Shown here piece after piece: positions 1-64,000 of a DNA stretch of 64,000 nt. Made by a program: the position numbers and the translations under genes. The DNA lies in contig DS995299.1 in assembly GCA_000156155.1 (NCBI GenBank), positions 149,827 to 213,826 of the forward strand. The letters run 5' to 3'. Origin of the DNA: a beta proteobacterium KB13. GTDB lineage: Bacteria > Pseudomonadota > Gammaproteobacteria > Burkholderiales > Methylophilaceae. The notes under the pieces are model-generated. The model did no database searches, was not told the origin of the DNA, and was given only the letters and a program-made list of their open reading frames with translations. How positions within the stretch are numbered: the stretch's first letter is position 1; each line of letters opens with the position of its first letter.

Positions 1-62
1 TCCCACACGCAGAACCGGTATTTGGGAGTAACTTAGACGGTTACAAGCGTCATAAGAACTAA
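1..62 (+). CDS. 3' end of an unidentified upstream gene
   Basis: An open frame enters from the left edge (first full codon at position 3) and ends at TAA 60-62, giving 19 residues that finish in GYKRHKN. It is followed by a strong terminator, so it is the end of a transcription unit. By context, just upstream of cytochrome cL, a PQQ methanol dehydrogenase (XoxF) or its accessory XoxJ would be expected. The tail is too short to identify and I do not recognise it as the usual XoxF C-terminus. Confidence 0.5.
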   Translation, partial: PHAEPVFGSNLDGYKRHKN

Positions 63-91
63 AAATGTAAATAAATTGTAAAAAAATGTGT

Positions 92-121
92 AAAAAGGGG
101 TGTATTTTCACCCCTTTTTTT
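92..121 (+). terminator. Rho-independent terminator
   Basis: GGGGTG (97-102) pairs with CACCCC (109-114) around a six-base loop. The stem is extended by an A-run before it and a T-run after it. It closes the gene entering from the left edge and isolates the cytochrome cL unit. Confidence 0.9.
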
Positions 122-140
122 ATATAATATTTGTTAGATA

Positions 141-169
141 TTGACTACCTCAGATCAAGTTTTTAAATA
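141..169 (+). promoter_or_regulatory. Possible sigma-70 promoter for cytochrome cL
   Basis: TTGACT at 141-146 lies 17 bp from TAAATA at 164-169. The -35 is good and the -10 weak. It sits in the 150-bp gap between the terminator and the cytochrome gene and would give a leader of about 95 nt carrying the 223-239 palindrome. Tentative. Confidence 0.3.
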
Positions 170-222
170 ACCCTGATAGTTATAAATTATTAAACTATTA
201 AACAATTTTGATAGTCTTGATG

Positions 223-239
223 ATATGGACAGTCCATAT
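223..239. promoter_or_regulatory. 17-bp palindrome upstream of cytochrome cL
   Basis: ATATGGAC (223-230) and GTCCATAT (232-239) are perfect inverted arms around one central base. The site lies 32 bp before the start codon at 272. It contains G/C positions, so it is less likely than most AT dyads here to be chance. It looks like a dimeric repressor or activator site; the protein that binds it is unknown. Confidence 0.5.
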
Positions 240-271
240 TGTTTTGGATTACAAAATAAATAGGAGAAAAT

Positions 272-763
272 ATGTTTTCAAAGAAAGTAGTAGTTTCATC
301 ACTATTAGCTGCACTCGTTGGCATCTCAACATTGGCTTATGCTAATGTTAAGTTCGTTAAAACAACTGACAATAGTGAAATTAAATTCCCTAAAGAAGCG
401 CTAGAGGGCACAGATGCTGAAAAGGAATTCTTAGCCACTGGTAAAAATATTTACGTAGGTGACGCTGAAGCAATTAAGATGGGTAAAAAACGTTATAACC
501 TGTGGTCATGTACACAGTGTCACGGTCCAACAGCTAAAGGACAAGTGGGCCCTGGTCTAACTGGCCCTAAATATAACTATGCTAAAGACACAACCAACAA
601 AGGTATGTTTGAAACTATCTGGGCTGGTACAAACGGCGGTATGGGTGGCAAAGGCTTTGGTATTATGGCAGCAGATGACGGTGTAACTGTTGATGAGTTA
701 CTTAAGATCATCGCTTTCGTAAGAAGTAACAGCAAAGATTTAACTGGTAACGAAGGTCTGTAA
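272..763 (+). CDS. xoxG: Periplasmic cytochrome cL (methanol dehydrogenase electron acceptor)
   Basis: A 163-residue c-type cytochrome with a Sec signal peptide (residues 1-24, cleavage after AYA) and one haem site, CTQCH at 80-84. Met124 (GGMGG) and Met132 are candidate distal haem ligands. The stretch FLATGKNIY, the GxVGPGLTGP region and the C-terminal helix resemble MxaG/XoxG cytochrome cL, which takes electrons from PQQ methanol dehydrogenase in the periplasm and passes them to the terminal oxidase chain. The SD AGGAG at 262-266 is well placed for ATG 272. A terminator follows. The mature domain is duplicated almost exactly in the next gene. The cL assignment rests on remembered family sequence. 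Confidence 0.8.
   Translation: MFSKKVVVSSLLAALVGISTLAYANVKFVKTTDNSEIKFPKEALEGTDAEKEFLATGKNIYVGDAEAIKMGKKRYNLWSCTQCHGPTAKGQVGPGLTGPKYNYAKDTTNKGMFETIWAGTNGGMGGKGFGIMAADDGVTVDELLKIIAFVRSNSKDLTGNEGL
347..754 (+). repeat. Tandem duplicated cytochrome domain, copy 1
   Basis: 408 bp encoding residues 26-161 of the soluble cytochrome. It aligns without gaps to 1003-1410; the encoded 136-residue segments differ at only four positions (K/A, E/V, M/T, T/A). Most nucleotide differences are silent and scattered. Confidence 0.95.
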
Positions 764-800
764 TTCTTCGCTACTAACTAGTTACATCTAGTTTATAATA

Positions 801-830
801 ACGGCTGATAATTTATCAGCCGTTTTTTTT
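801..830 (+). terminator. Rho-independent terminator between the two cytochrome genes
   Basis: ACGGCTGAT (801-809) pairs with ATCAGCCGT (815-823), followed by a run of eight T. It ends or attenuates the first cytochrome transcript, so the lipoprotein copy and ndh are probably expressed at a lower level by read-through or from their own promoter. Confidence 0.9.
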
Positions 831-846
831 GTGATCTGGGAGGGTT

Positions 847-1413
847 ATGAAGTTTATTAGCGTGTGTTTACTATCACTTTTTTTACTGGCATGTTCAGAA
901 AATAATAGTGATCCAGAAATTGAGGATAATAATCTTACCTCTGAAGATCAAGCTCAATCTATAGATCAAGCCTCAGATATCTCAGACATCAAACAAGAAA
1001 CTGTCAAGTTCGTTGCAACAACTGACAATAGTGAAATTAAATTCCCTAAAGAAGCATTAGTTGGAACAGATGCTGAAAAAGAATTCTTAGCCACTGGTAA
1101 AAATATTTACGTTGGTGACGCTGAAGCAATTAAAACAGGTAAAAAACGTTACAACCTGTGGTCATGTACACAGTGCCACGGCCCAACAGCTAAAGGCCAA
1201 GTGGGTCCAGGTCTAACTGGTCCTAAATATAACTATGCTAAAGATGCAACCAACAAAGGTATGTTTGAAACTATCTGGGCTGGTACAAACGGCGGTATGG
1301 GTGGCAAAGGCTTCGGTATTATGGCAGCAGATGATGGTGTAACTGTTGATGAGTTACTTAAGATCATCGCTTTCGTAAGAAGTAACAGCAAAGATTTAAC
1401 TGGTAACGAATAG
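847..1413 (+). CDS. Lipoprotein cytochrome cL (paralogue of the preceding gene)
   Basis: A 188-residue protein with a lipoprotein signal (LLAC, lipidated Cys16), an acidic low-complexity linker at about 17-50, then a cytochrome domain (53-188) that is 132/136 identical to the soluble cytochrome upstream. The haem motif CTQCH is at 107-111. It should be tethered to a membrane on its periplasmic face, giving a fixed version of the same electron carrier. The SD GGGAGG is at 838-843. It ends 12 bp before ndh, so the two are probably cotranscribed. The shared domain implies a recent duplication or continuing gene conversion, with only the export and anchoring segment having diverged. Confidence 0.85.
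   Translation: MKFISVCLLSLFLLACSENNSDPEIEDNNLTSEDQAQSIDQASDISDIKQETVKFVATTDNSEIKFPKEALVGTDAEKEFLATGKNIYVGDAEAIKTGKKRYNLWSCTQCHGPTAKGQVGPGLTGPKYNYAKDATNKGMFETIWAGTNGGMGGKGFGIMAADDGVTVDELLKIIAFVRSNSKDLTGNE
1003..1410 (+). repeat. Tandem duplicated cytochrome domain, copy 2
   Basis: The partner of 347-754. The repeat begins exactly after the signal/linker region and stops at the codon before the stop (the first copy has two extra residues, GL). Confidence 0.95.
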
Positions 1414-1425
1414 AAGGAATAACAT

Positions 1426-2748
1426 TTGGAAAATATACATCGGGTAGTGATTGTTGGTGGCGGTGCAGGTGGACTTGAGCTAGCAACAAAATTAGGCAAT
1501 ACCCTAGGCAAGAAAAAAATTGCTGAAGTTATATTAATTGATGCCAAAAAAACTCATGTCTGGAAGCCTTTGCTCCATGAGATTGCAGCAGGCAGTCTAA
1601 ACCCTGACAAAGATGAACTGGAATATCTGGCTCAAGCACATTGGCATCATTTCAAGTTTCGATATGGACGTGTCAACCAAGTAGACAGTAAGAATAAAAC
1701 TGTATCTATCGAGCCAACCTACGATATAGATGGAACTGAAATCATACCTTTGCGTAAGATTAAATATGACACCTTGGTCCTATCTGTTGGAAGTACAGTC
1801 AATGATTTTAATATCCCAGGCGCAAAAGAATTTGCAGTGGCCCTGGATACCCAAGATCAAGCTGAACGCTTTCATCAAAAATTACATAATTCAATTTTAA
1901 GAGCCCAAACTCAAAAAGGTTCGGTCCGGCCAGGTCAGCTAGAGGTAGTGATTGTAGGCGGGGGAGCCACTGGGGTTGAGTTGGCAGCTGAGCTTCACAA
2001 AGCCACTCGTGAGATGACAGCTTACGGATTGGATCGAGTCAATCCTGACCGAGATATCAGTATTTATCTGGTTGAAGCAAGCAATCGATTACTTCCAGCT
2101 TTACCTCCAAAAATTAGTGCGTCTGTGGAATCCGAATTACGCAAGCTAAATGTAAAACTATTTTTAGCGGAGCGTGTGACTAAGGTTACAAAAGAGGGTA
2201 TTGAAACTCAGTCTGGAAAAAAAATTCTTTCCTCGCTCGTGGTGTGGGCTGCAGGAATTAAGGCCCCAGAATTTTTATCTCAGATTAAGGACATAGAGAC
2301 AAATTCTATTCATCAGATCAAGGTTGAATCGACATTGCAAAGCACATCAGATGCTAATATTTTTGCATTTGGCGACTGCGCAGCATGTCCAGTTAAACCA
2401 GGCTCTGATGTATTAGTGCCTCCAAGAGCACAGGCTGCACACCAACAAGCTTCTATGCTCTATAAATCTATTAAATCTCGCATATTAAAACCTAACAAGG
2501 CATTACCCAAGTATGTTTACAAAGATTATGGCTCTTTAGTTAATTTAGGAAGATATTCGACAGTAGGTAATTTAATGGGCTCACTCCTTGGGGGAAGTAT
2601 GTTCATTGAGGGATTAATTGCTCGCCTAATGTATCTCATGCTTTATCAAATGCATCTGTCAGCTTTGCATGGAATAGTGAGTGTTGTCTTTAGGTTGCTA
2701 AGTAAGATTATTTCCAGAAGAACTGAGGCGAGAGTAAAACTGCATTAA
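1426..2748 (+). CDS. ndh: Type II NADH dehydrogenase (NDH-2)
   Basis: A 440-residue FAD/NAD(P) oxidoreductase. The FAD Rossmann motif GGGAGG is at residues 11-16, the NADH motif GGGATG at 178-183 and the third FAD motif FGDCA around 315-319; a hydrophobic/amphipathic C-terminus (about 380-430) anchors it to the inner membrane. It oxidises NADH with quinone without pumping protons. The start is TTG 1426, supported by AAGGAA at 1414-1419 and the absence of a nearby ATG. It lies 12 bp after the lipoprotein cytochrome and probably shares its transcript. It meets lplT tail to tail with a 2-bp gap. Confidence 0.88.
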   Translation: MENIHRVVIVGGGAGGLELATKLGNTLGKKKIAEVILIDAKKTHVWKPLLHEIAAGSLNPDKDELEYLAQAHWHHFKFRYGRVNQVDSKNKTVSIEPTYDIDGTEIIPLRKIKYDTLVLSVGSTVNDFNIPGAKEFAVALDTQDQAERFHQKLHNSILRAQTQKGSVRPGQLEVVIVGGGATGVELAAELHKATREMTAYGLDRVNPDRDISIYLVEASNRLLPALPPKISASVESELRKLNVKLFLAERVTKVTKEGIETQSGKKILSSLVVWAAGIKAPEFLSQIKDIETNSIHQIKVESTLQSTSDANIFAFGDCAACPVKPGSDVLVPPRAQAAHQQASMLYKSIKSRILKPNKALPKYVYKDYGSLVNLGRYSTVGNLMGSLLGGSMFIEGLIARLMYLMLYQMHLSALHGIVSVVFRLLSKIISRRTEARVKLH

Positions 2749-2750
2749 GT

Positions 2751-3947
2751 CTAATTGCCAGCATCTTCATAATAAATCAAGGCGATGATCATGGTCAGGG
2801 CAACAAATAAACCGAAAATAAAAACAATTCCATTAATTGGAAGTGAATGTTTGACCATAAATGTATAGGCCCCACTTAGAATTAAGATTCCAAGATTTTC
2901 ACTAAAGTTTTGAACAGCAATCGAGTGTCCGGCCCCAATGAGTTTATGACCACGATATTGCAATAAGGCATTCATCGGGACAATTAAAATCCCGCTGAAA
3001 ATACCAATTAAAAGTAAATTAAATGCTGCGCTTTGCCAAGAACTGAGGAAAATCATCGCGCAGACTAGAACGCCCATAAAAAAACCAATAATTAAAATAT
3101 TTACCGCATCTTTCATTTTGATATATTTTGCAGCTATTACCGATCCAATCGCTACCCCCAATGCCACCATCGCAGTAAGCATGGTAGCTTTATCTAAACC
3201 GAATGACAGAGCAAAAGCTGCCCACGCAATTACCACCAACCTTAAAGTTGCACCCGCACCCCAAAACAATGTGGTCACAACTAATGAAAGTTGACCGAGT
3301 GGATCTGCCCATAATTTTTTCAAAGAAATAAAAAAGTCTTTTAGTAGGTAGATTGGATTTTTAGTATTCAGTTTATGATCAATCGGCACAAACGGAATAT
3401 AACGATTACAGATCGCTGCAGCTAAATAAAGAAAAGAAATAATAATGATGGCAATCTGAGGTGAGAAATTAGCAAATATGCCACCGACAATAGCACCTAA
3501 AATAATTGCCGCAACAGTCAAACCTTCAACCCACCCATTCGCTGCGACTAATTCTTTTGATGGTAATAATTCAGTTAATATTCCATATTTTGCTGGTGAG
3601 TATGATGCTGCACCAATGCCTACAATGCCATAGGAATATAATGGAGGAACCCCAGCTAACATCGCAAGACTTCCAATAAGCTTAATGGCATTTGAAAAAA
3701 ACATGACGTTACTTTTTGGGAATGCATCTGCAATTGCTCCCACAAAGGGAGCCAAGAATATATAAGAAATGACAAAAAATTGAAGTAATAAAGGCTGATG
3801 CCATTCAGGTGCTTGCATATTTGCTAAAAGGGCAATGGCAGCGAACAAAAGAGCATTATCAGCTAATGCTGATAAAAACTGGGCACTTAAAAAAAAGTAA
3901 AACCCTCTGCTATGAACAGATGATTGGTTAGAGAGCTTCTGCTGCAT
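2751..3947 (-). CDS. lplT: Lysophospholipid transporter LplT-like MFS protein
   Basis: A 398-residue, about 12-helix major facilitator protein. The N-terminal region (ADNALLFA, PEWHQPLLLQ, APFVGAIAD, SYSPAKYGIL) closely follows E. coli LplT, which flips lysophospholipids inward across the inner membrane for reacylation. No Aas acyltransferase gene is nearby, so substrate use is inferred. Its first 20 bp overlap the end of phoH, so it is translationally coupled and the last gene of a bcp-phoH-lplT unit. Confidence 0.8.
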   Translation of the reverse strand: MQQKLSNQSSVHSRGFYFFLSAQFLSALADNALLFAAIALLANMQAPEWHQPLLLQFFVISYIFLAPFVGAIADAFPKSNVMFFSNAIKLIGSLAMLAGVPPLYSYGIVGIGAASYSPAKYGILTELLPSKELVAANGWVEGLTVAAIILGAIVGGIFANFSPQIAIIIISFLYLAAAICNRYIPFVPIDHKLNTKNPIYLLKDFFISLKKLWADPLGQLSLVVTTLFWGAGATLRLVVIAWAAFALSFGLDKATMLTAMVALGVAIGSVIAAKYIKMKDAVNILIIGFFMGVLVCAMIFLSSWQSAAFNLLLIGIFSGILIVPMNALLQYRGHKLIGAGHSIAVQNFSENLGILILSGAYTFMVKHSLPINGIVFIFGLFVALTMIIALIYYEDAGN

Positions 3948-5310
3948 AATCTGCTAAACGTGAACGTTCACCTCTTTGTAGGGTGACATGCCCGTTGTGT
4001 TGCCAGCCTTTAAATCGATCCACAACAAAAGTTAAACCTGAGCTACCCTCAGTTAAATAGGGCGTATCAATCTGCGCAATGTTACCTAAGCAAACTACTT
4101 TGGTTCCAGGTCCGGCTCGAGTAATAAGAGTTTTCATCTGCTTTGGAGTCAGGTTTTGGGCCTCGTCGATAATTAAGAATTTTTTAAGGAAAGTCCGTCC
4201 TCGCATAAAATTTAAGGATTTCACCTTAATTCTAGATTTAATTAAATCTTGGGTTGCCGCTCTACCCCAGTCCCCAGCTGTGTCATCAGATTTATTGAGA
4301 ACATCCAAATTATCCTCTAATGCTCCCATCCAAGGATTCATTTTTTCTTCTTCAGTTCCTGGTAAAAAACCAATATCTTCACCTACAGATACGGTCACTC
4401 GAGTCATAATTATTTCCGAGTAAAGTTTAAGATCCAAAGTTTGTTGTAAGGCCGCAGCAAGAGTTAATAGTGTTTTACCAGTTCCCGCTTGACCTAACAG
4501 GGTAACAAAGTCTACATTAGGATCCATCAGGAGGTTAAGCGCAAAGTTTTGTTCTTTGTTGCGCGCATTGATACCCCAAACATTAAATTTAGAATTCGAG
4601 TAATCTTGAACAATCTCTAACGTGGCTGTATTTTTTTGTACCTTACGAACAATGGCATGAAACGGCTTATCGAACTCATAATAAACAAATTCATTTTGCA
4701 CAAAATCTTTACATTGCGGCCCGGTTAATTTGTAAAACATTCTTCCTTCTTCTTGCCAGGATTCCATATCTTTACTGTGTTTTTCCCAGAAATATTCTGG
4801 TAATTCAGTAATTCCAGAATGAAGTAGTTCAGTATCCTCAAGCACTTTATCGTTAAAATAATCCTCGGCCGAAATAGATAGAGCGCGCGCTTTAATACGA
4901 ATGTTAATGTCTTTAGAGACAAGAATAACTTCCCTCTTAAAGTATTCTGTTTTAAGGAAATGGACGACTCCGAGAATCTGATTGTCTGCCTTACTTCCAG
5001 CCAACATAGGAAGCTCATAATCAATCGGCTGGGTTTGTAAGAACAGACGACCAGTATTTTTACTGAACTTATCTAAGACACATCCTTGATCAAGGTTGGT
5101 TTCTGTGTCAGCAATAATTTCTTCAATGAAACGACTGGTCTGTCTTGCATTTCTAGCAACCTCGGAACCACCTTTTTTAATATTATCAAGTTCTTCTAGA
5201 GTCACCATTGGCAGATAAATGTCATGTTCTTCAAAACGATATAAACAGCTAGGGTCATGCAGCAATACATTTGTGTCTAACACAAAGAGTTTTGTTTTTT
5301 TATTTACCAT
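3928..5310 (-). CDS. PIN-domain/PhoH-family ATPase
   Basis: 460 residues. An N-terminal PIN RNase-like domain (about 6-150, starting FVLDTNVLLHD with acidic metal-binding residues) is joined to a C-terminal PhoH-type P-loop domain (about 245-455; Walker A GQAGTGKT at 273-280, Walker B IIDEAQ at 380-385). This two-domain form (PhoH2/YlaK type) is linked to RNA unwinding and cleavage. The exact role here is unknown. It sits between bcp and lplT on one strand, an arrangement I recall in other betaproteobacteria. Confidence 0.85.
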   Translation of the reverse strand: MVNKKTKLFVLDTNVLLHDPSCLYRFEEHDIYLPMVTLEELDNIKKGGSEVARNARQTSRFIEEIIADTETNLDQGCVLDKFSKNTGRLFLQTQPIDYELPMLAGSKADNQILGVVHFLKTEYFKREVILVSKDINIRIKARALSISAEDYFNDKVLEDTELLHSGITELPEYFWEKHSKDMESWQEEGRMFYKLTGPQCKDFVQNEFVYYEFDKPFHAIVRKVQKNTATLEIVQDYSNSKFNVWGINARNKEQNFALNLLMDPNVDFVTLLGQAGTGKTLLTLAAALQQTLDLKLYSEIIMTRVTVSVGEDIGFLPGTEEEKMNPWMGALEDNLDVLNKSDDTAGDWGRAATQDLIKSRIKVKSLNFMRGRTFLKKFLIIDEAQNLTPKQMKTLITRAGPGTKVVCLGNIAQIDTPYLTEGSSGLTFVVDRFKGWQHNGHVTLQRGERSRLADYAAEAL

Positions 5311-5323
5311 AGATTTGTATTTC

Positions 5324-5767
5324 TTAAGAATTTAAAAATTCAAGGACTTCATCAACATGACCATTTACTTTTACTCCGCGCCATTCTTTAATGATTTGGC
5401 CATCCTCATCAATAACAAACGTACTTCTCTCAATACCTCTCACTTGTTTCCCATACATATTTTTCATTTTAATAACGTCAAACAAATTACAAGCAATCTC
5501 TTCGGGATCTGAAAGCAATTCAAAATCAAAGTTGTATTTTTTTTTGAAATTTTCATGAGATTTCAAGCTATCTCTTGAGATTCCAAACACCTCGCAATTT
5601 TTGGCTTTAAACTCTGGCAGCTTGGTTGAAAAATCAATGCCTTCATTGGTACATCCTGGAGTTGAATCTTTTGGGTAAAAATAGATGACTAATTTTTTTC
5701 CTGAAAAGTTATTTAATTCAAAATTGAGATCATTGGTGCCTTGAAGTGAGAAGTTTTTTAGTTTCAT
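5324..5767 (-). CDS. bcp: Thiol peroxidase Bcp/PrxQ
   Basis: A 147-residue peroxiredoxin that reduces hydrogen peroxide and organic peroxides in the cytoplasm. The active-site segment PKDSTPGCT places the peroxidatic Cys at 39, with Arg115 region (GIERSTFVID) downstream. The resolving Cys five residues on, as in E. coli Bcp (Cys50), is replaced by Ile44; other cysteines are at 58 and 93. It may therefore work as a one-Cys enzyme or use Cys93. It lies 13 bp before phoH. Confidence 0.9.
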   Translation of the reverse strand: MKLKNFSLQGTNDLNFELNNFSGKKLVIYFYPKDSTPGCTNEGIDFSTKLPEFKAKNCEVFGISRDSLKSHENFKKKYNFDFELLSDPEEIACNLFDVIKMKNMYGKQVRGIERSTFVIDEDGQIIKEWRGVKVNGHVDEVLEFLNS

Positions 5768-5814
5768 TTTTGTATTTTACCTAAGAGTTATTACGAATTT
5801 ATGACAATTAAACT

Positions 5815-6513
5815 TTACTCAAGTTTAAAAGATATTGGTACGAGTACAGTGAAATTTTTAAGTCTTAATTCTTCTGGAGGTTGAGGAAATGGCGATGCTC
5901 TTTTCACCATATCGATTGCCTCATTATTGAGTATTTTATGTCGTGACTCCTCAAGAATATCTGCTTTTACAAGATTACCTTGAGGATCGATTTCGATATT
6001 TAACAATACCTCACCTTGCCATTGACGCATCTGGGCAATTTTGGGATATTTTTTTTGTTTAGCAATGGCCCTGGTCAATTGATTCGTATAGCTGTCGGTT
6101 GCTTGTTTAACTACTTCTGGAGAAGGTTGTGGTGGAATATATTCCTGTACCTCTTCTATAGGAGCAGATTCTTCTGATTCTGTTGGATTACTCTCTTCGG
6201 GCTCAATGTACTCCGAAATTTCTTCGACGATAGGCTCCGGCAATTCCTCAAAAACTTCCTCTTGAATGGGTGCTATCTCTTTTAATGGTTCAGGTTTTTT
6301 TTCAGGTTTCGGTGGATCAATCTTCTTAGGTTGTTCGTTAATTTGGGGTGGTTCAGATTGAATTAGATCAATTTCAATATTTAAGATCTCTGGGACAACA
6401 AAGTCATCCTGCTGCATTTTAGGAATAATGACCAGCAAAGAAGCATGCATCAACAGAGACAAGATTACTGTCTCAAGGAACTTCACTTCGTATTTTTGTG
6501 TTGCGGGCATCAT
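5815..6513 (-). CDS. tonB: TonB energy-transducing protein
   Basis: 232 residues. A single N-terminal transmembrane segment (about 11-31) is followed by a long Pro/Glu/Lys-rich periplasmic spacer (about 45-135) and a C-terminal TonB domain (about 140-232; YPKIAQMRQWQGEV...). TonB links the ExbBD proton motor to outer-membrane receptors for iron, cobalamin and possibly lanthanide uptake. No exbB, exbD or receptor gene is in the window. The start could be either of two adjacent ATG codons. Confidence 0.88.
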   Translation of the reverse strand: MMPATQKYEVKFLETVILSLLMHASLLVIIPKMQQDDFVVPEILNIEIDLIQSEPPQINEQPKKIDPPKPEKKPEPLKEIAPIQEEVFEELPEPIVEEISEYIEPEESNPTESEESAPIEEVQEYIPPQPSPEVVKQATDSYTNQLTRAIAKQKKYPKIAQMRQWQGEVLLNIEIDPQGNLVKADILEESRHKILNNEAIDMVKRASPFPQPPEELRLKNFTVLVPISFKLE

Positions 6514-6548
6514 TGAAGGGTTAATTATAGTATTTTTTGGTAAATTCT

Positions 6549-7823
6549 CTAAATTAAACCATCAAAAAGTATGACTTTAACGTTGGTGTTTTTTTCTAAA
6601 ACTTCCTCTTTTTCAGCCATGAAAATAAAACAATTTGCATCTGACATCGATTTCAACATGCCGGAGCCTTGCTGAGCCAATGGTTTTACATGATAACCTT
6701 TCACAGTTTTTTTCAAGTGAGCTCGAATAAATTCAGTTCGACCTTTTTTTCGAATGATTTTTTGTCCTAATTTTGCTTCTAGAGTTGGGGTTGGTTCAAA
6801 CCGAGAATTACCCATCATGAGCTTAATGCTTGGTTTGACAAATTGAAGGAAGGTCACGGCAGCAGAAACTGGGTTTCCGGGCAATCCAAAATAAAAAGAT
6901 TTTTTAATCTTACCAAAAGCCATCGGCCTACCAGGTTTAATAGACATTTTCCAAAAAAGGACCTTTCCTATGTTTGACAGAACCTCTTTCATGTAATCAG
7001 CTTCACCCACTGATACTCCGCCGGTTGTAATAATTAAATCATTCTCTTCGGAGGCTTTTTTAAGTTGTTTTTCCAGCTTAGGTTTATTATCTGATAGGTT
7101 TCCATAATCATTAAAATGAAGATTCATTTTATGAATGAATGATTTAATCAGATAACGATTGCTATCATAAACCTGACCAGGCTTAATTTTCTCACCGAGT
7201 TGAACTACTTCATCTCCTGTACTAAAGAAACCAATTTTTAAATGCTCAAATACCTTTATTTGAGAAATTCCTAAAGAGGCTAATAAGCCAATATGTAAGG
7301 GATTTATGTATGTTCCCTTTTTTAACGCAATTTCATTTTTTGATATGTCTTCACCAGTTTTGCGAATGTTCGCCCCCTTTTTTGGCTGAAAATCAAAACA
7401 GATAAAATCATTATCAATTTTGACTAGCTCTTGAGGTATTACGGTATCGAACCCTTTTGGGATCATTCCACCAGTCATAATTTTGAAACAGACATTACTT
7501 GTTTTGTTAGAGTCGACTGGATGACCAGCTAATATTTTGCCAAACAACTTAACTTTATTATTATTTTTTTTTAGTGATTGATGCCGAAAAACGTAACCAT
7601 CCATTGCCGAATTATCATAATTTGGAACATTTATGGATGACTTCACATCTTTGGCTAAAATATACCCTTCTGCATCTTCAATAGAAATTTTTTTAGTTTT
7701 TTTGATGGGTTGAATGAGCTGCTCAAGATAAAGAATAGCTTTGTTATAACTTAGAGAGTTGGGATCATACTCAGATAAGCACCCCTTGTCTTCATAAAGA
7801 TCTGTTAAGTTAATTTTTTTCAT
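6549..7823 (-). CDS. moeA: Molybdopterin molybdenumtransferase MoeA
   Basis: 424 residues, typical for MoeA, which inserts molybdate into adenylylated molybdopterin in the last step of Mo-cofactor synthesis. Visible family features are the N-terminal NYDNSAMDGY segment, the MTGGMIPKGFDTVIP segment, the MoCF-binding-domain motif TTGGVSVGEADY and the GLPGNPVSA loop. Its start overlaps the end of mobA by 14 bp. Last of the moaA-mobA-moeA run; its likely client is the formate dehydrogenase encoded divergently. Confidence 0.93.
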   Translation of the reverse strand: MKKINLTDLYEDKGCLSEYDPNSLSYNKAILYLEQLIQPIKKTKKISIEDAEGYILAKDVKSSINVPNYDNSAMDGYVFRHQSLKKNNNKVKLFGKILAGHPVDSNKTSNVCFKIMTGGMIPKGFDTVIPQELVKIDNDFICFDFQPKKGANIRKTGEDISKNEIALKKGTYINPLHIGLLASLGISQIKVFEHLKIGFFSTGDEVVQLGEKIKPGQVYDSNRYLIKSFIHKMNLHFNDYGNLSDNKPKLEKQLKKASEENDLIITTGGVSVGEADYMKEVLSNIGKVLFWKMSIKPGRPMAFGKIKKSFYFGLPGNPVSAAVTFLQFVKPSIKLMMGNSRFEPTPTLEAKLGQKIIRKKGRTEFIRAHLKKTVKGYHVKPLAQQGSGMLKSMSDANCFIFMAEKEEVLEKNTNVKVILFDGLI

Positions 7824-8376
7824 ATTTTTTTACATCATCATGTGAATTAATATTGGTAAAAGATTCTTCATCAGCAAATGGGGTAGATAAGTAGCCAACA
7901 TGCTCAATGAATTGGATAAAACCCCTTTGCCCCGTTTCTAAAAATTGATCCAAAAGAGGCAGTATGGATTGATTCATTAATCCCAGAGTAGGATGCAATC
8001 TGTCACTGACTGATGGAACGATGATTGGTTTATCTGTATTAATCGCTGTGGATATCAGTTTTTCTGTCAAATCAAGAGGAATAAAAGGGGTGTCACATGG
8101 AGCAATTTGTAACCATTGGCAATTAATTTTTCTTAAACCGGCTTGAAGACCAGCGAGCGGACCTTGATAATTTGATATTTCATCTTCAATCATTTTTGTT
8201 TTTAAATTAAGACTAGGTATTAGGCGATTACTGTTAATAAAAATACTGTCGACTTGAGTTTGAAGGCGCTCAAAAACATGATTAATTAATGGCTGTCCTA
8301 AAAAATTAACCGAGGCTTTAAATTGCCCCATCCTGGACGATTGCCCTCCAGCAATAATTAAACCATCAACTCTCAA
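7810..8376 (-). CDS. mobA: Molybdenum cofactor guanylyltransferase MobA
   Basis: 188 residues. A nucleotidyltransferase fold with the GTP-binding loop AGGQSSRMG (9-17) and the metal-binding APCDTP motif (Asp94). MobA adds GMP to Mo-molybdopterin to make the guanine dinucleotide cofactor used by bis-MGD enzymes such as FdsA. It directly abuts moaA (no gap) and overlaps moeA. Confidence 0.92.
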   Translation of the reverse strand: MRVDGLIIAGGQSSRMGQFKASVNFLGQPLINHVFERLQTQVDSIFINSNRLIPSLNLKTKMIEDEISNYQGPLAGLQAGLRKINCQWLQIAPCDTPFIPLDLTEKLISTAINTDKPIIVPSVSDRLHPTLGLMNQSILPLLDQFLETGQRGFIQFIEHVGYLSTPFADEESFTNINSHDDVKKYEKN

Positions 8377-9348
8377 TTATCCTCCTGTGTGAGACATGAA
8401 TCTAATCACATTTGTTTTATTTTCTAGGTTAAATTCATGAGATTTAGGTTTGTTTGATAAAGAGTCAATAATTAATCTTTCAACGGCATGGTCTGTATCA
8501 TGATCTCTCAAAGGCTCAATCAAATTCACTTTTTCATCATGACCTAAACACAAATGCAGATATCCATCGGCACTCACTCTCACTCTGTTACATGAATCAC
8601 AAAAATTATGACTATGAGGAGAAATAAATCCTACAAAAGAATTGCTGCCTTTAATTTTCCAATACACTGCTGGACCGCCAGTTCTTTTATTGTTTTCTTC
8701 TAGAATATATTTTTTTTCTATGATTTTTTTTGCCTCGTTGCTGTTGATGAAACTTGTGGAGCGATCATAGCCAATCTCACCCAAAGGCATCTGTTCAATA
8801 AAACTGATATTGAAATTTTGCTCTACTGCGTAAGAGACTAAATCAATAATCTCATGATCATTAATATTTTTCATCAAAACAGTATTTAATTTTATTTGGA
8901 AGTACTCCTTTGCAATTTCAAGGTTAGCAAGCACTTCATTTAAATTACCAATCCTGGTGATTTTTTTGAAATTTTCAGAACACAAACTATCCAAACTGAC
9001 ATTGATGCGTTTAATTTTTGATTGTTTAAGCACGTCAAGTTTTTGATCAAGCTGGGATCCGTTGGTCGTTAAGGTAAGCTCTTTAAGTTTTTTATTTTGA
9101 CTAAGCTTATCGATTAATTCATTCACACCTCTCCTGACAAGAGGCTCTCCACCAGTAAGTCTTATCTTTTCAACACCTAAATTAATGAAAATATTTGCTA
9201 GTCGATTCATCTCTTCAATCGTCAACATTTGATGTTTTGGCATGAACTCAATATCTTCACTCATGCAATATTGACATCGAAAGTCACAGCGGTCCGTCAC
9301 CGACAATCTTAAATAATTTATTTTTCGCTTAAAAGGGTCTTGTAACAT
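8377..9348 (-). CDS. moaA: GTP 3',8-cyclase MoaA
   Basis: A 323-residue radical SAM enzyme that starts Mo-cofactor synthesis from GTP. The SAM cluster CxxxCxxC is at Cys21/25/28, the C-terminal cluster at Cys250/253/267, and the conserved GG tail is present (SHTGG). First gene of the cofactor unit, divergent from fdsG across 96 bp. No moaC, moaD or moaE is in the window. No clear SD precedes the ATG. Confidence 0.95.
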   Translation of the reverse strand: MLQDPFKRKINYLRLSVTDRCDFRCQYCMSEDIEFMPKHQMLTIEEMNRLANIFINLGVEKIRLTGGEPLVRRGVNELIDKLSQNKKLKELTLTTNGSQLDQKLDVLKQSKIKRINVSLDSLCSENFKKITRIGNLNEVLANLEIAKEYFQIKLNTVLMKNINDHEIIDLVSYAVEQNFNISFIEQMPLGEIGYDRSTSFINSNEAKKIIEKKYILEENNKRTGGPAVYWKIKGSNSFVGFISPHSHNFCDSCNRVRVSADGYLHLCLGHDEKVNLIEPLRDHDTDHAVERLIIDSLSNKPKSHEFNLENKTNVIRFMSHTGG

Positions 9349-9402
9349 GCAAATAATGCTTATCTTTAATGATTTCTATTAGTAAAAAAGTCTCCAACAT
9401 TT

Positions 9403-9430
9403 AGTATAATGGGGGTATGGAGAAGGTCAA
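9403..9430 (-). promoter_or_regulatory. Sigma-70 promoter for moaA-mobA-moeA
   Basis: Read on the minus strand: -35 TTGACC (9430-9425), 16-bp spacer, -10 TATACT (9408-9403). This predicts a leader of roughly 48 nt to the moaA ATG at 9348. The -10 overlaps the plus-strand TATAAT of the fds promoter. Confidence 0.6.
9405..9410 (+). promoter_or_regulatory. -10 element of the fds operon promoter
   Basis: A perfect TATAAT on the plus strand. No good -35 is seen at 16-18 bp upstream, so activation by a regulator is possible. The predicted start of transcription, about 7 bp downstream, falls near 9417, only about 28 nt before fdsG. Confidence 0.5.
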
Positions 9431-9452
9431 CCAATTTAGACTAAATGGATAA
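9417..9452 (+). other. Possible 11-codon leader ORF overlapping the fdsG start
   Basis: ATG 9417 opens an 11-codon frame ([11 protein letters not shown]) ending at TAA 9450-9452, out of frame with and overlapping the fdsG ATG at 9445. It begins at about the predicted transcription start, so it would be nearly leaderless. fdsG lacks a visible SD at 5-12 nt, which makes coupling from this ORF conceivable. Could be chance. Confidence 0.25.
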
Positions 9453-9897
9453 GATTAAAATACAACAACATATTCAGAAATATAAAGATGTTCCTGGTGG
9501 GCTCCTTCCTTTGATGCATGCTATTCAGGACGATTTAGGTTTCATTCCAGAGGAAAGCTATCCACTGATATCACATGCGATGAGTTTGTCCGTGGCAGAA
9601 ATACATGGATTTGTCAGTTTCTATCATCATTTCCGCACAAAGAAAGCAGGTAAAAATATTATTCAAGTTTGTCGAGCAGAGTCCTGTCAGGCAATGAATT
9701 CGAAATCAATTGAAACCTATTTAAAAGATAAATTAGGTATTGATTACCACGAAATGACAGATGATCAAAAATTTAGTTTAGAGCCAGTGTATTGTTTGGG
9801 AAACTGTGCCTGTTCTCCTTCAATTATGATAAATGATGATGTTTTCGGTAGAGTCGATAAAGAAAAAATAGATAAACTTATTGAGGATATAAAATAA
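9445..9897 (+). CDS. fdsG: NAD-dependent formate dehydrogenase gamma subunit (NuoE-like)
   Basis: 150 residues. A thioredoxin-like [2Fe-2S] protein with the paired cysteines CRAESC and CLGNC typical of NuoE/FdsG. In the FdsGBAD complex it carries electrons near the FMN site of FdsB. An in-frame stop immediately upstream (TAA 9442-9444) fixes ATG 9445 as the first start. It ends one base before fdsB, so the two are tightly coupled. Confidence 0.92.
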
Positions 9898-11451
9898 ATG
9901 ACAATTAAGATTTTTGTTCCGATTGATTCAACTGCTCAATCCTTGGGTTCGAATGAGGTTGCGCACAAAATTGAATTTGAAGCACAAAAAAGGAATTTAG
10001 AAATTGATCTTGTTAGAAATGGATCACGAGGTCTCTTCTGGATAGAACCTCTTGTTGAAGTTGAATACAATGGCGAGCGAATAGCTTATGGCCCGATTAA
10101 TGAGGAGGATATCTCTAGTTTATTCGACGCTAAGTTTTTTGAAGGTGGCAAGCATGACAAATACCTTGGAAAAACAGATGAGATTGCTTGGTTAAAAAAT
10201 CAAGAAAGACTTACGTTTGCTAGAGTTGGTATTACAGACCCTCTTTCATTAAAAGACTATATTGACCATGAAGGTTTTGTAGGACTAAAAAAAGCTATTA
10301 ACATGGAAGCACAACAGATTGTCAACGAAGTAAAGGATTCTGGTTTGCGAGGAAGGGGTGGGGCAGCATTCCCAACGGGTATTAAATGGCAAACTGTTTT
10401 AGATACTGAATCGACTCAAAAATATATCGTTTGTAATGCAGATGAAGGGGATTCTGGCACATATTCTGATCGCATGACTATGGAAAATGATCCATTCATG
10501 CTGATAGAAGGAATGATTATTGCAGGTCTCGCAGTTAATGCAGACCATGGATACATTTACTTAAGATCTGAATATCCCCATGCACAAGATGTCTTGAATA
10601 AGGCAATCAAAATTGCCACTGAAAATAATTATTTGGGACAAAATATATTAAATTCCAACAAAAACTTCACATTAGAAGTGACAAGAGCTGCCGGAGCTTA
10701 TATTTGCGGTGAAGAAACTTCGTTACTTGAAAGTTTGGAAGGCAAGCGAGGATTGGTAAGGTACAAACCACCACTGCCTGCAATTGAGGGCTTGTTTGGA
10801 AAACCCACTGTTGTGAACAACGTGGTGTCCTTAGCCACAATCCCAATAATTATGTCAAAAGGAGCTAAATATTATGCTGATTTTGGTGTTGGAAGATCAA
10901 AAGGCACATTACCAATTCAGCTAGCTGGAAATCTGAAACAAACAGGCTTAATTGAAAAAGCTTTTGGCATAACATTAAGAGAACTGCTGTATGATTTTGG
11001 TGGAGGATCGGCAACGGGTAAGAAGATCAAAGCCGTTCAAGTTGGAGGTCCGCTTGGTGCATTTATCGCTGAGGAAAATTTTGATATTGAATTAGATTAT
11101 GAAGCGTATTCAAAATTAAATGCGGTTGTTGGTCACGGAGGTATCGTGGCATTTGATGAGGATGTCAATATGGCCGAAATGGCAAGATATTCATTTGAGT
11201 TTTGTGCAATAGAATCATGTGGTAAGTGTACTCCATGTAGGATTGGATCAACGCGTGGCATGGAAGTAATTGATAAAATCGTAGCCAGAGATGAGCAGCC
11301 AAAAAATGTAGCATTGTTAGAAAATCTATGCGACACGATGGTTAATGGTTCACTCTGTGCAATGGGAGGGATGACGCCCTTTCCAGTCATGAGCGCACTG
11401 AAGTATTTCCCTAATGATTTTGGGGTTGAATCTAAGCCATCAGAGACATAA
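9898..11451 (+). CDS. fdsB: NAD-dependent formate dehydrogenase beta subunit (NuoF-like)
   Basis: 517 residues. An N-terminal thioredoxin-like extension (about 1-110) is followed by the NuoF core with FMN/NADH-binding glycine-rich segments (GLRGRGGAAFPTG; ICGEETSLLESLEGKRG) and a C-terminal [4Fe-4S] cluster (CGKCTPCRIG plus a later Cys in GSLCAMGG). This subunit passes formate-derived electrons to NAD+ in the cytoplasm. Second gene of fdsGBA-fdhD-fdsD. Confidence 0.93.
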   Translation: MTIKIFVPIDSTAQSLGSNEVAHKIEFEAQKRNLEIDLVRNGSRGLFWIEPLVEVEYNGERIAYGPINEEDISSLFDAKFFEGGKHDKYLGKTDEIAWLKNQERLTFARVGITDPLSLKDYIDHEGFVGLKKAINMEAQQIVNEVKDSGLRGRGGAAFPTGIKWQTVLDTESTQKYIVCNADEGDSGTYSDRMTMENDPFMLIEGMIIAGLAVNADHGYIYLRSEYPHAQDVLNKAIKIATENNYLGQNILNSNKNFTLEVTRAAGAYICGEETSLLESLEGKRGLVRYKPPLPAIEGLFGKPTVVNNVVSLATIPIIMSKGAKYYADFGVGRSKGTLPIQLAGNLKQTGLIEKAFGITLRELLYDFGGGSATGKKIKAVQVGGPLGAFIAEENFDIELDYEAYSKLNAVVGHGGIVAFDEDVNMAEMARYSFEFCAIESCGKCTPCRIGSTRGMEVIDKIVARDEQPKNVALLENLCDTMVNGSLCAMGGMTPFPVMSALKYFPNDFGVESKPSET

Positions 11452-11481
11452 AATAAAGTTATTGAATAAAAGGTTATAGCT

Positions 11482-14322
11482 ATGGATGATACTAGAGATT
11501 ACGGGACACCAAAAAAAGATAGCGCCACAATGGTGACGTTAACTATTGATGGTCAAAAAATCTCTGTTCCTCAAGGAACTTCAATCATGCGAGCCGCATC
11601 TGAGCTCGGTTCAAGCATTCCAAAACTTTGTGCGACTGACTCCTTAGAACCCTTTGGATCTTGTCGCTTATGTTTGGTTGAGATTGAAGGCCGTCGCGGA
11701 TACCCCGCATCATGTACAACCCCAGTTGATGAAGGTATGGTTGTATCGACCCAAACACCTAAACTTGCAGATATCAGAAAAGGTGTGATGGAGCTTTACA
11801 TTTCAGATCACCCACTGGACTGCCTTACTTGCTCCACTAATGGTGATTGTGAATTACAAGACATGGCAGGAGCTGTTGGCTTAAGAGATGTACGTTATGG
11901 GTATGAAGGTGAAAATCACCTTAACTCTGAAAAAGATCAATCTAACCCATATTTTACCTTTGACCCATCTAAATGTATTGTATGTTCCAGGTGTGTTAGG
12001 GCCTGTGAAGAAACTCAAGGAACATTTGCTTTAACTATTGATAGCCGTGGTTTTGAATCAAAAGTTTCTGCTGGCAATAAAAATTTCTTTGATTCTGAAT
12101 GTGTTTCTTGTGGCGCCTGTGTTCAGGCATGCCCAACTGCAACGTTAATGGAAAATTCAGTTATTGAATCTGGGGTCCCAGAAAAGTCAGTGACCACAAC
12201 TTGTGCTTACTGTGGGGTGGGGTGCTCATTTAATGCAGAAATGAAGGGTGAAGAATTAGTAAGAATGACTCCAAATAAAAATGGAGGCGCTAATCATGGA
12301 CATTCATGCGTTAAAGGTCGATTTGCATGGGGTTACACCACGCATAAAGATAGAATCACAACTCCAATGATTAGAAAAAGTATTCATGATCCATGGCAAG
12401 AAGTGACCTGGGATGAAGCTATCAACTATGCTGCCAGTGAAGTTAAAAGAATTCAAAAAAAATATGGAACGGACTCTGTAGGTGCTATCAACTCCTCAAG
12501 GTGTACTAATGAGGAAACATTTTTGGTGCAAAAATTAGTTCGAGCTGGTTTTGGTAATAACAATATTGATACTTGCGCCCGAGTTTGTCATTCTCCAACC
12601 GGTTATGGATTAAAGCAAACCCTTGGTGAGTCAGCTGGGACACAGAATTTTGATTCAGTAATGAAATCAGATGTGATCATGGTAATAGGTGCCAATCCAA
12701 CAGATGGACATCCAGTTTTTGGATCACAAATGAAGAGAAGACTTCGCCAAGGTGCGAAATTGATCGTTGTCGATCCTAGAGAGATTGATCTTGTTAATAA
12801 GTCTCCACATATACGAGCTGATTATCACCTAAAACTTAAGCCAGGAACTAATGTTGCCATTATAAATGCCATTGCACACGTTGTAGTAACAGAAAATCTA
12901 GTTAAACAAGGTTTTGTTGATGCTCGATGCGAAACAGATTCATTTAAAAAATGGGCTGATTTTGTGAGTCTTGAAAAAAATTCTCCAGAAGTATTGCATT
13001 TGGAAACAGGAGTTCCAGCAGAGACTATAAGGCAAGCGGCAAGACTTTTTGCTACGGAAAATAATGGTGCAATCTATTATGGTCTTGGTGTAACAGAGCA
13101 TAGCCAAGGCTCAACAATGGTAATGGGTATTGCTAATTTAGCAATGGCAACTGGAAATATTGGACGTGAAGGTGTTGGGGTAAATCCTCTAAGGGGTCAA
13201 AATAATGTTCAGGGGTCATGTGATATGGGATCATTTCCACATGAATTTCCTGGATATAGACATGTATCTGATTCAGAAACAAGAGAGATGCTAGAAAAAA
13301 GCTGGGGAGTATCGCTTCAGTCTGAGCCTGGTTTAAGAATTCCAAACATGCTCGATTCGGCAATTGATGGTTCTTTTAAAGCTTTATACTGTCAAGGTGA
13401 AGATATTGCCCAGTCTGATCCAAATACACAACACGTTACTCATGCATTAGAATCAATGGAGTGTGTGATTGTTCAAGATTTATTCTTAAATGAAACAGCA
13501 ATGTACGCGCATGTCTTCTTACCTGGGTCATCTTTTTTAGAGAAAAGCGGAACATTTACGAACGCTGAAAGAAGAATATCACCTGTGAGAAGAGTAATGA
13601 CTCCGAAAAATGGTTATGAGGACTGGGAAGTGACTCAAATGTTATCTAACGCTTTAGGTTATACAATGAGCTATAACCATGCCTCTGAAATTCTTGATGA
13701 AATTGCAAGAATTACTCCAACATTTACAAATGTTTCATTCGAAAAATTAGATCAACAAGGTAGTATTCAGTGGCCTTGTAACGACGATCATCCGGATGGA
13801 ACACCCACAATGCATGTTGATGAATTTGTTCGTGGTAAAGGTAAGTTCTTTATTACTGAATATATTCCAACAACAGAAAAAGTGAATAAGCGCTTCCCTT
13901 TAATTCTCACTACTGGAAGAATTCTATCCCAGTACAATGTTGGAGCCCAAACCAGAAGAACAAACAACAGTAAATGGCATTCTGAGGATTTAATAGAAGT
14001 TCACCCGCATGATGCTGAAGAAAGAGGCATTAATGAGGGAGATTGGGTTGGAATTACAAGCCGAGCCGGTGAAACTGTTTTGAGATGCAAAGTGACGGAG
14101 CGTGTGCAACCTGGCGTAGTTTATACCACCTTCCATCACCCATTCTCTGGAGCTAATGTAATTACAACTGACAACTCAGACTGGGCAACAAACTGCCCTG
14201 AATTCAAAGTGACTGCTGTTCAATTAACAAAAGTTTCCCAGCTATCTTCCTGGCAAGAGAAATACAAATCCTTCAGTGAAGAACAAATATCCTTTGTAGA
14301 TTCCAAGAAGGAAAAAGTGTAA
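11482..14322 (+). CDS. fdsA: NAD-dependent formate dehydrogenase alpha subunit (Mo-bis-MGD)
   Basis: 946 residues; oxidises formate to CO2. An N-terminal [2Fe-2S] ferredoxin domain (Cys50, 61, 64, 78) is followed by a NuoG-like His/Cys cluster region (110-123), two [4Fe-4S] sets (Cys165-175 and 207-217), a further [4Fe-4S] motif CAYCGVGC (241-248), then the molybdopterin domains. The Mo ligand is probably Cys369 in RVCHSPT, next to the catalytic His370, so a cysteine rather than selenocysteine enzyme. Final dinucleotide-binding domain about 830-946. Needs MobA-made bis-MGD and FdhD sulfuration. Confidence 0.95.
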   Translation: MDDTRDYGTPKKDSATMVTLTIDGQKISVPQGTSIMRAASELGSSIPKLCATDSLEPFGSCRLCLVEIEGRRGYPASCTTPVDEGMVVSTQTPKLADIRKGVMELYISDHPLDCLTCSTNGDCELQDMAGAVGLRDVRYGYEGENHLNSEKDQSNPYFTFDPSKCIVCSRCVRACEETQGTFALTIDSRGFESKVSAGNKNFFDSECVSCGACVQACPTATLMENSVIESGVPEKSVTTTCAYCGVGCSFNAEMKGEELVRMTPNKNGGANHGHSCVKGRFAWGYTTHKDRITTPMIRKSIHDPWQEVTWDEAINYAASEVKRIQKKYGTDSVGAINSSRCTNEETFLVQKLVRAGFGNNNIDTCARVCHSPTGYGLKQTLGESAGTQNFDSVMKSDVIMVIGANPTDGHPVFGSQMKRRLRQGAKLIVVDPREIDLVNKSPHIRADYHLKLKPGTNVAIINAIAHVVVTENLVKQGFVDARCETDSFKKWADFVSLEKNSPEVLHLETGVPAETIRQAARLFATENNGAIYYGLGVTEHSQGSTMVMGIANLAMATGNIGREGVGVNPLRGQNNVQGSCDMGSFPHEFPGYRHVSDSETREMLEKSWGVSLQSEPGLRIPNMLDSAIDGSFKALYCQGEDIAQSDPNTQHVTHALESMECVIVQDLFLNETAMYAHVFLPGSSFLEKSGTFTNAERRISPVRRVMTPKNGYEDWEVTQMLSNALGYTMSYNHASEILDEIARITPTFTNVSFEKLDQQGSIQWPCNDDHPDGTPTMHVDEFVRGKGKFFITEYIPTTEKVNKRFPLILTTGRILSQYNVGAQTRRTNNSKWHSEDLIEVHPHDAEERGINEGDWVGITSRAGETVLRCKVTERVQPGVVYTTFHHPFSGANVITTDNSDWATNCPEFKVTAVQLTKVSQLSSWQEKYKSFSEEQISFVDSKKEKV

Positions 14323-14325
14323 CTT

Positions 14326-15129
14326 TTGAATCAACAGAACCTATATTCTGAATATAAAGTTTCTGACTCAGATAATCTTGAACAAAGTAGAACCGATTTC
14401 TTATCAAATGAATTTCCAATAGCGATAAGTTTTAATGGCATTAGCCATGTTGTCATGATGGCTACCCCAATGGATTTGGAAGATTTTGTTATTGGTTTTT
14501 CATTTACTGAGGGAATAATTTCTTCTATTGATGAAGTATTTGATATTGAAATATCAAAAAATGATTATGGGATAGAAGTTGCAGTAGAAATTGCGCAAGA
14601 GCCATTTCAAAAATTAAAACATTTAAAAAGAAACTTATCTGGAAAAACAGGATGTGGTATTTGTGGTATTGAGAGTCTTGAGTATTTTACCAATAGACTA
14701 AAGTTAAAATATCCTGAAAAAATAGAATACCAGATTACAAGTGAGCAAATTACAGCAAGTTTAGATGCTTTTAAATCAAGCCAAAAAGGTCAAGTGAAAA
14801 CAGGTTCTATTCATGCTGCCGCATTATTTGATTTAGATGGAAATCTTTTAAGTATTAGGGAAGATGTTGGTCGACATAATGCATTGGATAAATTGATTGG
14901 AAGAAAGTTAGTTGATAATTTAGACGGCTCTTTTATTGTATGCTCAAGCCGAGCAAGCTACGAAATGGTGCAAAAAGTTTTGGTTACAGATATTCCGATT
15001 TTGATTGCTATTTCAGCGCCTACATCGATGGCTATAAATTTAGCCTTGCAACATAATCTTACAGTAATTGGCTTTGCAAGAGATAAAAGATTCGTTGTAT
15101 ATAGCCACAAAAACAGAATAATCGAGTAG
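14326..15129 (+). CDS. fdhD: Formate dehydrogenase sulfurtransferase FdhD
   Basis: 267 residues. FdhD delivers sulfur from IscS to the Mo centre of formate dehydrogenase. The key CxxC pair is Cys110/Cys113 (TGCGICG); the GSIHAAALF and REDVGRHNALDKLIG segments are family hallmarks. The start is TTG 14326, supported by AAGGA at 14308-14312; it begins 3 bp after fdsA. Confidence 0.93.
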   Translation: MNQQNLYSEYKVSDSDNLEQSRTDFLSNEFPIAISFNGISHVVMMATPMDLEDFVIGFSFTEGIISSIDEVFDIEISKNDYGIEVAVEIAQEPFQKLKHLKRNLSGKTGCGICGIESLEYFTNRLKLKYPEKIEYQITSEQITASLDAFKSSQKGQVKTGSIHAAALFDLDGNLLSIREDVGRHNALDKLIGRKLVDNLDGSFIVCSSRASYEMVQKVLVTDIPILIAISAPTSMAINLALQHNLTVIGFARDKRFVVYSHKNRIIE

Positions 15130-15139
15130 AATATCGCCC

Positions 15140-15349
15140 ATGGAAGATCAACACATAGTCAACATGGCAAACCAAATTGCCAGTTTTTTTGAAGCCTATC
15201 CAGACCAAGCGGAGGCAATTGATGGAGTGTCTGGACATCTTAAAAAATTTTGGTCCCCAAAAATGAGAGTTAAATTAAAAGAAATTGCTGACCAGGGTAA
15301 TATAGATAATATTCATCATTTAGTTTTAGATGCGATAAAACTAATTTAA
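15140..15349 (+). CDS. fdsD: Formate dehydrogenase delta subunit
   Basis: 69 residues matching the small FdsD family: NMANQIASFFEAYP at the start and HLKKFWSPKMR in the middle. FdsD is required for active FDH in related bacteria, probably in cofactor insertion or assembly. Last gene of the operon; its stop overlaps the stop of the convergent glycosyltransferase within TTAA. Confidence 0.88.
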   Translation: MEDQHIVNMANQIASFFEAYPDQAEAIDGVSGHLKKFWSPKMRVKLKEIADQGNIDNIHHLVLDAIKLI

Positions 15350-16968
15350 TTTTTTATTATATAAAATGTCTTCTTATCATTCGGCATTTTACCTTCCCAT
15401 AAAATGCTACTTTTAAATTCTGTGTCATTAGATGCTGATCTAATGTCTTTGTGAGCTATTATATATTTGCAATTTTTATCATTTTTTCTAATATCAATTT
15501 GAGTAAAGTAGAAGATTAAATCAATGTAGCTATCATTCAAATTATTTGATGACATACATTCATTTTTTGCGATATCAATAGCAGTAATTTTTTTGAATAT
15601 TTGGCCATAGTCTTTCCGATTTTCAATCATAGGAAACCATAGTAGAGTCGTAGTCACCCATGAAAGAGTAATGCCAAGGGCCCAATTAGTGACAGAGGAT
15701 CGATTGGTGAGATTATTTTTCCAAAGTGAAAAAATCCATACTACAAGGAAAATTAAAGCTAGAAAAATTTGAAAAAAGTTCAGTTCAGGTGAGAAGTTTC
15801 CTGAAAGATAAACCATTCTTTCATGAATTTTATATGGAATACCAAAACTTAATGCAAACCAACCAATCCAGAGTATTAATGTTATTGCAGAAAAAATAAG
15901 GATCCCAAACCAATTTAAAGCCCCTGATGCTCCTCTTTGTAGAGTGTCAATAGATGTGCTTGCCATGATCGCTATAGCAGGCAATAAAATCATTAACTTA
16001 ACTTGGCTAACTTGACTTTCGCATATTAAAAGCAAGAAAAACCAAGCAATAAAAATTAATGGCAAGTTTGTTCTTTTATATTTAAGAAAAGTCGATAGTT
16101 CATTAAATAATGTGAAAATAAATAATGGCACTGCCGGCCATGCAAACCAAAGCATATTTAAAAAATAGTATTTAATATTTTGAGTTGAAAAATTTATTGT
16201 TGGCGATAGAAAATTTTCTAAACTGCCAGGATGATACAAAGAGAGCAGGAACAACCAGATACCTATAAAAAATAGACTTGATAACAGACCCAACCCAGCA
16301 AAAATAATAGTTCTTTTATAATTCCAACTCGGAAGTGTTGCCAGTGTGGCAGTGACTCCAATTATTGGAATTAAATATATCAATCCCTTGGATAGCAAAC
16401 CAATGATTAAAGAAACACCCAATAAAATAGAAGCCCGAAAAGGTCTTCTGTGCGAAAGAGAAAATGAATAGAGACTTATGCTTGCTGCAGTTAAGATCGC
16501 TATTTCATGAGTGAAAGTGTGAAGCGTAAAAAAAAGTCCAACAGATGATAAAAAGATAATATTACTTTGTCTTCCGTAACCAAAACCTCTTAACTCGCGA
16601 TTAGTTAGGCCAATACTTATCATTGTTAAAGCAACCCAGAAAAGATTGCTCAAGCGTGCAGCATTGTGGGGCTCTAGAAAAAAAATAATTTTTGCAAAAA
16701 TCGCTCCAAGAGTTTCATAGATATGACCATGATCAAAACCATTAATGCTAGCAAGATGAGGAGCTAAAATGTCACCATTAAAAAAAATATTAGTAAATAT
16801 ACTAAAAGAGTTTGTTTCTAATGGTCTCCATGGACTATGAGAAAATAGCCCAAAAACTAAGTATATTGTTGCAAAAATGACTAGAAAATTGATTTTGGCT
16901 TTTTCCCCAACTTTTTTCTTTGGGGTTTGCATGTTTCCTTGCCAGTCATGATCTAAAAAATATTTCAT
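15346..16968 (-). CDS. ArnT/GT39-like polytopic glycosyltransferase
   Basis: About 540 residues with roughly 10-12 membrane helices and an early periplasmic loop SPWRPLETNSF that resembles the acidic catalytic loop of polyprenyl-phosphate sugar transferases (ArnT, PMT). Such enzymes move a sugar from a lipid carrier to lipid A, protein or a glycan; donor and acceptor cannot be told from sequence. ATG 16968 is used. A TTG at 16983 is less likely, and an ATG at 16932 preceded by AAGGA is a good alternative. A terminator lies between it and rpmE upstream. Confidence 0.65.
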   Translation of the reverse strand: MKYFLDHDWQGNMQTPKKKVGEKAKINFLVIFATIYLVFGLFSHSPWRPLETNSFSIFTNIFFNGDILAPHLASINGFDHGHIYETLGAIFAKIIFFLEPHNAARLSNLFWVALTMISIGLTNRELRGFGYGRQSNIIFLSSVGLFFTLHTFTHEIAILTAASISLYSFSLSHRRPFRASILLGVSLIIGLLSKGLIYLIPIIGVTATLATLPSWNYKRTIIFAGLGLLSSLFFIGIWLFLLSLYHPGSLENFLSPTINFSTQNIKYYFLNMLWFAWPAVPLFIFTLFNELSTFLKYKRTNLPLIFIAWFFLLLICESQVSQVKLMILLPAIAIMASTSIDTLQRGASGALNWFGILIFSAITLILWIGWFALSFGIPYKIHERMVYLSGNFSPELNFFQIFLALIFLVVWIFSLWKNNLTNRSSVTNWALGITLSWVTTTLLWFPMIENRKDYGQIFKKITAIDIAKNECMSSNNLNDSYIDLIFYFTQIDIRKNDKNCKYIIAHKDIRSASNDTEFKSSILWEGKMPNDKKTFYIIKN

Positions 16969-16981
16969 AAAATTAATATAC

Positions 16982-17015
16982 AAAAAAAAAGGCAGCTTTG
17001 CTGCCTAATTTTTTT
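16982..17015 (-). terminator. Rho-independent terminator after rpmE
   Basis: GGCAGC (16991-16996) and GCTGCC (17000-17005) form a six-pair stem with a three-base loop, flanked by a nine-A run at 16982-16990 (T-run on the minus strand) and a T-run on the other side, so it could work in both directions. Confidence 0.85.
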
Positions 17016-17026
17016 ATAAAAATGAA

Positions 17027-17227
17027 TTACATTCCATATTTTTGCTTAAACTTCTCAACGCGACCTGCTGTGTCAACAATTTTTTGTTTACCTGTGTAAA
17101 AGGGATGACATTGAGAGCAGACTTCAATATTTAAATCTTTACCCGCTGTTGACTTAGTCGTGAAGGAATTTCCACAACTGCAAGTAACATTTATCTCAGG
17201 ATATTTTGGATGCGTATCTTTTTTCAT
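17027..17227 (-). CDS. rpmE: 50S ribosomal protein L31 (zinc type)
   Basis: 66 residues, standard length, with the four zinc-binding cysteines Cys16, 18, 37 and 40 and the conserved HPFYTGKQK segment. This is the C+ form; no C- paralogue is in the window. Single-gene unit with its own terminator. Confidence 0.96.
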
Positions 17228-17290
17228 AATAATTGGTCTAAATATAAATTAAGTTGCGTATTATCGTATTAATTTGCCAAAAAAGCAAGA

Positions 17291-18550
17291 TTATCCACGC
17301 CTCATACTGTCAAAAAAGTTATCATTTGTCTTGGTTGATTTAATTTTATCCATAAGGAATTCCATAGCTTCAATATCATCCATAGGATAGAGCAGTTTTC
17401 TTAAGACCCAGATTTTCTGTAGCACATCTTGACTTATTAATAGCTCCTCACGTCTAGTACCAGACTTATTAACATTTATAGCTGGGTATAAGCGTTTTTC
17501 TGCCATTCTTCTATCCAGATGAATTTCCATATTACCAGTGCCTTTAAATTCTTCGTAAATGACGTCATCCATTTTTGAACCTGTATCAATTAAAGCTGTA
17601 GCCAAGATAGTTAATGAGCCACTTTCTTCAGTATTTCTGGCAGCACCAAAGAATCTTTTAGGTTTATGTAAAGCATTTGCATCTACACCGCCTGTTAAAA
17701 CTTTTCCTGATGATGGAATAACTGTGTTATAGGCTCTGGCTAATCTAGTAATAGAGTCAAGCAAGATCACAACATCTTTTTTATGCTCAACCATTCTTTT
17801 TGCCTTTTCAATAACCATTTCAGCGACTTGAACATGCCGTGTAGCTGGTTCATCAAATGTTGAGGCAACCACCTCACCTTTAACGGATCGCGTCATTTCA
17901 GTGACCTCTTCTGGTCTTTCATCAATGAGCAAGACAATAAGCTCTGTTTCAGGATGGTTTGCGGTGATGGCATGAGCAATATTTTGCATCATGACTGTTT
18001 TACCACTTTTTGGACTCGCAACTATTAAGCCCCTTTGCCCTTTTCCAATAGGGGCAATCATATCAATTATTCTGCCTGTAATATTCTCTTCACTGGAAAT
18101 ATCTCTTTCGAGATTAAGTCTTTCAGTTGGAAATAAAGGAGTAAGGTTTTCAAAAAGAATTTTATTCTTTGTGTTTTCGGGCGGTTCTTCATTAACCTTT
18201 TCAACTTTAACTAATGCGAAATATCTTTCACTATCTTTGGGAGTTCTAATTTCTCCAGCCACTGTATCTCCAGTGTGAAGATTGAATCTTCTTATCTGCG
18301 ATGGTGATACGTAAATATCGTCTGGGCCGGCAAGATATGATGTATCAGCTGATCTGAGAAAGCCAAATCCATCTGGCAAAACTTCTAGAGTACCTTGGCC
18401 GTATAAGGTCTCGCCATTTTTAGCTTTGTTTTTTAAAATTGCAAAGATTAGATCTTGCTTTCGCATACGACCTGCATTATCAACTTTACTTTCATTTGCT
18501 AGATCAATAAGGTTTGTTACTGGTAAATGTTTGAGATCTGAGATTTGCAT
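17291..18550 (-). CDS. rho: Transcription termination factor Rho
   Basis: 419 residues, normal length. N-terminal Rho helix bundle (1-45), cold-shock-like RNA-binding domain (about 48-120; GFGFLRS) and a RecA-type ATPase with Walker A SPKSGKT near 179-185. It is a hexameric RNA helicase that ends transcription. It starts 2 bp after trxA, an order common in proteobacteria. Confidence 0.97.
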
Positions 18551-18552
18551 AA

Positions 18553-18879
18553 TTATATTGTCGAATCAATAAACGCAGATAGCTGAGATTTTGACATGGC
18601 TCCTACCTTAGTTGCTTCAATGGAACCAGATTTGAAAATCATTAACGTGGGAATTCCACGAACTCCGAATTTAGCTGGAGTACCTGGATTTTCATCAATA
18701 TTAAGCTTAGCTACTTTAATTTTTCCAGAGTATTCATCAGCAATATCGTTCAAAATAGGCGCAATCATTTTACATGGACCACACCATTCTGCCCAGTAGT
18801 CAAGTAATACTGGTATCTCAGAACTTAGAACTTCTTGCTCAAATGTTGAATCAGTTACACTAATTATATTATCGCTCAT
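18553..18879 (-). CDS. trxA: Thioredoxin
   Basis: 108 residues with the WCGPC active site (Cys33/Cys36) and the cis-Pro segment GIPTLM. General cytoplasmic disulfide reductase. First gene of a trxA-rho unit. Confidence 0.97.
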
Positions 18880-18968
18880 GATTGTTTATTTTTTGTTGGA
18901 TATTAATTTAAAGATGAAGTTGGGTAATACCGACTAGTTAATTAATTATAAAACTTTTCTAAAATAAA

Positions 18969-19556
18969 TCAATTCTTTTTGTACTGATTGTCAATCTCGA
19001 AATAGGTTTTAACTTTCACAACACCTTTGCTTGTTTTTGCAATTTTTTCTGCCTCTTCAGCTTCTTTTGCAGACACGATGCCCATTAAATGAACAATTTG
19101 TCTTTCAGTGACTACTTTAATATGGACTGGAGAGAGGTTTGACTTTGTTTCTTCTTTAAAAAGCCTCGCCTTAACATTGGTTGTAATTCCATAGTCTTTC
19201 GTTTTCGATTTTATTTTTTCTTTTAGAGCAAGCGGTTTAGATACCAAGATTTCGTTATATATGGCCTTGACACCTTCTATGTTTGCAACAGTAGACTCTA
19301 CCTTATCTTTTAATTCTTGAGATTCAGACTCACCTGTCATTAAAACATTTTGGTTGTAGCTTGTTACACTTACGCTAAAGTTGCCATCAATCTGTTGAAA
19401 TTCATATGTTGCTTTGAATTCAATTGTTTGATCTTCAACTTGAACTCCAGTAGTTCTCCTATCTGCAATGGATGAGGGGATCGCGACTATTGCTGTTGGT
19501 GCACATGCCGATAAAGTAAAAAGTATAAGTAATGATGATAAAAATTTAATAGGCAT
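18969..19556 (-). CDS. dolP: BON-domain outer-membrane lipoprotein (DolP-like)
   Basis: 195 residues with a lipoprotein signal (LSAC, lipidated Cys18) and two BON domains (about 45-115 and 120-190). DolP (YraP) keeps outer-membrane integrity and associates with the BAM complex. It is divergent from rsmI across 64 bp; in enterics and many betaproteobacteria dolP is also near rsmI, which supports the assignment. Confidence 0.82.
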   Translation of the reverse strand: MPIKFLSSLLILFTLSACAPTAIVAIPSSIADRRTTGVQVEDQTIEFKATYEFQQIDGNFSVSVTSYNQNVLMTGESESQELKDKVESTVANIEGVKAIYNEILVSKPLALKEKIKSKTKDYGITTNVKARLFKEETKSNLSPVHIKVVTERQIVHLMGIVSAKEAEEAEKIAKTSKGVVKVKTYFEIDNQYKKN

Positions 19557-19620
19557 TTGTTTAATAAAATTATTTCATTTTTTAAATTGTATACTAGAGT
19601 TATTAAAACAAGGTAAAAAA

Positions 19621-20463
19621 ATGTCAACTAAACTATATATTGTTGCTACTCCAATTGGAAATTTAAAAGACATCACTTTAAGAGCTATAGAAACTCTTCA
19701 ATTATGCAAAGTCATAGTTTGTGAGGACACAAGGGTTACAAAAAAATTATTGAATCACTTGAGTATTCAAAATAAAAAAATTTACACAATCCATCAACAT
19801 AATGAAAAATCTTCTGCATTAAAAATTATTGACGAAGCTGCTCAAAAAGGCGAAGGAATTGCTTATCTGACAGACGCAGGCACGCCTTGTATTAGTGATC
19901 CAGGTATGTTCTTAGTGTCTCAAGCACGCTCTCTAAATATCAGAGTAGTACCAATACCTGGCGCTTCTGCTATTACTGCAGCATTTTCAGTATCCGGAAT
20001 CGATGATGGAAGATTCAACTTCGTGGGGTTTTTACCGACCAAATTAATTGCCATTCAAGAAACTTTGAATCAAGTTAACCAACAACAAAAGCCAACCATA
20101 TTCTATGAATCGCCAAAAAGAGTTTTAAGTTTTTTGGAGAATGTTGTTAATTTTATATCGCCATCAACCAAACTATTCATAGCGAGAGAGATGACAAAAC
20201 TATTTGAGTCTTTTTACTCTGATTCTGCAGAAAATTTATTTCGTTACTTTATAGACACACCTGAAGAAATAAAGGGTGAATTTGTTATTATAGTTATCCC
20301 AAATAAAATTAAAGAGAAGTTAATATCTAATGAGGAAATTTCTCTCTTAAAAATATTGATGAAAGAATTACCATTAAAGAAAGCTGCTGCTATTGTTTCA
20401 GAGTTTTATAATGGTAATAAAAAGGATATTTACAATATAGGTATTGATCTAAAAAATGAGTGA
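19621..20463 (+). CDS. rsmI: 16S rRNA 2'-O-methyltransferase RsmI
   Basis: 280 residues. A SAM-dependent SPOUT-unrelated tetrapyrrole-methylase fold that methylates C1402 of 16S rRNA. Visible motifs are the start LYIVATPIGNLKDIT, EDTRVTKKLL, YLTDAGTPCISDPG and VPIPGASA. ATG 19621 is chosen because the family begins just before LYIVATPIGN and AAGGT lies at 19610-19614; the open frame further upstream runs into dolP. A TATACT at 19590-19595 may be its -10. It overlaps pyrC by 8 bp. Confidence 0.95.
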   Translation: MSTKLYIVATPIGNLKDITLRAIETLQLCKVIVCEDTRVTKKLLNHLSIQNKKIYTIHQHNEKSSALKIIDEAAQKGEGIAYLTDAGTPCISDPGMFLVSQARSLNIRVVPIPGASAITAAFSVSGIDDGRFNFVGFLPTKLIAIQETLNQVNQQQKPTIFYESPKRVLSFLENVVNFISPSTKLFIAREMTKLFESFYSDSAENLFRYFIDTPEEIKGEFVIIVIPNKIKEKLISNEEISLLKILMKELPLKKAAAIVSEFYNGNKKDIYNIGIDLKNE

Positions 20464-21493
20464 ATTGATTACAATTAAACTTCCGAATGATATGCATGTT
20501 CATTTTAGAGAGGGCAATTTATTAGATTTTGCAGTTAATGCTACTGCAGAACACTTTCATCATGCTGTGGCTATGCCTAACCTAAAAGATCCAGTTACAA
20601 ACTATAAAAAAGCTTTAGAGTATTTTGACCAAATTGATTCAGTTTCAAGATATTCACACTTTAAACCTCTTGTAACTATGTATTTAACAGGAGATATTAA
20701 AGAAATTGATATAAGTGAGGGGGCGTTAGACCCAAGATTGATTGGCATAAAGCTTTATCCAGCTGGAGTAACAACAAACTCATCCAATGGTGTTGGTAAT
20801 ATTAAAGACTGTTATAAGATCTTTGAATGGATGGAGAAGTATGATTTGCCCTTATTGGTTCATGGGGAAGTGAATAATCCCGAAACAGATATATTCGATC
20901 GAGAAAAATTGTTCATCGATGAATTGATATCAATCACTCAGAATTTTCCTAAATTAAGAGTAATCTTTGAACATATTTCAACAAAAGATGCTGTTGACTT
21001 TGTTAAAAAATCTTCCGATTTAGTTGCAGCCACTATCACTCCTCAGCATATAATTCTGAATAGAAATGATTTATTATCAGGAGGATTAAAGCCTCATCAT
21101 TATTGTTTGCCCGTAGTTAAAAGAGAAATCCATAGAAAAGCAATAGCCGAAGCCGCGTTTTCTGGTAATAAAAGTTTTTTTTTAGGGACGGATAGTGCGC
21201 CACATTATAAAAATCAAAAACAAAGCTCATGTGGCTGCGCAGGTATTTTTTCTGCATCAACGGCATTGGTTATTTATCTAGAAGCATTTGATAAAGCTGG
21301 GGCATTAGATAAATTTGAAGATTTTTCTGTGAACAATAGTACTAATTTTTATAACTTAGTAAAAACAGATAAAAAAATAACATTTAAAAAAGAGCAATTT
21401 GAAGTTCAGCCATCATATGCTGTTGGTGATCAAGAAATAATCCCATTTATGGCTAATCAAAAGATTTCATGGTCTGTAGCAAAGGAGTTATAA
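20456..21493 (+). CDS. pyrC: Dihydroorotase PyrC
   Basis: 345 residues, the length of the E. coli-type enzyme; it cyclises carbamoyl-aspartate to dihydroorotate in pyrimidine synthesis. Metal and catalytic motifs are NDMHVHFREG near the N-terminus, the KLYPAG lysine, LVHGE, FEHIST and the LGTDSAPH loop. It overlaps rsmI and is followed within 6 bp by rnpB. Confidence 0.96.
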   Translation: MSELITIKLPNDMHVHFREGNLLDFAVNATAEHFHHAVAMPNLKDPVTNYKKALEYFDQIDSVSRYSHFKPLVTMYLTGDIKEIDISEGALDPRLIGIKLYPAGVTTNSSNGVGNIKDCYKIFEWMEKYDLPLLVHGEVNNPETDIFDREKLFIDELISITQNFPKLRVIFEHISTKDAVDFVKKSSDLVAATITPQHIILNRNDLLSGGLKPHHYCLPVVKREIHRKAIAEAAFSGNKSFFLGTDSAPHYKNQKQSSCGCAGIFSASTALVIYLEAFDKAGALDKFEDFSVNNSTNFYNLVKTDKKITFKKEQFEVQPSYAVGDQEIIPFMANQKISWSVAKEL

Positions 21494-21498
21494 TAATC

Positions 21499-21777
21499 CC
21501 AAGTTAGCCGGGCAGTCGCTATTTATAGAGGAAAGTCCGGGCTCCGAAGAGCATGGTGTTGGCTAACAGCCAACCATTGTGAAATGAGGAATAGGGCCAC
21601 AGAGACGAGCGTATTTAGTTACGGTGAAACGCGGTAACCTCCACCAGGAGCAAGGCCAAATAGGATGACGATAGTATGGCTCGTACTGTCATCGGGTAGG
21701 CCGCTAGAGATGATGAGTAATCATTATTCAAGATGAATGACTGCACAAATACAGAACCCGGCTTATAGGCTAACTTA
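21499..21777 (+). ncRNA. rnpB: RNase P RNA (class A)
   Basis: Hallmark sequences are present: the 5' GAGGAAAGTCCGGGCTCC core, GGAATAGGGCCACAGAGACGAG, the GGTGAAACGCGGTAACC stem-loop and the 3' ACAGAACCCGGCTTATAGGC. The outer helix P1 forms between AAGTTAGCC (21500-21508) and GGCTAACTT (21768-21776). About 279 nt is short for a class A RNA (E. coli 377 nt), suggesting trimmed peripheral helices. It is the catalytic part of tRNA 5'-end processing. A terminator follows. Confidence 0.96.
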
Positions 21778-21790
21778 TTGACTTCATTAA

Positions 21791-21819
21791 AAAAAGCGCT
21801 TGCAAAGCGCTTTTTTTTT
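21791..21819 (+). terminator. Rho-independent terminator of rnpB
   Basis: AAAAAGCGCTT (21791-21801) pairs with AAGCGCTTTTT (21805-21815) around GCA, followed by further T residues. It also holds the -35 of the following promoter in its apex. Confidence 0.9.
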
Positions 21820-21828
21820 GCCTATAGT
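21800..21828 (+). promoter_or_regulatory. Promoter of the mra/dcw cluster
   Basis: -35 TTGCAA (21800-21805), 17-bp spacer, -10 TATAGT (21823-21828). Transcription would start near 21835, directly at the first MraZ box. The -35 lies in the apex of the rnpB terminator. Confidence 0.6.
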
Positions 21829-21834
21829 GTACGT

Positions 21835-21864
21835 GAGGGGAAAAAGTGGTAATAAATGGGAAAT
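21835..21864 (+). promoter_or_regulatory. MraZ operator: three 10-bp-phased boxes
   Basis: GGGGA at 21837, TGGTA at 21847 and TGGGA at 21857 repeat at exactly 10-bp intervals in an A-rich context. This matches the known MraZ direct-repeat motif (TGGGN separated by 5 bp). MraZ represses its own operon in E. coli, so autorepression is expected here. Confidence 0.75.
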
Positions 21865-21900
21865 AATTAACATTACTAAGGGTTGTTAGCTATTTCACAT

Positions 21901-21920
21901 TCCCCTTAAACATTAGGGGA
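21901..21920 (+). promoter_or_regulatory. Hairpin covering the mraZ ribosome-binding site
   Basis: TCCCCT (21901-21906) is complementary to AGGGGA (21915-21920), the apparent SD of mraZ (ATG at 21927). Folding would hide the SD in an 8-base-loop hairpin. Confidence 0.4.
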
Positions 21921-21926
21921 TTTCAG

Positions 21927-22370
21927 ATGTTCAGAGGTTCAAGCATTGTTGCTTTGGATGATAAATTTAGATTGGCCGTACCGAAAAAATTTCGGGACAA
22001 ACTTTTTGAGCAAAATTCTTCTCTTGTCGTTACCGCTCATCCAGATAAATGTTTAGTCTTATATAACCTTCTCAGCTGGGTAGCAATAGAAAAAAAATTA
22101 ATGTCCCTCTCAAGCTTTGATCCAAAAATTAGCACCCTTCAAAGACTCCTGGTTGGGTATGCGGATGAAGTTGATCCAGATAAAACAGGCAGAATTTTGT
22201 TATCAGCGTCCTTAAGAGAATTTGCAGGAATCCAGCAAGAAATAATCATATTAGGTCAAGGGTCTCATTTTGAAATATGGGACAAGAGCACTTGGTCCAA
22301 AAAAATTAACAGCACAGTAAAAAATTTAAATCTTGAAAACTTTCATGAACTTGAAGGATTTTCTTTATGA
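21927..22370 (+). CDS. mraZ: Transcriptional regulator MraZ
   Basis: 147 residues with two AbrB-like SpoVT/MraZ repeats (first: GSSIVALDDKFRLAVPKKFRD; second: VDPDKTGRILLSASLREFAGI). It forms a DNA-binding ring that controls the dcw cluster. The three phased TGGGN boxes upstream are its likely target. It overlaps rsmH by 4 bp. Confidence 0.95.
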   Translation: MFRGSSIVALDDKFRLAVPKKFRDKLFEQNSSLVVTAHPDKCLVLYNLLSWVAIEKKLMSLSSFDPKISTLQRLLVGYADEVDPDKTGRILLSASLREFAGIQQEIIILGQGSHFEIWDKSTWSKKINSTVKNLNLENFHELEGFSL

Positions 22371-23286
22371 ATAACTTTAGACATTTCCCAATAATGCGAT
22401 ATGAAGTAACCAAACATTTAATTATTGATAAAAATGGCAAATATTTGGATTGTACTTTTGGGCGTGGCGGCCATTCCAAAATCATATTAGACAGTTTAGA
22501 ACAAAAGGGCGAATTAATCGCCATTGACAAAGATCATGAGGCAATTAATTCAGCTAAATCAATTCAGGATGAGCGTTTTGAAATTCATCATTCATCCATA
22601 TTAAATTTTGCAAAATCTTTAAAAAAAAAAGTCTTGATGGGATATTTATGGATTTAGGTGTTTCATCACCCCAATTAGATGATGCATCAAGAGGTTTTAG
22701 TTTTATGCATAACGGCCCGCTTGACATGAGAATGGATCAATCACAAACACTTGATGCATGTGAGGTTGTAAATAAATATAACGAATCAGATTTAATAAAA
22801 ATATTTAGAGACTATGGCGAAGAAAAGTTTGCTAAAAGAATAGCTTCTAATATTTGCAAGATTAGAAATGAAAAAAATATTACTTCAACTTTAGAGCTTG
22901 CAAATATAGTAAAAAAATCTGTGCCTTACACTAATTCCAGAAAACATCCAGCTACGAAAGTTTTTCAGGCATTACGAATTGAAGTAAATCAAGAATTAAA
23001 TGAATTGAAAGAGGCACTCCCGTTGTTATTTGATGTACTAAAACCACAAGGAAGGCTTTTGGCTTTGACGTTTCATTCTTTAGAGGATCGCATAGTTAAA
23101 AATTTTATCAAAGAAATAACAAAACTAGCTCCTGACACAATTCCAAAATTTATACCAATCCGGAACACAGATCATCACGAGAAGACCAAAGCAAATGTTA
23201 TTTGTAATTTGATTGCTTCAACTGAAGAGGTAGAAGCTAATCCCCGCTCAAGAAGTGCAAGGTTAAGGGGTGTGGAAAAAAAATGA
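22367..23286 (+). CDS. rsmH: 16S rRNA m4C1402 methyltransferase RsmH, interrupted by an apparent -1 frameshift
   Basis: The N-terminal part (22367-22657; RHFPIMRYEV, DCTFGRGGHS SAM motif, IDKD) and C-terminal part (frame of 22621-23286; SLDGIFMDLGVSSPQLDDASRGF through HSLEDR to RSARLRGVE) together make a full-length, well-conserved RsmH of about 306 residues. The switch falls in a run of ten A at 22621-22630; eleven A would restore one frame. All conserved motifs remain on both sides, so the gene does not look decayed. Either a homopolymer length error, polymerase slippage adding one A, or ribosomal -1 shifting on A AAA AAA explains it. It overlaps mraZ and ftsL. Confidence 0.88.
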
Positions 23287-23546
23287 TCAAATTAAATTTA
23301 TTGTTATTTGTAATTCTTATTATCTTTGCATTGCTAAAAGTTAATTCGGAACACTTGTATAGAAAAAATTTTTCTCAACTAGACTCCGAACAAAAGAGAG
23401 AAATTGAGTTAAAAGAAGAACAGACTAAGTTAGAGCTTGAAAATACCGATCAATCAGGCAGTAATCGTATAGAAGAATTTGCCAAAAATAAACTAAATAT
23501 GATTGAACCGAATTCTAAGAATATTATTCAGCTGGAAAACAAATGA
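23283..23546 (+). CDS. ftsL: Cell division protein FtsL
   Basis: 87 residues. One N-terminal membrane helix (about 3-18) followed by a charged coiled-coil (about 30-65) and the short motif RIEEFAKNKLNMI typical of FtsL/DivIC ends. It forms the FtsQLB complex that activates septal wall synthesis. Identification rests on size, topology and position between rsmH and ftsI; 4-bp overlaps on both sides. Confidence 0.88.
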   Translation: MIKLNLLLFVILIIFALLKVNSEHLYRKNFSQLDSEQKREIELKEEQTKLELENTDQSGSNRIEEFAKNKLNMIEPNSKNIIQLENK

Positions 23547-25312
23547 AACAATTTAGCCACCAGAGTGACATTTTTGAATTATCAAAAAATAGAAGGCGAG
23601 TAGTTCTATCTCTTATACTGTTGTTATTTTTAATGTTATTTTCAAGAGCACTTTATCTTCAACAAATAAAAAAAGATTTCTTACAAAATAAGGGTGATGG
23701 ATTTATTGTAAAGAATGAAGTCTTGCAATCTTACCGTGGAAAAATATACGATCGAAATAATAATTTGTTGGCAGTAAGCAGCCCTACATTTGATATTGGA
23801 CTTTCAATTTCACATAAATTGCCAAAAAAACATAATGATCAAATTGCAGACAATTTAACAAAAGAAAATATTAATGAAATTTCAAAAATATTAAAAACTG
23901 ATGAAAAAATACTTTTAAACAAAATTAAAAACAAGAAAAAGGGATATATATATATTCAAAAAAGATCCTCACCAGAAACAGCAAAAAAATTAACTGCAAT
24001 GAGAATTCCAGTTTTAAATTTTGAAAAAAAATATACCAGGTATTATCCAAACCGAGAGGCATCAGCACATGTTGTTGGAAAAACAGATCTGAATGGCATC
24101 GAGGGAACTGAGGGATTAGAAAGACAATGGGATTCCATCCTTAAAGGAGAAAAGGGTCATAAAAAGGTAGTTGTAGATGGGGTAAAAAGAGTAATTGATG
24201 ATTTGAATGATTTTAAATTACCTAAAAATGGATCAGACATCTTAACTACTATTGACAATAGACTGCAACATATTGCATATGAAGCACTAAAAAAATATAT
24301 CGGTAGGTATGAGGCTAATTCAGGATCAGCCATTTTAATAGATGCCAAAAATGGAGATATTTTAGTAATGACAAACTTTCCCTCTTACAACCCAAATGGT
24401 GTTGTTAAAAGTTACGACTCAATGCGAAATAGAGCAATAACAGATGTTTTTGAACCTGGATCAACTTTAAAACCAATTTCAGTAGCATACGCAATGGAAA
24501 AGAAAAAAATAAAGCATAATGAAATAATCGATACTAGAGATGGTTTTATTAGAGTTGGCGGTCGAGTTATAAAAGATGATCACCCTCAAGACCAGATGTC
24601 AGTAAAAGAAATAATTCAGAAGTCCTCGAATGTTGGGGCAACAAAGATTGGCCAAAGGTTAGAATCTAAAGATTTGTGGGGTTTGTATAATAAATTAGGT
24701 TTTGGTGCGAAGATTAATGTTGGAATGCCAGGAGAGTCAAATGGACGTTTATCTGAATATTCCAATTGGAAAGAGATTGATCATGCCACCTTAACTTATG
24801 GGTATGGTGTAAATATGAACTTATTACAACTAGTCAAGGCATATACAGTTTTTGCAAATGATGGTTTGATGATAAAACCAAAGCTTTATAAAAATGATAA
24901 CTTTGTTGAGACAGAGAGAGTATTAAGTTCATCAACAAGTAAAATAATGAAGGATTTTATGAAGTCAGTTGTTGAAGAAGAAGAGGGAACTGGAACTAAA
25001 GCAAGAATACCTGGTTATACAGTAGCTGGAAAAACTGGAACAGCAAGAAAATATCATAATGGGGAATATTCAAAAGATTATTTTGCCTCATTCATTGGAA
25101 TGTCACCAAGTAGCGATCCTAAATTCATTGCTGCAGTGATTGTGGATACATCTACAAAAAAAAGTTTTTATGGAGGCGCTGTTGCAGGACCTATATTTAA
25201 GGATGTGATGAAAAATGCACTCAAACTTTACGATGTACCTTATGATAAAGAGTTAAATGAAAATCTAATGAATAAAATGGTGAAACCACAAACTGGTGAT
25301 GCAAAATTATAG
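23543..25312 (+). CDS. ftsI: Septal peptidoglycan transpeptidase FtsI (PBP3)
   Basis: 589 residues. One membrane anchor (about 20-37), pedestal domain (about 60-220) and a transpeptidase domain with all three active-site motifs: STLK (Ser307, Lys310), SSN (361-363) and KTGT (497-500). It cross-links septal wall in the periplasm. The C-terminus overlaps murE by about 14 bp. Confidence 0.96.
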   Translation: MKQFSHQSDIFELSKNRRRVVLSLILLLFLMLFSRALYLQQIKKDFLQNKGDGFIVKNEVLQSYRGKIYDRNNNLLAVSSPTFDIGLSISHKLPKKHNDQIADNLTKENINEISKILKTDEKILLNKIKNKKKGYIYIQKRSSPETAKKLTAMRIPVLNFEKKYTRYYPNREASAHVVGKTDLNGIEGTEGLERQWDSILKGEKGHKKVVVDGVKRVIDDLNDFKLPKNGSDILTTIDNRLQHIAYEALKKYIGRYEANSGSAILIDAKNGDILVMTNFPSYNPNGVVKSYDSMRNRAITDVFEPGSTLKPISVAYAMEKKKIKHNEIIDTRDGFIRVGGRVIKDDHPQDQMSVKEIIQKSSNVGATKIGQRLESKDLWGLYNKLGFGAKINVGMPGESNGRLSEYSNWKEIDHATLTYGYGVNMNLLQLVKAYTVFANDGLMIKPKLYKNDNFVETERVLSSSTSKIMKDFMKSVVEEEEGTGTKARIPGYTVAGKTGTARKYHNGEYSKDYFASFIGMSPSSDPKFIAAVIVDTSTKKSFYGGAVAGPIFKDVMKNALKLYDVPYDKELNENLMNKMVKPQTGDAKL

Positions 25313-26723
25313 ATCTCTCCCAAGTCCTAAAAAAATCACAAACAATAGTATTCATGTCAAAAGAGGGTATGTCTTTTGTGCTTATCCGGGAAAAATCAGT
25401 GATGGTCGTAATTTTATAGATCATGCAATTAGTAATGGGGCATCATTCATTATGTATGAGGAGGCTAATTTTGATGCAAGTACTTATCTAAAAAAATACC
25501 CAAAAATAAAATTTTTAGGGGTTCGCGATCTTGCCTGGAAACAAAAAAAGGTATTGGATAGGGTGTATGGTAATCTAAATAGGCATATCAAACTTTATGG
25601 CGTAACCGGAACAAATGGTAAAACATCAACCGCTTTTTGGTTAAACCATCTATTAAGTAAACTTGAAAAACCATCAAAATTGATCGGCACGATCTCTAAA
25701 GATAAAGTCGTAATCAATACCACCCCTGACCTTTTTGTTTTATACAGTCTTTTTAACAAAGGGATACAAAAAAATATTAAAAATTTTGTATTAGAGGTTT
25801 CTTCGCATGGGGTTGATCAAGGGAGAATTCATGAGCTAAATTTTGAATATGGAATCTTTACAAATTTAAGCCGTGACCATTTGGACTATCACAAAACAAT
25901 GAATAATTATTTTCTATCCAAAGAAAGGTTTTTCATAGAAAACGTAAAAAAAGAATCTGTAATAAATATTGATAATTCTTATGGCATGAGACTGGCAAAT
26001 AATTTGATAAAACTTAACAAAAAAATTTTTACATTTGGGTTTAGTAAAGAAGCTAACGTAAAAATTATTAACATTAAGCAACAATTTTTGACTAATAAAT
26101 ATTCGGAGTTTAGTTTACAAATAGCCAATAAAATTCATACTTTTAAAACCAATGTAATCGGAGAATTTAATTTATATAATTTAATAAGTGCAATTTGTAT
26201 TTGTTATTTAAAAAAAATAGACATACATAAAGTTACGGAAGTAATTAAAAGACTTCCCGTTCCTGATGGGCGAATGAACGTAATTAATAAAACTATTAAT
26301 AACATACAAAAGAAAGTAATCATAGATTATGCACACACACCAGATGGGCTAAAAAAACTTCTTCAAACAATAAAAAAAATATATCAAGGCAAAATATTGC
26401 TTGTGTTTGGCTGTGGGGGAGATCGAGATAAGGGAAAAAGAAAATTGATGGGAAATGTAGCAAATCATTACGCTGATTTTGTTTGCATCACAAATGACAA
26501 TCCTAGAAATGAGAATCCTAATCAAATTGCAGATCAAATATGTGAAGGTGTTTCATGTTTAAAAAAAATTATCTTAGATCGAAAAAAAGCAATTGAATAT
26601 GCCATCAAAAAAACCAACTACCCGATCGTAGTCATTGCTGGCAAGGGTCATGAAAAATACCAAATTATTAAAAACAAAAAAATTGATTTTTCTGATAAAA
26701 AAGTAGTAATGGATATAAATTAA
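25296..26723 (+). CDS. murE: UDP-MurNAc-tripeptide ligase MurE
   Basis: 475 residues; adds meso-diaminopimelate to UDP-MurNAc-L-Ala-D-Glu. P-loop TGTNGKT at 104-110; the DNPR motif at 401-404 is diagnostic of meso-DAP rather than lysine specificity. The start may be GTG 25296 or ATG 25299; both lie inside ftsI, so coupling is expected. Confidence 0.95.
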   Translation: MMQNYRSLPSPKKITNNSIHVKRGYVFCAYPGKISDGRNFIDHAISNGASFIMYEEANFDASTYLKKYPKIKFLGVRDLAWKQKKVLDRVYGNLNRHIKLYGVTGTNGKTSTAFWLNHLLSKLEKPSKLIGTISKDKVVINTTPDLFVLYSLFNKGIQKNIKNFVLEVSSHGVDQGRIHELNFEYGIFTNLSRDHLDYHKTMNNYFLSKERFFIENVKKESVINIDNSYGMRLANNLIKLNKKIFTFGFSKEANVKIINIKQQFLTNKYSEFSLQIANKIHTFKTNVIGEFNLYNLISAICICYLKKIDIHKVTEVIKRLPVPDGRMNVINKTINNIQKKVIIDYAHTPDGLKKLLQTIKKIYQGKILLVFGCGGDRDKGKRKLMGNVANHYADFVCITNDNPRNENPNQIADQICEGVSCLKKIILDRKKAIEYAIKKTNYPIVVIAGKGHEKYQIIKNKKIDFSDKKVVMDIN

Positions 26724-26730
26724 AATAATC

Positions 26731-28086
26731 ATGAAGCTCCATATAAGAGACATTAAGCACCTATTTATTAAATCAAATGATCTTGCTGATGATTTGTTGT
26801 TTGATTCATCAGATGTCAATACAGACTCGAGGACTTTTAAAGATAATGAAATTTTTTTAGCACTAGAAGGAGATAAATTTGATGGAAGTAATTTTATTGA
26901 TGATGTATTAAAACAAAAGCCATTGTTTTTTATTACAAATAAAGAACAAAAATATAATGCAAGGTATGCAGTTGTTGAATCAGGTAAAAAATTTCTAATT
27001 GAATTATCGAAATTAATTCTTAAAAAATTATCCCTAACAAAAGTGGCTATCACAGGCAGCAATGGTAAAACAACCACTAAAGATTTAATTGTCCATTTTT
27101 TAAAAAATAAATTCAACGATGATGCTGTTTTGTTTACAAAAGGCAATTACAACAACGAAATTGGGTTGCCATTATCTATTTTACAGTCTCAAGGTGTTGA
27201 AAAATTTGCTGTATTTGAAATAGGAACAAATCATCCTGGTGAGATTATTCATTTAGCTGATATTATTCGTCCAAATATTTCAATCATTACGAATATTGGT
27301 GATGCGCATATAGGAAATTTTGGTTCAAAAGAAAAAATTGCAGAAGAAAAAAAACAAATCTTTAATTTCTTAAAGACTAATGAACTAAAAATTTTAAATA
27401 AAGATGATGAATATTTTCAGATCTTAAATCAATCTCCTGGAAAAACATTCTGTATTTCAAATAACAATGATGACTCAGATGTATTAAGTTTTAAGAGCTG
27501 CGAACTTAATATGATCGAATTAACACACAAATTTCAATCAATAAAAATCAAATTCCAATTAACTGGACAACATAATCTTCAAAACTTTGCCATTGCATGC
27601 GCTGCTTTGATAAACATTGGAATAGATTTTCAAGAATTAGAAAAATATTTTGGTAACCTTGAGTCTACTAACGGTAGATTTAAAAAATATATTTTTAAAG
27701 ATAACATTGAGTTAATCGATGATAGTTATAATTCAAATCCATCCTCATTAATATCTGCAATTGATCATTTAAATCAATCAGAAAAGAACAAGATATTGAT
27801 CATCGGTGATATGGGAGAATTAGGTCAATTAACAGATCAATATCATCTTCAAATAATTGAAGAAATATTAAAAACTAAGATTAATATTGTTTTAACTATG
27901 GGAAAGGCATTTAAGGCTGCTATCAAAAAAAATAATGAAAATTTAATTTTAAATTTTTCGACATATGAAGATTTGTTAGATAAAGCCCTTCCTGCAATAA
28001 AAAAAGATACAATAATCTTGGTAAAAGCATCAAGATTTATGGGATTTGAAAATATTGTTTCTCAACTAAAAGGGCGGCTTCAATGA
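26731..28086 (+). CDS. murF: UDP-MurNAc-tripeptide-D-Ala-D-Ala ligase MurF
   Basis: 451 residues. The N-terminal domain with NTDSRT, the ATP-binding loop TGSNGKTTTK (about 108-117), NYNNEIGLP and the C-terminal DDSYNSNP motif are typical of MurF, which completes the cytoplasmic pentapeptide precursor. It overlaps mraY by 4 bp. Confidence 0.95.
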   Translation: MKLHIRDIKHLFIKSNDLADDLLFDSSDVNTDSRTFKDNEIFLALEGDKFDGSNFIDDVLKQKPLFFITNKEQKYNARYAVVESGKKFLIELSKLILKKLSLTKVAITGSNGKTTTKDLIVHFLKNKFNDDAVLFTKGNYNNEIGLPLSILQSQGVEKFAVFEIGTNHPGEIIHLADIIRPNISIITNIGDAHIGNFGSKEKIAEEKKQIFNFLKTNELKILNKDDEYFQILNQSPGKTFCISNNNDDSDVLSFKSCELNMIELTHKFQSIKIKFQLTGQHNLQNFAIACAALINIGIDFQELEKYFGNLESTNGRFKKYIFKDNIELIDDSYNSNPSSLISAIDHLNQSEKNKILIIGDMGELGQLTDQYHLQIIEEILKTKINIVLTMGKAFKAAIKKNNENLILNFSTYEDLLDKALPAIKKDTIILVKASRFMGFENIVSQLKGRLQ

Positions 28087-29183
28087 TATTAGAATTACTA
28101 AGATATCTGCAATTAGATCTTAATTTTTTAAATGTTTTTAATTACATTACATTTAGAGCTGTTTTAACCATTATTACCGCACTTGGGTTTTCTCTATTTT
28201 TTGGATCTTTATTTATAAAAATCATGGGCGAATATAGTCTTTCTCAGTACGTAAGACAATATGGTCCAGATCATCAAAAAAAGATGGGCACTCCGACAAT
28301 GGGAGGTTTATTAATAATAATATCGATTGTTGCATCAGTTCTTTTGTGGGGAGACTTAAAAAATTCTTATTTATGGCAATTGCTCTTTATCTTGATAGGA
28401 TTTGGTTTAATTGGCTTCTTAGATGATTTAAAAAAAATAAAAGAAAAGAACTCTGAGGGCTTGTCGGCAGGAGTTAAATATATATCTCAATCAGCCATTG
28501 CGCTTGTAGCTATTTATTTTCTATTAAAACATAACAGTCATTCGGATGAAATGAATTTACTCATACCTTACATCAAGTCTACCTATTTATATATTGGCAC
28601 TATCGGATTTGTTATCTTGTCTTATTTAGTTATTGTAGGAAGCAGTAATGCAGTTAATTTAACAGATGGATTAGATGGCTTAGCAATTATGCCTACAGTC
28701 ATGATTGCATCAGCATTAGCTGTTTTTGCCTACGTTACTGGAAATCAAATTTTTGCAAACTACCTTCAATTACCCTTTCTTAATGGAGTTGGGGAAATTA
28801 CTATATTTTGTGCAGCAATTGCAGGTGCAGGTTTGGGTTTTCTTTGGTTTAATGCCTATCCTGCAGAAGTTTTTATGGGTGATATTGGTTCATTATCACT
28901 AGGTGCTGTTCTTGGAGCAATTGCAATTATGGTAAAACAAGAATTAGTATTATTTATTATGGGCGGTGTTTTTGTGATGGAAACACTCTCAGTAGCAAGC
29001 CAGGTTCTATATTTTAGATACACAAAGAATAAATATGGCACAGGTAAAAGAATATTTTTAATGGCACCGGTGCATCATCATTATGAAAAAAAAGGATGGA
29101 ATGAGAATCAGGTGGTAATAAGATTTTGGATTATTACCATGGTGCTCGTTTTAATTGGATTAGCTAGTTTAAAAATTCGCTAA
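28083..29183 (+). CDS. mraY: Phospho-MurNAc-pentapeptide transferase MraY
   Basis: 366 residues, ten predicted membrane helices; makes lipid I on undecaprenyl phosphate. Family motifs: KKMGTPTMGG, GFLDDLKK, NAVNLTDGLDGLA, NAYPAEVFMGDIGSL and the His-rich loop MAPVHHHYEKKGW. It overlaps murF and murD at start/stop. Confidence 0.97.
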   Translation: MILELLRYLQLDLNFLNVFNYITFRAVLTIITALGFSLFFGSLFIKIMGEYSLSQYVRQYGPDHQKKMGTPTMGGLLIIISIVASVLLWGDLKNSYLWQLLFILIGFGLIGFLDDLKKIKEKNSEGLSAGVKYISQSAIALVAIYFLLKHNSHSDEMNLLIPYIKSTYLYIGTIGFVILSYLVIVGSSNAVNLTDGLDGLAIMPTVMIASALAVFAYVTGNQIFANYLQLPFLNGVGEITIFCAAIAGAGLGFLWFNAYPAEVFMGDIGSLSLGAVLGAIAIMVKQELVLFIMGGVFVMETLSVASQVLYFRYTKNKYGTGKRIFLMAPVHHHYEKKGWNENQVVIRFWIITMVLVLIGLASLKIR

Positions 29184-30517
29184 TGAATTTTCAAAAAAAA
29201 ACGATTGTTTATGGTTTCGGCATTACTGGCCAATCAATCATTTCTTATTTATTAAAAAAAAATAATAAGCTGATAGTAATAGACAATAAAAAATTATCAG
29301 AAGACCAGAAAAGTTTCTTTAAAAATAATAATATTGAATACAGTGAAAATGAAAATGAGATTAACGACCTATCAATTATCGAGCAGTGCTTTGTTAGTCC
29401 CGGAGTGGATTTAAGAAAATCATTTTTTCAAGAATGTATAAAAAAAAAGATCCCTATTCGTAATGATACTTTTTTCTTAAATCAAATTGACAGGAAGAAA
29501 ACTAAATTAATTGGAATAACTGGCACAAATGGAAAAACTACATTCTGCTCATTGCTTGCATCGATCTTATCATTCAATGATTTAAAATCGATAGCTGTTG
29601 GCAATATCGGTATACCAATTTTAAATATATTAACGACTCAAAATAAGTTTGATTATATTGTTGTAGAGCTATCAAGCTATCAGATTGAAGTATTAGATAA
29701 GATGACAGTTTTTGATTACGGTGTCATTCTTAATATAGAGCCTGATCATTTGGACAGATATGATTCATTTATAGATTATAAAAATGCTAAGTTAAAGTTA
29801 GCCAATCATTCCAAAACTATTCTTCATGACAAAGAATCTGCAGTTGTAAATGATCATGCTAATGCTTTTCCCATAGACCCAAAAGATTTTCACATTGAAG
29901 AAATAAAAACTGATTTTTTTACGTTTAAAAAACAAAATAAAATTTACAGGATTGACACCCCATATTTGAAAGGTGTTCATAATGTGAAAAATATTATGTA
30001 TTTGTTGAAACTACTAGAAATTATGAATTGCAACATTTCATTTGAAAAGGTAAGGAATTTTTTCAGAAATCAAAAAGGAATACCACACCGTTTTGAATAT
30101 CTTTCAATAGATAATAATTATATTTTTATTAATGATTCAAAAGCAACCAATCTGGCTTCTACCAAATCGGCATTAAATTCATTAAATGGAAAAATTCATT
30201 TGCTATTTGGAGGTGACTTAAAGAATCAGCCGCTGGATGGAATAGAAAATTTTTTTAATGAAAAATTGATATCTTTAAATTTATATGGAAAAGATGCTGT
30301 GATTATCAAAGACTACCTTTTGAATAAAAAAATAAAATTTGATATGAAGTGTTTTGTTTCGTTAGAGGCTATTCTAGAGTCAATCAAGAAAATAGTTAAA
30401 AAAGATGAAATAATTCTCTTATCACCAGGTTGTGCAAGTCAAGATATGTTTATGAATTATCAAGATAGGGGCAATCAATTTGTTGAAGTATGTAAAAAAA
30501 TTTTTAAATGCAGTTAA
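29183..30517 (+). CDS. murD: UDP-MurNAc-L-alanine:D-glutamate ligase MurD
   Basis: 444 residues. Rossmann-like N-terminus (GFGITGQS), ATP loop GTNGKT in the centre, the NIEPDHLDRYDS segment and the C-terminal LLSPGCASQDMF motif characteristic of MurD. It adds D-glutamate to UDP-MurNAc-L-Ala. It starts at the last base of the mraY stop and overlaps ftsW by 10 bp. Confidence 0.95.
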   Translation: MNFQKKTIVYGFGITGQSIISYLLKKNNKLIVIDNKKLSEDQKSFFKNNNIEYSENENEINDLSIIEQCFVSPGVDLRKSFFQECIKKKIPIRNDTFFLNQIDRKKTKLIGITGTNGKTTFCSLLASILSFNDLKSIAVGNIGIPILNILTTQNKFDYIVVELSSYQIEVLDKMTVFDYGVILNIEPDHLDRYDSFIDYKNAKLKLANHSKTILHDKESAVVNDHANAFPIDPKDFHIEEIKTDFFTFKKQNKIYRIDTPYLKGVHNVKNIMYLLKLLEIMNCNISFEKVRNFFRNQKGIPHRFEYLSIDNNYIFINDSKATNLASTKSALNSLNGKIHLLFGGDLKNQPLDGIENFFNEKLISLNLYGKDAVIIKDYLLNKKIKFDMKCFVSLEAILESIKKIVKKDEIILLSPGCASQDMFMNYQDRGNQFVEVCKKIFKCS

Positions 30518-31653
30518 GAAATAATTTTAATCAGCCTAATTATGACCCGCTGTTACTGTGGATAATTTTGATTTTATCTGGGGTTGGTTTAGTTATGGTT
30601 TATTCTGCTTCAGTTGATGCAGCAGCCTTAAAACAGATTTCTAATTATCAAAATTACTATTATTTGCTAAGGCATTTTATATATCTCATCATATCTTTGT
30701 TTTGTGGATTTATTGCATTCCTAATTCCAATAAGTTTCTGGCAAAAATTTGCTCCTTCATTTTTTATCCTAGGATTAATATTGTTGATAGCTGTTCTTAT
30801 ACCAGGAATTGGAAAAATAGTTAACGGCAGTCAACGATGGATACCGTTGGGCTTTATGAATTTTCAACCATCTGAAATAGTAAAATTATTTACCATAATA
30901 TATGCTGCAGATTATGTCTTAAGAAAATCTCGTCAAATTGGAACATTTACAAAAGGTTTTTTACCTATCTCTTTAGCGATTGCAATCATTGGTACATTAT
31001 TAATCAATCAACCAGACTTTGGTGCATTAGTTGTGGTTGTATGTATTTCTTTAGGAATTTTATTTCTGGGTGGAATATCATTAAAAATAATACTTGGTCT
31101 TACACTTTCAGTCCCAATAGGTGTATATGCATTATTAAAAATTGCACCCTATCGAATGGATCGAATAACTGGATTTTTAGCACCTTTTGAAGACCTATAT
31201 GGAAAAGGATGGCAGTTATCTCATTCATTAATCGCTATTGGGCGCGGTGATTTTTTTGGGGTTGGTTTAGGTGAGAGTATTCAAAAACTACAATATCTAC
31301 CCGAGGCCCATACAGACTTCGTTTTAGCAATACTTTCTGAAGAGTTAGGATTGTTTGGCTTTACCTTAATTATTTGCTTGTATATTTTGATGATAATTAG
31401 AATTTTTGGAATAAGTAAAATATCCACCCAATTAAGAAATAACTTTTCTGCTCTTTTGGCGCAGGGAATTGCTATATGGTTTGGCACACAAGCAATTATT
31501 AATATTGGTGTTAATGTTGGATTTTTCCCAACCAAGGGACTTACTTTACCCTTTGTATCATACGGAGGTAGCGCATTGTTAGTAACATTTATTGCGAGTG
31601 GTATTTTGATGAGAATTGATTATGAAAATAAAATCAAAGCAAAAAGAAACTAA
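30508..31653 (+). CDS. ftsW: Septal peptidoglycan polymerase FtsW
   Basis: 381 residues, about ten membrane helices, SEDS family. Motifs: GLVMVYSAS in the first helix, NGSQRWIPLGFMNFQPSE, and the C-terminal FFPTKGLTLPFVSYGGSALL. It polymerises glycan together with FtsI at the septum. Its end overlaps the murG start. Confidence 0.96.
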   Translation: MQLRNNFNQPNYDPLLLWIILILSGVGLVMVYSASVDAAALKQISNYQNYYYLLRHFIYLIISLFCGFIAFLIPISFWQKFAPSFFILGLILLIAVLIPGIGKIVNGSQRWIPLGFMNFQPSEIVKLFTIIYAADYVLRKSRQIGTFTKGFLPISLAIAIIGTLLINQPDFGALVVVVCISLGILFLGGISLKIILGLTLSVPIGVYALLKIAPYRMDRITGFLAPFEDLYGKGWQLSHSLIAIGRGDFFGVGLGESIQKLQYLPEAHTDFVLAILSEELGLFGFTLIICLYILMIIRIFGISKISTQLRNNFSALLAQGIAIWFGTQAIINIGVNVGFFPTKGLTLPFVSYGGSALLVTFIASGILMRIDYENKIKAKRN

Positions 31654-32674
31654 TACTAAATCGATTCTAATTGCTGCCGCAGGTACCGGTGGGCATATCA
31701 TGCCTGCAATGGCAGTTGCTGATAAATTAATCAATAAAAAATTTAATTTATTTTGGGCTGGAACGCCTAATGGCATGGAAAATAGAATTGTTGATAAAAA
31801 AAAGATATTTTTTATTTCCCTTGCTATCGGTGGATTTCGTGGAAAGAAGATTAGTTCATTAATTAGCTATCCATTCAAATTTGCATTATGTCTTATGAAG
31901 GTAATGTGGTTGATTCAGAAATACAAAATATCTCGAGTACTTGTCTTCGGTGGGTATATTTCACTCCCAGTGGGTTTTGCAGCAAAACTGATGAGAAAAA
32001 AATTATTTATTCATGAGCAGAATACGATCATGGGGACAAGTAATAAATTACTAGCTCCCTTTGCAGAAAAAATTTTTTCTGCTTTTCCATTAAAAATTAA
32101 TCAATCTTTTAAGGTATGTGGAAACCCTATTAGAGGAAAAATAGCCAATATTAACAAAACAATTAATAAGGGTAAAAATAAAATTAATATTTTGATCTTA
32201 GGTGGAAGTTTGGGCGCTCAAGTTATCAATGAAAAAATACCAATTATTTTAAATAAGTTAAAAAAATACGATGTTGTGCATCAATGCGGCAAAGGAAAAA
32301 AATCAACTCTAAAAAAACTCTATGATAAAAAAATTAATGTCATAGAATTTATCAATGACATTGAAAAATATTATAAATGGGCTGATTTAGTTATTGCTAG
32401 ATCTGGTGCAATGACAGTTGCTGAATTAGAACAAGTTGGCTTGCCTGCTATTTTTATCCCATTCCCATTTGCAATTGATAACCATCAGCAAAAGAATGCA
32501 GAGTACTGTGTTGATAAAGGGGGGGCTCTAATATGTAAACAAGACAAGATTGATTCACAGTTGGAGAGTATGCTAAATAAAATTTCATTAAATGAATGTA
32601 TGAAAATGTCCAAAGCTATGAGGTCTTTAAGACATAAAAATGCTGTGGAAGAAATTTACAATAAAATAAAATAA
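31622..32674 (+). CDS. murG: UDP-GlcNAc:lipid I transferase MurG
   Basis: 350 residues; makes lipid II on the inner face of the inner membrane. Glycine-rich AAGTGGHIMPAMA near the N-terminus, GGYISLPVGFAAK, HEQN, LGGSLGAQ and the donor-site segment RSGAMTVAELEQVGLPAIFIPFP. ATG 31622 is preferred over an in-frame TTG two codons upstream. Confidence 0.95.
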   Translation: MKIKSKQKETNTKSILIAAAGTGGHIMPAMAVADKLINKKFNLFWAGTPNGMENRIVDKKKIFFISLAIGGFRGKKISSLISYPFKFALCLMKVMWLIQKYKISRVLVFGGYISLPVGFAAKLMRKKLFIHEQNTIMGTSNKLLAPFAEKIFSAFPLKINQSFKVCGNPIRGKIANINKTINKGKNKINILILGGSLGAQVINEKIPIILNKLKKYDVVHQCGKGKKSTLKKLYDKKINVIEFINDIEKYYKWADLVIARSGAMTVAELEQVGLPAIFIPFPFAIDNHQQKNAEYCVDKGGALICKQDKIDSQLESMLNKISLNECMKMSKAMRSLRHKNAVEEIYNKIK

Positions 32675-32675
32675 T

Positions 32676-34061
32676 ATGGAAAATAAAATCAAATATATTC
32701 ATTTTATTGGTATCGGCGGCTCAGGTATGTCAGGTATCGCTGAAATTATGCACAATATGAATTTTGTTGTTTCTGGATCAGACCCTAATCAATCCTCGGT
32801 AATTGATCATTTAAGAAAAAGAGGAATTCCAATTTTTTCAAAACATGAAGAAAAAAATATTCAAAAAGCGGATGTGGTTGTTACATCGACAGCGATACCA
32901 AAAAATAACCCTGAAATAGTTGCAGCTAAAAACCAAAATATTCCCATAATTCCGAGGGCAGAAATGCTCTCAGAGTTGATGCGTTTTAAAGAGGGTATTG
33001 CTATCGCTGGAACTCATGGAAAAACATCGACCACAAGCATTCTTGCGACAATTATGAATGATGCAGGTTTAGATCCAACCTATGTGATTGGTGGTAGAAT
33101 TAATTCGCTCAGACAAAGCGCAAGACTTGGTAAAAGTAAGCATATGATTGTAGAAGCAGATGAGTCGGACGCATCATTTTTACATTTAAACCCAAGCAAT
33201 GTGTTGGTGACAAATATTGATTATGATCATATGGAAACATATGGTCATGATGAAGAAAGACTGAAACAAACATTTGTTGATTTTATCCACCAAATACCTT
33301 TTTATAATGAAGTTTTTTTGTGCATTGATGACAAAAATATCAAATCAATACAAAAATTAATTGCTAGACCAATTATTACTTATGGATTTTCAAAAAAAGC
33401 TGACTATTATCCTGATAGGGTTGTAATAAAAAAAAATAAATCTTCATTTAGAGTAAATTCAATTTCAAAAAAAATTAGATCATTTTCAGTTGAAATTGAT
33501 ATGCCTGGTAGGCATTACATTTTAAATACATTAGGTGCTATTGCCATAGCCTTATCCCTTAACATAAAACCTCAAATTATTAGTAAAGCTCTAAAAAAAT
33601 TTAAAGGGGTTTCTAGGCGATTTGATTTATATGAAGAATTTAAATTAGGAGAAAAAAATATTCACTTGATAGATGATTACGGTCATCATCCAACAGAAAT
33701 AAAAGCTGTCTTAGATTCAATTAAGAAAGGATTTCCTGGAAAAAAAATAAATTTAGTTTTTCAACCTCACAGATATTCAAGAACTAAAGATTTGTTCGAA
33801 CAGTTTGTTCAAATTTTAGCAATGGCGGACAGATTATTTTTATTTGAAATTTATGCGGCAGGTGAGCAAGCGATTAAAGGAATAAACAGCCACGAATTAA
33901 TAAAAAATATTAAAAAAGAGAAGTATATACTTGATGATATGGCTAAAGCTCGATTATTGATTGAGGATAAGATTAAGGACGATGAAATTCTTCTGGTGAT
34001 GGGTGCTGGTTCGGTTGGAAATTGGGTAAAACATCAACTTTTGGGTGACATCGGTGGATAA
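32676..34061 (+). CDS. murC: UDP-MurNAc:L-alanine ligase MurC
   Basis: 461 residues. FIGIGGSGMSGIAEI at the N-terminus, ATP loop AGTHGKTST (about 111-119), EADESDASF and HHPTEI in the C-terminal domain. Adds the first amino acid to UDP-MurNAc. It begins 2 bp after murG and overlaps murB by 17 bp. Confidence 0.96.
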   Translation: MENKIKYIHFIGIGGSGMSGIAEIMHNMNFVVSGSDPNQSSVIDHLRKRGIPIFSKHEEKNIQKADVVVTSTAIPKNNPEIVAAKNQNIPIIPRAEMLSELMRFKEGIAIAGTHGKTSTTSILATIMNDAGLDPTYVIGGRINSLRQSARLGKSKHMIVEADESDASFLHLNPSNVLVTNIDYDHMETYGHDEERLKQTFVDFIHQIPFYNEVFLCIDDKNIKSIQKLIARPIITYGFSKKADYYPDRVVIKKNKSSFRVNSISKKIRSFSVEIDMPGRHYILNTLGAIAIALSLNIKPQIISKALKKFKGVSRRFDLYEEFKLGEKNIHLIDDYGHHPTEIKAVLDSIKKGFPGKKINLVFQPHRYSRTKDLFEQFVQILAMADRLFLFEIYAAGEQAIKGINSHELIKNIKKEKYILDDMAKARLLIEDKIKDDEILLVMGAGSVGNWVKHQLLGDIGG

Positions 34062-34935
34062 AGATGTAATTTATAGCGATGTGTCTATGAAAAAATATAA
34101 TTCATGGCATGTAGGCGGTCTTGCTGAAAATTATGTTGAAGTAAGCTCTGAGGCGGCGTTACAAAAAATATTTTCAATAAATAAAGTTAAAAAACCTATC
34201 ACAGTCATCGGCGTTGGTTCCAACTTGCTTATTCGTGATGGTGGAATAAAAGGGACCGTAATTAATTTATCTCGAGGATTGAAAAGTATTTTCTTAGATC
34301 AACATTTGATCTTTGCAGAATGCGGGATCTCATGCTCATCATTGGCAAGATTCTCAGCAAAAAATAGCAAAAAAAATTGTGCATTTTTGGCTGGAATCCC
34401 CGGGTCTGTCGGCGGCGCACTTGCTATGAATGCCGGTTGCTATGGTGGTGAAATTTGGCAATTTGTTTCAAAGGTTAAAATTATGAATCATGAAGGTGAC
34501 ATTCATATAAAAGATAAACAATCTTTTGAAATTGGATATAGAAGTGTAAAAAAGAAAGAAGATGAAATATTTATTGGCGCATGGTTTGATTTTCCATCAA
34601 AAGAAAATGATGATGAAAACGAAGAGCAGAAAATTGATGATTTACTTAAATTAAGAAGGAGTAGCCAGCCTCTAAATTGGCCAACTGCTGGCTCAACATT
34701 CAGGAATCCAGAAAAAAATTTTGCTGCTAAATTAATTGAAGAAGTGGGATTAAAAGGTTACCAAATTGGAGATGCAAGAATATCCAATAAACATGCAAAC
34801 TTTATTGAAAATATTGGAGACGCCACTGCTAAAGATATAGAGCAATTAATTTATCTTACCCAAGAAAAAGTAGAGGAATTAAAAAAAATTCGTTTGCAAT
34901 TAGAAGTAAAGATTATTGGAGAAAATGTTGATTAA
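34045..34935 (+). CDS. murB: UDP-N-acetylenolpyruvoylglucosamine reductase MurB
   Basis: 296 residues, the short type II form. An FAD-binding PCMH-like fold with VIGVGSNLLIRDGGI, AGIPGSVGGALAMNAG, a YRSV segment containing the catalytic region, and WPTAGSTFRNP. Makes UDP-MurNAc with NADPH. It is embedded by overlaps between murC and ddl. Confidence 0.95.
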   Translation: MTSVDKDVIYSDVSMKKYNSWHVGGLAENYVEVSSEAALQKIFSINKVKKPITVIGVGSNLLIRDGGIKGTVINLSRGLKSIFLDQHLIFAECGISCSSLARFSAKNSKKNCAFLAGIPGSVGGALAMNAGCYGGEIWQFVSKVKIMNHEGDIHIKDKQSFEIGYRSVKKKEDEIFIGAWFDFPSKENDDENEEQKIDDLLKLRRSSQPLNWPTAGSTFRNPEKNFAAKLIEEVGLKGYQIGDARISNKHANFIENIGDATAKDIEQLIYLTQEKVEELKKIRLQLEVKIIGENVD

Positions 34936-35824
34936 AAAAATTGCATTATTAAGTGGGGGTGATTCAGAAGAAAGAGATATTTCGATTAAAAGTGGATTGG
35001 CTGTATACCAAGCCCTAAAAAATTTAAATTATGAAGTATCTTTAATTGATCCTATAAATACAGATCTATGTTCATTAGTTAATTATGATGCCGCTTTTAT
35101 TTGCCTGCATGGTAAAAATGGAGAAGATGGGAAAATACAATCTTTACTTGAGTTATTAAAAGTTCCCTTCACTGGATCGGCATCAACAGCGTCAATGCTT
35201 GCTATGAACAAGTATTACTCAAAGTTAGTTTGGAATAACCATGCATTAATAACTCCGAAATTTCTCATACTAAATAAAACCAATCTAGATTATAAAAAAA
35301 TAATTACACATCTGAGTGATCCATTTATTGTTAAACCATCATCTTCAGGTTCATCTTTTGGAATTAATTTAGTAAAAAATAAGGATGATTTAATTTTAGC
35401 TTTTACCGATGCATCCAAATATGACCCAACAGTCATAGCCGAAGAATTTATCGAAGGTAGAGAATTTACGGTATCAATTTTAGGTAATAAATCACTCGGT
35501 GTTTTAGAGATTACTACTAAGAATGAATTCTATGATTACAATGCAAAATATGTTTCAAATGAAACTATATTTTCCAAACCAACAGATCTAAATCCAGAAG
35601 TATTAGAAAAAATGGAAAATATTGCTTTATCCGCATTTATATCAATTGGATGTAGCGGTTGGGGAAGAGTAGATTTCATGATGGACAAGAAATTTAATTT
35701 TTATCTGATAGAGGTGAATACTGTTCCTGGAATGACTGATCATAGTTTGTTTCCTTTGGCCGCTAGAAATGCAGGATTAAATTTTGAGCAAACAGTTCAG
35801 CACATCGTTGATTTGATCGAATAA
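34925..35824 (+). CDS. ddl: D-alanine-D-alanine ligase
   Basis: About 299 residues, ATP-grasp fold. GGDSEERDIS near the N-terminus, LHGKNGEDG, the ATP-binding VKPSSSGSSFGI loop and YLIEVNTVPGMTDHS with metal ligands. Supplies D-Ala-D-Ala for MurF. ATG 34925 is chosen; TTG 34916 and TTG 34928 are alternatives, the latter better spaced from GGAG at 34918-34921. Confidence 0.95.
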   Translation: MLIKKIALLSGGDSEERDISIKSGLAVYQALKNLNYEVSLIDPINTDLCSLVNYDAAFICLHGKNGEDGKIQSLLELLKVPFTGSASTASMLAMNKYYSKLVWNNHALITPKFLILNKTNLDYKKIITHLSDPFIVKPSSSGSSFGINLVKNKDDLILAFTDASKYDPTVIAEEFIEGREFTVSILGNKSLGVLEITTKNEFYDYNAKYVSNETIFSKPTDLNPEVLEKMENIALSAFISIGCSGWGRVDFMMDKKFNFYLIEVNTVPGMTDHSLFPLAARNAGLNFEQTVQHIVDLIE

Positions 35825-35828
35825 TACA

Positions 35829-36539
35829 TTGGAAAAAATACTATATAAGTTTCTCTTCAGGCTTTGTTTAATTGGCATTCTAATTTTAGTTGTAAAATTA
35901 GCAACACCATTCACATTTGACAAATGGTTCCCTATCGATGAGATTGTCCTCAGTGGCGAATATAAATACCTAGAAAGAGAGCAGGTTCAAATGGTCGCTA
36001 ATAATTACCTGGAAGGAAACTTTTTTTCATTAAATATTCATAAATTAAGAGAGGGGATGAAAAAGCTTCCATGGATAAAGGATGTGGACATATATCGAAA
36101 ATGGCCAAATAGAATTACAATGTTAATAACACAACACCAACCTGTAGCTCGATATGGAATGCAGGGTTTGATTAATGAGGAGGGCGAATTTTTTGGAGCA
36201 GCCTATGAGGATTACTTACCAATAATATATGGTCCAAAAGAGAAATTACCCTACATAACATCTAAATTTTTTATTTTTAATGAAATTTTGCATGTTGAAT
36301 TTATTAAAATTCACAAAATTACATACACCAGAAAAGATGATTGGGTAATAAACACTTCCGACGGCATGATAATTAAATTAAATGATGATAAATCCGCTGA
36401 GGTCTTAAAAAGATTTGTTGATAATTTTCAAATTGTTCTTAAGAGTATGAATAAGCGTATAACTAGTGTTGATCTTAGATACAGAGATGGATTTGCTGTA
36501 TCTTCAGATACAATAAAAAAAATTAACCATAAATTATGA
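35829..36539 (+). CDS. ftsQ: Cell division protein FtsQ
   Basis: 236 residues. Short cytoplasmic tail, one membrane helix (about 9-25), a POTRA domain (about 36-105; VQMVANNYLEGNFFSLN) and a beta domain. Part of FtsQLB. TTG 35829 is the only reasonable start, 4 bp after ddl. It overlaps ftsA by 4 bp. Confidence 0.93.
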   Translation: MEKILYKFLFRLCLIGILILVVKLATPFTFDKWFPIDEIVLSGEYKYLEREQVQMVANNYLEGNFFSLNIHKLREGMKKLPWIKDVDIYRKWPNRITMLITQHQPVARYGMQGLINEEGEFFGAAYEDYLPIIYGPKEKLPYITSKFFIFNEILHVEFIKIHKITYTRKDDWVINTSDGMIIKLNDDKSAEVLKRFVDNFQIVLKSMNKRITSVDLRYRDGFAVSSDTIKKINHKL

Positions 36540-37774
36540 TCAAACAAAAAGAAGAAAAAAATTTAATTGTAGGTCTTGATATCGGAACATCAAAAATAGT
36601 AACCATTGTTTCTGAAATTAAAAATGATGGAGAAATACAAATTCTTGGTATTGGCCAACATGTATCACGAGGTTTAAAAAAAGGAGTAGTGGTAAATATT
36701 GAATCAACAATGCAAGCCATTCAAAGATCTTTAGAAGAAGCTGAGCTCATGGCTGACTGTAAGATTAAAGAGGTCTACACAGGAATTGCAGGAAGTCATA
36801 TTAGAAGCATTAATTCAACCGGCATGGTTAAAATACGTGATCTTGAAGTTGATAATTCTGATGTAGAAAGGGTGATAGAAACAGCTCAAGCAATTACACT
36901 CCCCCCCGATCAGCAAGTCCTTCATACACTAGTACAAGAATATATCATTGATGATCAATATGACATCAGAGAGCCGCGGGGAATGAGCGGCATGAGGCTT
37001 GAAGTGAAAGTCCATATTGTTTCTGGTGCAATCGCAGCAGCTCAAAATATTGTGAAATGTATTAAAAGATCTGGTTTGGATGTAATGGAATTGATACTTC
37101 AGCCCCTGGCATCAGCCGATGCGGTTTTAACTAATGATGAAAAAGAATTGGGCGTATGCCTGATTGATATTGGCGGTGGCACAACAGATATTATTGTGTA
37201 CAAGGATGGATCTGTTAAACATACCGCTGTTATCCCCATAGCTGGAGATCAAATAACTAACGATATATCGGTTGCTTTCAGAACTCCACAACAATCGGCT
37301 GAAGAGATCAAAATTAATTATGGCTGCTGTGATTCAGAAAAAGCCAGCCCTAAAGAAATGATTGACGTCCCTCTCGTTGATGGTCGAGCCCCGAAAAAAA
37401 TAACAATTAAAGATTTATCTGAGATTATTGAGCCCAGGGTAAATGAACTTTTTGAGCTTGTGACTAATGAATTAATTCGTTCTAAATTAAACAATAAGAT
37501 TGCTTCTGGCATTGTAATAACAGGAGGTTCTTCTCTCATGAATAATATTACTGATGTAGCCGAGAAAAACTTTAAGCAATCAGTTAGAATAGGGTATCCA
37601 CAGGGAATAAGTGGTTTAAAACAAATTATTGAAAATCCGAGATATGCAACAGGAATTGGACTTATAAAAAGGGGTAAAATGGATTTTGATAATGATAAAA
37701 AAAGAAAAATTGAGGGTAATTCTTTAGTACAAATTTTTGAAAAAATGAAATTATGGTTTCAAGGAAACTTTTAA
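36536..37774 (+). CDS. ftsA: Cell division protein FtsA
   Basis: 412 residues. An actin-like ATPase: GLDIGTSKI phosphate-1 loop, the SHI-X 1C domain (about 85-165), LIDIGGGTTDI phosphate-2 loop and the GIVITGGSSLM adenosine motif. The C-terminal amphipathic helix (IFEKMKLWFQGNF) is the membrane-targeting sequence that tethers FtsZ. Confidence 0.97.
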   Translation: MIKQKEEKNLIVGLDIGTSKIVTIVSEIKNDGEIQILGIGQHVSRGLKKGVVVNIESTMQAIQRSLEEAELMADCKIKEVYTGIAGSHIRSINSTGMVKIRDLEVDNSDVERVIETAQAITLPPDQQVLHTLVQEYIIDDQYDIREPRGMSGMRLEVKVHIVSGAIAAAQNIVKCIKRSGLDVMELILQPLASADAVLTNDEKELGVCLIDIGGGTTDIIVYKDGSVKHTAVIPIAGDQITNDISVAFRTPQQSAEEIKINYGCCDSEKASPKEMIDVPLVDGRAPKKITIKDLSEIIEPRVNELFELVTNELIRSKLNNKIASGIVITGGSSLMNNITDVAEKNFKQSVRIGYPQGISGLKQIIENPRYATGIGLIKRGKMDFDNDKKRKIEGNSLVQIFEKMKLWFQGNF

Positions 37775-37777
37775 ATA

Positions 37778-38962
37778 ATGTTTGAAGTTATTGATAATAA
37801 AAAACAAGAGGCATTGATCAAGGTTGTTGGCGTTGGCGGATGTGGTAATAATGCCGTGGATTACATGATTGAAAGAAATATTCATGGAGTAGATTTTATA
37901 TCTGTGAATACAGATTTGCAGTCTTTAAAAAAATCCCAAGCAAACAACATTGTGCAAATTGGATTGCATCTCACAAAAGGTTTGGGTTCCGGGGCCAGGC
38001 CAGACTCTGGAAAACAAGCAGCAATTGAAGATAAAGAAAAATTAAAAGATGCAATTAAAGATGCAGATATGCTTTTTATAACCGCGGGCATGGGTGGAGG
38101 CACTGGAACTGGTGCAGCTCCAGTGATTGCTGAAATTGCAAAAGAATTAGGTATTTTGACAGTTGCTGTTGTTACTAAACCATTTAGTTTTGAAGGCAAA
38201 AGAAATCAAATTGCTGAAGAAGGTTTGAAAGAGCTAAGAAACTATGTGGACTCGTTGATAGTAATTCCTAACGAAAAGTTAATGAATGTACTAGGAGCCG
38301 ATGTTACCTTTATTAATGCGTTTTCAGCAGCAAATGAAGTTCTTTATAACTCAGTCTCTGGTATTTCCGACATAATAAATCACACTGGATTAATCAATGT
38401 TGATTTTTCTGATGTGAAAACAGTGATGGCTGAAATGGGTTCAGCAATCATAGGTTCAGGTGTATTTGAAGGAGACAACAGAGCAGTGAAAGCAGCTCAG
38501 TTAGCAATTAACAGTCCTTTGCTAGAGAATATTGAATTAAAAAATGCGAAGGGAATTCTTGTCAATATTTCAGCAAGCAGTTCATTTAAAATGAAAGAAT
38601 ACATTGATGTGATGAATGAGGTTAAAAGTATCACTGCAAATGATGCTACTGTCATTGTTGGTAATGTTATTGATGATGAACTTGAGAATAAAATAAAAGT
38701 GACTATTGTTGCAACTGGTCTCGACGATAACTATATTTCAGAAATAAAAGACCAACCACCCTTATCAGATGATGAAGTTATCGATCATGATCGATCATTT
38801 GATGATGCAAATACTGCTAATGTGATTGAAAAACCTGCAAGTAATGAGTCTGATTTTTCAAATGTTTTTTTTGATGGAGGAGATGAGTCTAGTTTGGTTG
38901 ATAATGGATCTGTTTCAGAAGACGAGTACGACATTCCATCATTTTTACGAAGAAATAAATGA
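37778..38962 (+). CDS. ftsZ: Cell division GTPase FtsZ
   Basis: 394 residues. Tubulin signature GGGTGTG at 106-112, GVGGCGNNAV at the N-terminus, a variable linker (about 320-380) and the C-terminal peptide DIPSFLRR that binds FtsA and ZipA. Forms the Z-ring. 3 bp after ftsA; overlaps lpxC by 4 bp. Confidence 0.98.
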   Translation: MFEVIDNKKQEALIKVVGVGGCGNNAVDYMIERNIHGVDFISVNTDLQSLKKSQANNIVQIGLHLTKGLGSGARPDSGKQAAIEDKEKLKDAIKDADMLFITAGMGGGTGTGAAPVIAEIAKELGILTVAVVTKPFSFEGKRNQIAEEGLKELRNYVDSLIVIPNEKLMNVLGADVTFINAFSAANEVLYNSVSGISDIINHTGLINVDFSDVKTVMAEMGSAIIGSGVFEGDNRAVKAAQLAINSPLLENIELKNAKGILVNISASSSFKMKEYIDVMNEVKSITANDATVIVGNVIDDELENKIKVTIVATGLDDNYISEIKDQPPLSDDEVIDHDRSFDDANTANVIEKPASNESDFSNVFFDGGDESSLVDNGSVSEDEYDIPSFLRRNK

Positions 38963-39900
38963 TTTTTCAAAAAACAATTTCGAAAAAAGTATCTATTCAA
39001 GGTGTTGGCCTACACTCTGGAGACACTGTTAATCTATCTCTATTGCCAGCAAAACCTGACAGCGGAATAACGTTTGTAAGAAAAGATTTAAATTCTAATA
39101 ATACGATTAAGGTAGATCCATATTTGGTGTCTGATACTAGGCTGTGTTCAACACTTGAAAAAGAATCAGCAAAGGTAATGACGGTGGAGCACCTCATGTC
39201 AGCTTTATATGCTTATTCAATTGACAACATTATCATTGAAATATCTGGCATTGAAGTACCTATTTTAGACGGTAGCTCAAATCCATTTATTTATCTAATC
39301 CAATCTGGTGAACCAATTAACCAAGAAAGAGAAAAGAAATTCATTAAGGTCAAAAAAGCTCTTAAATATGAAATTGACGGTAAATTTGCAATGTTGGAAC
39401 CCTATGATGGTTTTAAGATTGATTTTTCAATTGATTTTCCTCACCCTGTGTTTGCTGATCGAAATAATTCAATATCTATTGATTATTACAACGACTCCTA
39501 TGTGGATGAAATTGCGCGTGCTAGAACTTTTGGTTTTATGCAGGAGGTTGAATATTTAAGATCTAATGGCTTAGCCAAAGGTGGTTCTTTGGATAATGCT
39601 ATTGTGATGGATGAGTATAAAATCATAAATAACGACCGATTAAGGTATGAAGACGAGTTTGTCAGACACAAAGTGCTTGATGCGTTTGGTGATTTATATT
39701 TAACAGGTCATGCACTTCTTGGAAAGTTTACTGCATTCAAGTCAGGCCATGAAATAAATAACCAACTTTTGAGATTGCTGATGAAAGATAAAGATTCCTA
39801 TGATTTAGTTTCATTGACAGAATCAGATAGAGTTTATCAACAAATTATTAATCATAATGAACAGCTCGAATTAATTCAAAATGAGGCAGCTCTAGCATGA
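38959..39900 (+). CDS. lpxC: UDP-3-O-acyl-GlcNAc deacetylase LpxC
   Basis: 313 residues. Zinc ligands His78, His237 and Asp241 and the catalytic His264 line up with E. coli His79, His238, Asp242 and His265. It commits the cell to lipid A synthesis, so a Gram-negative outer membrane with LPS is expected. Its stop overlaps the start of a small membrane-protein gene. Confidence 0.96.
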   Translation: MIFQKTISKKVSIQGVGLHSGDTVNLSLLPAKPDSGITFVRKDLNSNNTIKVDPYLVSDTRLCSTLEKESAKVMTVEHLMSALYAYSIDNIIIEISGIEVPILDGSSNPFIYLIQSGEPINQEREKKFIKVKKALKYEIDGKFAMLEPYDGFKIDFSIDFPHPVFADRNNSISIDYYNDSYVDEIARARTFGFMQEVEYLRSNGLAKGGSLDNAIVMDEYKIINNDRLRYEDEFVRHKVLDAFGDLYLTGHALLGKFTAFKSGHEINNQLLRLLMKDKDSYDLVSLTESDRVYQQIINHNEQLELIQNEAALA

Positions 39901-40076
39901 TTTTTAGGACAGTTGCTTTTTTATTAGCATTGCTATTGATTGTCTTGTTAGTTTTATATGTAGTAACAAAAAATAAAAATTATCTAGAGTTAGTTAAAAA
40001 AATTACTAGATATACGATAACAGCTTTTTTAATTGTCGTTGTTATTTATATTTTTATGCGAATAACGCATCTTTGA
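39897..40076 (+). CDS. Small two-helix membrane protein, function unknown
   Basis: A 59-residue frame from ATG 39897 (overlapping the lpxC stop as ATGA) to TGA 40074-40076. It has two hydrophobic helices (about 4-23 and 41-55) separated by a short Lys-rich segment (TKNKNYLELVKKITRY), so both ends probably face the same side. It fills the whole gap between lpxC and the next gene, which starts one base later, and the tight coupling argues that it is real. I do not recognise a family. Confidence 0.7.
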   Translation: MIFRTVAFLLALLLIVLLVLYVVTKNKNYLELVKKITRYTITAFLIVVVIYIFMRITHL

Positions 40077-40077
40077 C

Positions 40078-40962
40078 ATGAGCAAGATAGTAATTTTTGG
40101 AGGCTCTGGGTTTATAGGTTCTGAGCTGATAATCAAATTAGCAAACTATAAAAATTTTCAAATTGATGTCATCACTAGAAACAAAAAAAACATCCACCCC
40201 TTAAAAGTACTTCCTAATGTTCGTTTTCACGAGATAAATTCTTTTAATTACGCAGCGATTGAGAAATATATCAGGGGATCAGAAATTGTCATAAATTTAA
40301 TGGGAATTTTACATGAGGATAAAAAAAATCTATTTAAAACAATTCATACAATCTATCCAAAAATAATTCAAAATCTGTGCATTAAAAATAAAGTTAAAAA
40401 ATTTATTCACATGAGTGCTTTAAGATCTGAAACAAATGCAAGTAATTATTTAGAGTCAAAACATATGGGGGAAAAACAACTTCTCCAAAAAAAACACCAA
40501 TTAAAAACTTTTATTCTTAAGCCATCAATTATTTTTGGGACAGATGATAATTTTATTAATATGTTTTTTAAGGTAATGAAAATCAGTCCAATCATGGCAG
40601 TAATTTCACCTAATTCCTTATTTCAGCCAATATCAGTCAAGGACTTGGTATTAATAATTACTGCTTTAATACAAAATAATTCCTTTAAAAGTCGTACTTT
40701 TGAACTAGGCGGTCCGAAAACTTATTCGTTTATTGATATCTTAAAAGCTATTAAAAAAATAAAAAAATTAAGATGTATTTTACTGAGCTTGCCTAAGGTG
40801 TTCGACAAAATATTGGTTGCAGTGCTGGAATTAAGCCCTAGGAAAATTATCACAAGAGATAATTTGAAATCATTGCAAGTGGATAATGTATGTGAAATTA
40901 ATCATTCTTATGAGTTTCTTTCAGAATTAAATGAATTAGAGACACATATTAACAAGTTATGA
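40078..40962 (+). CDS. NDUFA9-like atypical SDR / NAD(P)-binding protein
   Basis: 294 residues. Rossmann motif GGSGFIG at the N-terminus, [10 protein letters not shown], the FIHMSAL strand, and [11 protein letters not shown] in place of the YxxxK catalytic site. This pattern fits the complex I NDUFA9-like (39-kDa subunit) family of atypical short-chain dehydrogenases, common in proteobacteria beside cca. The reaction is unknown; a quinone- or lipid-related role is only a suggestion. It overlaps cca by 4 bp. Confidence 0.75.
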
Positions 40963-42056
40963 AAATTTATTTAGTGGGCGGGGCAGTTCGTGACGAAATA
41001 TTAAATCAGCCTTATACGGAAAAAGATTACGTTGTGGTTGGGTCAACTCCGGAGGAGATGATTGAGAAAAAATTTAAACCTGTTGGTAAAAGTTTTCCCG
41101 TTTTTTTACATCCTGATACTCACGAGGAATATGCATTAGCTAGGACAGAAAAAAAGAATGGAGTTGGATATAAAGATTTTATTTTTTATACCAGCCCAAC
41201 TATTTCATTAGAAGAAGACTTGGTCCGAAGAGACTTAACTATCAATGCAATAGCAAAAGATGATCAGAATAAATACATTGATCCATTCAATGGTATTAAT
41301 GACATTAGTAAAAAAATACTCCGTCATGTTTCAGATGCATTTAAGGAAGATCCTTTAAGAATATTACGACTTGCGAGGTTTAAAGCAAAATTACCAGATT
41401 TTAAAATTGCAGAAGAGACATTAGTCTTATTAAAAACCATGATTAATGAGGGAGAATTGAAGTATTTGAGCTATGATCGAATCATCATTGAGATTAAAAA
41501 AGTCTTTCAACTTAAAGAAGGACATATTTTTTTTAAGACATTGGAGGATATTGGCGCTATTGATCAAATTTTTGAAAACAATAATAAAAGAAAATTATCA
41601 GAGTGTTTTCAATCCTTTTTTAAACATGGCCATTATTTTAAGAACTTCAATCTGTGCTGGCTTTTCTTTCAAGAGAAATTCAACTTTAAATTCAGCAAAC
41701 AGTATTCAGTTAATTTTTCAAAAAAGGATCTCGATATAAATAAGACTTTTAAAGAATTAATCAAAGATCTACTTAATTTTAGAAATCTTTCCTCAGCGGA
41801 TCAATTGTTTGTTTTAAATAGAGTCGGTTTTTTTAGTAAAGATGATAAGTTAGATAAAATATTAGAGTTAATAAGATTGGATTTATTAATTGATCAAAAT
41901 GACTTAAATATATCTTTATTGACCTATCACGATAAGTTAGAAAATTTTTTCAAAAATAAACAAATAAATATTCCTTCAAATCTTACTGGGAAAGACATTG
42001 CTGAACATATCAAAAAACAGAGACTTAATTTTTTAGAATCTTTTCAATTTGAGTAA
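40959..42056 (+). CDS. cca: CCA-adding tRNA nucleotidyltransferase
   Basis: 365 residues. The N-terminal nucleotidyltransferase head ([17 protein letters not shown] with the catalytic acidic pair) and [10 protein letters not shown] (motif B), followed by [12 protein letters not shown]. Adds or repairs the 3' CCA of tRNAs. It is shorter than E. coli Cca (412) and lacks an obvious HD phosphohydrolase domain. It overlaps the convergent HAD gene by 24 bp. Confidence 0.92.
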
Positions 42057-42647
42057 TTCACCAATTCCATGTAGCTTTTTACTTGCATAGTTTTTATTTA
42101 TTCTTTCATTTGAAATATGAACTGTATCCAGTCCTGCATGGTATGCGCTTTTTAAATTCTCATGTGAATCGTCAATCAGTATAATTTTTTCATAAGGCAT
42201 TCGTTTAATTTTTCTAAAAATACGAATATCAGGTTTAGATATGAATGAATTATCTTCAATACAAATAATCTGTTTGAAGAAATAATGTATATCCAATTTT
42301 TTTAAAATGAATTTTGCATAATGTGTTGGTGCGTTTGTGAGGATAATTTTATGGTCATTAATACTTTTTAAAATCATCCTTAAATTTTTTACAGGCTCTA
42401 TTTTCTCTTCGATGTCTTTTAAGTTGTGCGTCTTAAGTAAAAAATCATGGGGATCAATTTGATGGTGGATCATTAATCCTCTCAATGTTGAACCATACTT
42501 CTTCCAATAGTCGGTTCTTAAACAATTCGCCTTTTCATGTGAAATGCTTAAATTTTCAGATATGTATTGAGTCATATCTCTATTGATAAACTCAAAAATA
42601 TGTGGGCTGGCATGATGAAGCGTGTCATCAAGATCAAATACCCACAA
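42033..42647 (-). CDS. HAD-superfamily pyrimidine 5'-nucleotidase-like phosphatase
   Basis: 204 residues. HAD motif I FDLDDTLH (nucleophile near Asp5), motif II ILTNAP, a lysine in SKPDIRIF and motif [12 protein letters not shown]. The pattern fits the SDT1/PynA-like group that dephosphorylates pyrimidine mononucleotides, but HAD substrates are hard to predict. The start is TTG 42647; no ATG is in reach. It follows argB by 5 bp, so it probably ends the argA-argB unit. Confidence 0.75.
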
Positions 42648-42652
42648 TTGTT

Positions 42653-43519
42653 TTAGTTTTTTCCTTTGATTAATGTACCTACACCTTGATTGGTTAAAAT
42701 TTCTAATAACAATGCATGCTCAACTCTGCCGTCAATGATATGTACACTATTGACTCCGCCTTTTGCAGCATCCATAGCCGATTCTATTTTAGGCAACATG
42801 CCACCACTTAATGTGCCATCTTTAATCAATGATTCAATATCATTTGGCTTAATTCCTGTAATCAGATTATTTTGATTATCAAGTACACCTTTGGTGTTAG
42901 TCATAAGGATTAATTTTTCTGCCATGAGAACTTCAGCTAACTTGCCTGCAACAACATCTGCATTAATGTTGTATGTTTTTCCATCTGAACCAATTCCAAT
43001 TGGAGCTATTACAGGAATAAAGTCACCAGTATCTAGAAAATCGATGAGGCTGGGATCGATGGACTCAATTTTACCCACATAACCAAGGTCTATTTTTTTC
43101 CCATCTTTGTCTTTATCAAGCTTTGAAGCATGAATGAAGTTTCCATCTTGCCCGGTAAGGCCCACTGCTTTTCCACCATGAATATTTATTTGATGAACAA
43201 TTTCTTTATTTATTTGACCTCCTAAAATCATTTCCACAACATCCATGGTCTCTTCATCAGTCACTCTTACCCCGTTAATAAATTCGCCCTTCTTGCCGAT
43301 TTTCTCTAGGTGTTCATTGATCTGTGGACCACCTCCATGTACAACAACTGGATTCATACCCACTAATTTCAATAACACTACATCCATAGCAAAAGAGCTC
43401 TTTAGTTGCTCATCTATCATTGCGTTGCCACCAAACTTAATCACAATGGTTTTATCAAAAAATTGCTTTATGTAAGGTAATGCTTCACTAAGTATTTTTG
43501 CTTTGTCGTTAGGTGCCAT
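42653..43519 (-). CDS. argB: Acetylglutamate kinase ArgB
   Basis: 288 residues. Amino-acid kinase fold: [17 protein letters not shown], the [12 protein letters not shown] segment and [10 protein letters not shown] near the C-terminus. Phosphorylates N-acetylglutamate, the second step of arginine synthesis. Its ATG shares one base with the argA stop (TAATG), so the two are translationally coupled. Confidence 0.96.
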
Positions 43520-45021
43520 TATTGCTCCAATTCCTTTAAAAATATTTTTGAATTTCGTTGTGGGGAGTATTCCCTTTTTTTCACATCTGGCAAATCATTA
43601 ATATTGCCTTGTTTAAAATCATTTTCCATAAACCAGTGGCTGGATTGAGTTGTCATAATAAATGTCTTGTTATTCACTTTTTTACACTCATTTTCACAAT
43701 ATTCTAAAAGTTTTTTCCCATAACCCATGTTTTGGTAATTTTCATTTATTGCAAAACAGGCAATTTCAGAAATTCCATCATAATGGTTAACTTGGGCACA
43801 CCCAAGTATCTTATTATCAAATTCTAAAATGTGGAAATGTTGTATTTCCATCTCTATCTTTTCAATACTCCTGTCTGCAATGATTTGAGTCTGTATTAGG
43901 GGATTAATCATTTTTTCAATTACTTTGGCGTCTTGTATCTTGGCAGACCTAAATTTTTCTATTTTTTCTGGTGTAATGACAGTTCCTTGTCCCTGGTTAG
44001 TGAATAATTCCATAATTAATGAACCATTTATGTGTCTATTTACTAAATGAATCTTTGCTAAGCCTTCTTTTAAACCTTGAGCCGCACCTTCTAATATTGG
44101 TAGTGTATTTTTTTCTATAAATTCTGGATGCTCTGATTCTTTGATATGGGATATCAAATTGTTCAATTTGATGCTCGTCATTTCAGATATAAATTCACCT
44201 CTGATATTTTGAACCCCATTATTTTCAGTGATATAAATTAATTTTTCAGCCTGAATTGAAGAAGCAATTTTACTTGCCGATGATTCAAAGGATAAATTAA
44301 AGATTTCCCCAATAGGAGAGTATCCAATAGGGGACATGATCACGATTTCATTGTGGTTAAGTTTTTCAATGATTGCTTCATGATTAATCTCCCTAATAAC
44401 TCCCGTCTGTTCCATATCAACTCCATCAATAACTCCTCTAGGTTTTGCCATAAGAAAATTGCCAGATGAAATTTTCAACTCACTCTTAAAAATATTATTG
44501 TGGTAAATGTTGGAAGATAAAGCTGCCTCAATTTTTGTCTTAACCAACCCATTAGCCTCAATAATATGAGGCATCATCTCTTCTGTTGTAATTCTTTGAT
44601 GCTTATGAAAGCTTGATTTAATATTATTTTTATCCAATCTTAAGTCGATAAAAGGCCTGATGCCATGAATTAGGATGATTTTAATCCCTAAGGAGTGAAG
44701 TAGATTAATGTCCGTACATAAATTAACAAAAGAGTTGCTCTCAAGAGCAAAACCGTCAAATGCAATAACGAAAATCTTATTTCTATAATGATGAATATAT
44801 GGCGCAGCCGATCTAAAGGCTGATATAAAGTCGACACTGGATTGTCCCACTAAATTATCAATGGAGACTTTGAAGTAATTTGAATATTTCATTAGAACAG
44901 GCAAGGAAGGTTTCAGCTTTCCTTGTTCTATTTTCGAAAGATTGCCAGGATCTAAATCAAGGATTTGACTAAGGTTGGCAATAGTTAACTTTCTATCGGT
45001 TCTAAGTTGTTTAAGATTCAT
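43519..45021 (-). CDS. argA: N-acetylglutamate synthase ArgA with N-terminal XRE helix-turn-helix domain
   Basis: 500 residues. Residues 1-60 form an XRE/Cro-type helix-turn-helix ([20 protein letters not shown] ... [13 protein letters not shown]). From about 64 on, it follows classical ArgA: amino-acid-kinase-like domain (64-345; [33 protein letters not shown]) that binds arginine for feedback, and a GNAT acetyltransferase domain (about 360-495; acetyl-CoA loop QNMGYG at 430-435). ArgA proteins are usually about 440 residues without the HTH. The frame is continuous, so this is a true fusion. The start is ATG 45021 without a visible SD, overlapped by a dyad. It may be both first enzyme and DNA-binding regulator of the arg unit. 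Confidence 0.88.
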
Positions 45022-45078
45022 ATTGTATATTTTACAATATTTATATTTAATTTTATATAAATATATGTATTTTATACA
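45020..45078. promoter_or_regulatory. argA promoter with three evenly spaced dyads
   Basis: Dyad A: ATATTGTA (45020-45027) / TACAATAT (45033-45040), centre 45030. Dyad B: ATATTTATAT (45037-45046) / ATATAAATAT (45055-45064), centre 45050.5. Dyad C: TGTAT (45066-45070) / ATACA (45074-45078), centre 45072. A and C share TGTA-N5-TACA. A minus-strand promoter TTGTAT (45079-45074), 16-bp spacer, TATAAA (45057-45052) lies across B and C, and A covers the argA start codon. It fits cooperative binding of a dimeric HTH protein; AT-only arms in B may be chance. Confidence 0.5.
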
Positions 45079-45815
45079 AAATTATTGGTTAAGGCTAATA
45101 TCGCACTTGCAATTGATAAGGAAGCGGTCTCAGTTCGCAATACTCTTTTACCTAAAGATAGTGATTTGAAACCAGCATTTTCAGCAACTTTGATTTCAGC
45201 CTCTGAAAAACCCCCTTCAGGTCCGATTAAAATTTGAAAACTTTTTTTATTTATTAAATCATTATTTCTTAAATTTGATAGTGAGTAATCTGTGTAGGGG
45301 TTCAAAATTAACTTGCATGAATGATCATCTTCATTGGTTAACTTATTTAAACCAAGAATTGTTTCATGAACGGTTGGTATTTTTGACCGTCCGCTCTGCT
45401 CGCATGCAGAGATTACGACTTTTTTAAGATGCTCAATTCTATTTTCTATTTTGCTTTGAGGAATTTTAAAGTTCACCCTTTCGGTATTAATCAAATAGAA
45501 ATTTTTTATTCCTAGTTCTGTATTCTTCTGAAAAATAAAGTCAAGTTTATCTCGAGAGGTTACTGATTGCAGGATGCTTATATCAATAACTGCTTCACTA
45601 GCGTTGTGTTTTTTTTCATTAACAGCAATCTTGACGTTTTTTTTATCAATGTCAGATACCTCTCCATGATAATCAAATCCATCACCATTAAATAATATAA
45701 TCTTGTCTGATGGCTTTAATCGCAATGACTTAACAAGGTGCTTTGAGGCGTCTTCAGAAAGATTGATTTCGCTATGTGCTGAAATAGTATCAGGATGGTA
45801 AAATCTATTCATCAT
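45072..45815 (-). CDS. rsmE: 16S rRNA m3U1498 methyltransferase RsmE
   Basis: 247 residues. N-terminal PUA-like domain (about 1-70; FYHPD, DASKHLVKSLRLKPSDK) and a SPOUT methyltransferase knot with IGPEGGFSEAEI and LSLGKRVLRTETASL. Its last bases overlap dyad C of the argA promoter. It is divergent from the next gene with only 23 bp between starts. Confidence 0.95.
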   Translation of the reverse strand: MMNRFYHPDTISAHSEINLSEDASKHLVKSLRLKPSDKIILFNGDGFDYHGEVSDIDKKNVKIAVNEKKHNASEAVIDISILQSVTSRDKLDFIFQKNTELGIKNFYLINTERVNFKIPQSKIENRIEHLKKVVISACEQSGRSKIPTVHETILGLNKLTNEDDHSCKLILNPYTDYSLSNLRNNDLINKKSFQILIGPEGGFSEAEIKVAENAGFKSLSLGKRVLRTETASLSIASAILALTNNFV

Positions 45816-45838
45816 TAAAATTCAACAGGGAATACATA

Positions 45839-46408
45839 GTGGTGAGCCTAACTACACCGGTCTGTAATTTTGGCTGGAAAGCAAAAACTTTTAAATTAGT
45901 ATCAACTAATAATGAAATGATAAGCCTAGAAGATGCAATGGGACCTAATGGTTTATTGGTGATGTTCATTTGCAATCATTGTCCATATGTTAAAGCTATT
46001 TTACCAAGATTGATTCATGATACTAGAGAGTTAAAGACATTGGGAATTAATACTGTTGCGATATCATCAAATGATGTAATCAATTACCCAGAAGATTCTT
46101 TTGAAAACATGAAAAAATTAACCAAAGAGCATGATTTTCCATTTGATTATTGTTTTGATGAAACACAGGCGGTTGCAAAAAGTTACGATGCAATTTGTAC
46201 ACCTGATTTTTTCGGTTTTAATAACAATTATGAGCTTCAGTATCGAGGCCGTTTTGACTCAACAGGGCGGGGTGAGCTGTCAGATAACAATGAAAGAGAT
46301 TTGTTTAACGCAATGAAACTTATTGCGGATTCACAAAAGGGCCCTATTGATCAAATACCAAGTATAGGCTGCTCTATAAAATGGAAAGAATCTGCAACAA
46401 ATCCTTGA
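45839..46408 (+). CDS. Thioredoxin-fold redoxin-family protein
   Basis: 189 residues of the AhpC/TSA-like group whose active site reads FICNHCPYVKAI (CxxC near residues 44-47), with a conserved cysteine in the C-terminal PSIGCSIKWK segment. Members are widespread in marine bacteria; they are assumed to be thiol peroxidases or disulfide reductases, substrate unknown. GTG 45839 is chosen with AGGG at 45827-45830; GTG 45842 is also possible. Confidence 0.75.
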   Translation: MVSLTTPVCNFGWKAKTFKLVSTNNEMISLEDAMGPNGLLVMFICNHCPYVKAILPRLIHDTRELKTLGINTVAISSNDVINYPEDSFENMKKLTKEHDFPFDYCFDETQAVAKSYDAICTPDFFGFNNNYELQYRGRFDSTGRGELSDNNERDLFNAMKLIADSQKGPIDQIPSIGCSIKWKESATNP

Positions 46409-46531
46409 AGAATAATGCTGTTTAGGCAATAATTATACGTTCGAATACCTAATACAAAGAAAATTAAAGGTTGTACATTTATCAGGCTTGAATAAAGAAA
46501 ATTATTCACCAAAAAAAGGGAGAAACAAAGA

Positions 46532-48517
46532 ATGGCAAGTAGACAAGAATTAGCAAATGCGATCCGTGCCTTATCCATGGATGCGGTTCAAAAAGCAAAC
46601 TCAGGACACCCTGGTGCTCCTATGGGTATGGCAGAAATAGGAGAAGTTCTTTGGAATAACCACATGAACCATAATCCTAATAATCCTGACTGGGCAAACA
46701 GAGATAGATTTATTTTATCTAACGGTCACGGCTCAATGTTAATTTATTCTCTCTTACACTTAACAGGTTACGATCTTCCAATGAGTGAGATCCAATCCTT
46801 TAGACAGTTGCATTCTAAGTGTGCAGGTCACCCAGAGTATGGCTACGCACCTGGAGTTGAAACAACCACTGGGCCTCTCGGTCAGGGTATTAGTAATGCT
46901 GTTGGTTTCGCAATGGCTGAAAAATTATTGGCTAACCAATTCAATAAACCGGGTCACGATATTGTTGATCATTACACTTATGTGTTTATGGGCGATGGTT
47001 GTTTGATGGAAGGCGTTTCTCATGAAACTTGTGCGCTTGCTGGAACTTGGGGTTTAGGTAAATTAATTGCATTCTGGGATGATAATGGCATTTCAATTGA
47101 TGGTCACATCGAGGGGTGGTATACCGACGATACAGCGGGTCGATTTGAGTCATATGGTTGGCATGTTGTCAGAGATATTGATGGTCATGACTTTGAGGCA
47201 ATTGACAAAGCTATCCAAGAAGCTAAGTCGGTATCTGACAAGCCGACATTAATTTGTTGTAAGACAATTATTGGTAAAGGATCACCTAACAAGTCAGGTT
47301 CGCATGATTGTCACGGAGCTGCACTAGGTGAAGAAGAAGTTGCACTTACAAGAAAAGAGCTTGGTTGGGAGCATGATCCATTTGTGATACCTCAAGATAT
47401 CTATGATGGTTGGAATCAAAAGGATAAAGGTCAACAAAGCGAGGCTGCATGGAATGATAAATTCGCAGCATATGAAAAAGAATTCCCAGAATTAGCTGCT
47501 GAATTCAAACGTCGTATGGCAAATGAATTACCAGCCGATTGGCAGCAAAAAGTGGATGCATTAATTAAAGAAACAAATGCTGCTGGCGATAAAGTAGCTA
47601 CACGAAAAGCATCACAAAACGTTATCACTAAATTAGCTGAAACATTACCTGAATTTGTTGGTGGATCTGCTGACTTGACTGGATCAAACTTAACCAGCTG
47701 CGGAAGTTTTGAGCACGTCAGCGGTAAGAAACCAGGTAACTACATTTCATACGGTGTTCGTGAATTTGGTATGGCTGCCATTATGAATGGTATGGCTCTG
47801 CATGGAGGTATTTTACCTTATGGCGGTACATTCCATATGTTCACAGACTATATGAGAAATGGTATGAGAATGTCAGCGTTGATGAAACAGAGAGTTATCT
47901 ATGTATTGACCCACGATTCAATTGGACAAGGTGAAGATGGACCAACTCACCAACCTATTGAAACAACATCTGGCTTAAGATTTATTCCGAATATGGAAGT
48001 TTGGAGACCTGGTGATGCAACAGAAACAGCGGTGGCTTGGACTCAAGCTGTGGCAAATACAAGCAATCCAACCAGCCTTGTTCTAACTCGACAAGGTGTT
48101 GGATTTAATGAAAGAACAGATGAGCAACTTGAGGGTATTAAAAAAGGTGGTTATGTTCTGTCAGATGCCAATGACCCTAAAGTTATTTTGATTGCTACCG
48201 GATCTGAGCTTGATTTAGCTGTTAAATCCGCTGCTGCATTAAATGATGAAGGTATCGCTGCTCGCGTTGTGTCAATGCCATGTACTCATGCATTTGATCG
48301 CCAAGATAAGGCTTATAAAGATTCTGTTCTTACTCCGGGAGTAAAACGTGTATCTATAGAGGCTGGTGTGACTGATTACTGGACAAAATACGTTGGTCTA
48401 GATGGAGCTTCCGTTGGTATTAATACTTACGGTGAATCAGCGCCAGGTGGTAAATTATTTGAACACTTTGGCTTCACAGTCGAGAATGTGGTTAAGACAG
48501 TTAAGTCTGTTCTTTAA
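46532..48517 (+). CDS. tkt: Transketolase
   Basis: 661 residues. [18 protein letters not shown] at the N-terminus, the thiamine-diphosphate motif [12 protein letters not shown] (about 153-164) and the [14 protein letters not shown] active-site loop in the second half. It interconverts sugar phosphates in the pentose-phosphate and RuMP cycles, so it regenerates the formaldehyde acceptor in a RuMP methylotroph. SD GGGAG lies before ATG 46532. Codons look more G/C-rich than neighbours, as expected for a highly expressed gene. Confidence 0.97.
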
Positions 48518-48531
48518 TTTGATTGATCTAC

Positions 48532-48567
48532 AAAAAGGTATTCCTAGATTATAGGAATACCTTTTTT
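48532..48567 (+). terminator. Rho-independent terminator after tkt
   Basis: AAAAAGGTATTCCTA (48532-48546) pairs with TAGGAATACCTTTTT (48552-48566). It separates tkt from gap-pgk. Confidence 0.9.
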
Positions 48568-48593
48568 ATTTTAATTTAGGATAAGCTAGAAAT

Positions 48594-49613
48594 ATGACAG
48601 TGAGAGTCGCGATTACAGGTTTTGGAAGAATTGGTCGTTTAGTGCTACGAGCAATTTATGAGGAAAAGAGATCCGATGTAAAAGTGGTGGCGATTAACGG
48701 AAGTAGTCGTGGCACCATGGAATCAAACCTACATTTATTAAAGTATGACTCAGCCCATGGTCGATTTGATTGCGATATTTCTATGGGTGAGCATGAATTT
48801 TCTATCAATGGCGATACCATTAAATATTATGCCACTCGAGACCCTGAAGAACTCCCATGGGGTGAATTAGATGTAGATGTAGTTTTAGAATGTACGGGTG
48901 CTTTTAGAAGTAAAAAATTAAACATGGCCCATCTTCACCAGGGGGCAAAAAAAGTTTTGATTTCAGCTCCAGGAGAATCCGATGTTGATGCCACAATTGT
49001 GTACGGTGTCAATCATGATTCTCTTCAGTCGTCACATACAGTTGTCTCTAATGCATCATGTACCACAAATGGATTGGCTCCAATTGTTCATGTGTTAAAT
49101 GAAAATTACACAATTAAATCTGGGTTAATGAATACGATTCATTCATTCACGAATGATCAGGCCTTATTGGATAATATTCACAAAGATATCCGCAGGGCAA
49201 GAACAGCAAGTTCATCCATGGTACCCACGAAAACTGGCGCAGCGTCTGCTGTGGGTTTGGTTATTCCTGAATTGAAAGGAAAGCTTGATGGGGTAGCAAT
49301 TCGTGTGCCAACCACCAATGTTTCCTTGGTTGACCTCACTTTAAATATTGCAGAAAAAGTAACGGCTGAAGAGGTGAATGCGGTAGTAAAAAAAGCAGCT
49401 GATAATGAATTAAAAAATATTCTTGTTTATTCTGATATTCCTCTTGTATCAGTTGATTATAATCACACTCCAGCATCATCATACTTTGATTCTTTGTTAA
49501 CAAAAGTGTCCTCATCGGGTGATTTAGTGAAAGTCTTTGGTTGGTACGATAATGAATACGGCTTTAGTTGCCGCATGCTGGATACCGCAGTGGCAATGAT
49601 GAATACAAATTAA
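48594..49613 (+). CDS. gap: Glyceraldehyde-3-phosphate dehydrogenase
   Basis: 339 residues. Nucleotide-binding GFGRIGR (9-15), catalytic Cys156 in ASCTTN, and [12 protein letters not shown] near the end. The coenzyme loop reads AINGSS (33-38): the Asp that follows AIN in NAD-specific enzymes is Gly36, which suggests use of NADP(H) or both coenzymes. It ends on the first base of the pgk ATG (TAATG). Confidence 0.93.
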
Positions 49614-50779
49614 TGTCCATTCCAAGCATTAGCCATTTAAATCTTCAAAATAAAAAGGTCTTTATTCGTGCAGATCTAAATGTCCCAATTGATGGCTCCT
49701 CAATCTCTTCAACCAGTAGAATTGATGCATCTATTCCGACCATTCAATATGCACTGGATAATGCTCAGGTGGTGATCCTGACCTCACATTTAGGCAGGCC
49801 TGAAGAGGGAAATTTTGATGACTCACTATCACTTAAGCCTATAGTCGACTATCTTGAAGAAAAATTAAATATCAAAATAATGCTTCATCGGGATTTTGAA
49901 AAGGGTCAATACTTTGAGCCTGGAATGCTTCATGTTCTTGAAAACGTAAGGTTTAACCTTGGTGAGAAAAAATGTTCTGATGAGTTATCAGTAAAATATG
50001 CTTCTATAGCCGACGTGTTTGTCATGGATGCGTTTGGAACAGCACACCGAACCGAAGCCAGCACATATGGTATTGGAAAATATATTGGTGAAAAATGTGC
50101 TGGATTACTTTTTTATGATGAAGTTGATGCTCTAACGAAAACATTTAATCAACCAAAAAAACCAATGCTAGCCATTGTGGGTGGCAGTAAAGTTTCAACA
50201 AAGTTATCTGTTTTAAAAAATCTTGTTAATCGTGTTGATGGTTTAATTTTAGGTGGCGGTATCCTAAATACTTTTATAGCAGCCCAAGGATTCAATATTG
50301 GAAAGTCATTGTATGAACCTGATTTTGTTGATGAGGCAAAAGTTATTATTGATGAGATCAAAAATAGACAAATATTTTTCCCCACCATAGAAGATGTTAT
50401 TTGTGCAAAAGAATTTGATGTCAACGCACATGCTGAATTAAAAAAAATTGATGACGTTGAATCTGATGACATGATTTTTGATTTGGGCCCCAAAACCTTG
50501 AAGTATATTACAGATCACTTACCCAAAGTCTCAACAATCATGTGGAATGGACCTTTAGGTGTGTTTGAGTTTGAACAGTTTAGCTCAGGAACTGAAGCCT
50601 TATCTCGTGCGATCGCCGATTGTGAGGCATTCTCATTAGCTGGCGGAGGGGATACGATTGCCGCAATAGAAAAGTATAAGGTTTGTAAAAAAATATCATA
50701 TATTTCAACCGCCGGTGGGGCTTTTCTTGAATTTGCTGAAGGAAAGAAATTGCCTGCTATTGAAATGCTAGAACAGTAA
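49613..50779 (+). CDS. pgk: Phosphoglycerate kinase
   Basis: 388 residues. RADLNVPID near the N-terminus, LTSHLGRP, ENVRFN, VGGSKVSTK and GGGDTIAAIEK. Converts 1,3-bisphosphoglycerate to 3-phosphoglycerate with ATP formation. ATG 49613 is chosen because the family starts just before SHLNLQNKKVFIRADLNVP; the longer open frame only reads into gap. Confidence 0.97.
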   Translation: MSIPSISHLNLQNKKVFIRADLNVPIDGSSISSTSRIDASIPTIQYALDNAQVVILTSHLGRPEEGNFDDSLSLKPIVDYLEEKLNIKIMLHRDFEKGQYFEPGMLHVLENVRFNLGEKKCSDELSVKYASIADVFVMDAFGTAHRTEASTYGIGKYIGEKCAGLLFYDEVDALTKTFNQPKKPMLAIVGGSKVSTKLSVLKNLVNRVDGLILGGGILNTFIAAQGFNIGKSLYEPDFVDEAKVIIDEIKNRQIFFPTIEDVICAKEFDVNAHAELKKIDDVESDDMIFDLGPKTLKYITDHLPKVSTIMWNGPLGVFEFEQFSSGTEALSRAIADCEAFSLAGGGDTIAAIEKYKVCKKISYISTAGGAFLEFAEGKKLPAIEMLEQ

Positions 50780-50790
50780 ATCAAACTAAT

Positions 50791-51660
50791 ATGACAACCA
50801 CTATTCAAAGTCTTCAATTATTTCATCAAGGCAAAGTCAGAGATACTTATGTTGTGGATGATGAGCATTTTTTAATGGTGACCAGTGATCGTATTTCAGC
50901 CTTTGATGTCATTATGAATGAAACTGTCGAGTCAAAAGGAAAGGTCTTATCTCGGGTTTCAAATTTCTGGTTTCACAAAACAGAATCAATTATCAAGAAT
51001 CATTTAACTGACATTGCTCCTGAATCCGTTGTCAAAGATCATGAAATACCACTTATTAAAGATAGATCTGTTGTTGTGAAAAGATTGCAGCCTCTTCCTG
51101 TTGAGGCAATTGTTAGGGGGTATCTGATTGGAAGTGGTTGGAAAGACTACCAATCAAATGGAAGTGTATCAGGAATTACATTGCCAAAAAATTTACAACA
51201 AGCTGAAAAACTCGCCGAACCAATTTTTACTCCGTCAACCAAAGCTGCCGTCGGGGATCACGATGAGAATATTTCATTTGATCAAATGGCCAATTTGATT
51301 GGGGAAGATAGAGCTAAAAATATAAAAGACAAAAGTATTGAAATATATAACTTTGCGAGAGACTATGCTCTTGATCGGGGCATCATTATTGCAGATACAA
51401 AATTTGAATTTGGATTAGATGATCAAGGTGATTTAATTTTAATGGATGAAATTCTTACACCTGATTCTTCAAGATTTTGGGATGCAGATTTATATAAAAT
51501 AGGCACGTCCCCCCAGAGTTATGATAAACAATTCTTGAGAGACTGGCTTGAGTCAATAGATTGGAACAAACAACCTCCGCCACCAACACTTCCAAGCGAC
51601 GTTATCGAGATGACAAAACAAAAGTATCAGCATGTTCAACATCTTTTATTAAATCAATAA
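50791..51660 (+). CDS. purC: SAICAR synthetase PurC
   Basis: 289 residues, the long eukaryote/betaproteobacterial-like form. GKVRDTYVVDDEHFLMVTSDRISAFD at the N-terminus, EAIVRGYLIGSGWKDY, and DEILTPDSSRFW. Joins aspartate to CAIR in purine synthesis. 11 bp after pgk; its stop shares a base with the next ATG. Confidence 0.96.
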   Translation: MTTTIQSLQLFHQGKVRDTYVVDDEHFLMVTSDRISAFDVIMNETVESKGKVLSRVSNFWFHKTESIIKNHLTDIAPESVVKDHEIPLIKDRSVVVKRLQPLPVEAIVRGYLIGSGWKDYQSNGSVSGITLPKNLQQAEKLAEPIFTPSTKAAVGDHDENISFDQMANLIGEDRAKNIKDKSIEIYNFARDYALDRGIIIADTKFEFGLDDQGDLILMDEILTPDSSRFWDADLYKIGTSPQSYDKQFLRDWLESIDWNKQPPPPTLPSDVIEMTKQKYQHVQHLLLNQ

Positions 51661-52118
51661 TGATCAGCTTTTTAAAAAGAAGGCCAATAATAATATTATT
51701 GATAGCTACATTAATTATTTTATGCGCCTCTAACTTTATTATTTTAAATTTTGGGTTTGAAGGCGTAACTCAAAAAATAGCTTTAGAAAATAATCGTTTT
51801 TTTCCAAAAGGATATTTTATTGGACTCACCTGGACACTTTTAGTGATTCTTCAAACAATCGTTTTTAAATCTTTAAAATCTCAATTTAGTTCATTGCTTG
51901 TTTTGATACTTATTTTAAATTGTTTTTTATATCCAATTTATACTTTGGGCTTTTCTGTCCTAAGTATGATTATTCTTGGTAATTTGACAACATTAATGTT
52001 TAGCTCATTTGTTGCAGGTTTAATTTATGTCGAATCTAAAATTTTATCCTTACTGATTGCATTAACATCATTGTGGGTTTTGTTTGTAACTTACTTATTG
52101 ATAAACGTTCACCTATAA
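51660..52118 (+). CDS. TspO/MBR-like membrane protein (divergent)
   Basis: 152 residues, five predicted membrane helices, overlapping the purC stop as TAATG. Three segments recall Tsp[16 protein letters not shown] (for PPGWVFGIVWTLL), [11 protein letters not shown] (for LNLLWSPLF) and [10 protein letters not shown] (for LWVSFATYLN). TspO proteins bind tetrapyrroles and are linked to light or oxygen response. The similarity was judged by eye and is weak; the alternative is an unclassified membrane protein. Confidence 0.5.
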
Positions 52119-52148
52119 AAAAAGCCCATTAAAAAATGGGCTTTTTTG
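52119..52148. terminator. Bidirectional terminator between convergent genes
   Basis: AAAAGCCCATT (52120-52130) pairs with AATGGGCTTTT (52135-52145), with A- and T-runs on both sides. Serves the gap-pgk-purC unit on the plus strand and hppA on the minus strand. Confidence 0.9.
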
Positions 52149-52163
52149 TAAATCCATTAAAAT

Positions 52164-54191
52164 TTATAGCAACGGCACAATTAAAAGTGCAACGATGTTA
52201 ATAATCTTAATTAGAGGGTTGATTGCTGGACCAGCAGTATCTTTGTATGGGTCTCCAACAGTATCACCTGTTACAGAAGCTTTGTGAGCTTCAGAACCTT
52301 TACCGCCATGGTGTCCATCTTCAATATGTTTTTTAGCATTATCCCAAGCACCGCCGCCAGTACACATTGAAATTGCCACGAAAAGACCTGTAACAATTGT
52401 ACCCATCAGTAAGCCACCTAAGCCTTGAGCGCCTAGTGGTGATAAACCAACAATGACAGGAACAGCAACAGGTAGTAATGATGGAACAACCATCTCTTTG
52501 ATTGCAGATGAGGTCAATAAATCAACAGCTTTAGCGTAATCAGGTTGACCTTTGCCAGTCATAATACCCTTGATTGTTTTAAACTGTCTTCTAACTTCTT
52601 CAACCACAGAGCCGGCCGCTCTTCCAACAGCTTCCATCGCCATAGCTGCAAAAAGATATGGGATCAGACCACCGATGATTAGACCAATGATTACGTTTGG
52701 CTCACTAAGATCAAATGTAGCAATGATTCCGTAAACATCAAGTTTGTGCGTGTAGTCTGCAAAAAGAACTAATGATGCTAGGCCAGCTGAGCCAATAGCA
52801 TAACCTTTAGTTACAGCTTTTGTAGTGTTACCAACCGCATCAAGTGGATCAGTAATGTCTCTCACTTTTTGTGGAAGACCGGACATCTCTGCAATACCAC
52901 CTGCATTGTCAGTAATCGGTCCGTAAGCGTCAAGTGCCACAATAATACCCGCCATGCTTAACATTGATGTCGCTGCTACAGCAACGCCGTAAAGGTTCGC
53001 AAATGAGTATGAAAGAAAGATTGCCAAACAAACAGATATCACAGGAAGCGCAGTGGCTTTCATTGAGATACCAATACCAGCAATAATGTTTGTAGCATGA
53101 CCAGTTTCAGAAGCCTTAGCTACATGTTGAACTGGTTTATATTCTGTACCAGTGTAATATTCAGTGATAAATACTAATGCAGCAGTTAACACTAATCCAA
53201 TTGCAGCTGAGCCAAACAAACCTAATGCTGGGTAAGTAATACCATCGACAACAATACCAGATGGGAATAAATACTCAGAAACGTAGTAGAAGGCAATTAG
53301 TGATAAAAGACCCGCAATAGCTAAACCTCTGTAAAGTGCAGGCATTACATTTGTCATCTTATTGTTAGCTTTAACAAAGAAACAACCAATGATAGATGCA
53401 ATAATTGAAACAGCACCTAACAATAGTGGATACAGAACACCATTAACACTATCGCCAGTAATCATTAAACCACCTAACACCATAGTAGCTATGATAGTAA
53501 CTGCATAAGTTTCAAATAAATCAGCAGCCATACCTGCGCAATCACCAACATTGTCACCAACATTGTCTGCGATAACTGCAGGGTTTCTAGGATCGTCTTC
53601 AGGAATTCCTGCTTCAACCTTACCTACTAAGTCAGCACCAACATCAGCACCCTTAGTAAAAATACCGCCACCTAGTCTTGCAAAAATAGAGATCAAGGAT
53701 GAGCCAAACGCAAGACCAATCAATGGATTAAGGTTTTCAGCTTCAGTACCGCCGAGGTATAAATAAAAACCTGCAACGCCTAACAAACCCAATCCAACCA
53801 CCAGCATACCTGTGATTGCACCACCTTTAAATGCTACATCAAAAGCTGGAACAATTCCTTTGGTTGCCGCTTGAGCTGTTCTTACATTAGAACGAACTGA
53901 AACATTCATTCCTATAAAACCACAAGCACCTGATAAAACAGCACCAATAACAAAACCGATTGCTGTATCAAGGTCAATAAATTGAGCAATTAATATAGTT
54001 AAAACAATACCAACAATAGCTATTGTTTTGTATTGACGTGACAAGTATGCAGACGCACCTTTTTGGATGGCGTTTGCAATATCTTGCATTTTCTTATTTC
54101 CTGCCGGTAGGCTAAGAATAGACTTTGAAACTAAGGCACCATATATAACAGCAATTACCGCAGCTGCTAATGCCATTTGGATTTCCGACAT
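52164..54191 (-). CDS. hppA: H+-translocating membrane pyrophosphatase
   Basis: 675 residues, about 16 membrane helices. Hydrolyses pyrophosphate to pump protons across the inner membrane. Substrate motifs [27 protein letters not shown] and [16 protein letters not shown] are intact. [10 protein letters not shown] carries the Lys and Thr that mark the K+-independent, H+-pumping subfamily. ATG 54191 is chosen because a perfect GGGAGG SD precedes it; an upstream in-frame ATG at 54218 has none. Confidence 0.96.
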
Positions 54192-54263
54192 ACTTCCTCC
54201 CTGAGTTACATATTTCAAAAAAAAGCAATTATCTCATATTTAAGGTGATTTGGACATTATTCC

Positions 54264-55058
54264 TCATAAGTTAAAAAGACTTATAAGACCTATGCATATC
54301 AAAAGATATGCAAATAATTTTTTAATAATATTTTGATTCAAAGAAACCAAGAGTTTGGTTGAGATGAAGATTGTAAAGATGCTAGGTAAAGTTAAAAATA
54401 TAAAAGATTTAATGTAAATATTCCCATAGTCAAAAAAAGAATTTAATAAAGGGGTGGTTTCTAAAATAAGTTTCTGAGAAACAAAACCAAGTAATGTGCC
54501 GATGCCAATTACAACACCGAGAAGTGAGCTGCTTGATATAGCAAGCTTTATATCAATTTTTTTTGCTTCTAAGTAAGGCACAAACAAGGTGCCACCACCA
54601 ATTCCTACGATGGATGATAATGCTCCAAAAATAAAGCTAATGGGCTTTAAAGGTAAAGAATATAAAAAATTTAGATTTGCTCGATTTAATAATTTAAGAG
54701 CAGAAAAAAAACAATAAAATATAAAAAAATATTTTAGAAAATAAAAATTTGCAAAGTAGATAATATAACTACCAATTAAAGATCCAAAAAATAAATACCC
54801 AATTACATTAGATACGTAAGAAAAATTAAAATTATTATTTTTAATATGAAAAAAAGTAGCCATTGATCCAGTAAAAATGATCGATAGCATAGAGGATCCA
54901 ATTCCATAAGCATAAGCATCTGCACTGGGTAAATCGTTGAAATGAATCATCAAAAAAGTAACAATTGGGACAATAATTAATCCACCGCCGATACCAAACA
55001 ATCCTGCTAAGAAACCAACCACAATACCAGTTGAGCAAAGTATTAGTATTTCAATCAT
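54264..55058 (-). CDS. TauE/SafE-family permease
   Basis: 264 residues, about eight membrane helices, with the two family repeats: GFLAGLFGIGGGLIIVPI near the N-terminus and GALSSIVGIGGGTLFVP near the middle. Related proteins export sulfite, sulfoacetate or other small organic anions; substrate unknown. It overlaps the upstream DciA-like gene by 4 bp. Confidence 0.85.
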   Translation of the reverse strand: MIEILILCSTGIVVGFLAGLFGIGGGLIIVPIVTFLMIHFNDLPSADAYAYGIGSSMLSIIFTGSMATFFHIKNNNFNFSYVSNVIGYLFFGSLIGSYIIYFANFYFLKYFFIFYCFFSALKLLNRANLNFLYSLPLKPISFIFGALSSIVGIGGGTLFVPYLEAKKIDIKLAISSSSLLGVVIGIGTLLGFVSQKLILETTPLLNSFFDYGNIYIKSFIFLTLPSIFTIFISTKLLVSLNQNIIKKLFAYLLICIGLISLFNL

Positions 55059-55456
55059 TTTTTGTTTGAGAAATAATCTTTTAGAGGAGAATCATCCAGG
55101 GTTTTAGATAGATTGGACCAGATTTTAGCTGCCTTATTAGATAGTTTTTTATTTGAAGTTAACTTAATTTCCGGTTTTAAAATTGATGGGTCCACTTTTG
55201 AATAAATATCAGTGAATATAATCTTATTCTGAATCAGATTAAGCTCTTTCAGCATTTCTTTTTTAATTATTTTAAATTTACTAGCAAAAGAATTTTTACT
55301 AAATGTTATAAAAAGTGAGTTATCTCGAATGGTAAGCTTTGATTGCTTATCTCCAATCATTTTTATGAGATTCAATCGAATTCCTTTTATAATTTCGTTG
55401 TTGATTGATATTTCTTTAAATTGATCAGTTTTCAGCAATTTTTTAAGTGATTCCAT
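55055..55456 (-). CDS. DUF721/DciA-like protein
   Basis: 133 residues, Lys-rich. A central region (about 35-85) with the alternating LTIRDNSLFITFSKNSFASKFKI pattern fits DUF721, whose member DciA loads the replicative helicase DnaB. Its position beside an M23 peptidase and secA is where dciA-like genes often lie in proteobacteria. The assignment depends on context as much as on sequence. Only 20 bp separate its start from the divergent peptidase gene. Confidence 0.6.
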   Translation of the reverse strand: MESLKKLLKTDQFKEISINNEIIKGIRLNLIKMIGDKQSKLTIRDNSLFITFSKNSFASKFKIIKKEMLKELNLIQNKIIFTDIYSKVDPSILKPEIKLTSNKKLSNKAAKIWSNLSKTLDDSPLKDYFSNKK

Positions 55457-55476
55457 ATATAATATGATACTAAATT

Positions 55477-56373
55477 ATGAAAATTTTATTTATAAGTAAA
55501 AATAATACAAAAAAACCTGTATCTATAAACATATATTTGTTCGTTTTTTTTATTATGGCCTTCGTATCTGTAATAGGCGCTTACGTCTATAGCTTAAGCA
55601 TAAAAATTGCAACACAACGTTCTGAAGAAAAAATCGAAACTTTAAAATTAGATTTAGATTTTGTAAGTTATCAAAGAAGTCTTCAGTTATATATCAAACA
55701 AATTGGTGAAATGAACACTCGCCTCACTGACTTAGATAATCAAACTGAAAGACTTCAAGGTATTTTGAAGAAGCAGATTGTAGGCAAACAAAAATTACCT
55801 AAATTGCCAAAAAAAGAGAAAGAGTTTGAAAATCAAGGTGGACCATTCATAAATAACAATTTGACAGAACAGGATGTTCAAATTGCGTTACAGACTTTGA
55901 TGAATCAAATGCAAATAAGAGAAGATATTTTTAACGAAACAGAGTCTATTCTTCTCAAACAGAGTGTTATTAAAGATACTTTGCCAGATTTATATCCAGT
56001 CAGTGTTGGCTATCGTTCATCAAGTTATGGTTGGAGGATTGATCCAATGCTTGGAGTTCGATCATTTCATGAAGGGCTGGACTTCTCTGCTGCGGAAGGA
56101 GATGAAATTAAGGCAACTGCCTCAGGTATTGTAATTGCAGCTGGTAAGGCACCAGATTATGGTAATTACGTTAAAATTAAACATGGAGGCGGAATTGAAA
56201 CACGTTATGCCCATGCATCAAAATTATTAGTGAAAAAAGGCGACTTAGTTAACAAAGACCAAGTTATTGCATTAGTTGGTAACACTGGAAGATCGACTGG
56301 ACCTCATCTGCACTACGAAATAAGGCTCAATGGCAGATCTCTAGACCCGAGAAAATATCTAAAGAAAAAATAA
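55477..56373 (+). CDS. M23-family (LytM) peptidoglycan peptidase
   Basis: 298 residues. N-terminal membrane anchor (about 19-41), coiled coil (about 48-100), then the LytM domain (about 180-295) with zinc/catalytic motifs HEGLDFS, RYAHAS and GPHLHYEIR (HxH). The intact motifs suggest an active endopeptidase rather than an EnvC-like activator. 3 bp before secA. Confidence 0.9.
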   Translation: MKILFISKNNTKKPVSINIYLFVFFIMAFVSVIGAYVYSLSIKIATQRSEEKIETLKLDLDFVSYQRSLQLYIKQIGEMNTRLTDLDNQTERLQGILKKQIVGKQKLPKLPKKEKEFENQGGPFINNNLTEQDVQIALQTLMNQMQIREDIFNETESILLKQSVIKDTLPDLYPVSVGYRSSSYGWRIDPMLGVRSFHEGLDFSAAEGDEIKATASGIVIAAGKAPDYGNYVKIKHGGGIETRYAHASKLLVKKGDLVNKDQVIALVGNTGRSTGPHLHYEIRLNGRSLDPRKYLKKK

Positions 56374-56376
56374 ATC

Positions 56377-59052
56377 ATGTTAAAGAAACTTATCAATGCT
56401 GTAATTGGTAACAGCAATCAGAGATTATTAAAAAAATATTCATCAATAGTTAATAAGATTAATGAATTAGAGACTGTCATACAAAAATTAAAAGATAAAG
56501 ACTTCATAAAAAAAACAAGTGAGTTAAAGGAGCTTTATAAGAAAGATGGTTTTTCAGACAATTTAATGATAGAGGCATTTGCGCTAGTTCGTGAGGCTAG
56601 TGTGAGAACTTTAGGATTAAGACACTTTGATGAGCAAATGATTGGCGGAATTGCACTTCATAATGGGAAAGTTGCTGAAATGAAAACAGGTGAGGGAAAG
56701 ACTTTAGTAGCTACCTTGCCTGCTTATCTGAATGCCCTATCAGGAAATGGTGTTCATGTTATAACAGTGAATGATTATCTCGCAAGACGCGATGCTGAGT
56801 GGATGGGAGAAGTTTATGAGTTTTTAGGTTTAACTGTAGGCATCAACCAAGCTCAGTTACCAACTGAGGAAAAATTAAAAGCCTACGCTGCAGATATCAC
56901 CTATGGAACCAATAATGAATTTGGCTTTGATTATTTAAGAGATAATATGGTTTACTCACAAGATCAAAAAGTTCAAAGAGGCCTAAATTTCGCTTTAATT
57001 GATGAGGTGGATTCCATATTAATTGATGAGGCAAGAACGCCTTTAGTTATCTCAGGTCAATCAGATGTTGATGTCAATCTTTATGGAAAACTTGACCAAA
57101 TTGTTCCAAGCTTAAAAAGACAGGATAAAGAAGATGGTGATGGAGACTATTGGATTGATGAAAAAACGACTGGAGTTATCTTATCTGAAAGTGGACACAA
57201 TAATGTTGAAGAAGTATTAACCAAGCTTGGGGTCTTGGAGAAAAATTCAAACTTATATGATCCTGAAAATATAAGTCTATTACATTATGTTCAATCAGCT
57301 CTAAAAGCACATAATTTATTCATTAAGGATAAGGACTATGTGGTTAAAGATGGGGCAGTTGTCATCATAGATGAATTTACTGGTCGTATGATGCCTGGCC
57401 GAAGATGGTCAGATGGACTTCATCAGGCTATCGAAGCAAAGGAAAAGGTTAAAATTCAAAGAGAGTCAAAAACTCTTGCAGGCATTACATTTCAAAATTA
57501 CTTCCGCCTCTATAACAAGATATCTGGAATGACGGGAACTGCGGAAACTGAGGCTGAAGAATTTAAACATATTTATAATCTGGAAACATTAGTCATCCCT
57601 CCACATCGGCAAATTACAAGAGCAGATTTAATGGATAAAATTTACCGAACCTCTGATGAGAGATATAAAGCGGTAATCAATGATATCTTAGACAGAAACA
57701 AAAAGTCACAACCGATACTCATCGGCACAACATCAATTGAGAGTTCAGAGTTTATTAGCAAAATATTAAATAAACATAAATTGAAACATCAGGTTCTTAA
57801 TGCCAAACAACATGAAAAAGAAGCTCATATTATTGAGCAGGCTGGAAAACCGGGGATGATTACAATTGCTACTAATATGGCTGGTAGAGGTACAGATATA
57901 GTTCTAGGTGGAAATATAGATCCTGAAATTGAACGTCTGTCTAACGAGTCAAAAAAGACAGAAGCGGTCACAAAAAAAATAAAAGCCTTAAAAGATCAAT
58001 GGAAAAAAGATCATGATGTGGTTTTGGCTGCTGGCGGCCTTCACATCATAGGGACTGAGCGTCATGAATCCAGAAGAATTGATAATCAATTAAGGGGGCG
58101 TTCAGGAAGGCAAGGTGATCCTGGATCAAGCTGTTTCTATTTATCCTTGGAAGACTCATTAATGAGAATTTTTGCATCAGATCGTATTTCAAGCATCATG
58201 CAAAAATTAAATATGCCAGATAATGAACCTATTGAACATAGCTGGGTAACCAGATCAATCGAGAGTGCTCAGAAAAAAGTTGAGGGAAGAAACTTTGAAA
58301 TTCGTAAGCAACTGCTTGAGTTCGATGAGGTACCCAACAGTCAGAGAAAAGTAATATATGAACAACGTAATGATGTTTTAAATTCTGACGAATCTGAAGT
58401 GATGATCAAAAATATTCTTCATGAAGCGATATCAAATATCGTCTACGAGTATATTCCATTGGATAGTGTTGAGGAAATGTGGGATATCTCTGGTCTGGAA
58501 AATCGACTTCAGCTTGAATACAACTTAAGTATCAATATAAAGAAATGGCTTGATAAAGAACCTAATATTGAGATTGAAACAATCGCCAACAAAATTGTTG
58601 AACAAGCGCAAAGTGATTACTTTAAAAAAGAGAGTATTGCTGGGAAAGAATCTGTTCGCCATTTTGAGAAGTCAATCATGCTGCAGATTATTGACCACCA
58701 CTGGCGATCTCATTTAACCGCCTTGGATCACTTACGACAAGGGGTAAGTATGCGCGCTTATGGCGGTAAAGACCCAAAACAAGAATTTAAACGTGAAGCT
58801 TTTAATATGTTTGAGGTTCTTTTATCTAATATAAAAAATGAAATTGCTAAGGTTGTGATGCTGGTTGAAGTAAAAACAGAAGAGCAAACCAAAAAATTAG
58901 ACCAAAAAAATCAACAAGAAGTAGATAAAGCGAGCGTGGATTCACAAAATCAAGATAATCAGGCTAATCAGCAAAGAAAAATAGGCAGGAATGAGAGCTG
59001 TCCCTGCGGCAGTGGCAAAAAATATAAACATTGTCATGGTGTGTTGAGTTAA
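56377..59052 (+). CDS. secA: Preprotein translocase ATPase SecA
   Basis: 891 residues. Walker A TGEGKT at 104-109, DEVDSILIDEARTPL, TNMAGRGTDI, the preprotein-binding and helical-scaffold regions, a Gln/Asn-rich linker (about 835-865) and the C-terminal zinc motif CPCGSGKKYKHCHG that binds SecB. Drives Sec export. Its stop shares a base with the next start. Confidence 0.98.
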   Translation: MLKKLINAVIGNSNQRLLKKYSSIVNKINELETVIQKLKDKDFIKKTSELKELYKKDGFSDNLMIEAFALVREASVRTLGLRHFDEQMIGGIALHNGKVAEMKTGEGKTLVATLPAYLNALSGNGVHVITVNDYLARRDAEWMGEVYEFLGLTVGINQAQLPTEEKLKAYAADITYGTNNEFGFDYLRDNMVYSQDQKVQRGLNFALIDEVDSILIDEARTPLVISGQSDVDVNLYGKLDQIVPSLKRQDKEDGDGDYWIDEKTTGVILSESGHNNVEEVLTKLGVLEKNSNLYDPENISLLHYVQSALKAHNLFIKDKDYVVKDGAVVIIDEFTGRMMPGRRWSDGLHQAIEAKEKVKIQRESKTLAGITFQNYFRLYNKISGMTGTAETEAEEFKHIYNLETLVIPPHRQITRADLMDKIYRTSDERYKAVINDILDRNKKSQPILIGTTSIESSEFISKILNKHKLKHQVLNAKQHEKEAHIIEQAGKPGMITIATNMAGRGTDIVLGGNIDPEIERLSNESKKTEAVTKKIKALKDQWKKDHDVVLAAGGLHIIGTERHESRRIDNQLRGRSGRQGDPGSSCFYLSLEDSLMRIFASDRISSIMQKLNMPDNEPIEHSWVTRSIESAQKKVEGRNFEIRKQLLEFDEVPNSQRKVIYEQRNDVLNSDESEVMIKNILHEAISNIVYEYIPLDSVEEMWDISGLENRLQLEYNLSINIKKWLDKEPNIEIETIANKIVEQAQSDYFKKESIAGKESVRHFEKSIMLQIIDHHWRSHLTALDHLRQGVSMRAYGGKDPKQEFKREAFNMFEVLLSNIKNEIAKVVMLVEVKTEEQTKKLDQKNQQEVDKASVDSQNQDNQANQQRKIGRNESCPCGSGKKYKHCHGVLS

Positions 59053-59228
59053 TGAATAAAGAAATCATTACCCCTTGCATTGGAATTTGTTCTTATAATG
59101 CTGATGGTCTCTGTGTCGGATGTTATAGAACGTGTGACGAGATAGTTAATTGGTTTGATATGTCTGATGATGAGAGAAAGTCTGTCATGCTTCAACTTGA
59201 TAGTAGAGCAGAATCAGGTTTTGATTAA
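59052..59228 (+). CDS. DUF1289 small cysteine-rich protein
   Basis: 58 residues starting at ATG 59052 (TAATG with secA). The pattern TPCIGICSYNADGLCVGCYRT with Cys 9, 13, 21 and 24 is the DUF1289 signature and suggests a bound metal or Fe-S cluster; function unknown. It overlaps nth tail to tail by 15 bp. Confidence 0.85.
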   Translation: MNKEIITPCIGICSYNADGLCVGCYRTCDEIVNWFDMSDDERKSVMLQLDSRAESGFD

Positions 59229-59852
59229 TTTTTTTTTGTATTCACAAAAATCATAAATACAACAATTAGAACAATCTGGGTTTTGGGCTTTACACACGTA
59301 TCGACCATGTAATATTAGTAAGTGATGAGTGTCAATAAGGAATTCAGTTGGCGTGAGCCTTGTCAGTTTTTTTTCCACCTCCAAAGGTGTTTTTCCTTTA
59401 GCTAAATTAATACGGTTTGCTAATCTAAAGATATGAGTATCGACTGCAATTACTGGTTCATCAAATACGGTATTTAAAATGACGTTAGCTGTTTTTCTTC
59501 CTACTCCAGGGAGATTTTCAAGTTCTTTTCTGGATTGTGGGACCTCACCATTGTATTTTGTAATCAACATTGAGCTAGTTTGCTGAATATTTTTAGCTTT
59601 ATTTTTATATAAGCCTATAGAGTTAATTAATGATTCAATTTTATCTAGTGATAGCTTAGACAGTTTGAGTGGATCAGGAGCAATTTTGAAAAGTTTTGCT
59701 GTAACCCGATTGACTTGGACATCTGTGGTTTGGGCTGAAAGAATAACTGCAATAAGAAGCTCAAATGTATTTTTATAAACAAGCTCTGTTTTGGGTTCTT
59801 TGATGTGATTTTTTAATGCATTAAAAATATCCCACCTTTTTTCATAATTCAT
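59214..59852 (-). CDS. nth: Endonuclease III
   Basis: 212 residues. Helix-hairpin-helix LPGVGRKTAN with the catalytic Lys, the catalytic Asp in VDTHIFRLANR and the [4Fe-4S] motif C-x6-C-x2-C-x5-C at the C-terminus. Removes oxidised pyrimidines from DNA. It follows rnfE as in E. coli (rsxE-nth). Confidence 0.96.
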   Translation of the reverse strand: MNYEKRWDIFNALKNHIKEPKTELVYKNTFELLIAVILSAQTTDVQVNRVTAKLFKIAPDPLKLSKLSLDKIESLINSIGLYKNKAKNIQQTSSMLITKYNGEVPQSRKELENLPGVGRKTANVILNTVFDEPVIAVDTHIFRLANRINLAKGKTPLEVEKKLTRLTPTEFLIDTHHLLILHGRYVCKAQNPDCSNCCIYDFCEYKKKLIKT

Positions 59853-59858
59853 TTGAGC

Positions 59859-60485
59859 TTATCTTTTTTGATTAACCAAGTTAAGAAATAAAATTAAGGC
59901 AGATAGGGCAATAAAAGCTCCAGGCGGCAGCGCAGCTAAAAGAAAACCATCCGAACTATCAAAAAGCTGGATAGTTAAAAACTCATATTTATCGCCAATT
60001 AAAAAGTGCACATTTTGGAATAATGTTCCATTACCTACTATTTCACGAACTGCCCCGAGAATAATTAAAACAAAGGTTAAACCGAGCCCCATAAAAAATC
60101 CATCATAGAGGGAGGGGAGGGTTGTGTTTTTTGATGCAAATGCTTCAACTCGAGCTAGGACAATACAATTAGTGACAATTAGTGGAATAAAGATTCCTAA
60201 AGCATCATAAAGGGGTTTTGATAATGCATTTATACTTAAATCAACAATCGTAACTAAGCCAGCTATGACCAGAATAAATATGGGCACACGGGCTGACTCT
60301 GGAACATAGTTTCGTATTGGAGAAATTGAAATATTAGATAACATCATTACAAAAATTGTTGCAACACCAAGTGCAAAACCATTTGTGATATTTACTGTAA
60401 CAGCAAGAGTTGGACACAACCCAAGAAGCTGAACCAAGCCTGCGTTCTGTTTCCATAAACCATCTTTTATTTGTTCTTTAATCAT
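59859..60485 (-). CDS. rnfE: Electron transport complex subunit RnfE/RsxE
   Basis: 208 residues, six predicted helices. QLLGLCPTLAVT near the N-terminus and NCIVLARVEAFASKN in the middle are typical of RnfE/NqrD. Part of the membrane core of the Rnf complex. It overlaps rnfG by 8 bp. Confidence 0.95.
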   Translation of the reverse strand: MIKEQIKDGLWKQNAGLVQLLGLCPTLAVTVNITNGFALGVATIFVMMLSNISISPIRNYVPESARVPIFILVIAGLVTIVDLSINALSKPLYDALGIFIPLIVTNCIVLARVEAFASKNTTLPSLYDGFFMGLGLTFVLIILGAVREIVGNGTLFQNVHFLIGDKYEFLTIQLFDSSDGFLLAALPPGAFIALSALILFLNLVNQKR

Positions 60486-61092
60486 TAAACAGCTCTTTAT
60501 TTTCTTTATAAAATAGTAAAGTATTCTTAACTGAATTTATTACCGCACGAGGTGTAATCGTAGCTCCTGCTTTGTAATCAAAGGTACCTTGATCTTTCTT
60601 AACCCTCCAGTCAGGATCAGCTCTATTGCTCAAGCTCATGCCGTTAAAGTTAAAAATCCAAGTTGATTTCTTCTGATCAATGTAGTCTCCAAGGCCTGGT
60701 GTTTCTCTATGATCAATAATTCTAGACCCAATAATTTCATCATTACTGTTAATAGCAGTCAATATAGTTATATCACCACTGTATCCATCTGGTGCAATTG
60801 ATTCAATTAAAACGGCCTGAAGGATATTATTTTTTTTTGCTAAAAAGGCCTTTGTCTCTATTTTATTTTTTAATAGCTCATTCGGTTTGACACTTATAAA
60901 TGAATTAATAAGATCATTGTCATAATCTAAGCCATCCAATATCTCATTGAGTAATTTTGTTTTAAATTCAATTTTATTTTGTTCTATCAAAGGATTACTT
61001 TTTTCAAAGGTAATGCTCAGACTTACTGCGAAAATCAAACCTAGCAATGAAATGATACTTATTGTTTTAAGAATAATTTTGTATTCACTCAT
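60478..61092 (-). CDS. rnfG: Electron transport complex subunit RnfG/RsxG (FMN-binding)
   Basis: 204 residues from ATG 61092. One N-terminal membrane helix and a periplasmic FMN-binding domain; the Thr of KAGATITPRAV is the expected site of covalent FMN. A longer TTG-initiated frame (from 61125) is less likely; the ATG gives an 8-bp overlap with rnfD like the other junctions. Confidence 0.93.
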   Translation of the reverse strand: MSEYKIILKTISIISLLGLIFAVSLSITFEKSNPLIEQNKIEFKTKLLNEILDGLDYDNDLINSFISVKPNELLKNKIETKAFLAKKNNILQAVLIESIAPDGYSGDITILTAINSNDEIIGSRIIDHRETPGLGDYIDQKKSTWIFNFNGMSLSNRADPDWRVKKDQGTFDYKAGATITPRAVINSVKNTLLFYKENKELFND

Positions 61093-62083
61093 AGCCAAAT
61101 ACTTTAGGTTGAGTAAACTTTTCAATTAGAGGAACACAGATGTTCATAAAAATTACAGCAAAAGCGATACCATCAGGATAACCCCCATAGTTTCTGATAA
61201 TGACTGTTATCAGACCTATTAAAATCCCAAAAATAATTTTACCTTTCAAAGTCGTTGGACTTGATACAGGATCTGTGATGATGAAGAATGCAGCAAGAAA
61301 AGTTGCTCCATTTAGTAAATGAAACGTAGGAGACATGTATGTGTTTTGATCGTACAGATGAAGTAAGCCAGAAAAAATATAGACACTTAGGATAAGCGAC
61401 AAAGGTAAATGCCACGTGATAACTTTTTTATAGACCAAAAATAGACCGCCAAGAAAATATAATATTGCAATCATCTGGTAAGAAGATAATGTTGAAAATG
61501 AAATTGGTAAAACGTCAACCTCTTTCCCTAAAAATAAAGAGGTTTTAATTTGATCAAGTGGGGTCGCACTAACAATTGCATCATATGCTTCATTAATATT
61601 TGAAATAGAAAAAAACTGTGAAAATTGAATAAAGTTTCTAATTTCAAAACCATCAGATATTGGCCAGTTAGTCATAATCTTAGGGAAAGAAATTAATAAG
61701 ACCGCATATCCAATCATAGCGGGATTGAACGGATTAGATCCTATACCACCGTAGGCATGTTTTGCCACAACAATTGAGAAAAAGATCCCAATCAGTAAAG
61801 TCCAAATCGGAATATTTGCCGGAACAGATATTATAAGTAACCACGCTGTTACAAAAGCTGAACCATCAAGTATAAATGGACGAATGGGGTAATTTCTTAG
61901 TTTTAAACAAACGGCCTCCAGGAATAAAGCAAATCCAATACCAAAAAATAAATTACCTAATATTTGATATCCAAAAAAACCAATTTGCAAGAAGAGTGCT
62001 GGTAAAAGGCCAAGTATCACTGTAAACATTATCATGTTTACAGTTGATCTTTCTTTTATCGCAGGTGAATCAATCATTGCCAT
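61085..62083 (-). CDS. rnfD: Electron transport complex subunit RnfD/RsxD
   Basis: 332 residues, about nine membrane helices. Thr174 in VSATPLDQIK is the probable covalent FMN site; GGIGSNPFNPAMIGY and FFIITDPVSSPTT are family motifs. The stop/start junction with rnfC shares one base. Confidence 0.95.
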   Translation of the reverse strand: MAMIDSPAIKERSTVNMIMFTVILGLLPALFLQIGFFGYQILGNLFFGIGFALFLEAVCLKLRNYPIRPFILDGSAFVTAWLLIISVPANIPIWTLLIGIFFSIVVAKHAYGGIGSNPFNPAMIGYAVLLISFPKIMTNWPISDGFEIRNFIQFSQFFSISNINEAYDAIVSATPLDQIKTSLFLGKEVDVLPISFSTLSSYQMIAILYFLGGLFLVYKKVITWHLPLSLILSVYIFSGLLHLYDQNTYMSPTFHLLNGATFLAAFFIITDPVSSPTTLKGKIIFGILIGLITVIIRNYGGYPDGIAFAVIFMNICVPLIEKFTQPKVFGYE

Positions 62084-63594
62084 TATTTTTCTTTTTCCTC
62101 TATACGTTTCATTGCTTCTGCAATAGCTGCTTTTTTTTCTTCAATTAATTTTTTTTTGTCACTGTCACTTGTTTGAGCTCGTCTTTGGGCGTTGCGCTCA
62201 GCACGTTCTTTTTTCTCCCGTTCGAGACGATATAATCTAAATTCATTTCTTTCTCTAGCAATATCAGCCACTTCTGAAGATTTAAGTTGATCTCGAATTT
62301 CACTTTTTGCATAACGATAATATTGTACTAACGGGATATTGCTGGGACAAACATAGGAGCAGCAACCGCATTCGATACAATCAAATAATTTATAATCTTC
62401 TGTCAACTTTTCAAATTGCTTTGATTTTGCGTGCCAATATAATTCTTGTGGCTGAAGTTGAGCAGGACATACTTCAACACATTTTGTACATCTGATGCAA
62501 GGCATTTCAAAAGTATCTTTAGACTTCATTTCATCAGTGATGGCTAATAAACAATTCATCGCTTTTGTCACACTGACGTCAGTGTGAGGAAGTTTAAAGC
62601 CCATCATAGGCCCACCCATAATAATTTCTTGGTCTGATTTCCCTCCAGCATCCTTGATTAATTCTTGTATAGGAGTCCCTATTAAAGCTTCATAGTTATT
62701 AGGTCGTTTAAGCGCCCCAGTCACCGTAACAATTCTACTGATAACCGGTTCGCTATGATAAAAAAATCTCCCTATGGATATTAAAGTAGCTACATTAAAA
62801 ACTTGGATGCCAAAATCTACTGGCCTTTTTTCTTTTGAGATTTTTAATCCAAGCATTAAATAAATGAGTCTTTTTTCATCTCCGCTTGGATAAACTGTAG
62901 GAACTACCTTGATTGATATATTTTTTGACTTATTTAAGACGGTTTTTAATTTTTCAATGGCCTTGGGTTTGTTATCTTCAATACCAATGATGGCATGAGG
63001 TATTTTGAGGATATCCATTGTAATCTGAATTCCTTCGATAAACTCTTTGGTTTTTTCTTGCATCGCCATATCATCACATGTGATATAAGGCTCACATTCT
63101 GCGGCATTTACGATAAGAGTTTTGATCTTGTTAGAATTTAATTTTATGTGTGTTGGAAAGGTTGCGCCACCTAACCCAACAATACCAGAAGACTTCATTT
63201 TTTCATATAAGGCCTCTGAGGAGAGGTTGGAGGGATCAATTCTATTTCTTTTGATCCATTCATCTTTACCATCAGTTTCAATGGCGATACAAATATCAGG
63301 CAGTCCTGATGGATGTGGTATTTTGTTAGATTCAATGGCAACTACTGTGCCTGACGAAGAGGAGTGAGTTGCTGCTGAAATATTAGCGATGGGCTCAGCT
63401 AAAATTTGACCTTTCAAAACCTTATCTCCAACAGAAACTTTTATATTTGGAACCTTGCCAACATGTTGTCTGACAGGAATAATTAGTTTTTTTGGTATGG
63501 GTAATCTTTTGATTGGATTGATTGTGGATATCGCTTTATGCCCATTAGGCTTGATACCTCCAAAAAATTTAAAAATTTTATCAGTAAGTTCCAT
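62083..63594 (-). CDS. rnfC: Electron transport complex subunit RnfC/RsxC
   Basis: 503 residues. A NuoF-like NADH/FMN domain (GLGGATFPTHIKL about 137-150; VNAAECEPYITCDD) followed by two [4Fe-4S] motifs CIRCTKCVEVCP and CIECGCCSYVCP, then a short Lys/Glu/Arg-rich coiled tail (about 450-503), much shorter than in E. coli RsxC. It exchanges electrons with NAD(H) on the cytoplasmic side. Confidence 0.95.
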   Translation of the reverse strand: MELTDKIFKFFGGIKPNGHKAISTINPIKRLPIPKKLIIPVRQHVGKVPNIKVSVGDKVLKGQILAEPIANISAATHSSSSGTVVAIESNKIPHPSGLPDICIAIETDGKDEWIKRNRIDPSNLSSEALYEKMKSSGIVGLGGATFPTHIKLNSNKIKTLIVNAAECEPYITCDDMAMQEKTKEFIEGIQITMDILKIPHAIIGIEDNKPKAIEKLKTVLNKSKNISIKVVPTVYPSGDEKRLIYLMLGLKISKEKRPVDFGIQVFNVATLISIGRFFYHSEPVISRIVTVTGALKRPNNYEALIGTPIQELIKDAGGKSDQEIIMGGPMMGFKLPHTDVSVTKAMNCLLAITDEMKSKDTFEMPCIRCTKCVEVCPAQLQPQELYWHAKSKQFEKLTEDYKLFDCIECGCCSYVCPSNIPLVQYYRYAKSEIRDQLKSSEVADIARERNEFRLYRLEREKKERAERNAQRRAQTSDSDKKKLIEEKKAAIAEAMKRIEEKEK

Positions 63595-63597
63595 AAA

Positions 63598-64000
63598 TTA
63601 ATTCTGTTGTTTAATAGAGTGTATTGGATATTTCCATTTCCAATTATCTGTTGTTTCAGGTATTTCAACCATGTCAATACAGTCAACAGGGCATGGCGGT
63701 AGACATAACTCACAACCTGTACATTCTTTTTCAACAATTGTATGCATCTGTTTAGCTGCTCCAATGATTGCATCAACAGGACAAGCTTGGATGCATAAGG
63801 TGCAACCTATGCAGGTTGACTCATCAATAATTGCTATTGATTTCGGTTTCGTTTCTCCGTGTTCTGCATTGAGAGGTTTATATTCTACCCCTAGTAAATC
63901 GGCTAACTTGTGAACGCCATCATCACCACCTGGCGGGCATTGATTAATATCCGCTTCACCATTAGCAATGGCTGTGGCGTATGGCTTACATCCAGGATAC
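63598..64000 (-). CDS. rnfB: Electron transport complex subunit RnfB/RsxB, N-terminus outside the window
   Basis: A minus-strand frame open to the right edge and ending at TAA 63600-63598 gives the last 133 residues. It starts in the Fe-S region ([24 protein letters not shown]) and has two ferredoxin motifs, [12 protein letters not shown] and [12 protein letters not shown]. RnfB carries electrons between RnfC and the membrane subunits. It ends 3 bp before rnfC starts. rnfA is expected beyond the edge. Confidence 0.95.

Follow-up and report, generated by a model that had tools for sequence, protein, structure and literature searches.

The argA locus and its product

The window, that is, the whole 64,000-nucleotide stretch of DNA analysed here and to which all coordinates refer, belongs to a complete 1.33-Mb genome whose near relatives are the Methylophilaceae isolates LSUCC0717, LSUCC0665 and LSUCC0401, which we take to be OM43-like methylotrophs. 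We assume the Methylophilaceae to be methanol-using bacteria, and the family presumably includes the streamlined marine OM43-like lineages. The minus strand carries rsmE (45072–45815), the upstream neighbour of argA, followed by argA itself (43519–45021), argB (N-acetylglutamate kinase, 42653–43519) and a gene for a HAD-type nucleotidase. The argA stop codon and the argB start codon overlap in the sequence TAATG (43519–43521), and the two genes are therefore likely to form one operon served by one promoter. This argA–argB adjacency was found in the window's genus and not in the other families sampled. The only Rfam match of the window is a bacterial class A RNase P RNA (21500–21781, plus strand); within the window no Rfam family matches the argA leader.

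As regards expression signals, no Shine-Dalgarno sequence is visible before argA in the window, as the initial annotation had remarked. A putative weak promoter on the minus strand may consist of a -35-like hexamer TTGTAT (45074–45079), a poor match to TTGACA, and 16 bp away a candidate -10 hexamer TATAAA (45052–45057); a generic promoter scan of the window did not have this TATAAA among its promoters.

The 500-residue ArgA protein begins with an XRE-type helix-turn-helix (HTH; aa 3–55), followed by a full N-acetylglutamate synthase (NAGS; aa 61–498). The enzyme passes the equivalog cut-offs of both NF003641 (472 bits, cut-off 344) and TIGR01890 (408 bits, cut-off 203) and matches PDB 2r8v with an E value of 5e-71; its AAK and GNAT domains, which span aa 61–498, are 33% identical to 2r8v/3d2p. 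The N-terminus matches PF01381 (HTH_3) at 35.7 bits (E 9e-9), the gathering cut-off being 23. In the predicted structure this HTH domain (aa 1–58, encoded at 44848–45021, minus strand) has five helices (residues 3–9, 14–21, 25–32, 40–50 and 54–58), the third of which is the predicted recognition helix. The top fold match of the model is the NAGS of N. gonorrhoeae, and its mean pLDDT is 84 (HTH mostly 81–90, linker region 59–72). A linker of about six residues joins the HTH to the predicted N-terminal helix of the kinase-like domain (aa 65–79; 44785–44829, minus strand).

The arginine-binding motif of this enzyme class, E-(L/I)-(F/M)-(T/S)-X-X-G-X-G-T (PMC4490483), is intact in ArgA as E-L-F-T-x-x-G-x-G-T (aa 338–347; 43981–44010, minus strand), and residues E338, T341, G344, G346 and T347 are invariant across 46 family sequences. 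The N. gonorrhoeae enzyme is built of six subunits in D3 symmetry with interlaced N-terminal helices; arginine shifts these helices and thereby reshapes the hexamer (PMC4490483). In ArgA the HTH is attached to the corresponding helix, which would suit a mechanical coupling of arginine binding to DNA binding, but this argument is weakened by the longer HTH–enzyme linker found in genera other than the window's.

Distribution of the fusion and of ArgR

The HTH-ArgA fusion is a general feature of the Methylophilaceae, present in 24 of 24 genera and in 176 of 187 genomes, including all 119 of good quality. The HTH is thus retained in every genus, and its recognition residues are near-invariant. Searches at the level of the order (399 genomes) and of the class (369 genomes) showed the synthase to be common; among the matches listed from these, where fused proteins would rank first, none outside the Methylophilaceae carries the HTH, the alignments beginning after it. 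A search for the C-terminal arginine-binding domain of ArgR (PF02863) found it in 0 of 187 Methylophilaceae genomes and in 8 of 14 control genomes.

Inverted repeats before argA

The initial annotation described three dyads at about 21-bp spacing over the argA promoter and start codon. Both direct reading and a pattern search confirm that the outer two, centred at 45030 and 45072 and thus 42 bp apart, share the form TGTA-N5-TACA. The proximal one, TGTATATTTTACA (45024–45036), lies within a full perfect dyad TATTGTA-N5-TACAATA (45021–45039) and abuts the argA ATG (45019–45021); the distal one, TGTATTTTATACA (45066–45078), includes the rsmE stop codon (45072–45074) and overlaps the -35 position, the hexamer TTGTAT lying inside it. 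The 64-kb window has no further TGTA-N5-TACA site. A palindromic weight matrix likewise ranks them above all other sites there: the putative distal operator dyad TTTGTATAAAATACATA (45064–45080, minus strand) scores 16.9 and the putative proximal one ATTGTAAAATATACAAT (45022–45038, minus strand) scores 14.9. Their number, taken singly, is not beyond chance; comparison with shuffled sequence, which had been proposed as a test, gave an ordinary result for this AT-rich window (0.85 expected, and two or more in 21 of 100 shuffles). A single-site search of the window's own genome with two mismatches allowed was similarly uninformative, with 223 matches vs 267 in the reversed control. The significance of the outer dyads lies instead in their 42-bp separation and their conservation.

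The middle dyad, TTTATAT-N8-ATATAAA (45040–45061, centre 45050.5), is present in the window, but it is not conserved as an operator. Only near-identical strains have it complete or with one base changed, apart from a single 14/14 occurrence in genome G020, and elsewhere in the genus it has decayed to 9–12 of 14 matches. Because it also coincides with the AT-rich -10 region (the TATAAA hexamer is part of it), the three-dyad model with 21-bp spacing is wrong and was dropped; the conserved arrangement is a pair.

Conservation of the paired dyads

Phylogenetic footprinting, the check suggested at the outset, shows that the outer pair is kept before argA across the Methylophilaceae. In 108 family members paired dyads with the consensus TTTG[TC]A-WWWWW-T[GA]CAAA lie upstream of the gene and flank a -10 element, and with the palindromic weight matrix 161 sites scoring at least 13 were found before 108 argA genes. 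This matrix was trained on argA sites; the searches with the exact window motif and with the exact paired pattern are independent of that training. In genera other than the window's, the exact motif occurs before argA 25 times in g34 (0.14 expected), 18 times in g35 (0.06) and four times in g22 (0.01). The exact paired pattern, sought in whole genomes, is found in 41 of 187, in one place each (its reverse-read control in one genome), and at least 36 of these 41 places lie immediately ahead of argA (27 among the 30 loci fetched, and nine more by coordinates). It lies elsewhere in four genomes (G099, G158, G159 and G186), and G189, one of the 41, is left out of the location count.

Conservation of the operator halves is strongest at TTG and CAA, the centres being simply A/T-only, a pattern that suggests protein–DNA contacts. 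Some lineages (most of g30, G005/G043/G044 and the G016 clade) have only a single good dyad. Most g30 loci (e.g. L079, L084 and L129) combine the HTH sequence DASNLSRIERG with degenerate half-sites (TTTGCAATAAAAACCAT), which suggests that their operator has been shifted or weakened.

The motif was also sought at other arginine genes, as the initial annotation had recommended. Sites scoring at least 13 are absent before argC, argG, carA and argF in some 30 genomes, and a scan that took in up to 30 genomes and about 140 genes in all (argC, argG, argJ, carA and argF) produced one site in total, a weak one before argJ; this contrast with argA is not an independent one, since the matrix was trained on argA sites. 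With only this one weak site at the five other arg genes scanned, an arginine-regulon box was rejected, and the autorepression proposed below would be argA-specific among the genes tested. Finally, none of 10 argA genes that encode an HTH-less enzyme is preceded by the motif, although these controls are mostly GC-rich and hence weak.

We also looked at covariation between the HTH and its presumed operator. HTH residue 40 (L or Q), situated after the recognition helix, varies together with base 5 of the operator (T or C), with a within-genus permutation p of 0.004. When corrected for the tree, residue 40 differs in two of six independent contrasts and residue 51 in three to four of seven; the contrasts that differ all do so in the expected direction, but they are few (2–4) and non-significant. 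Co-evolution was accordingly not retained as an established result, the association being a raw one that lost significance after tree correction, and we regard it as a lead, not a proof.

Spacing and anatomy across the family

The two top-scoring sites are 28–32 bp apart in 61 genomes, 41–42 bp in 10 and 50–52 bp in 26, and no genome has a spacing of 33–40 or 43–49 bp. Ten more genomes are at 21, 60–61 or 92 bp, one of their sites being weak or far away. The classes fit about three, four and five helical turns, which is suggestive; as parsimony explains them by as few as two evolutionary changes, this helical-phase argument is a supporting rather than a decisive one. In place of the three dyads two turns apart described at first, the arrangement is one of two dyads at some three, four or five turns.

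The anatomy of the promoter is also recurrent. In 77% of the genomes with a 28–33 bp spacing, a TATAAT-like hexamer follows the TTG[TC]AT of the distal dyad at a distance of 17 bp. The proximal dyad is close to where transcription is inferred to start, and in most genera other than that of the window it is about 18–30 bp upstream of the ATG. In an OM43 subgroup (loci L012, L014, L016–L020 and L041, from genomes G015, G024, G016, G023, G022, G018, G013 and G045) the start codon is inside the proximal operator (TTGTA or TTTGCA-N5-TGCAA), the overlap lying no more than about 10 bp from the start of argA. The protein there begins Met-Gln because ATGCAA belongs to the operator, so that operator and first codons would be constrained together.

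Additional dyads are seen at some loci. Six g32 loci (L110, L114, L121, L123, L125 and L134) have a third one (e.g. TTTGCGTTTAACGCAAT) about 85 bp upstream of argA, which is about 31 bp further upstream than the distal dyad and gives three sites some three turns apart. At L009, L015 and L042 (genomes G010, G004 and G042) a weaker TGTC-N5-TACA-type dyad lies inside the coding end of rsmE, again with some 31 bp between it and the distal dyad downstream; it could be either a further operator or a coincidence of codons.

Alternative explanations

We consider it highly probable (about 0.83) that the outer dyads together form a bipartite operator through which the HTH protein ArgA represses its own gene. 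An origin by chance, as palindromes of the AT-rich gap that holds the promoter, would be compatible with the unremarkable count of TGTA-N5-TACA sites in the window alone, and the middle dyad is indeed such a palindrome. For the outer two, however, the footprint already refutes chance, the enrichment before argA in other genera reaching two orders of magnitude and the paired pattern being argA-specific genome-wide, and we give this explanation practically no weight. A separate transcription factor, global or arginine-related, might bind the paired dyads, the HTH of ArgA then being either vestigial or in some other role. Many XRE-type proteins bind inverted repeats, and the binder cannot be named from sequence alone. 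Nevertheless, the paired site is all but confined to argA, which is a poor fit to a regulator with several targets. Moreover, the near-invariance of the recognition residues and the retention of the HTH in every genus speak against it, as does the fact that the sites accompany the HTH and are absent without it (in the 10 weak, mostly GC-rich controls). A separate regulator is thus unlikely, though it is the least unlikely of these alternatives.

The initial annotation had also raised the possibility that the innermost dyad acts in RNA, as a hairpin that masks the start codon and controls translation. The leader of the window strain does fold in this way, forming a hairpin of 8 bp whose last bases are the AU of the AUG, and the whole 79-nt leader has a folding energy of -8.7 kcal/mol (z -2.9). 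Across 193 sites, however, positions 5 and 13 are Watson-Crick in only 71%, with C-A in 38, and pairing in the A/T centre and among the outer bases is about as frequent as A/T composition by itself would produce. The distance from proximal dyad to ATG varies among genera, and the distal dyad, which is equally conserved, coincides in part with the -35 region and the stop codon of rsmE. Lacking compensatory change, the RNA hairpin was rejected as very improbable, and its formation in the window strain is a by-product of the palindrome. Only slightly less remote is the idea that HTH-ArgA replaces ArgR as a general repressor of all arg genes. In a family that has no ArgR, an enzyme that both senses arginine and binds DNA could be expected to take its place, but such a role is difficult to reconcile with the roughly 30 genomes in which argC, argG, carA and argF are without the motif and argJ has its one weak site. 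The preferred reading, an autoregulatory operator for the HTH of ArgA as the initial annotation had supposed, is favoured by the family-wide conservation of the pair, its restriction to argA and its absence with HTH-less enzymes.

A proposed mechanism

Considering the NAGS-type hexamer and the invariant arginine motif, we propose an arginine-assisted autorepression of argA. ArgA is predicted to be hexameric here as well, and pairs of HTH domains on the hexamer would bind the two TTTG[TC]A-N5-T[GA]CAAA dyads on roughly the same face of the helix; paired HTHs would suit a dyad, and a hexamer, with several such pairs, would be suited to two dyads in phase. One dyad lies over the -35 region, the other at or just after the presumed transcription start (in the window, reaching the start codon). 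As both sites occupy core promoter positions, binding would be expected to repress, blocking the promoter of argA and, in the window's genus, of argB as well. Arginine is the probable signal that strengthens repression, since the HTH is joined to the very helix that arginine moves in this enzyme class. In a family that lacks ArgR, a single protein could in this way be feedback-inhibited and also repress the gene that encodes it.

There is perhaps an even chance that this amounts to a new class of arginine repressor, in which the feedback-inhibited first enzyme is itself the arginine-responsive repressor and its hexamer bridges two operators. If true, this would be a feature of the Methylophilaceae, a family lacking ArgR, with operators whole helical turns apart, and a single binding of arginine could both inhibit the enzyme and bring about repression of the gene. 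In the streamlined marine OM43-like lineages separate regulators are few. The concrete operator sequence supplied here makes the mechanism directly testable.

Comparison with known systems

HTH-ArgA shares its AAK and GNAT domains and its arginine motif with the bacteria-like NAGS of N. gonorrhoeae (PDB 2r8v/3d2p), but unlike these enzymes it has an additional XRE HTH, about 58 aa long, at its N-terminus. A review of the NAGS family mentions no HTH fusion (PMC4490483), and in the literature searched, which covered few subscription journals, we found no published account of an NAGS with an HTH or of an argA gene regulated by the enzyme that it encodes.

Enzymes that repress the genes of their own pathway are already known in PutA and BirA (PMC6978683). 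Like them, ArgA combines a metabolic enzyme and a predicted DNA-binding repressor in one polypeptide; having both catalytic domains and an arginine site, it is predicted to be an enzyme-repressor (“trigger enzyme”). An XRE–enzyme fusion architecture is reportedly also that of NadR. ArgA differs from all three in its pathway and catalytic domains and in that its predicted target is its own gene only.

With the autoregulatory repressors of the XRE/Cro-C1 type ArgA has in common the HTH_3 domain and short inverted-repeat operators that overlap promoter elements and start; here too, the conserved inverted repeats sit at promoter elements of the presumed regulator's own gene. Unlike those repressors, it has its HTH attached to a biosynthetic enzyme. 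ArgR, for its part, is a hexameric, arginine-sensing repressor that acts on paired operator sites. The physiological role predicted for HTH-ArgA is the same as that of ArgR/AhrC, but the two are unrelated in sequence, an XRE domain taking the place of the ArgR winged helix, and where ArgR/AhrC controls a regulon, HTH-ArgA has a single predicted target.
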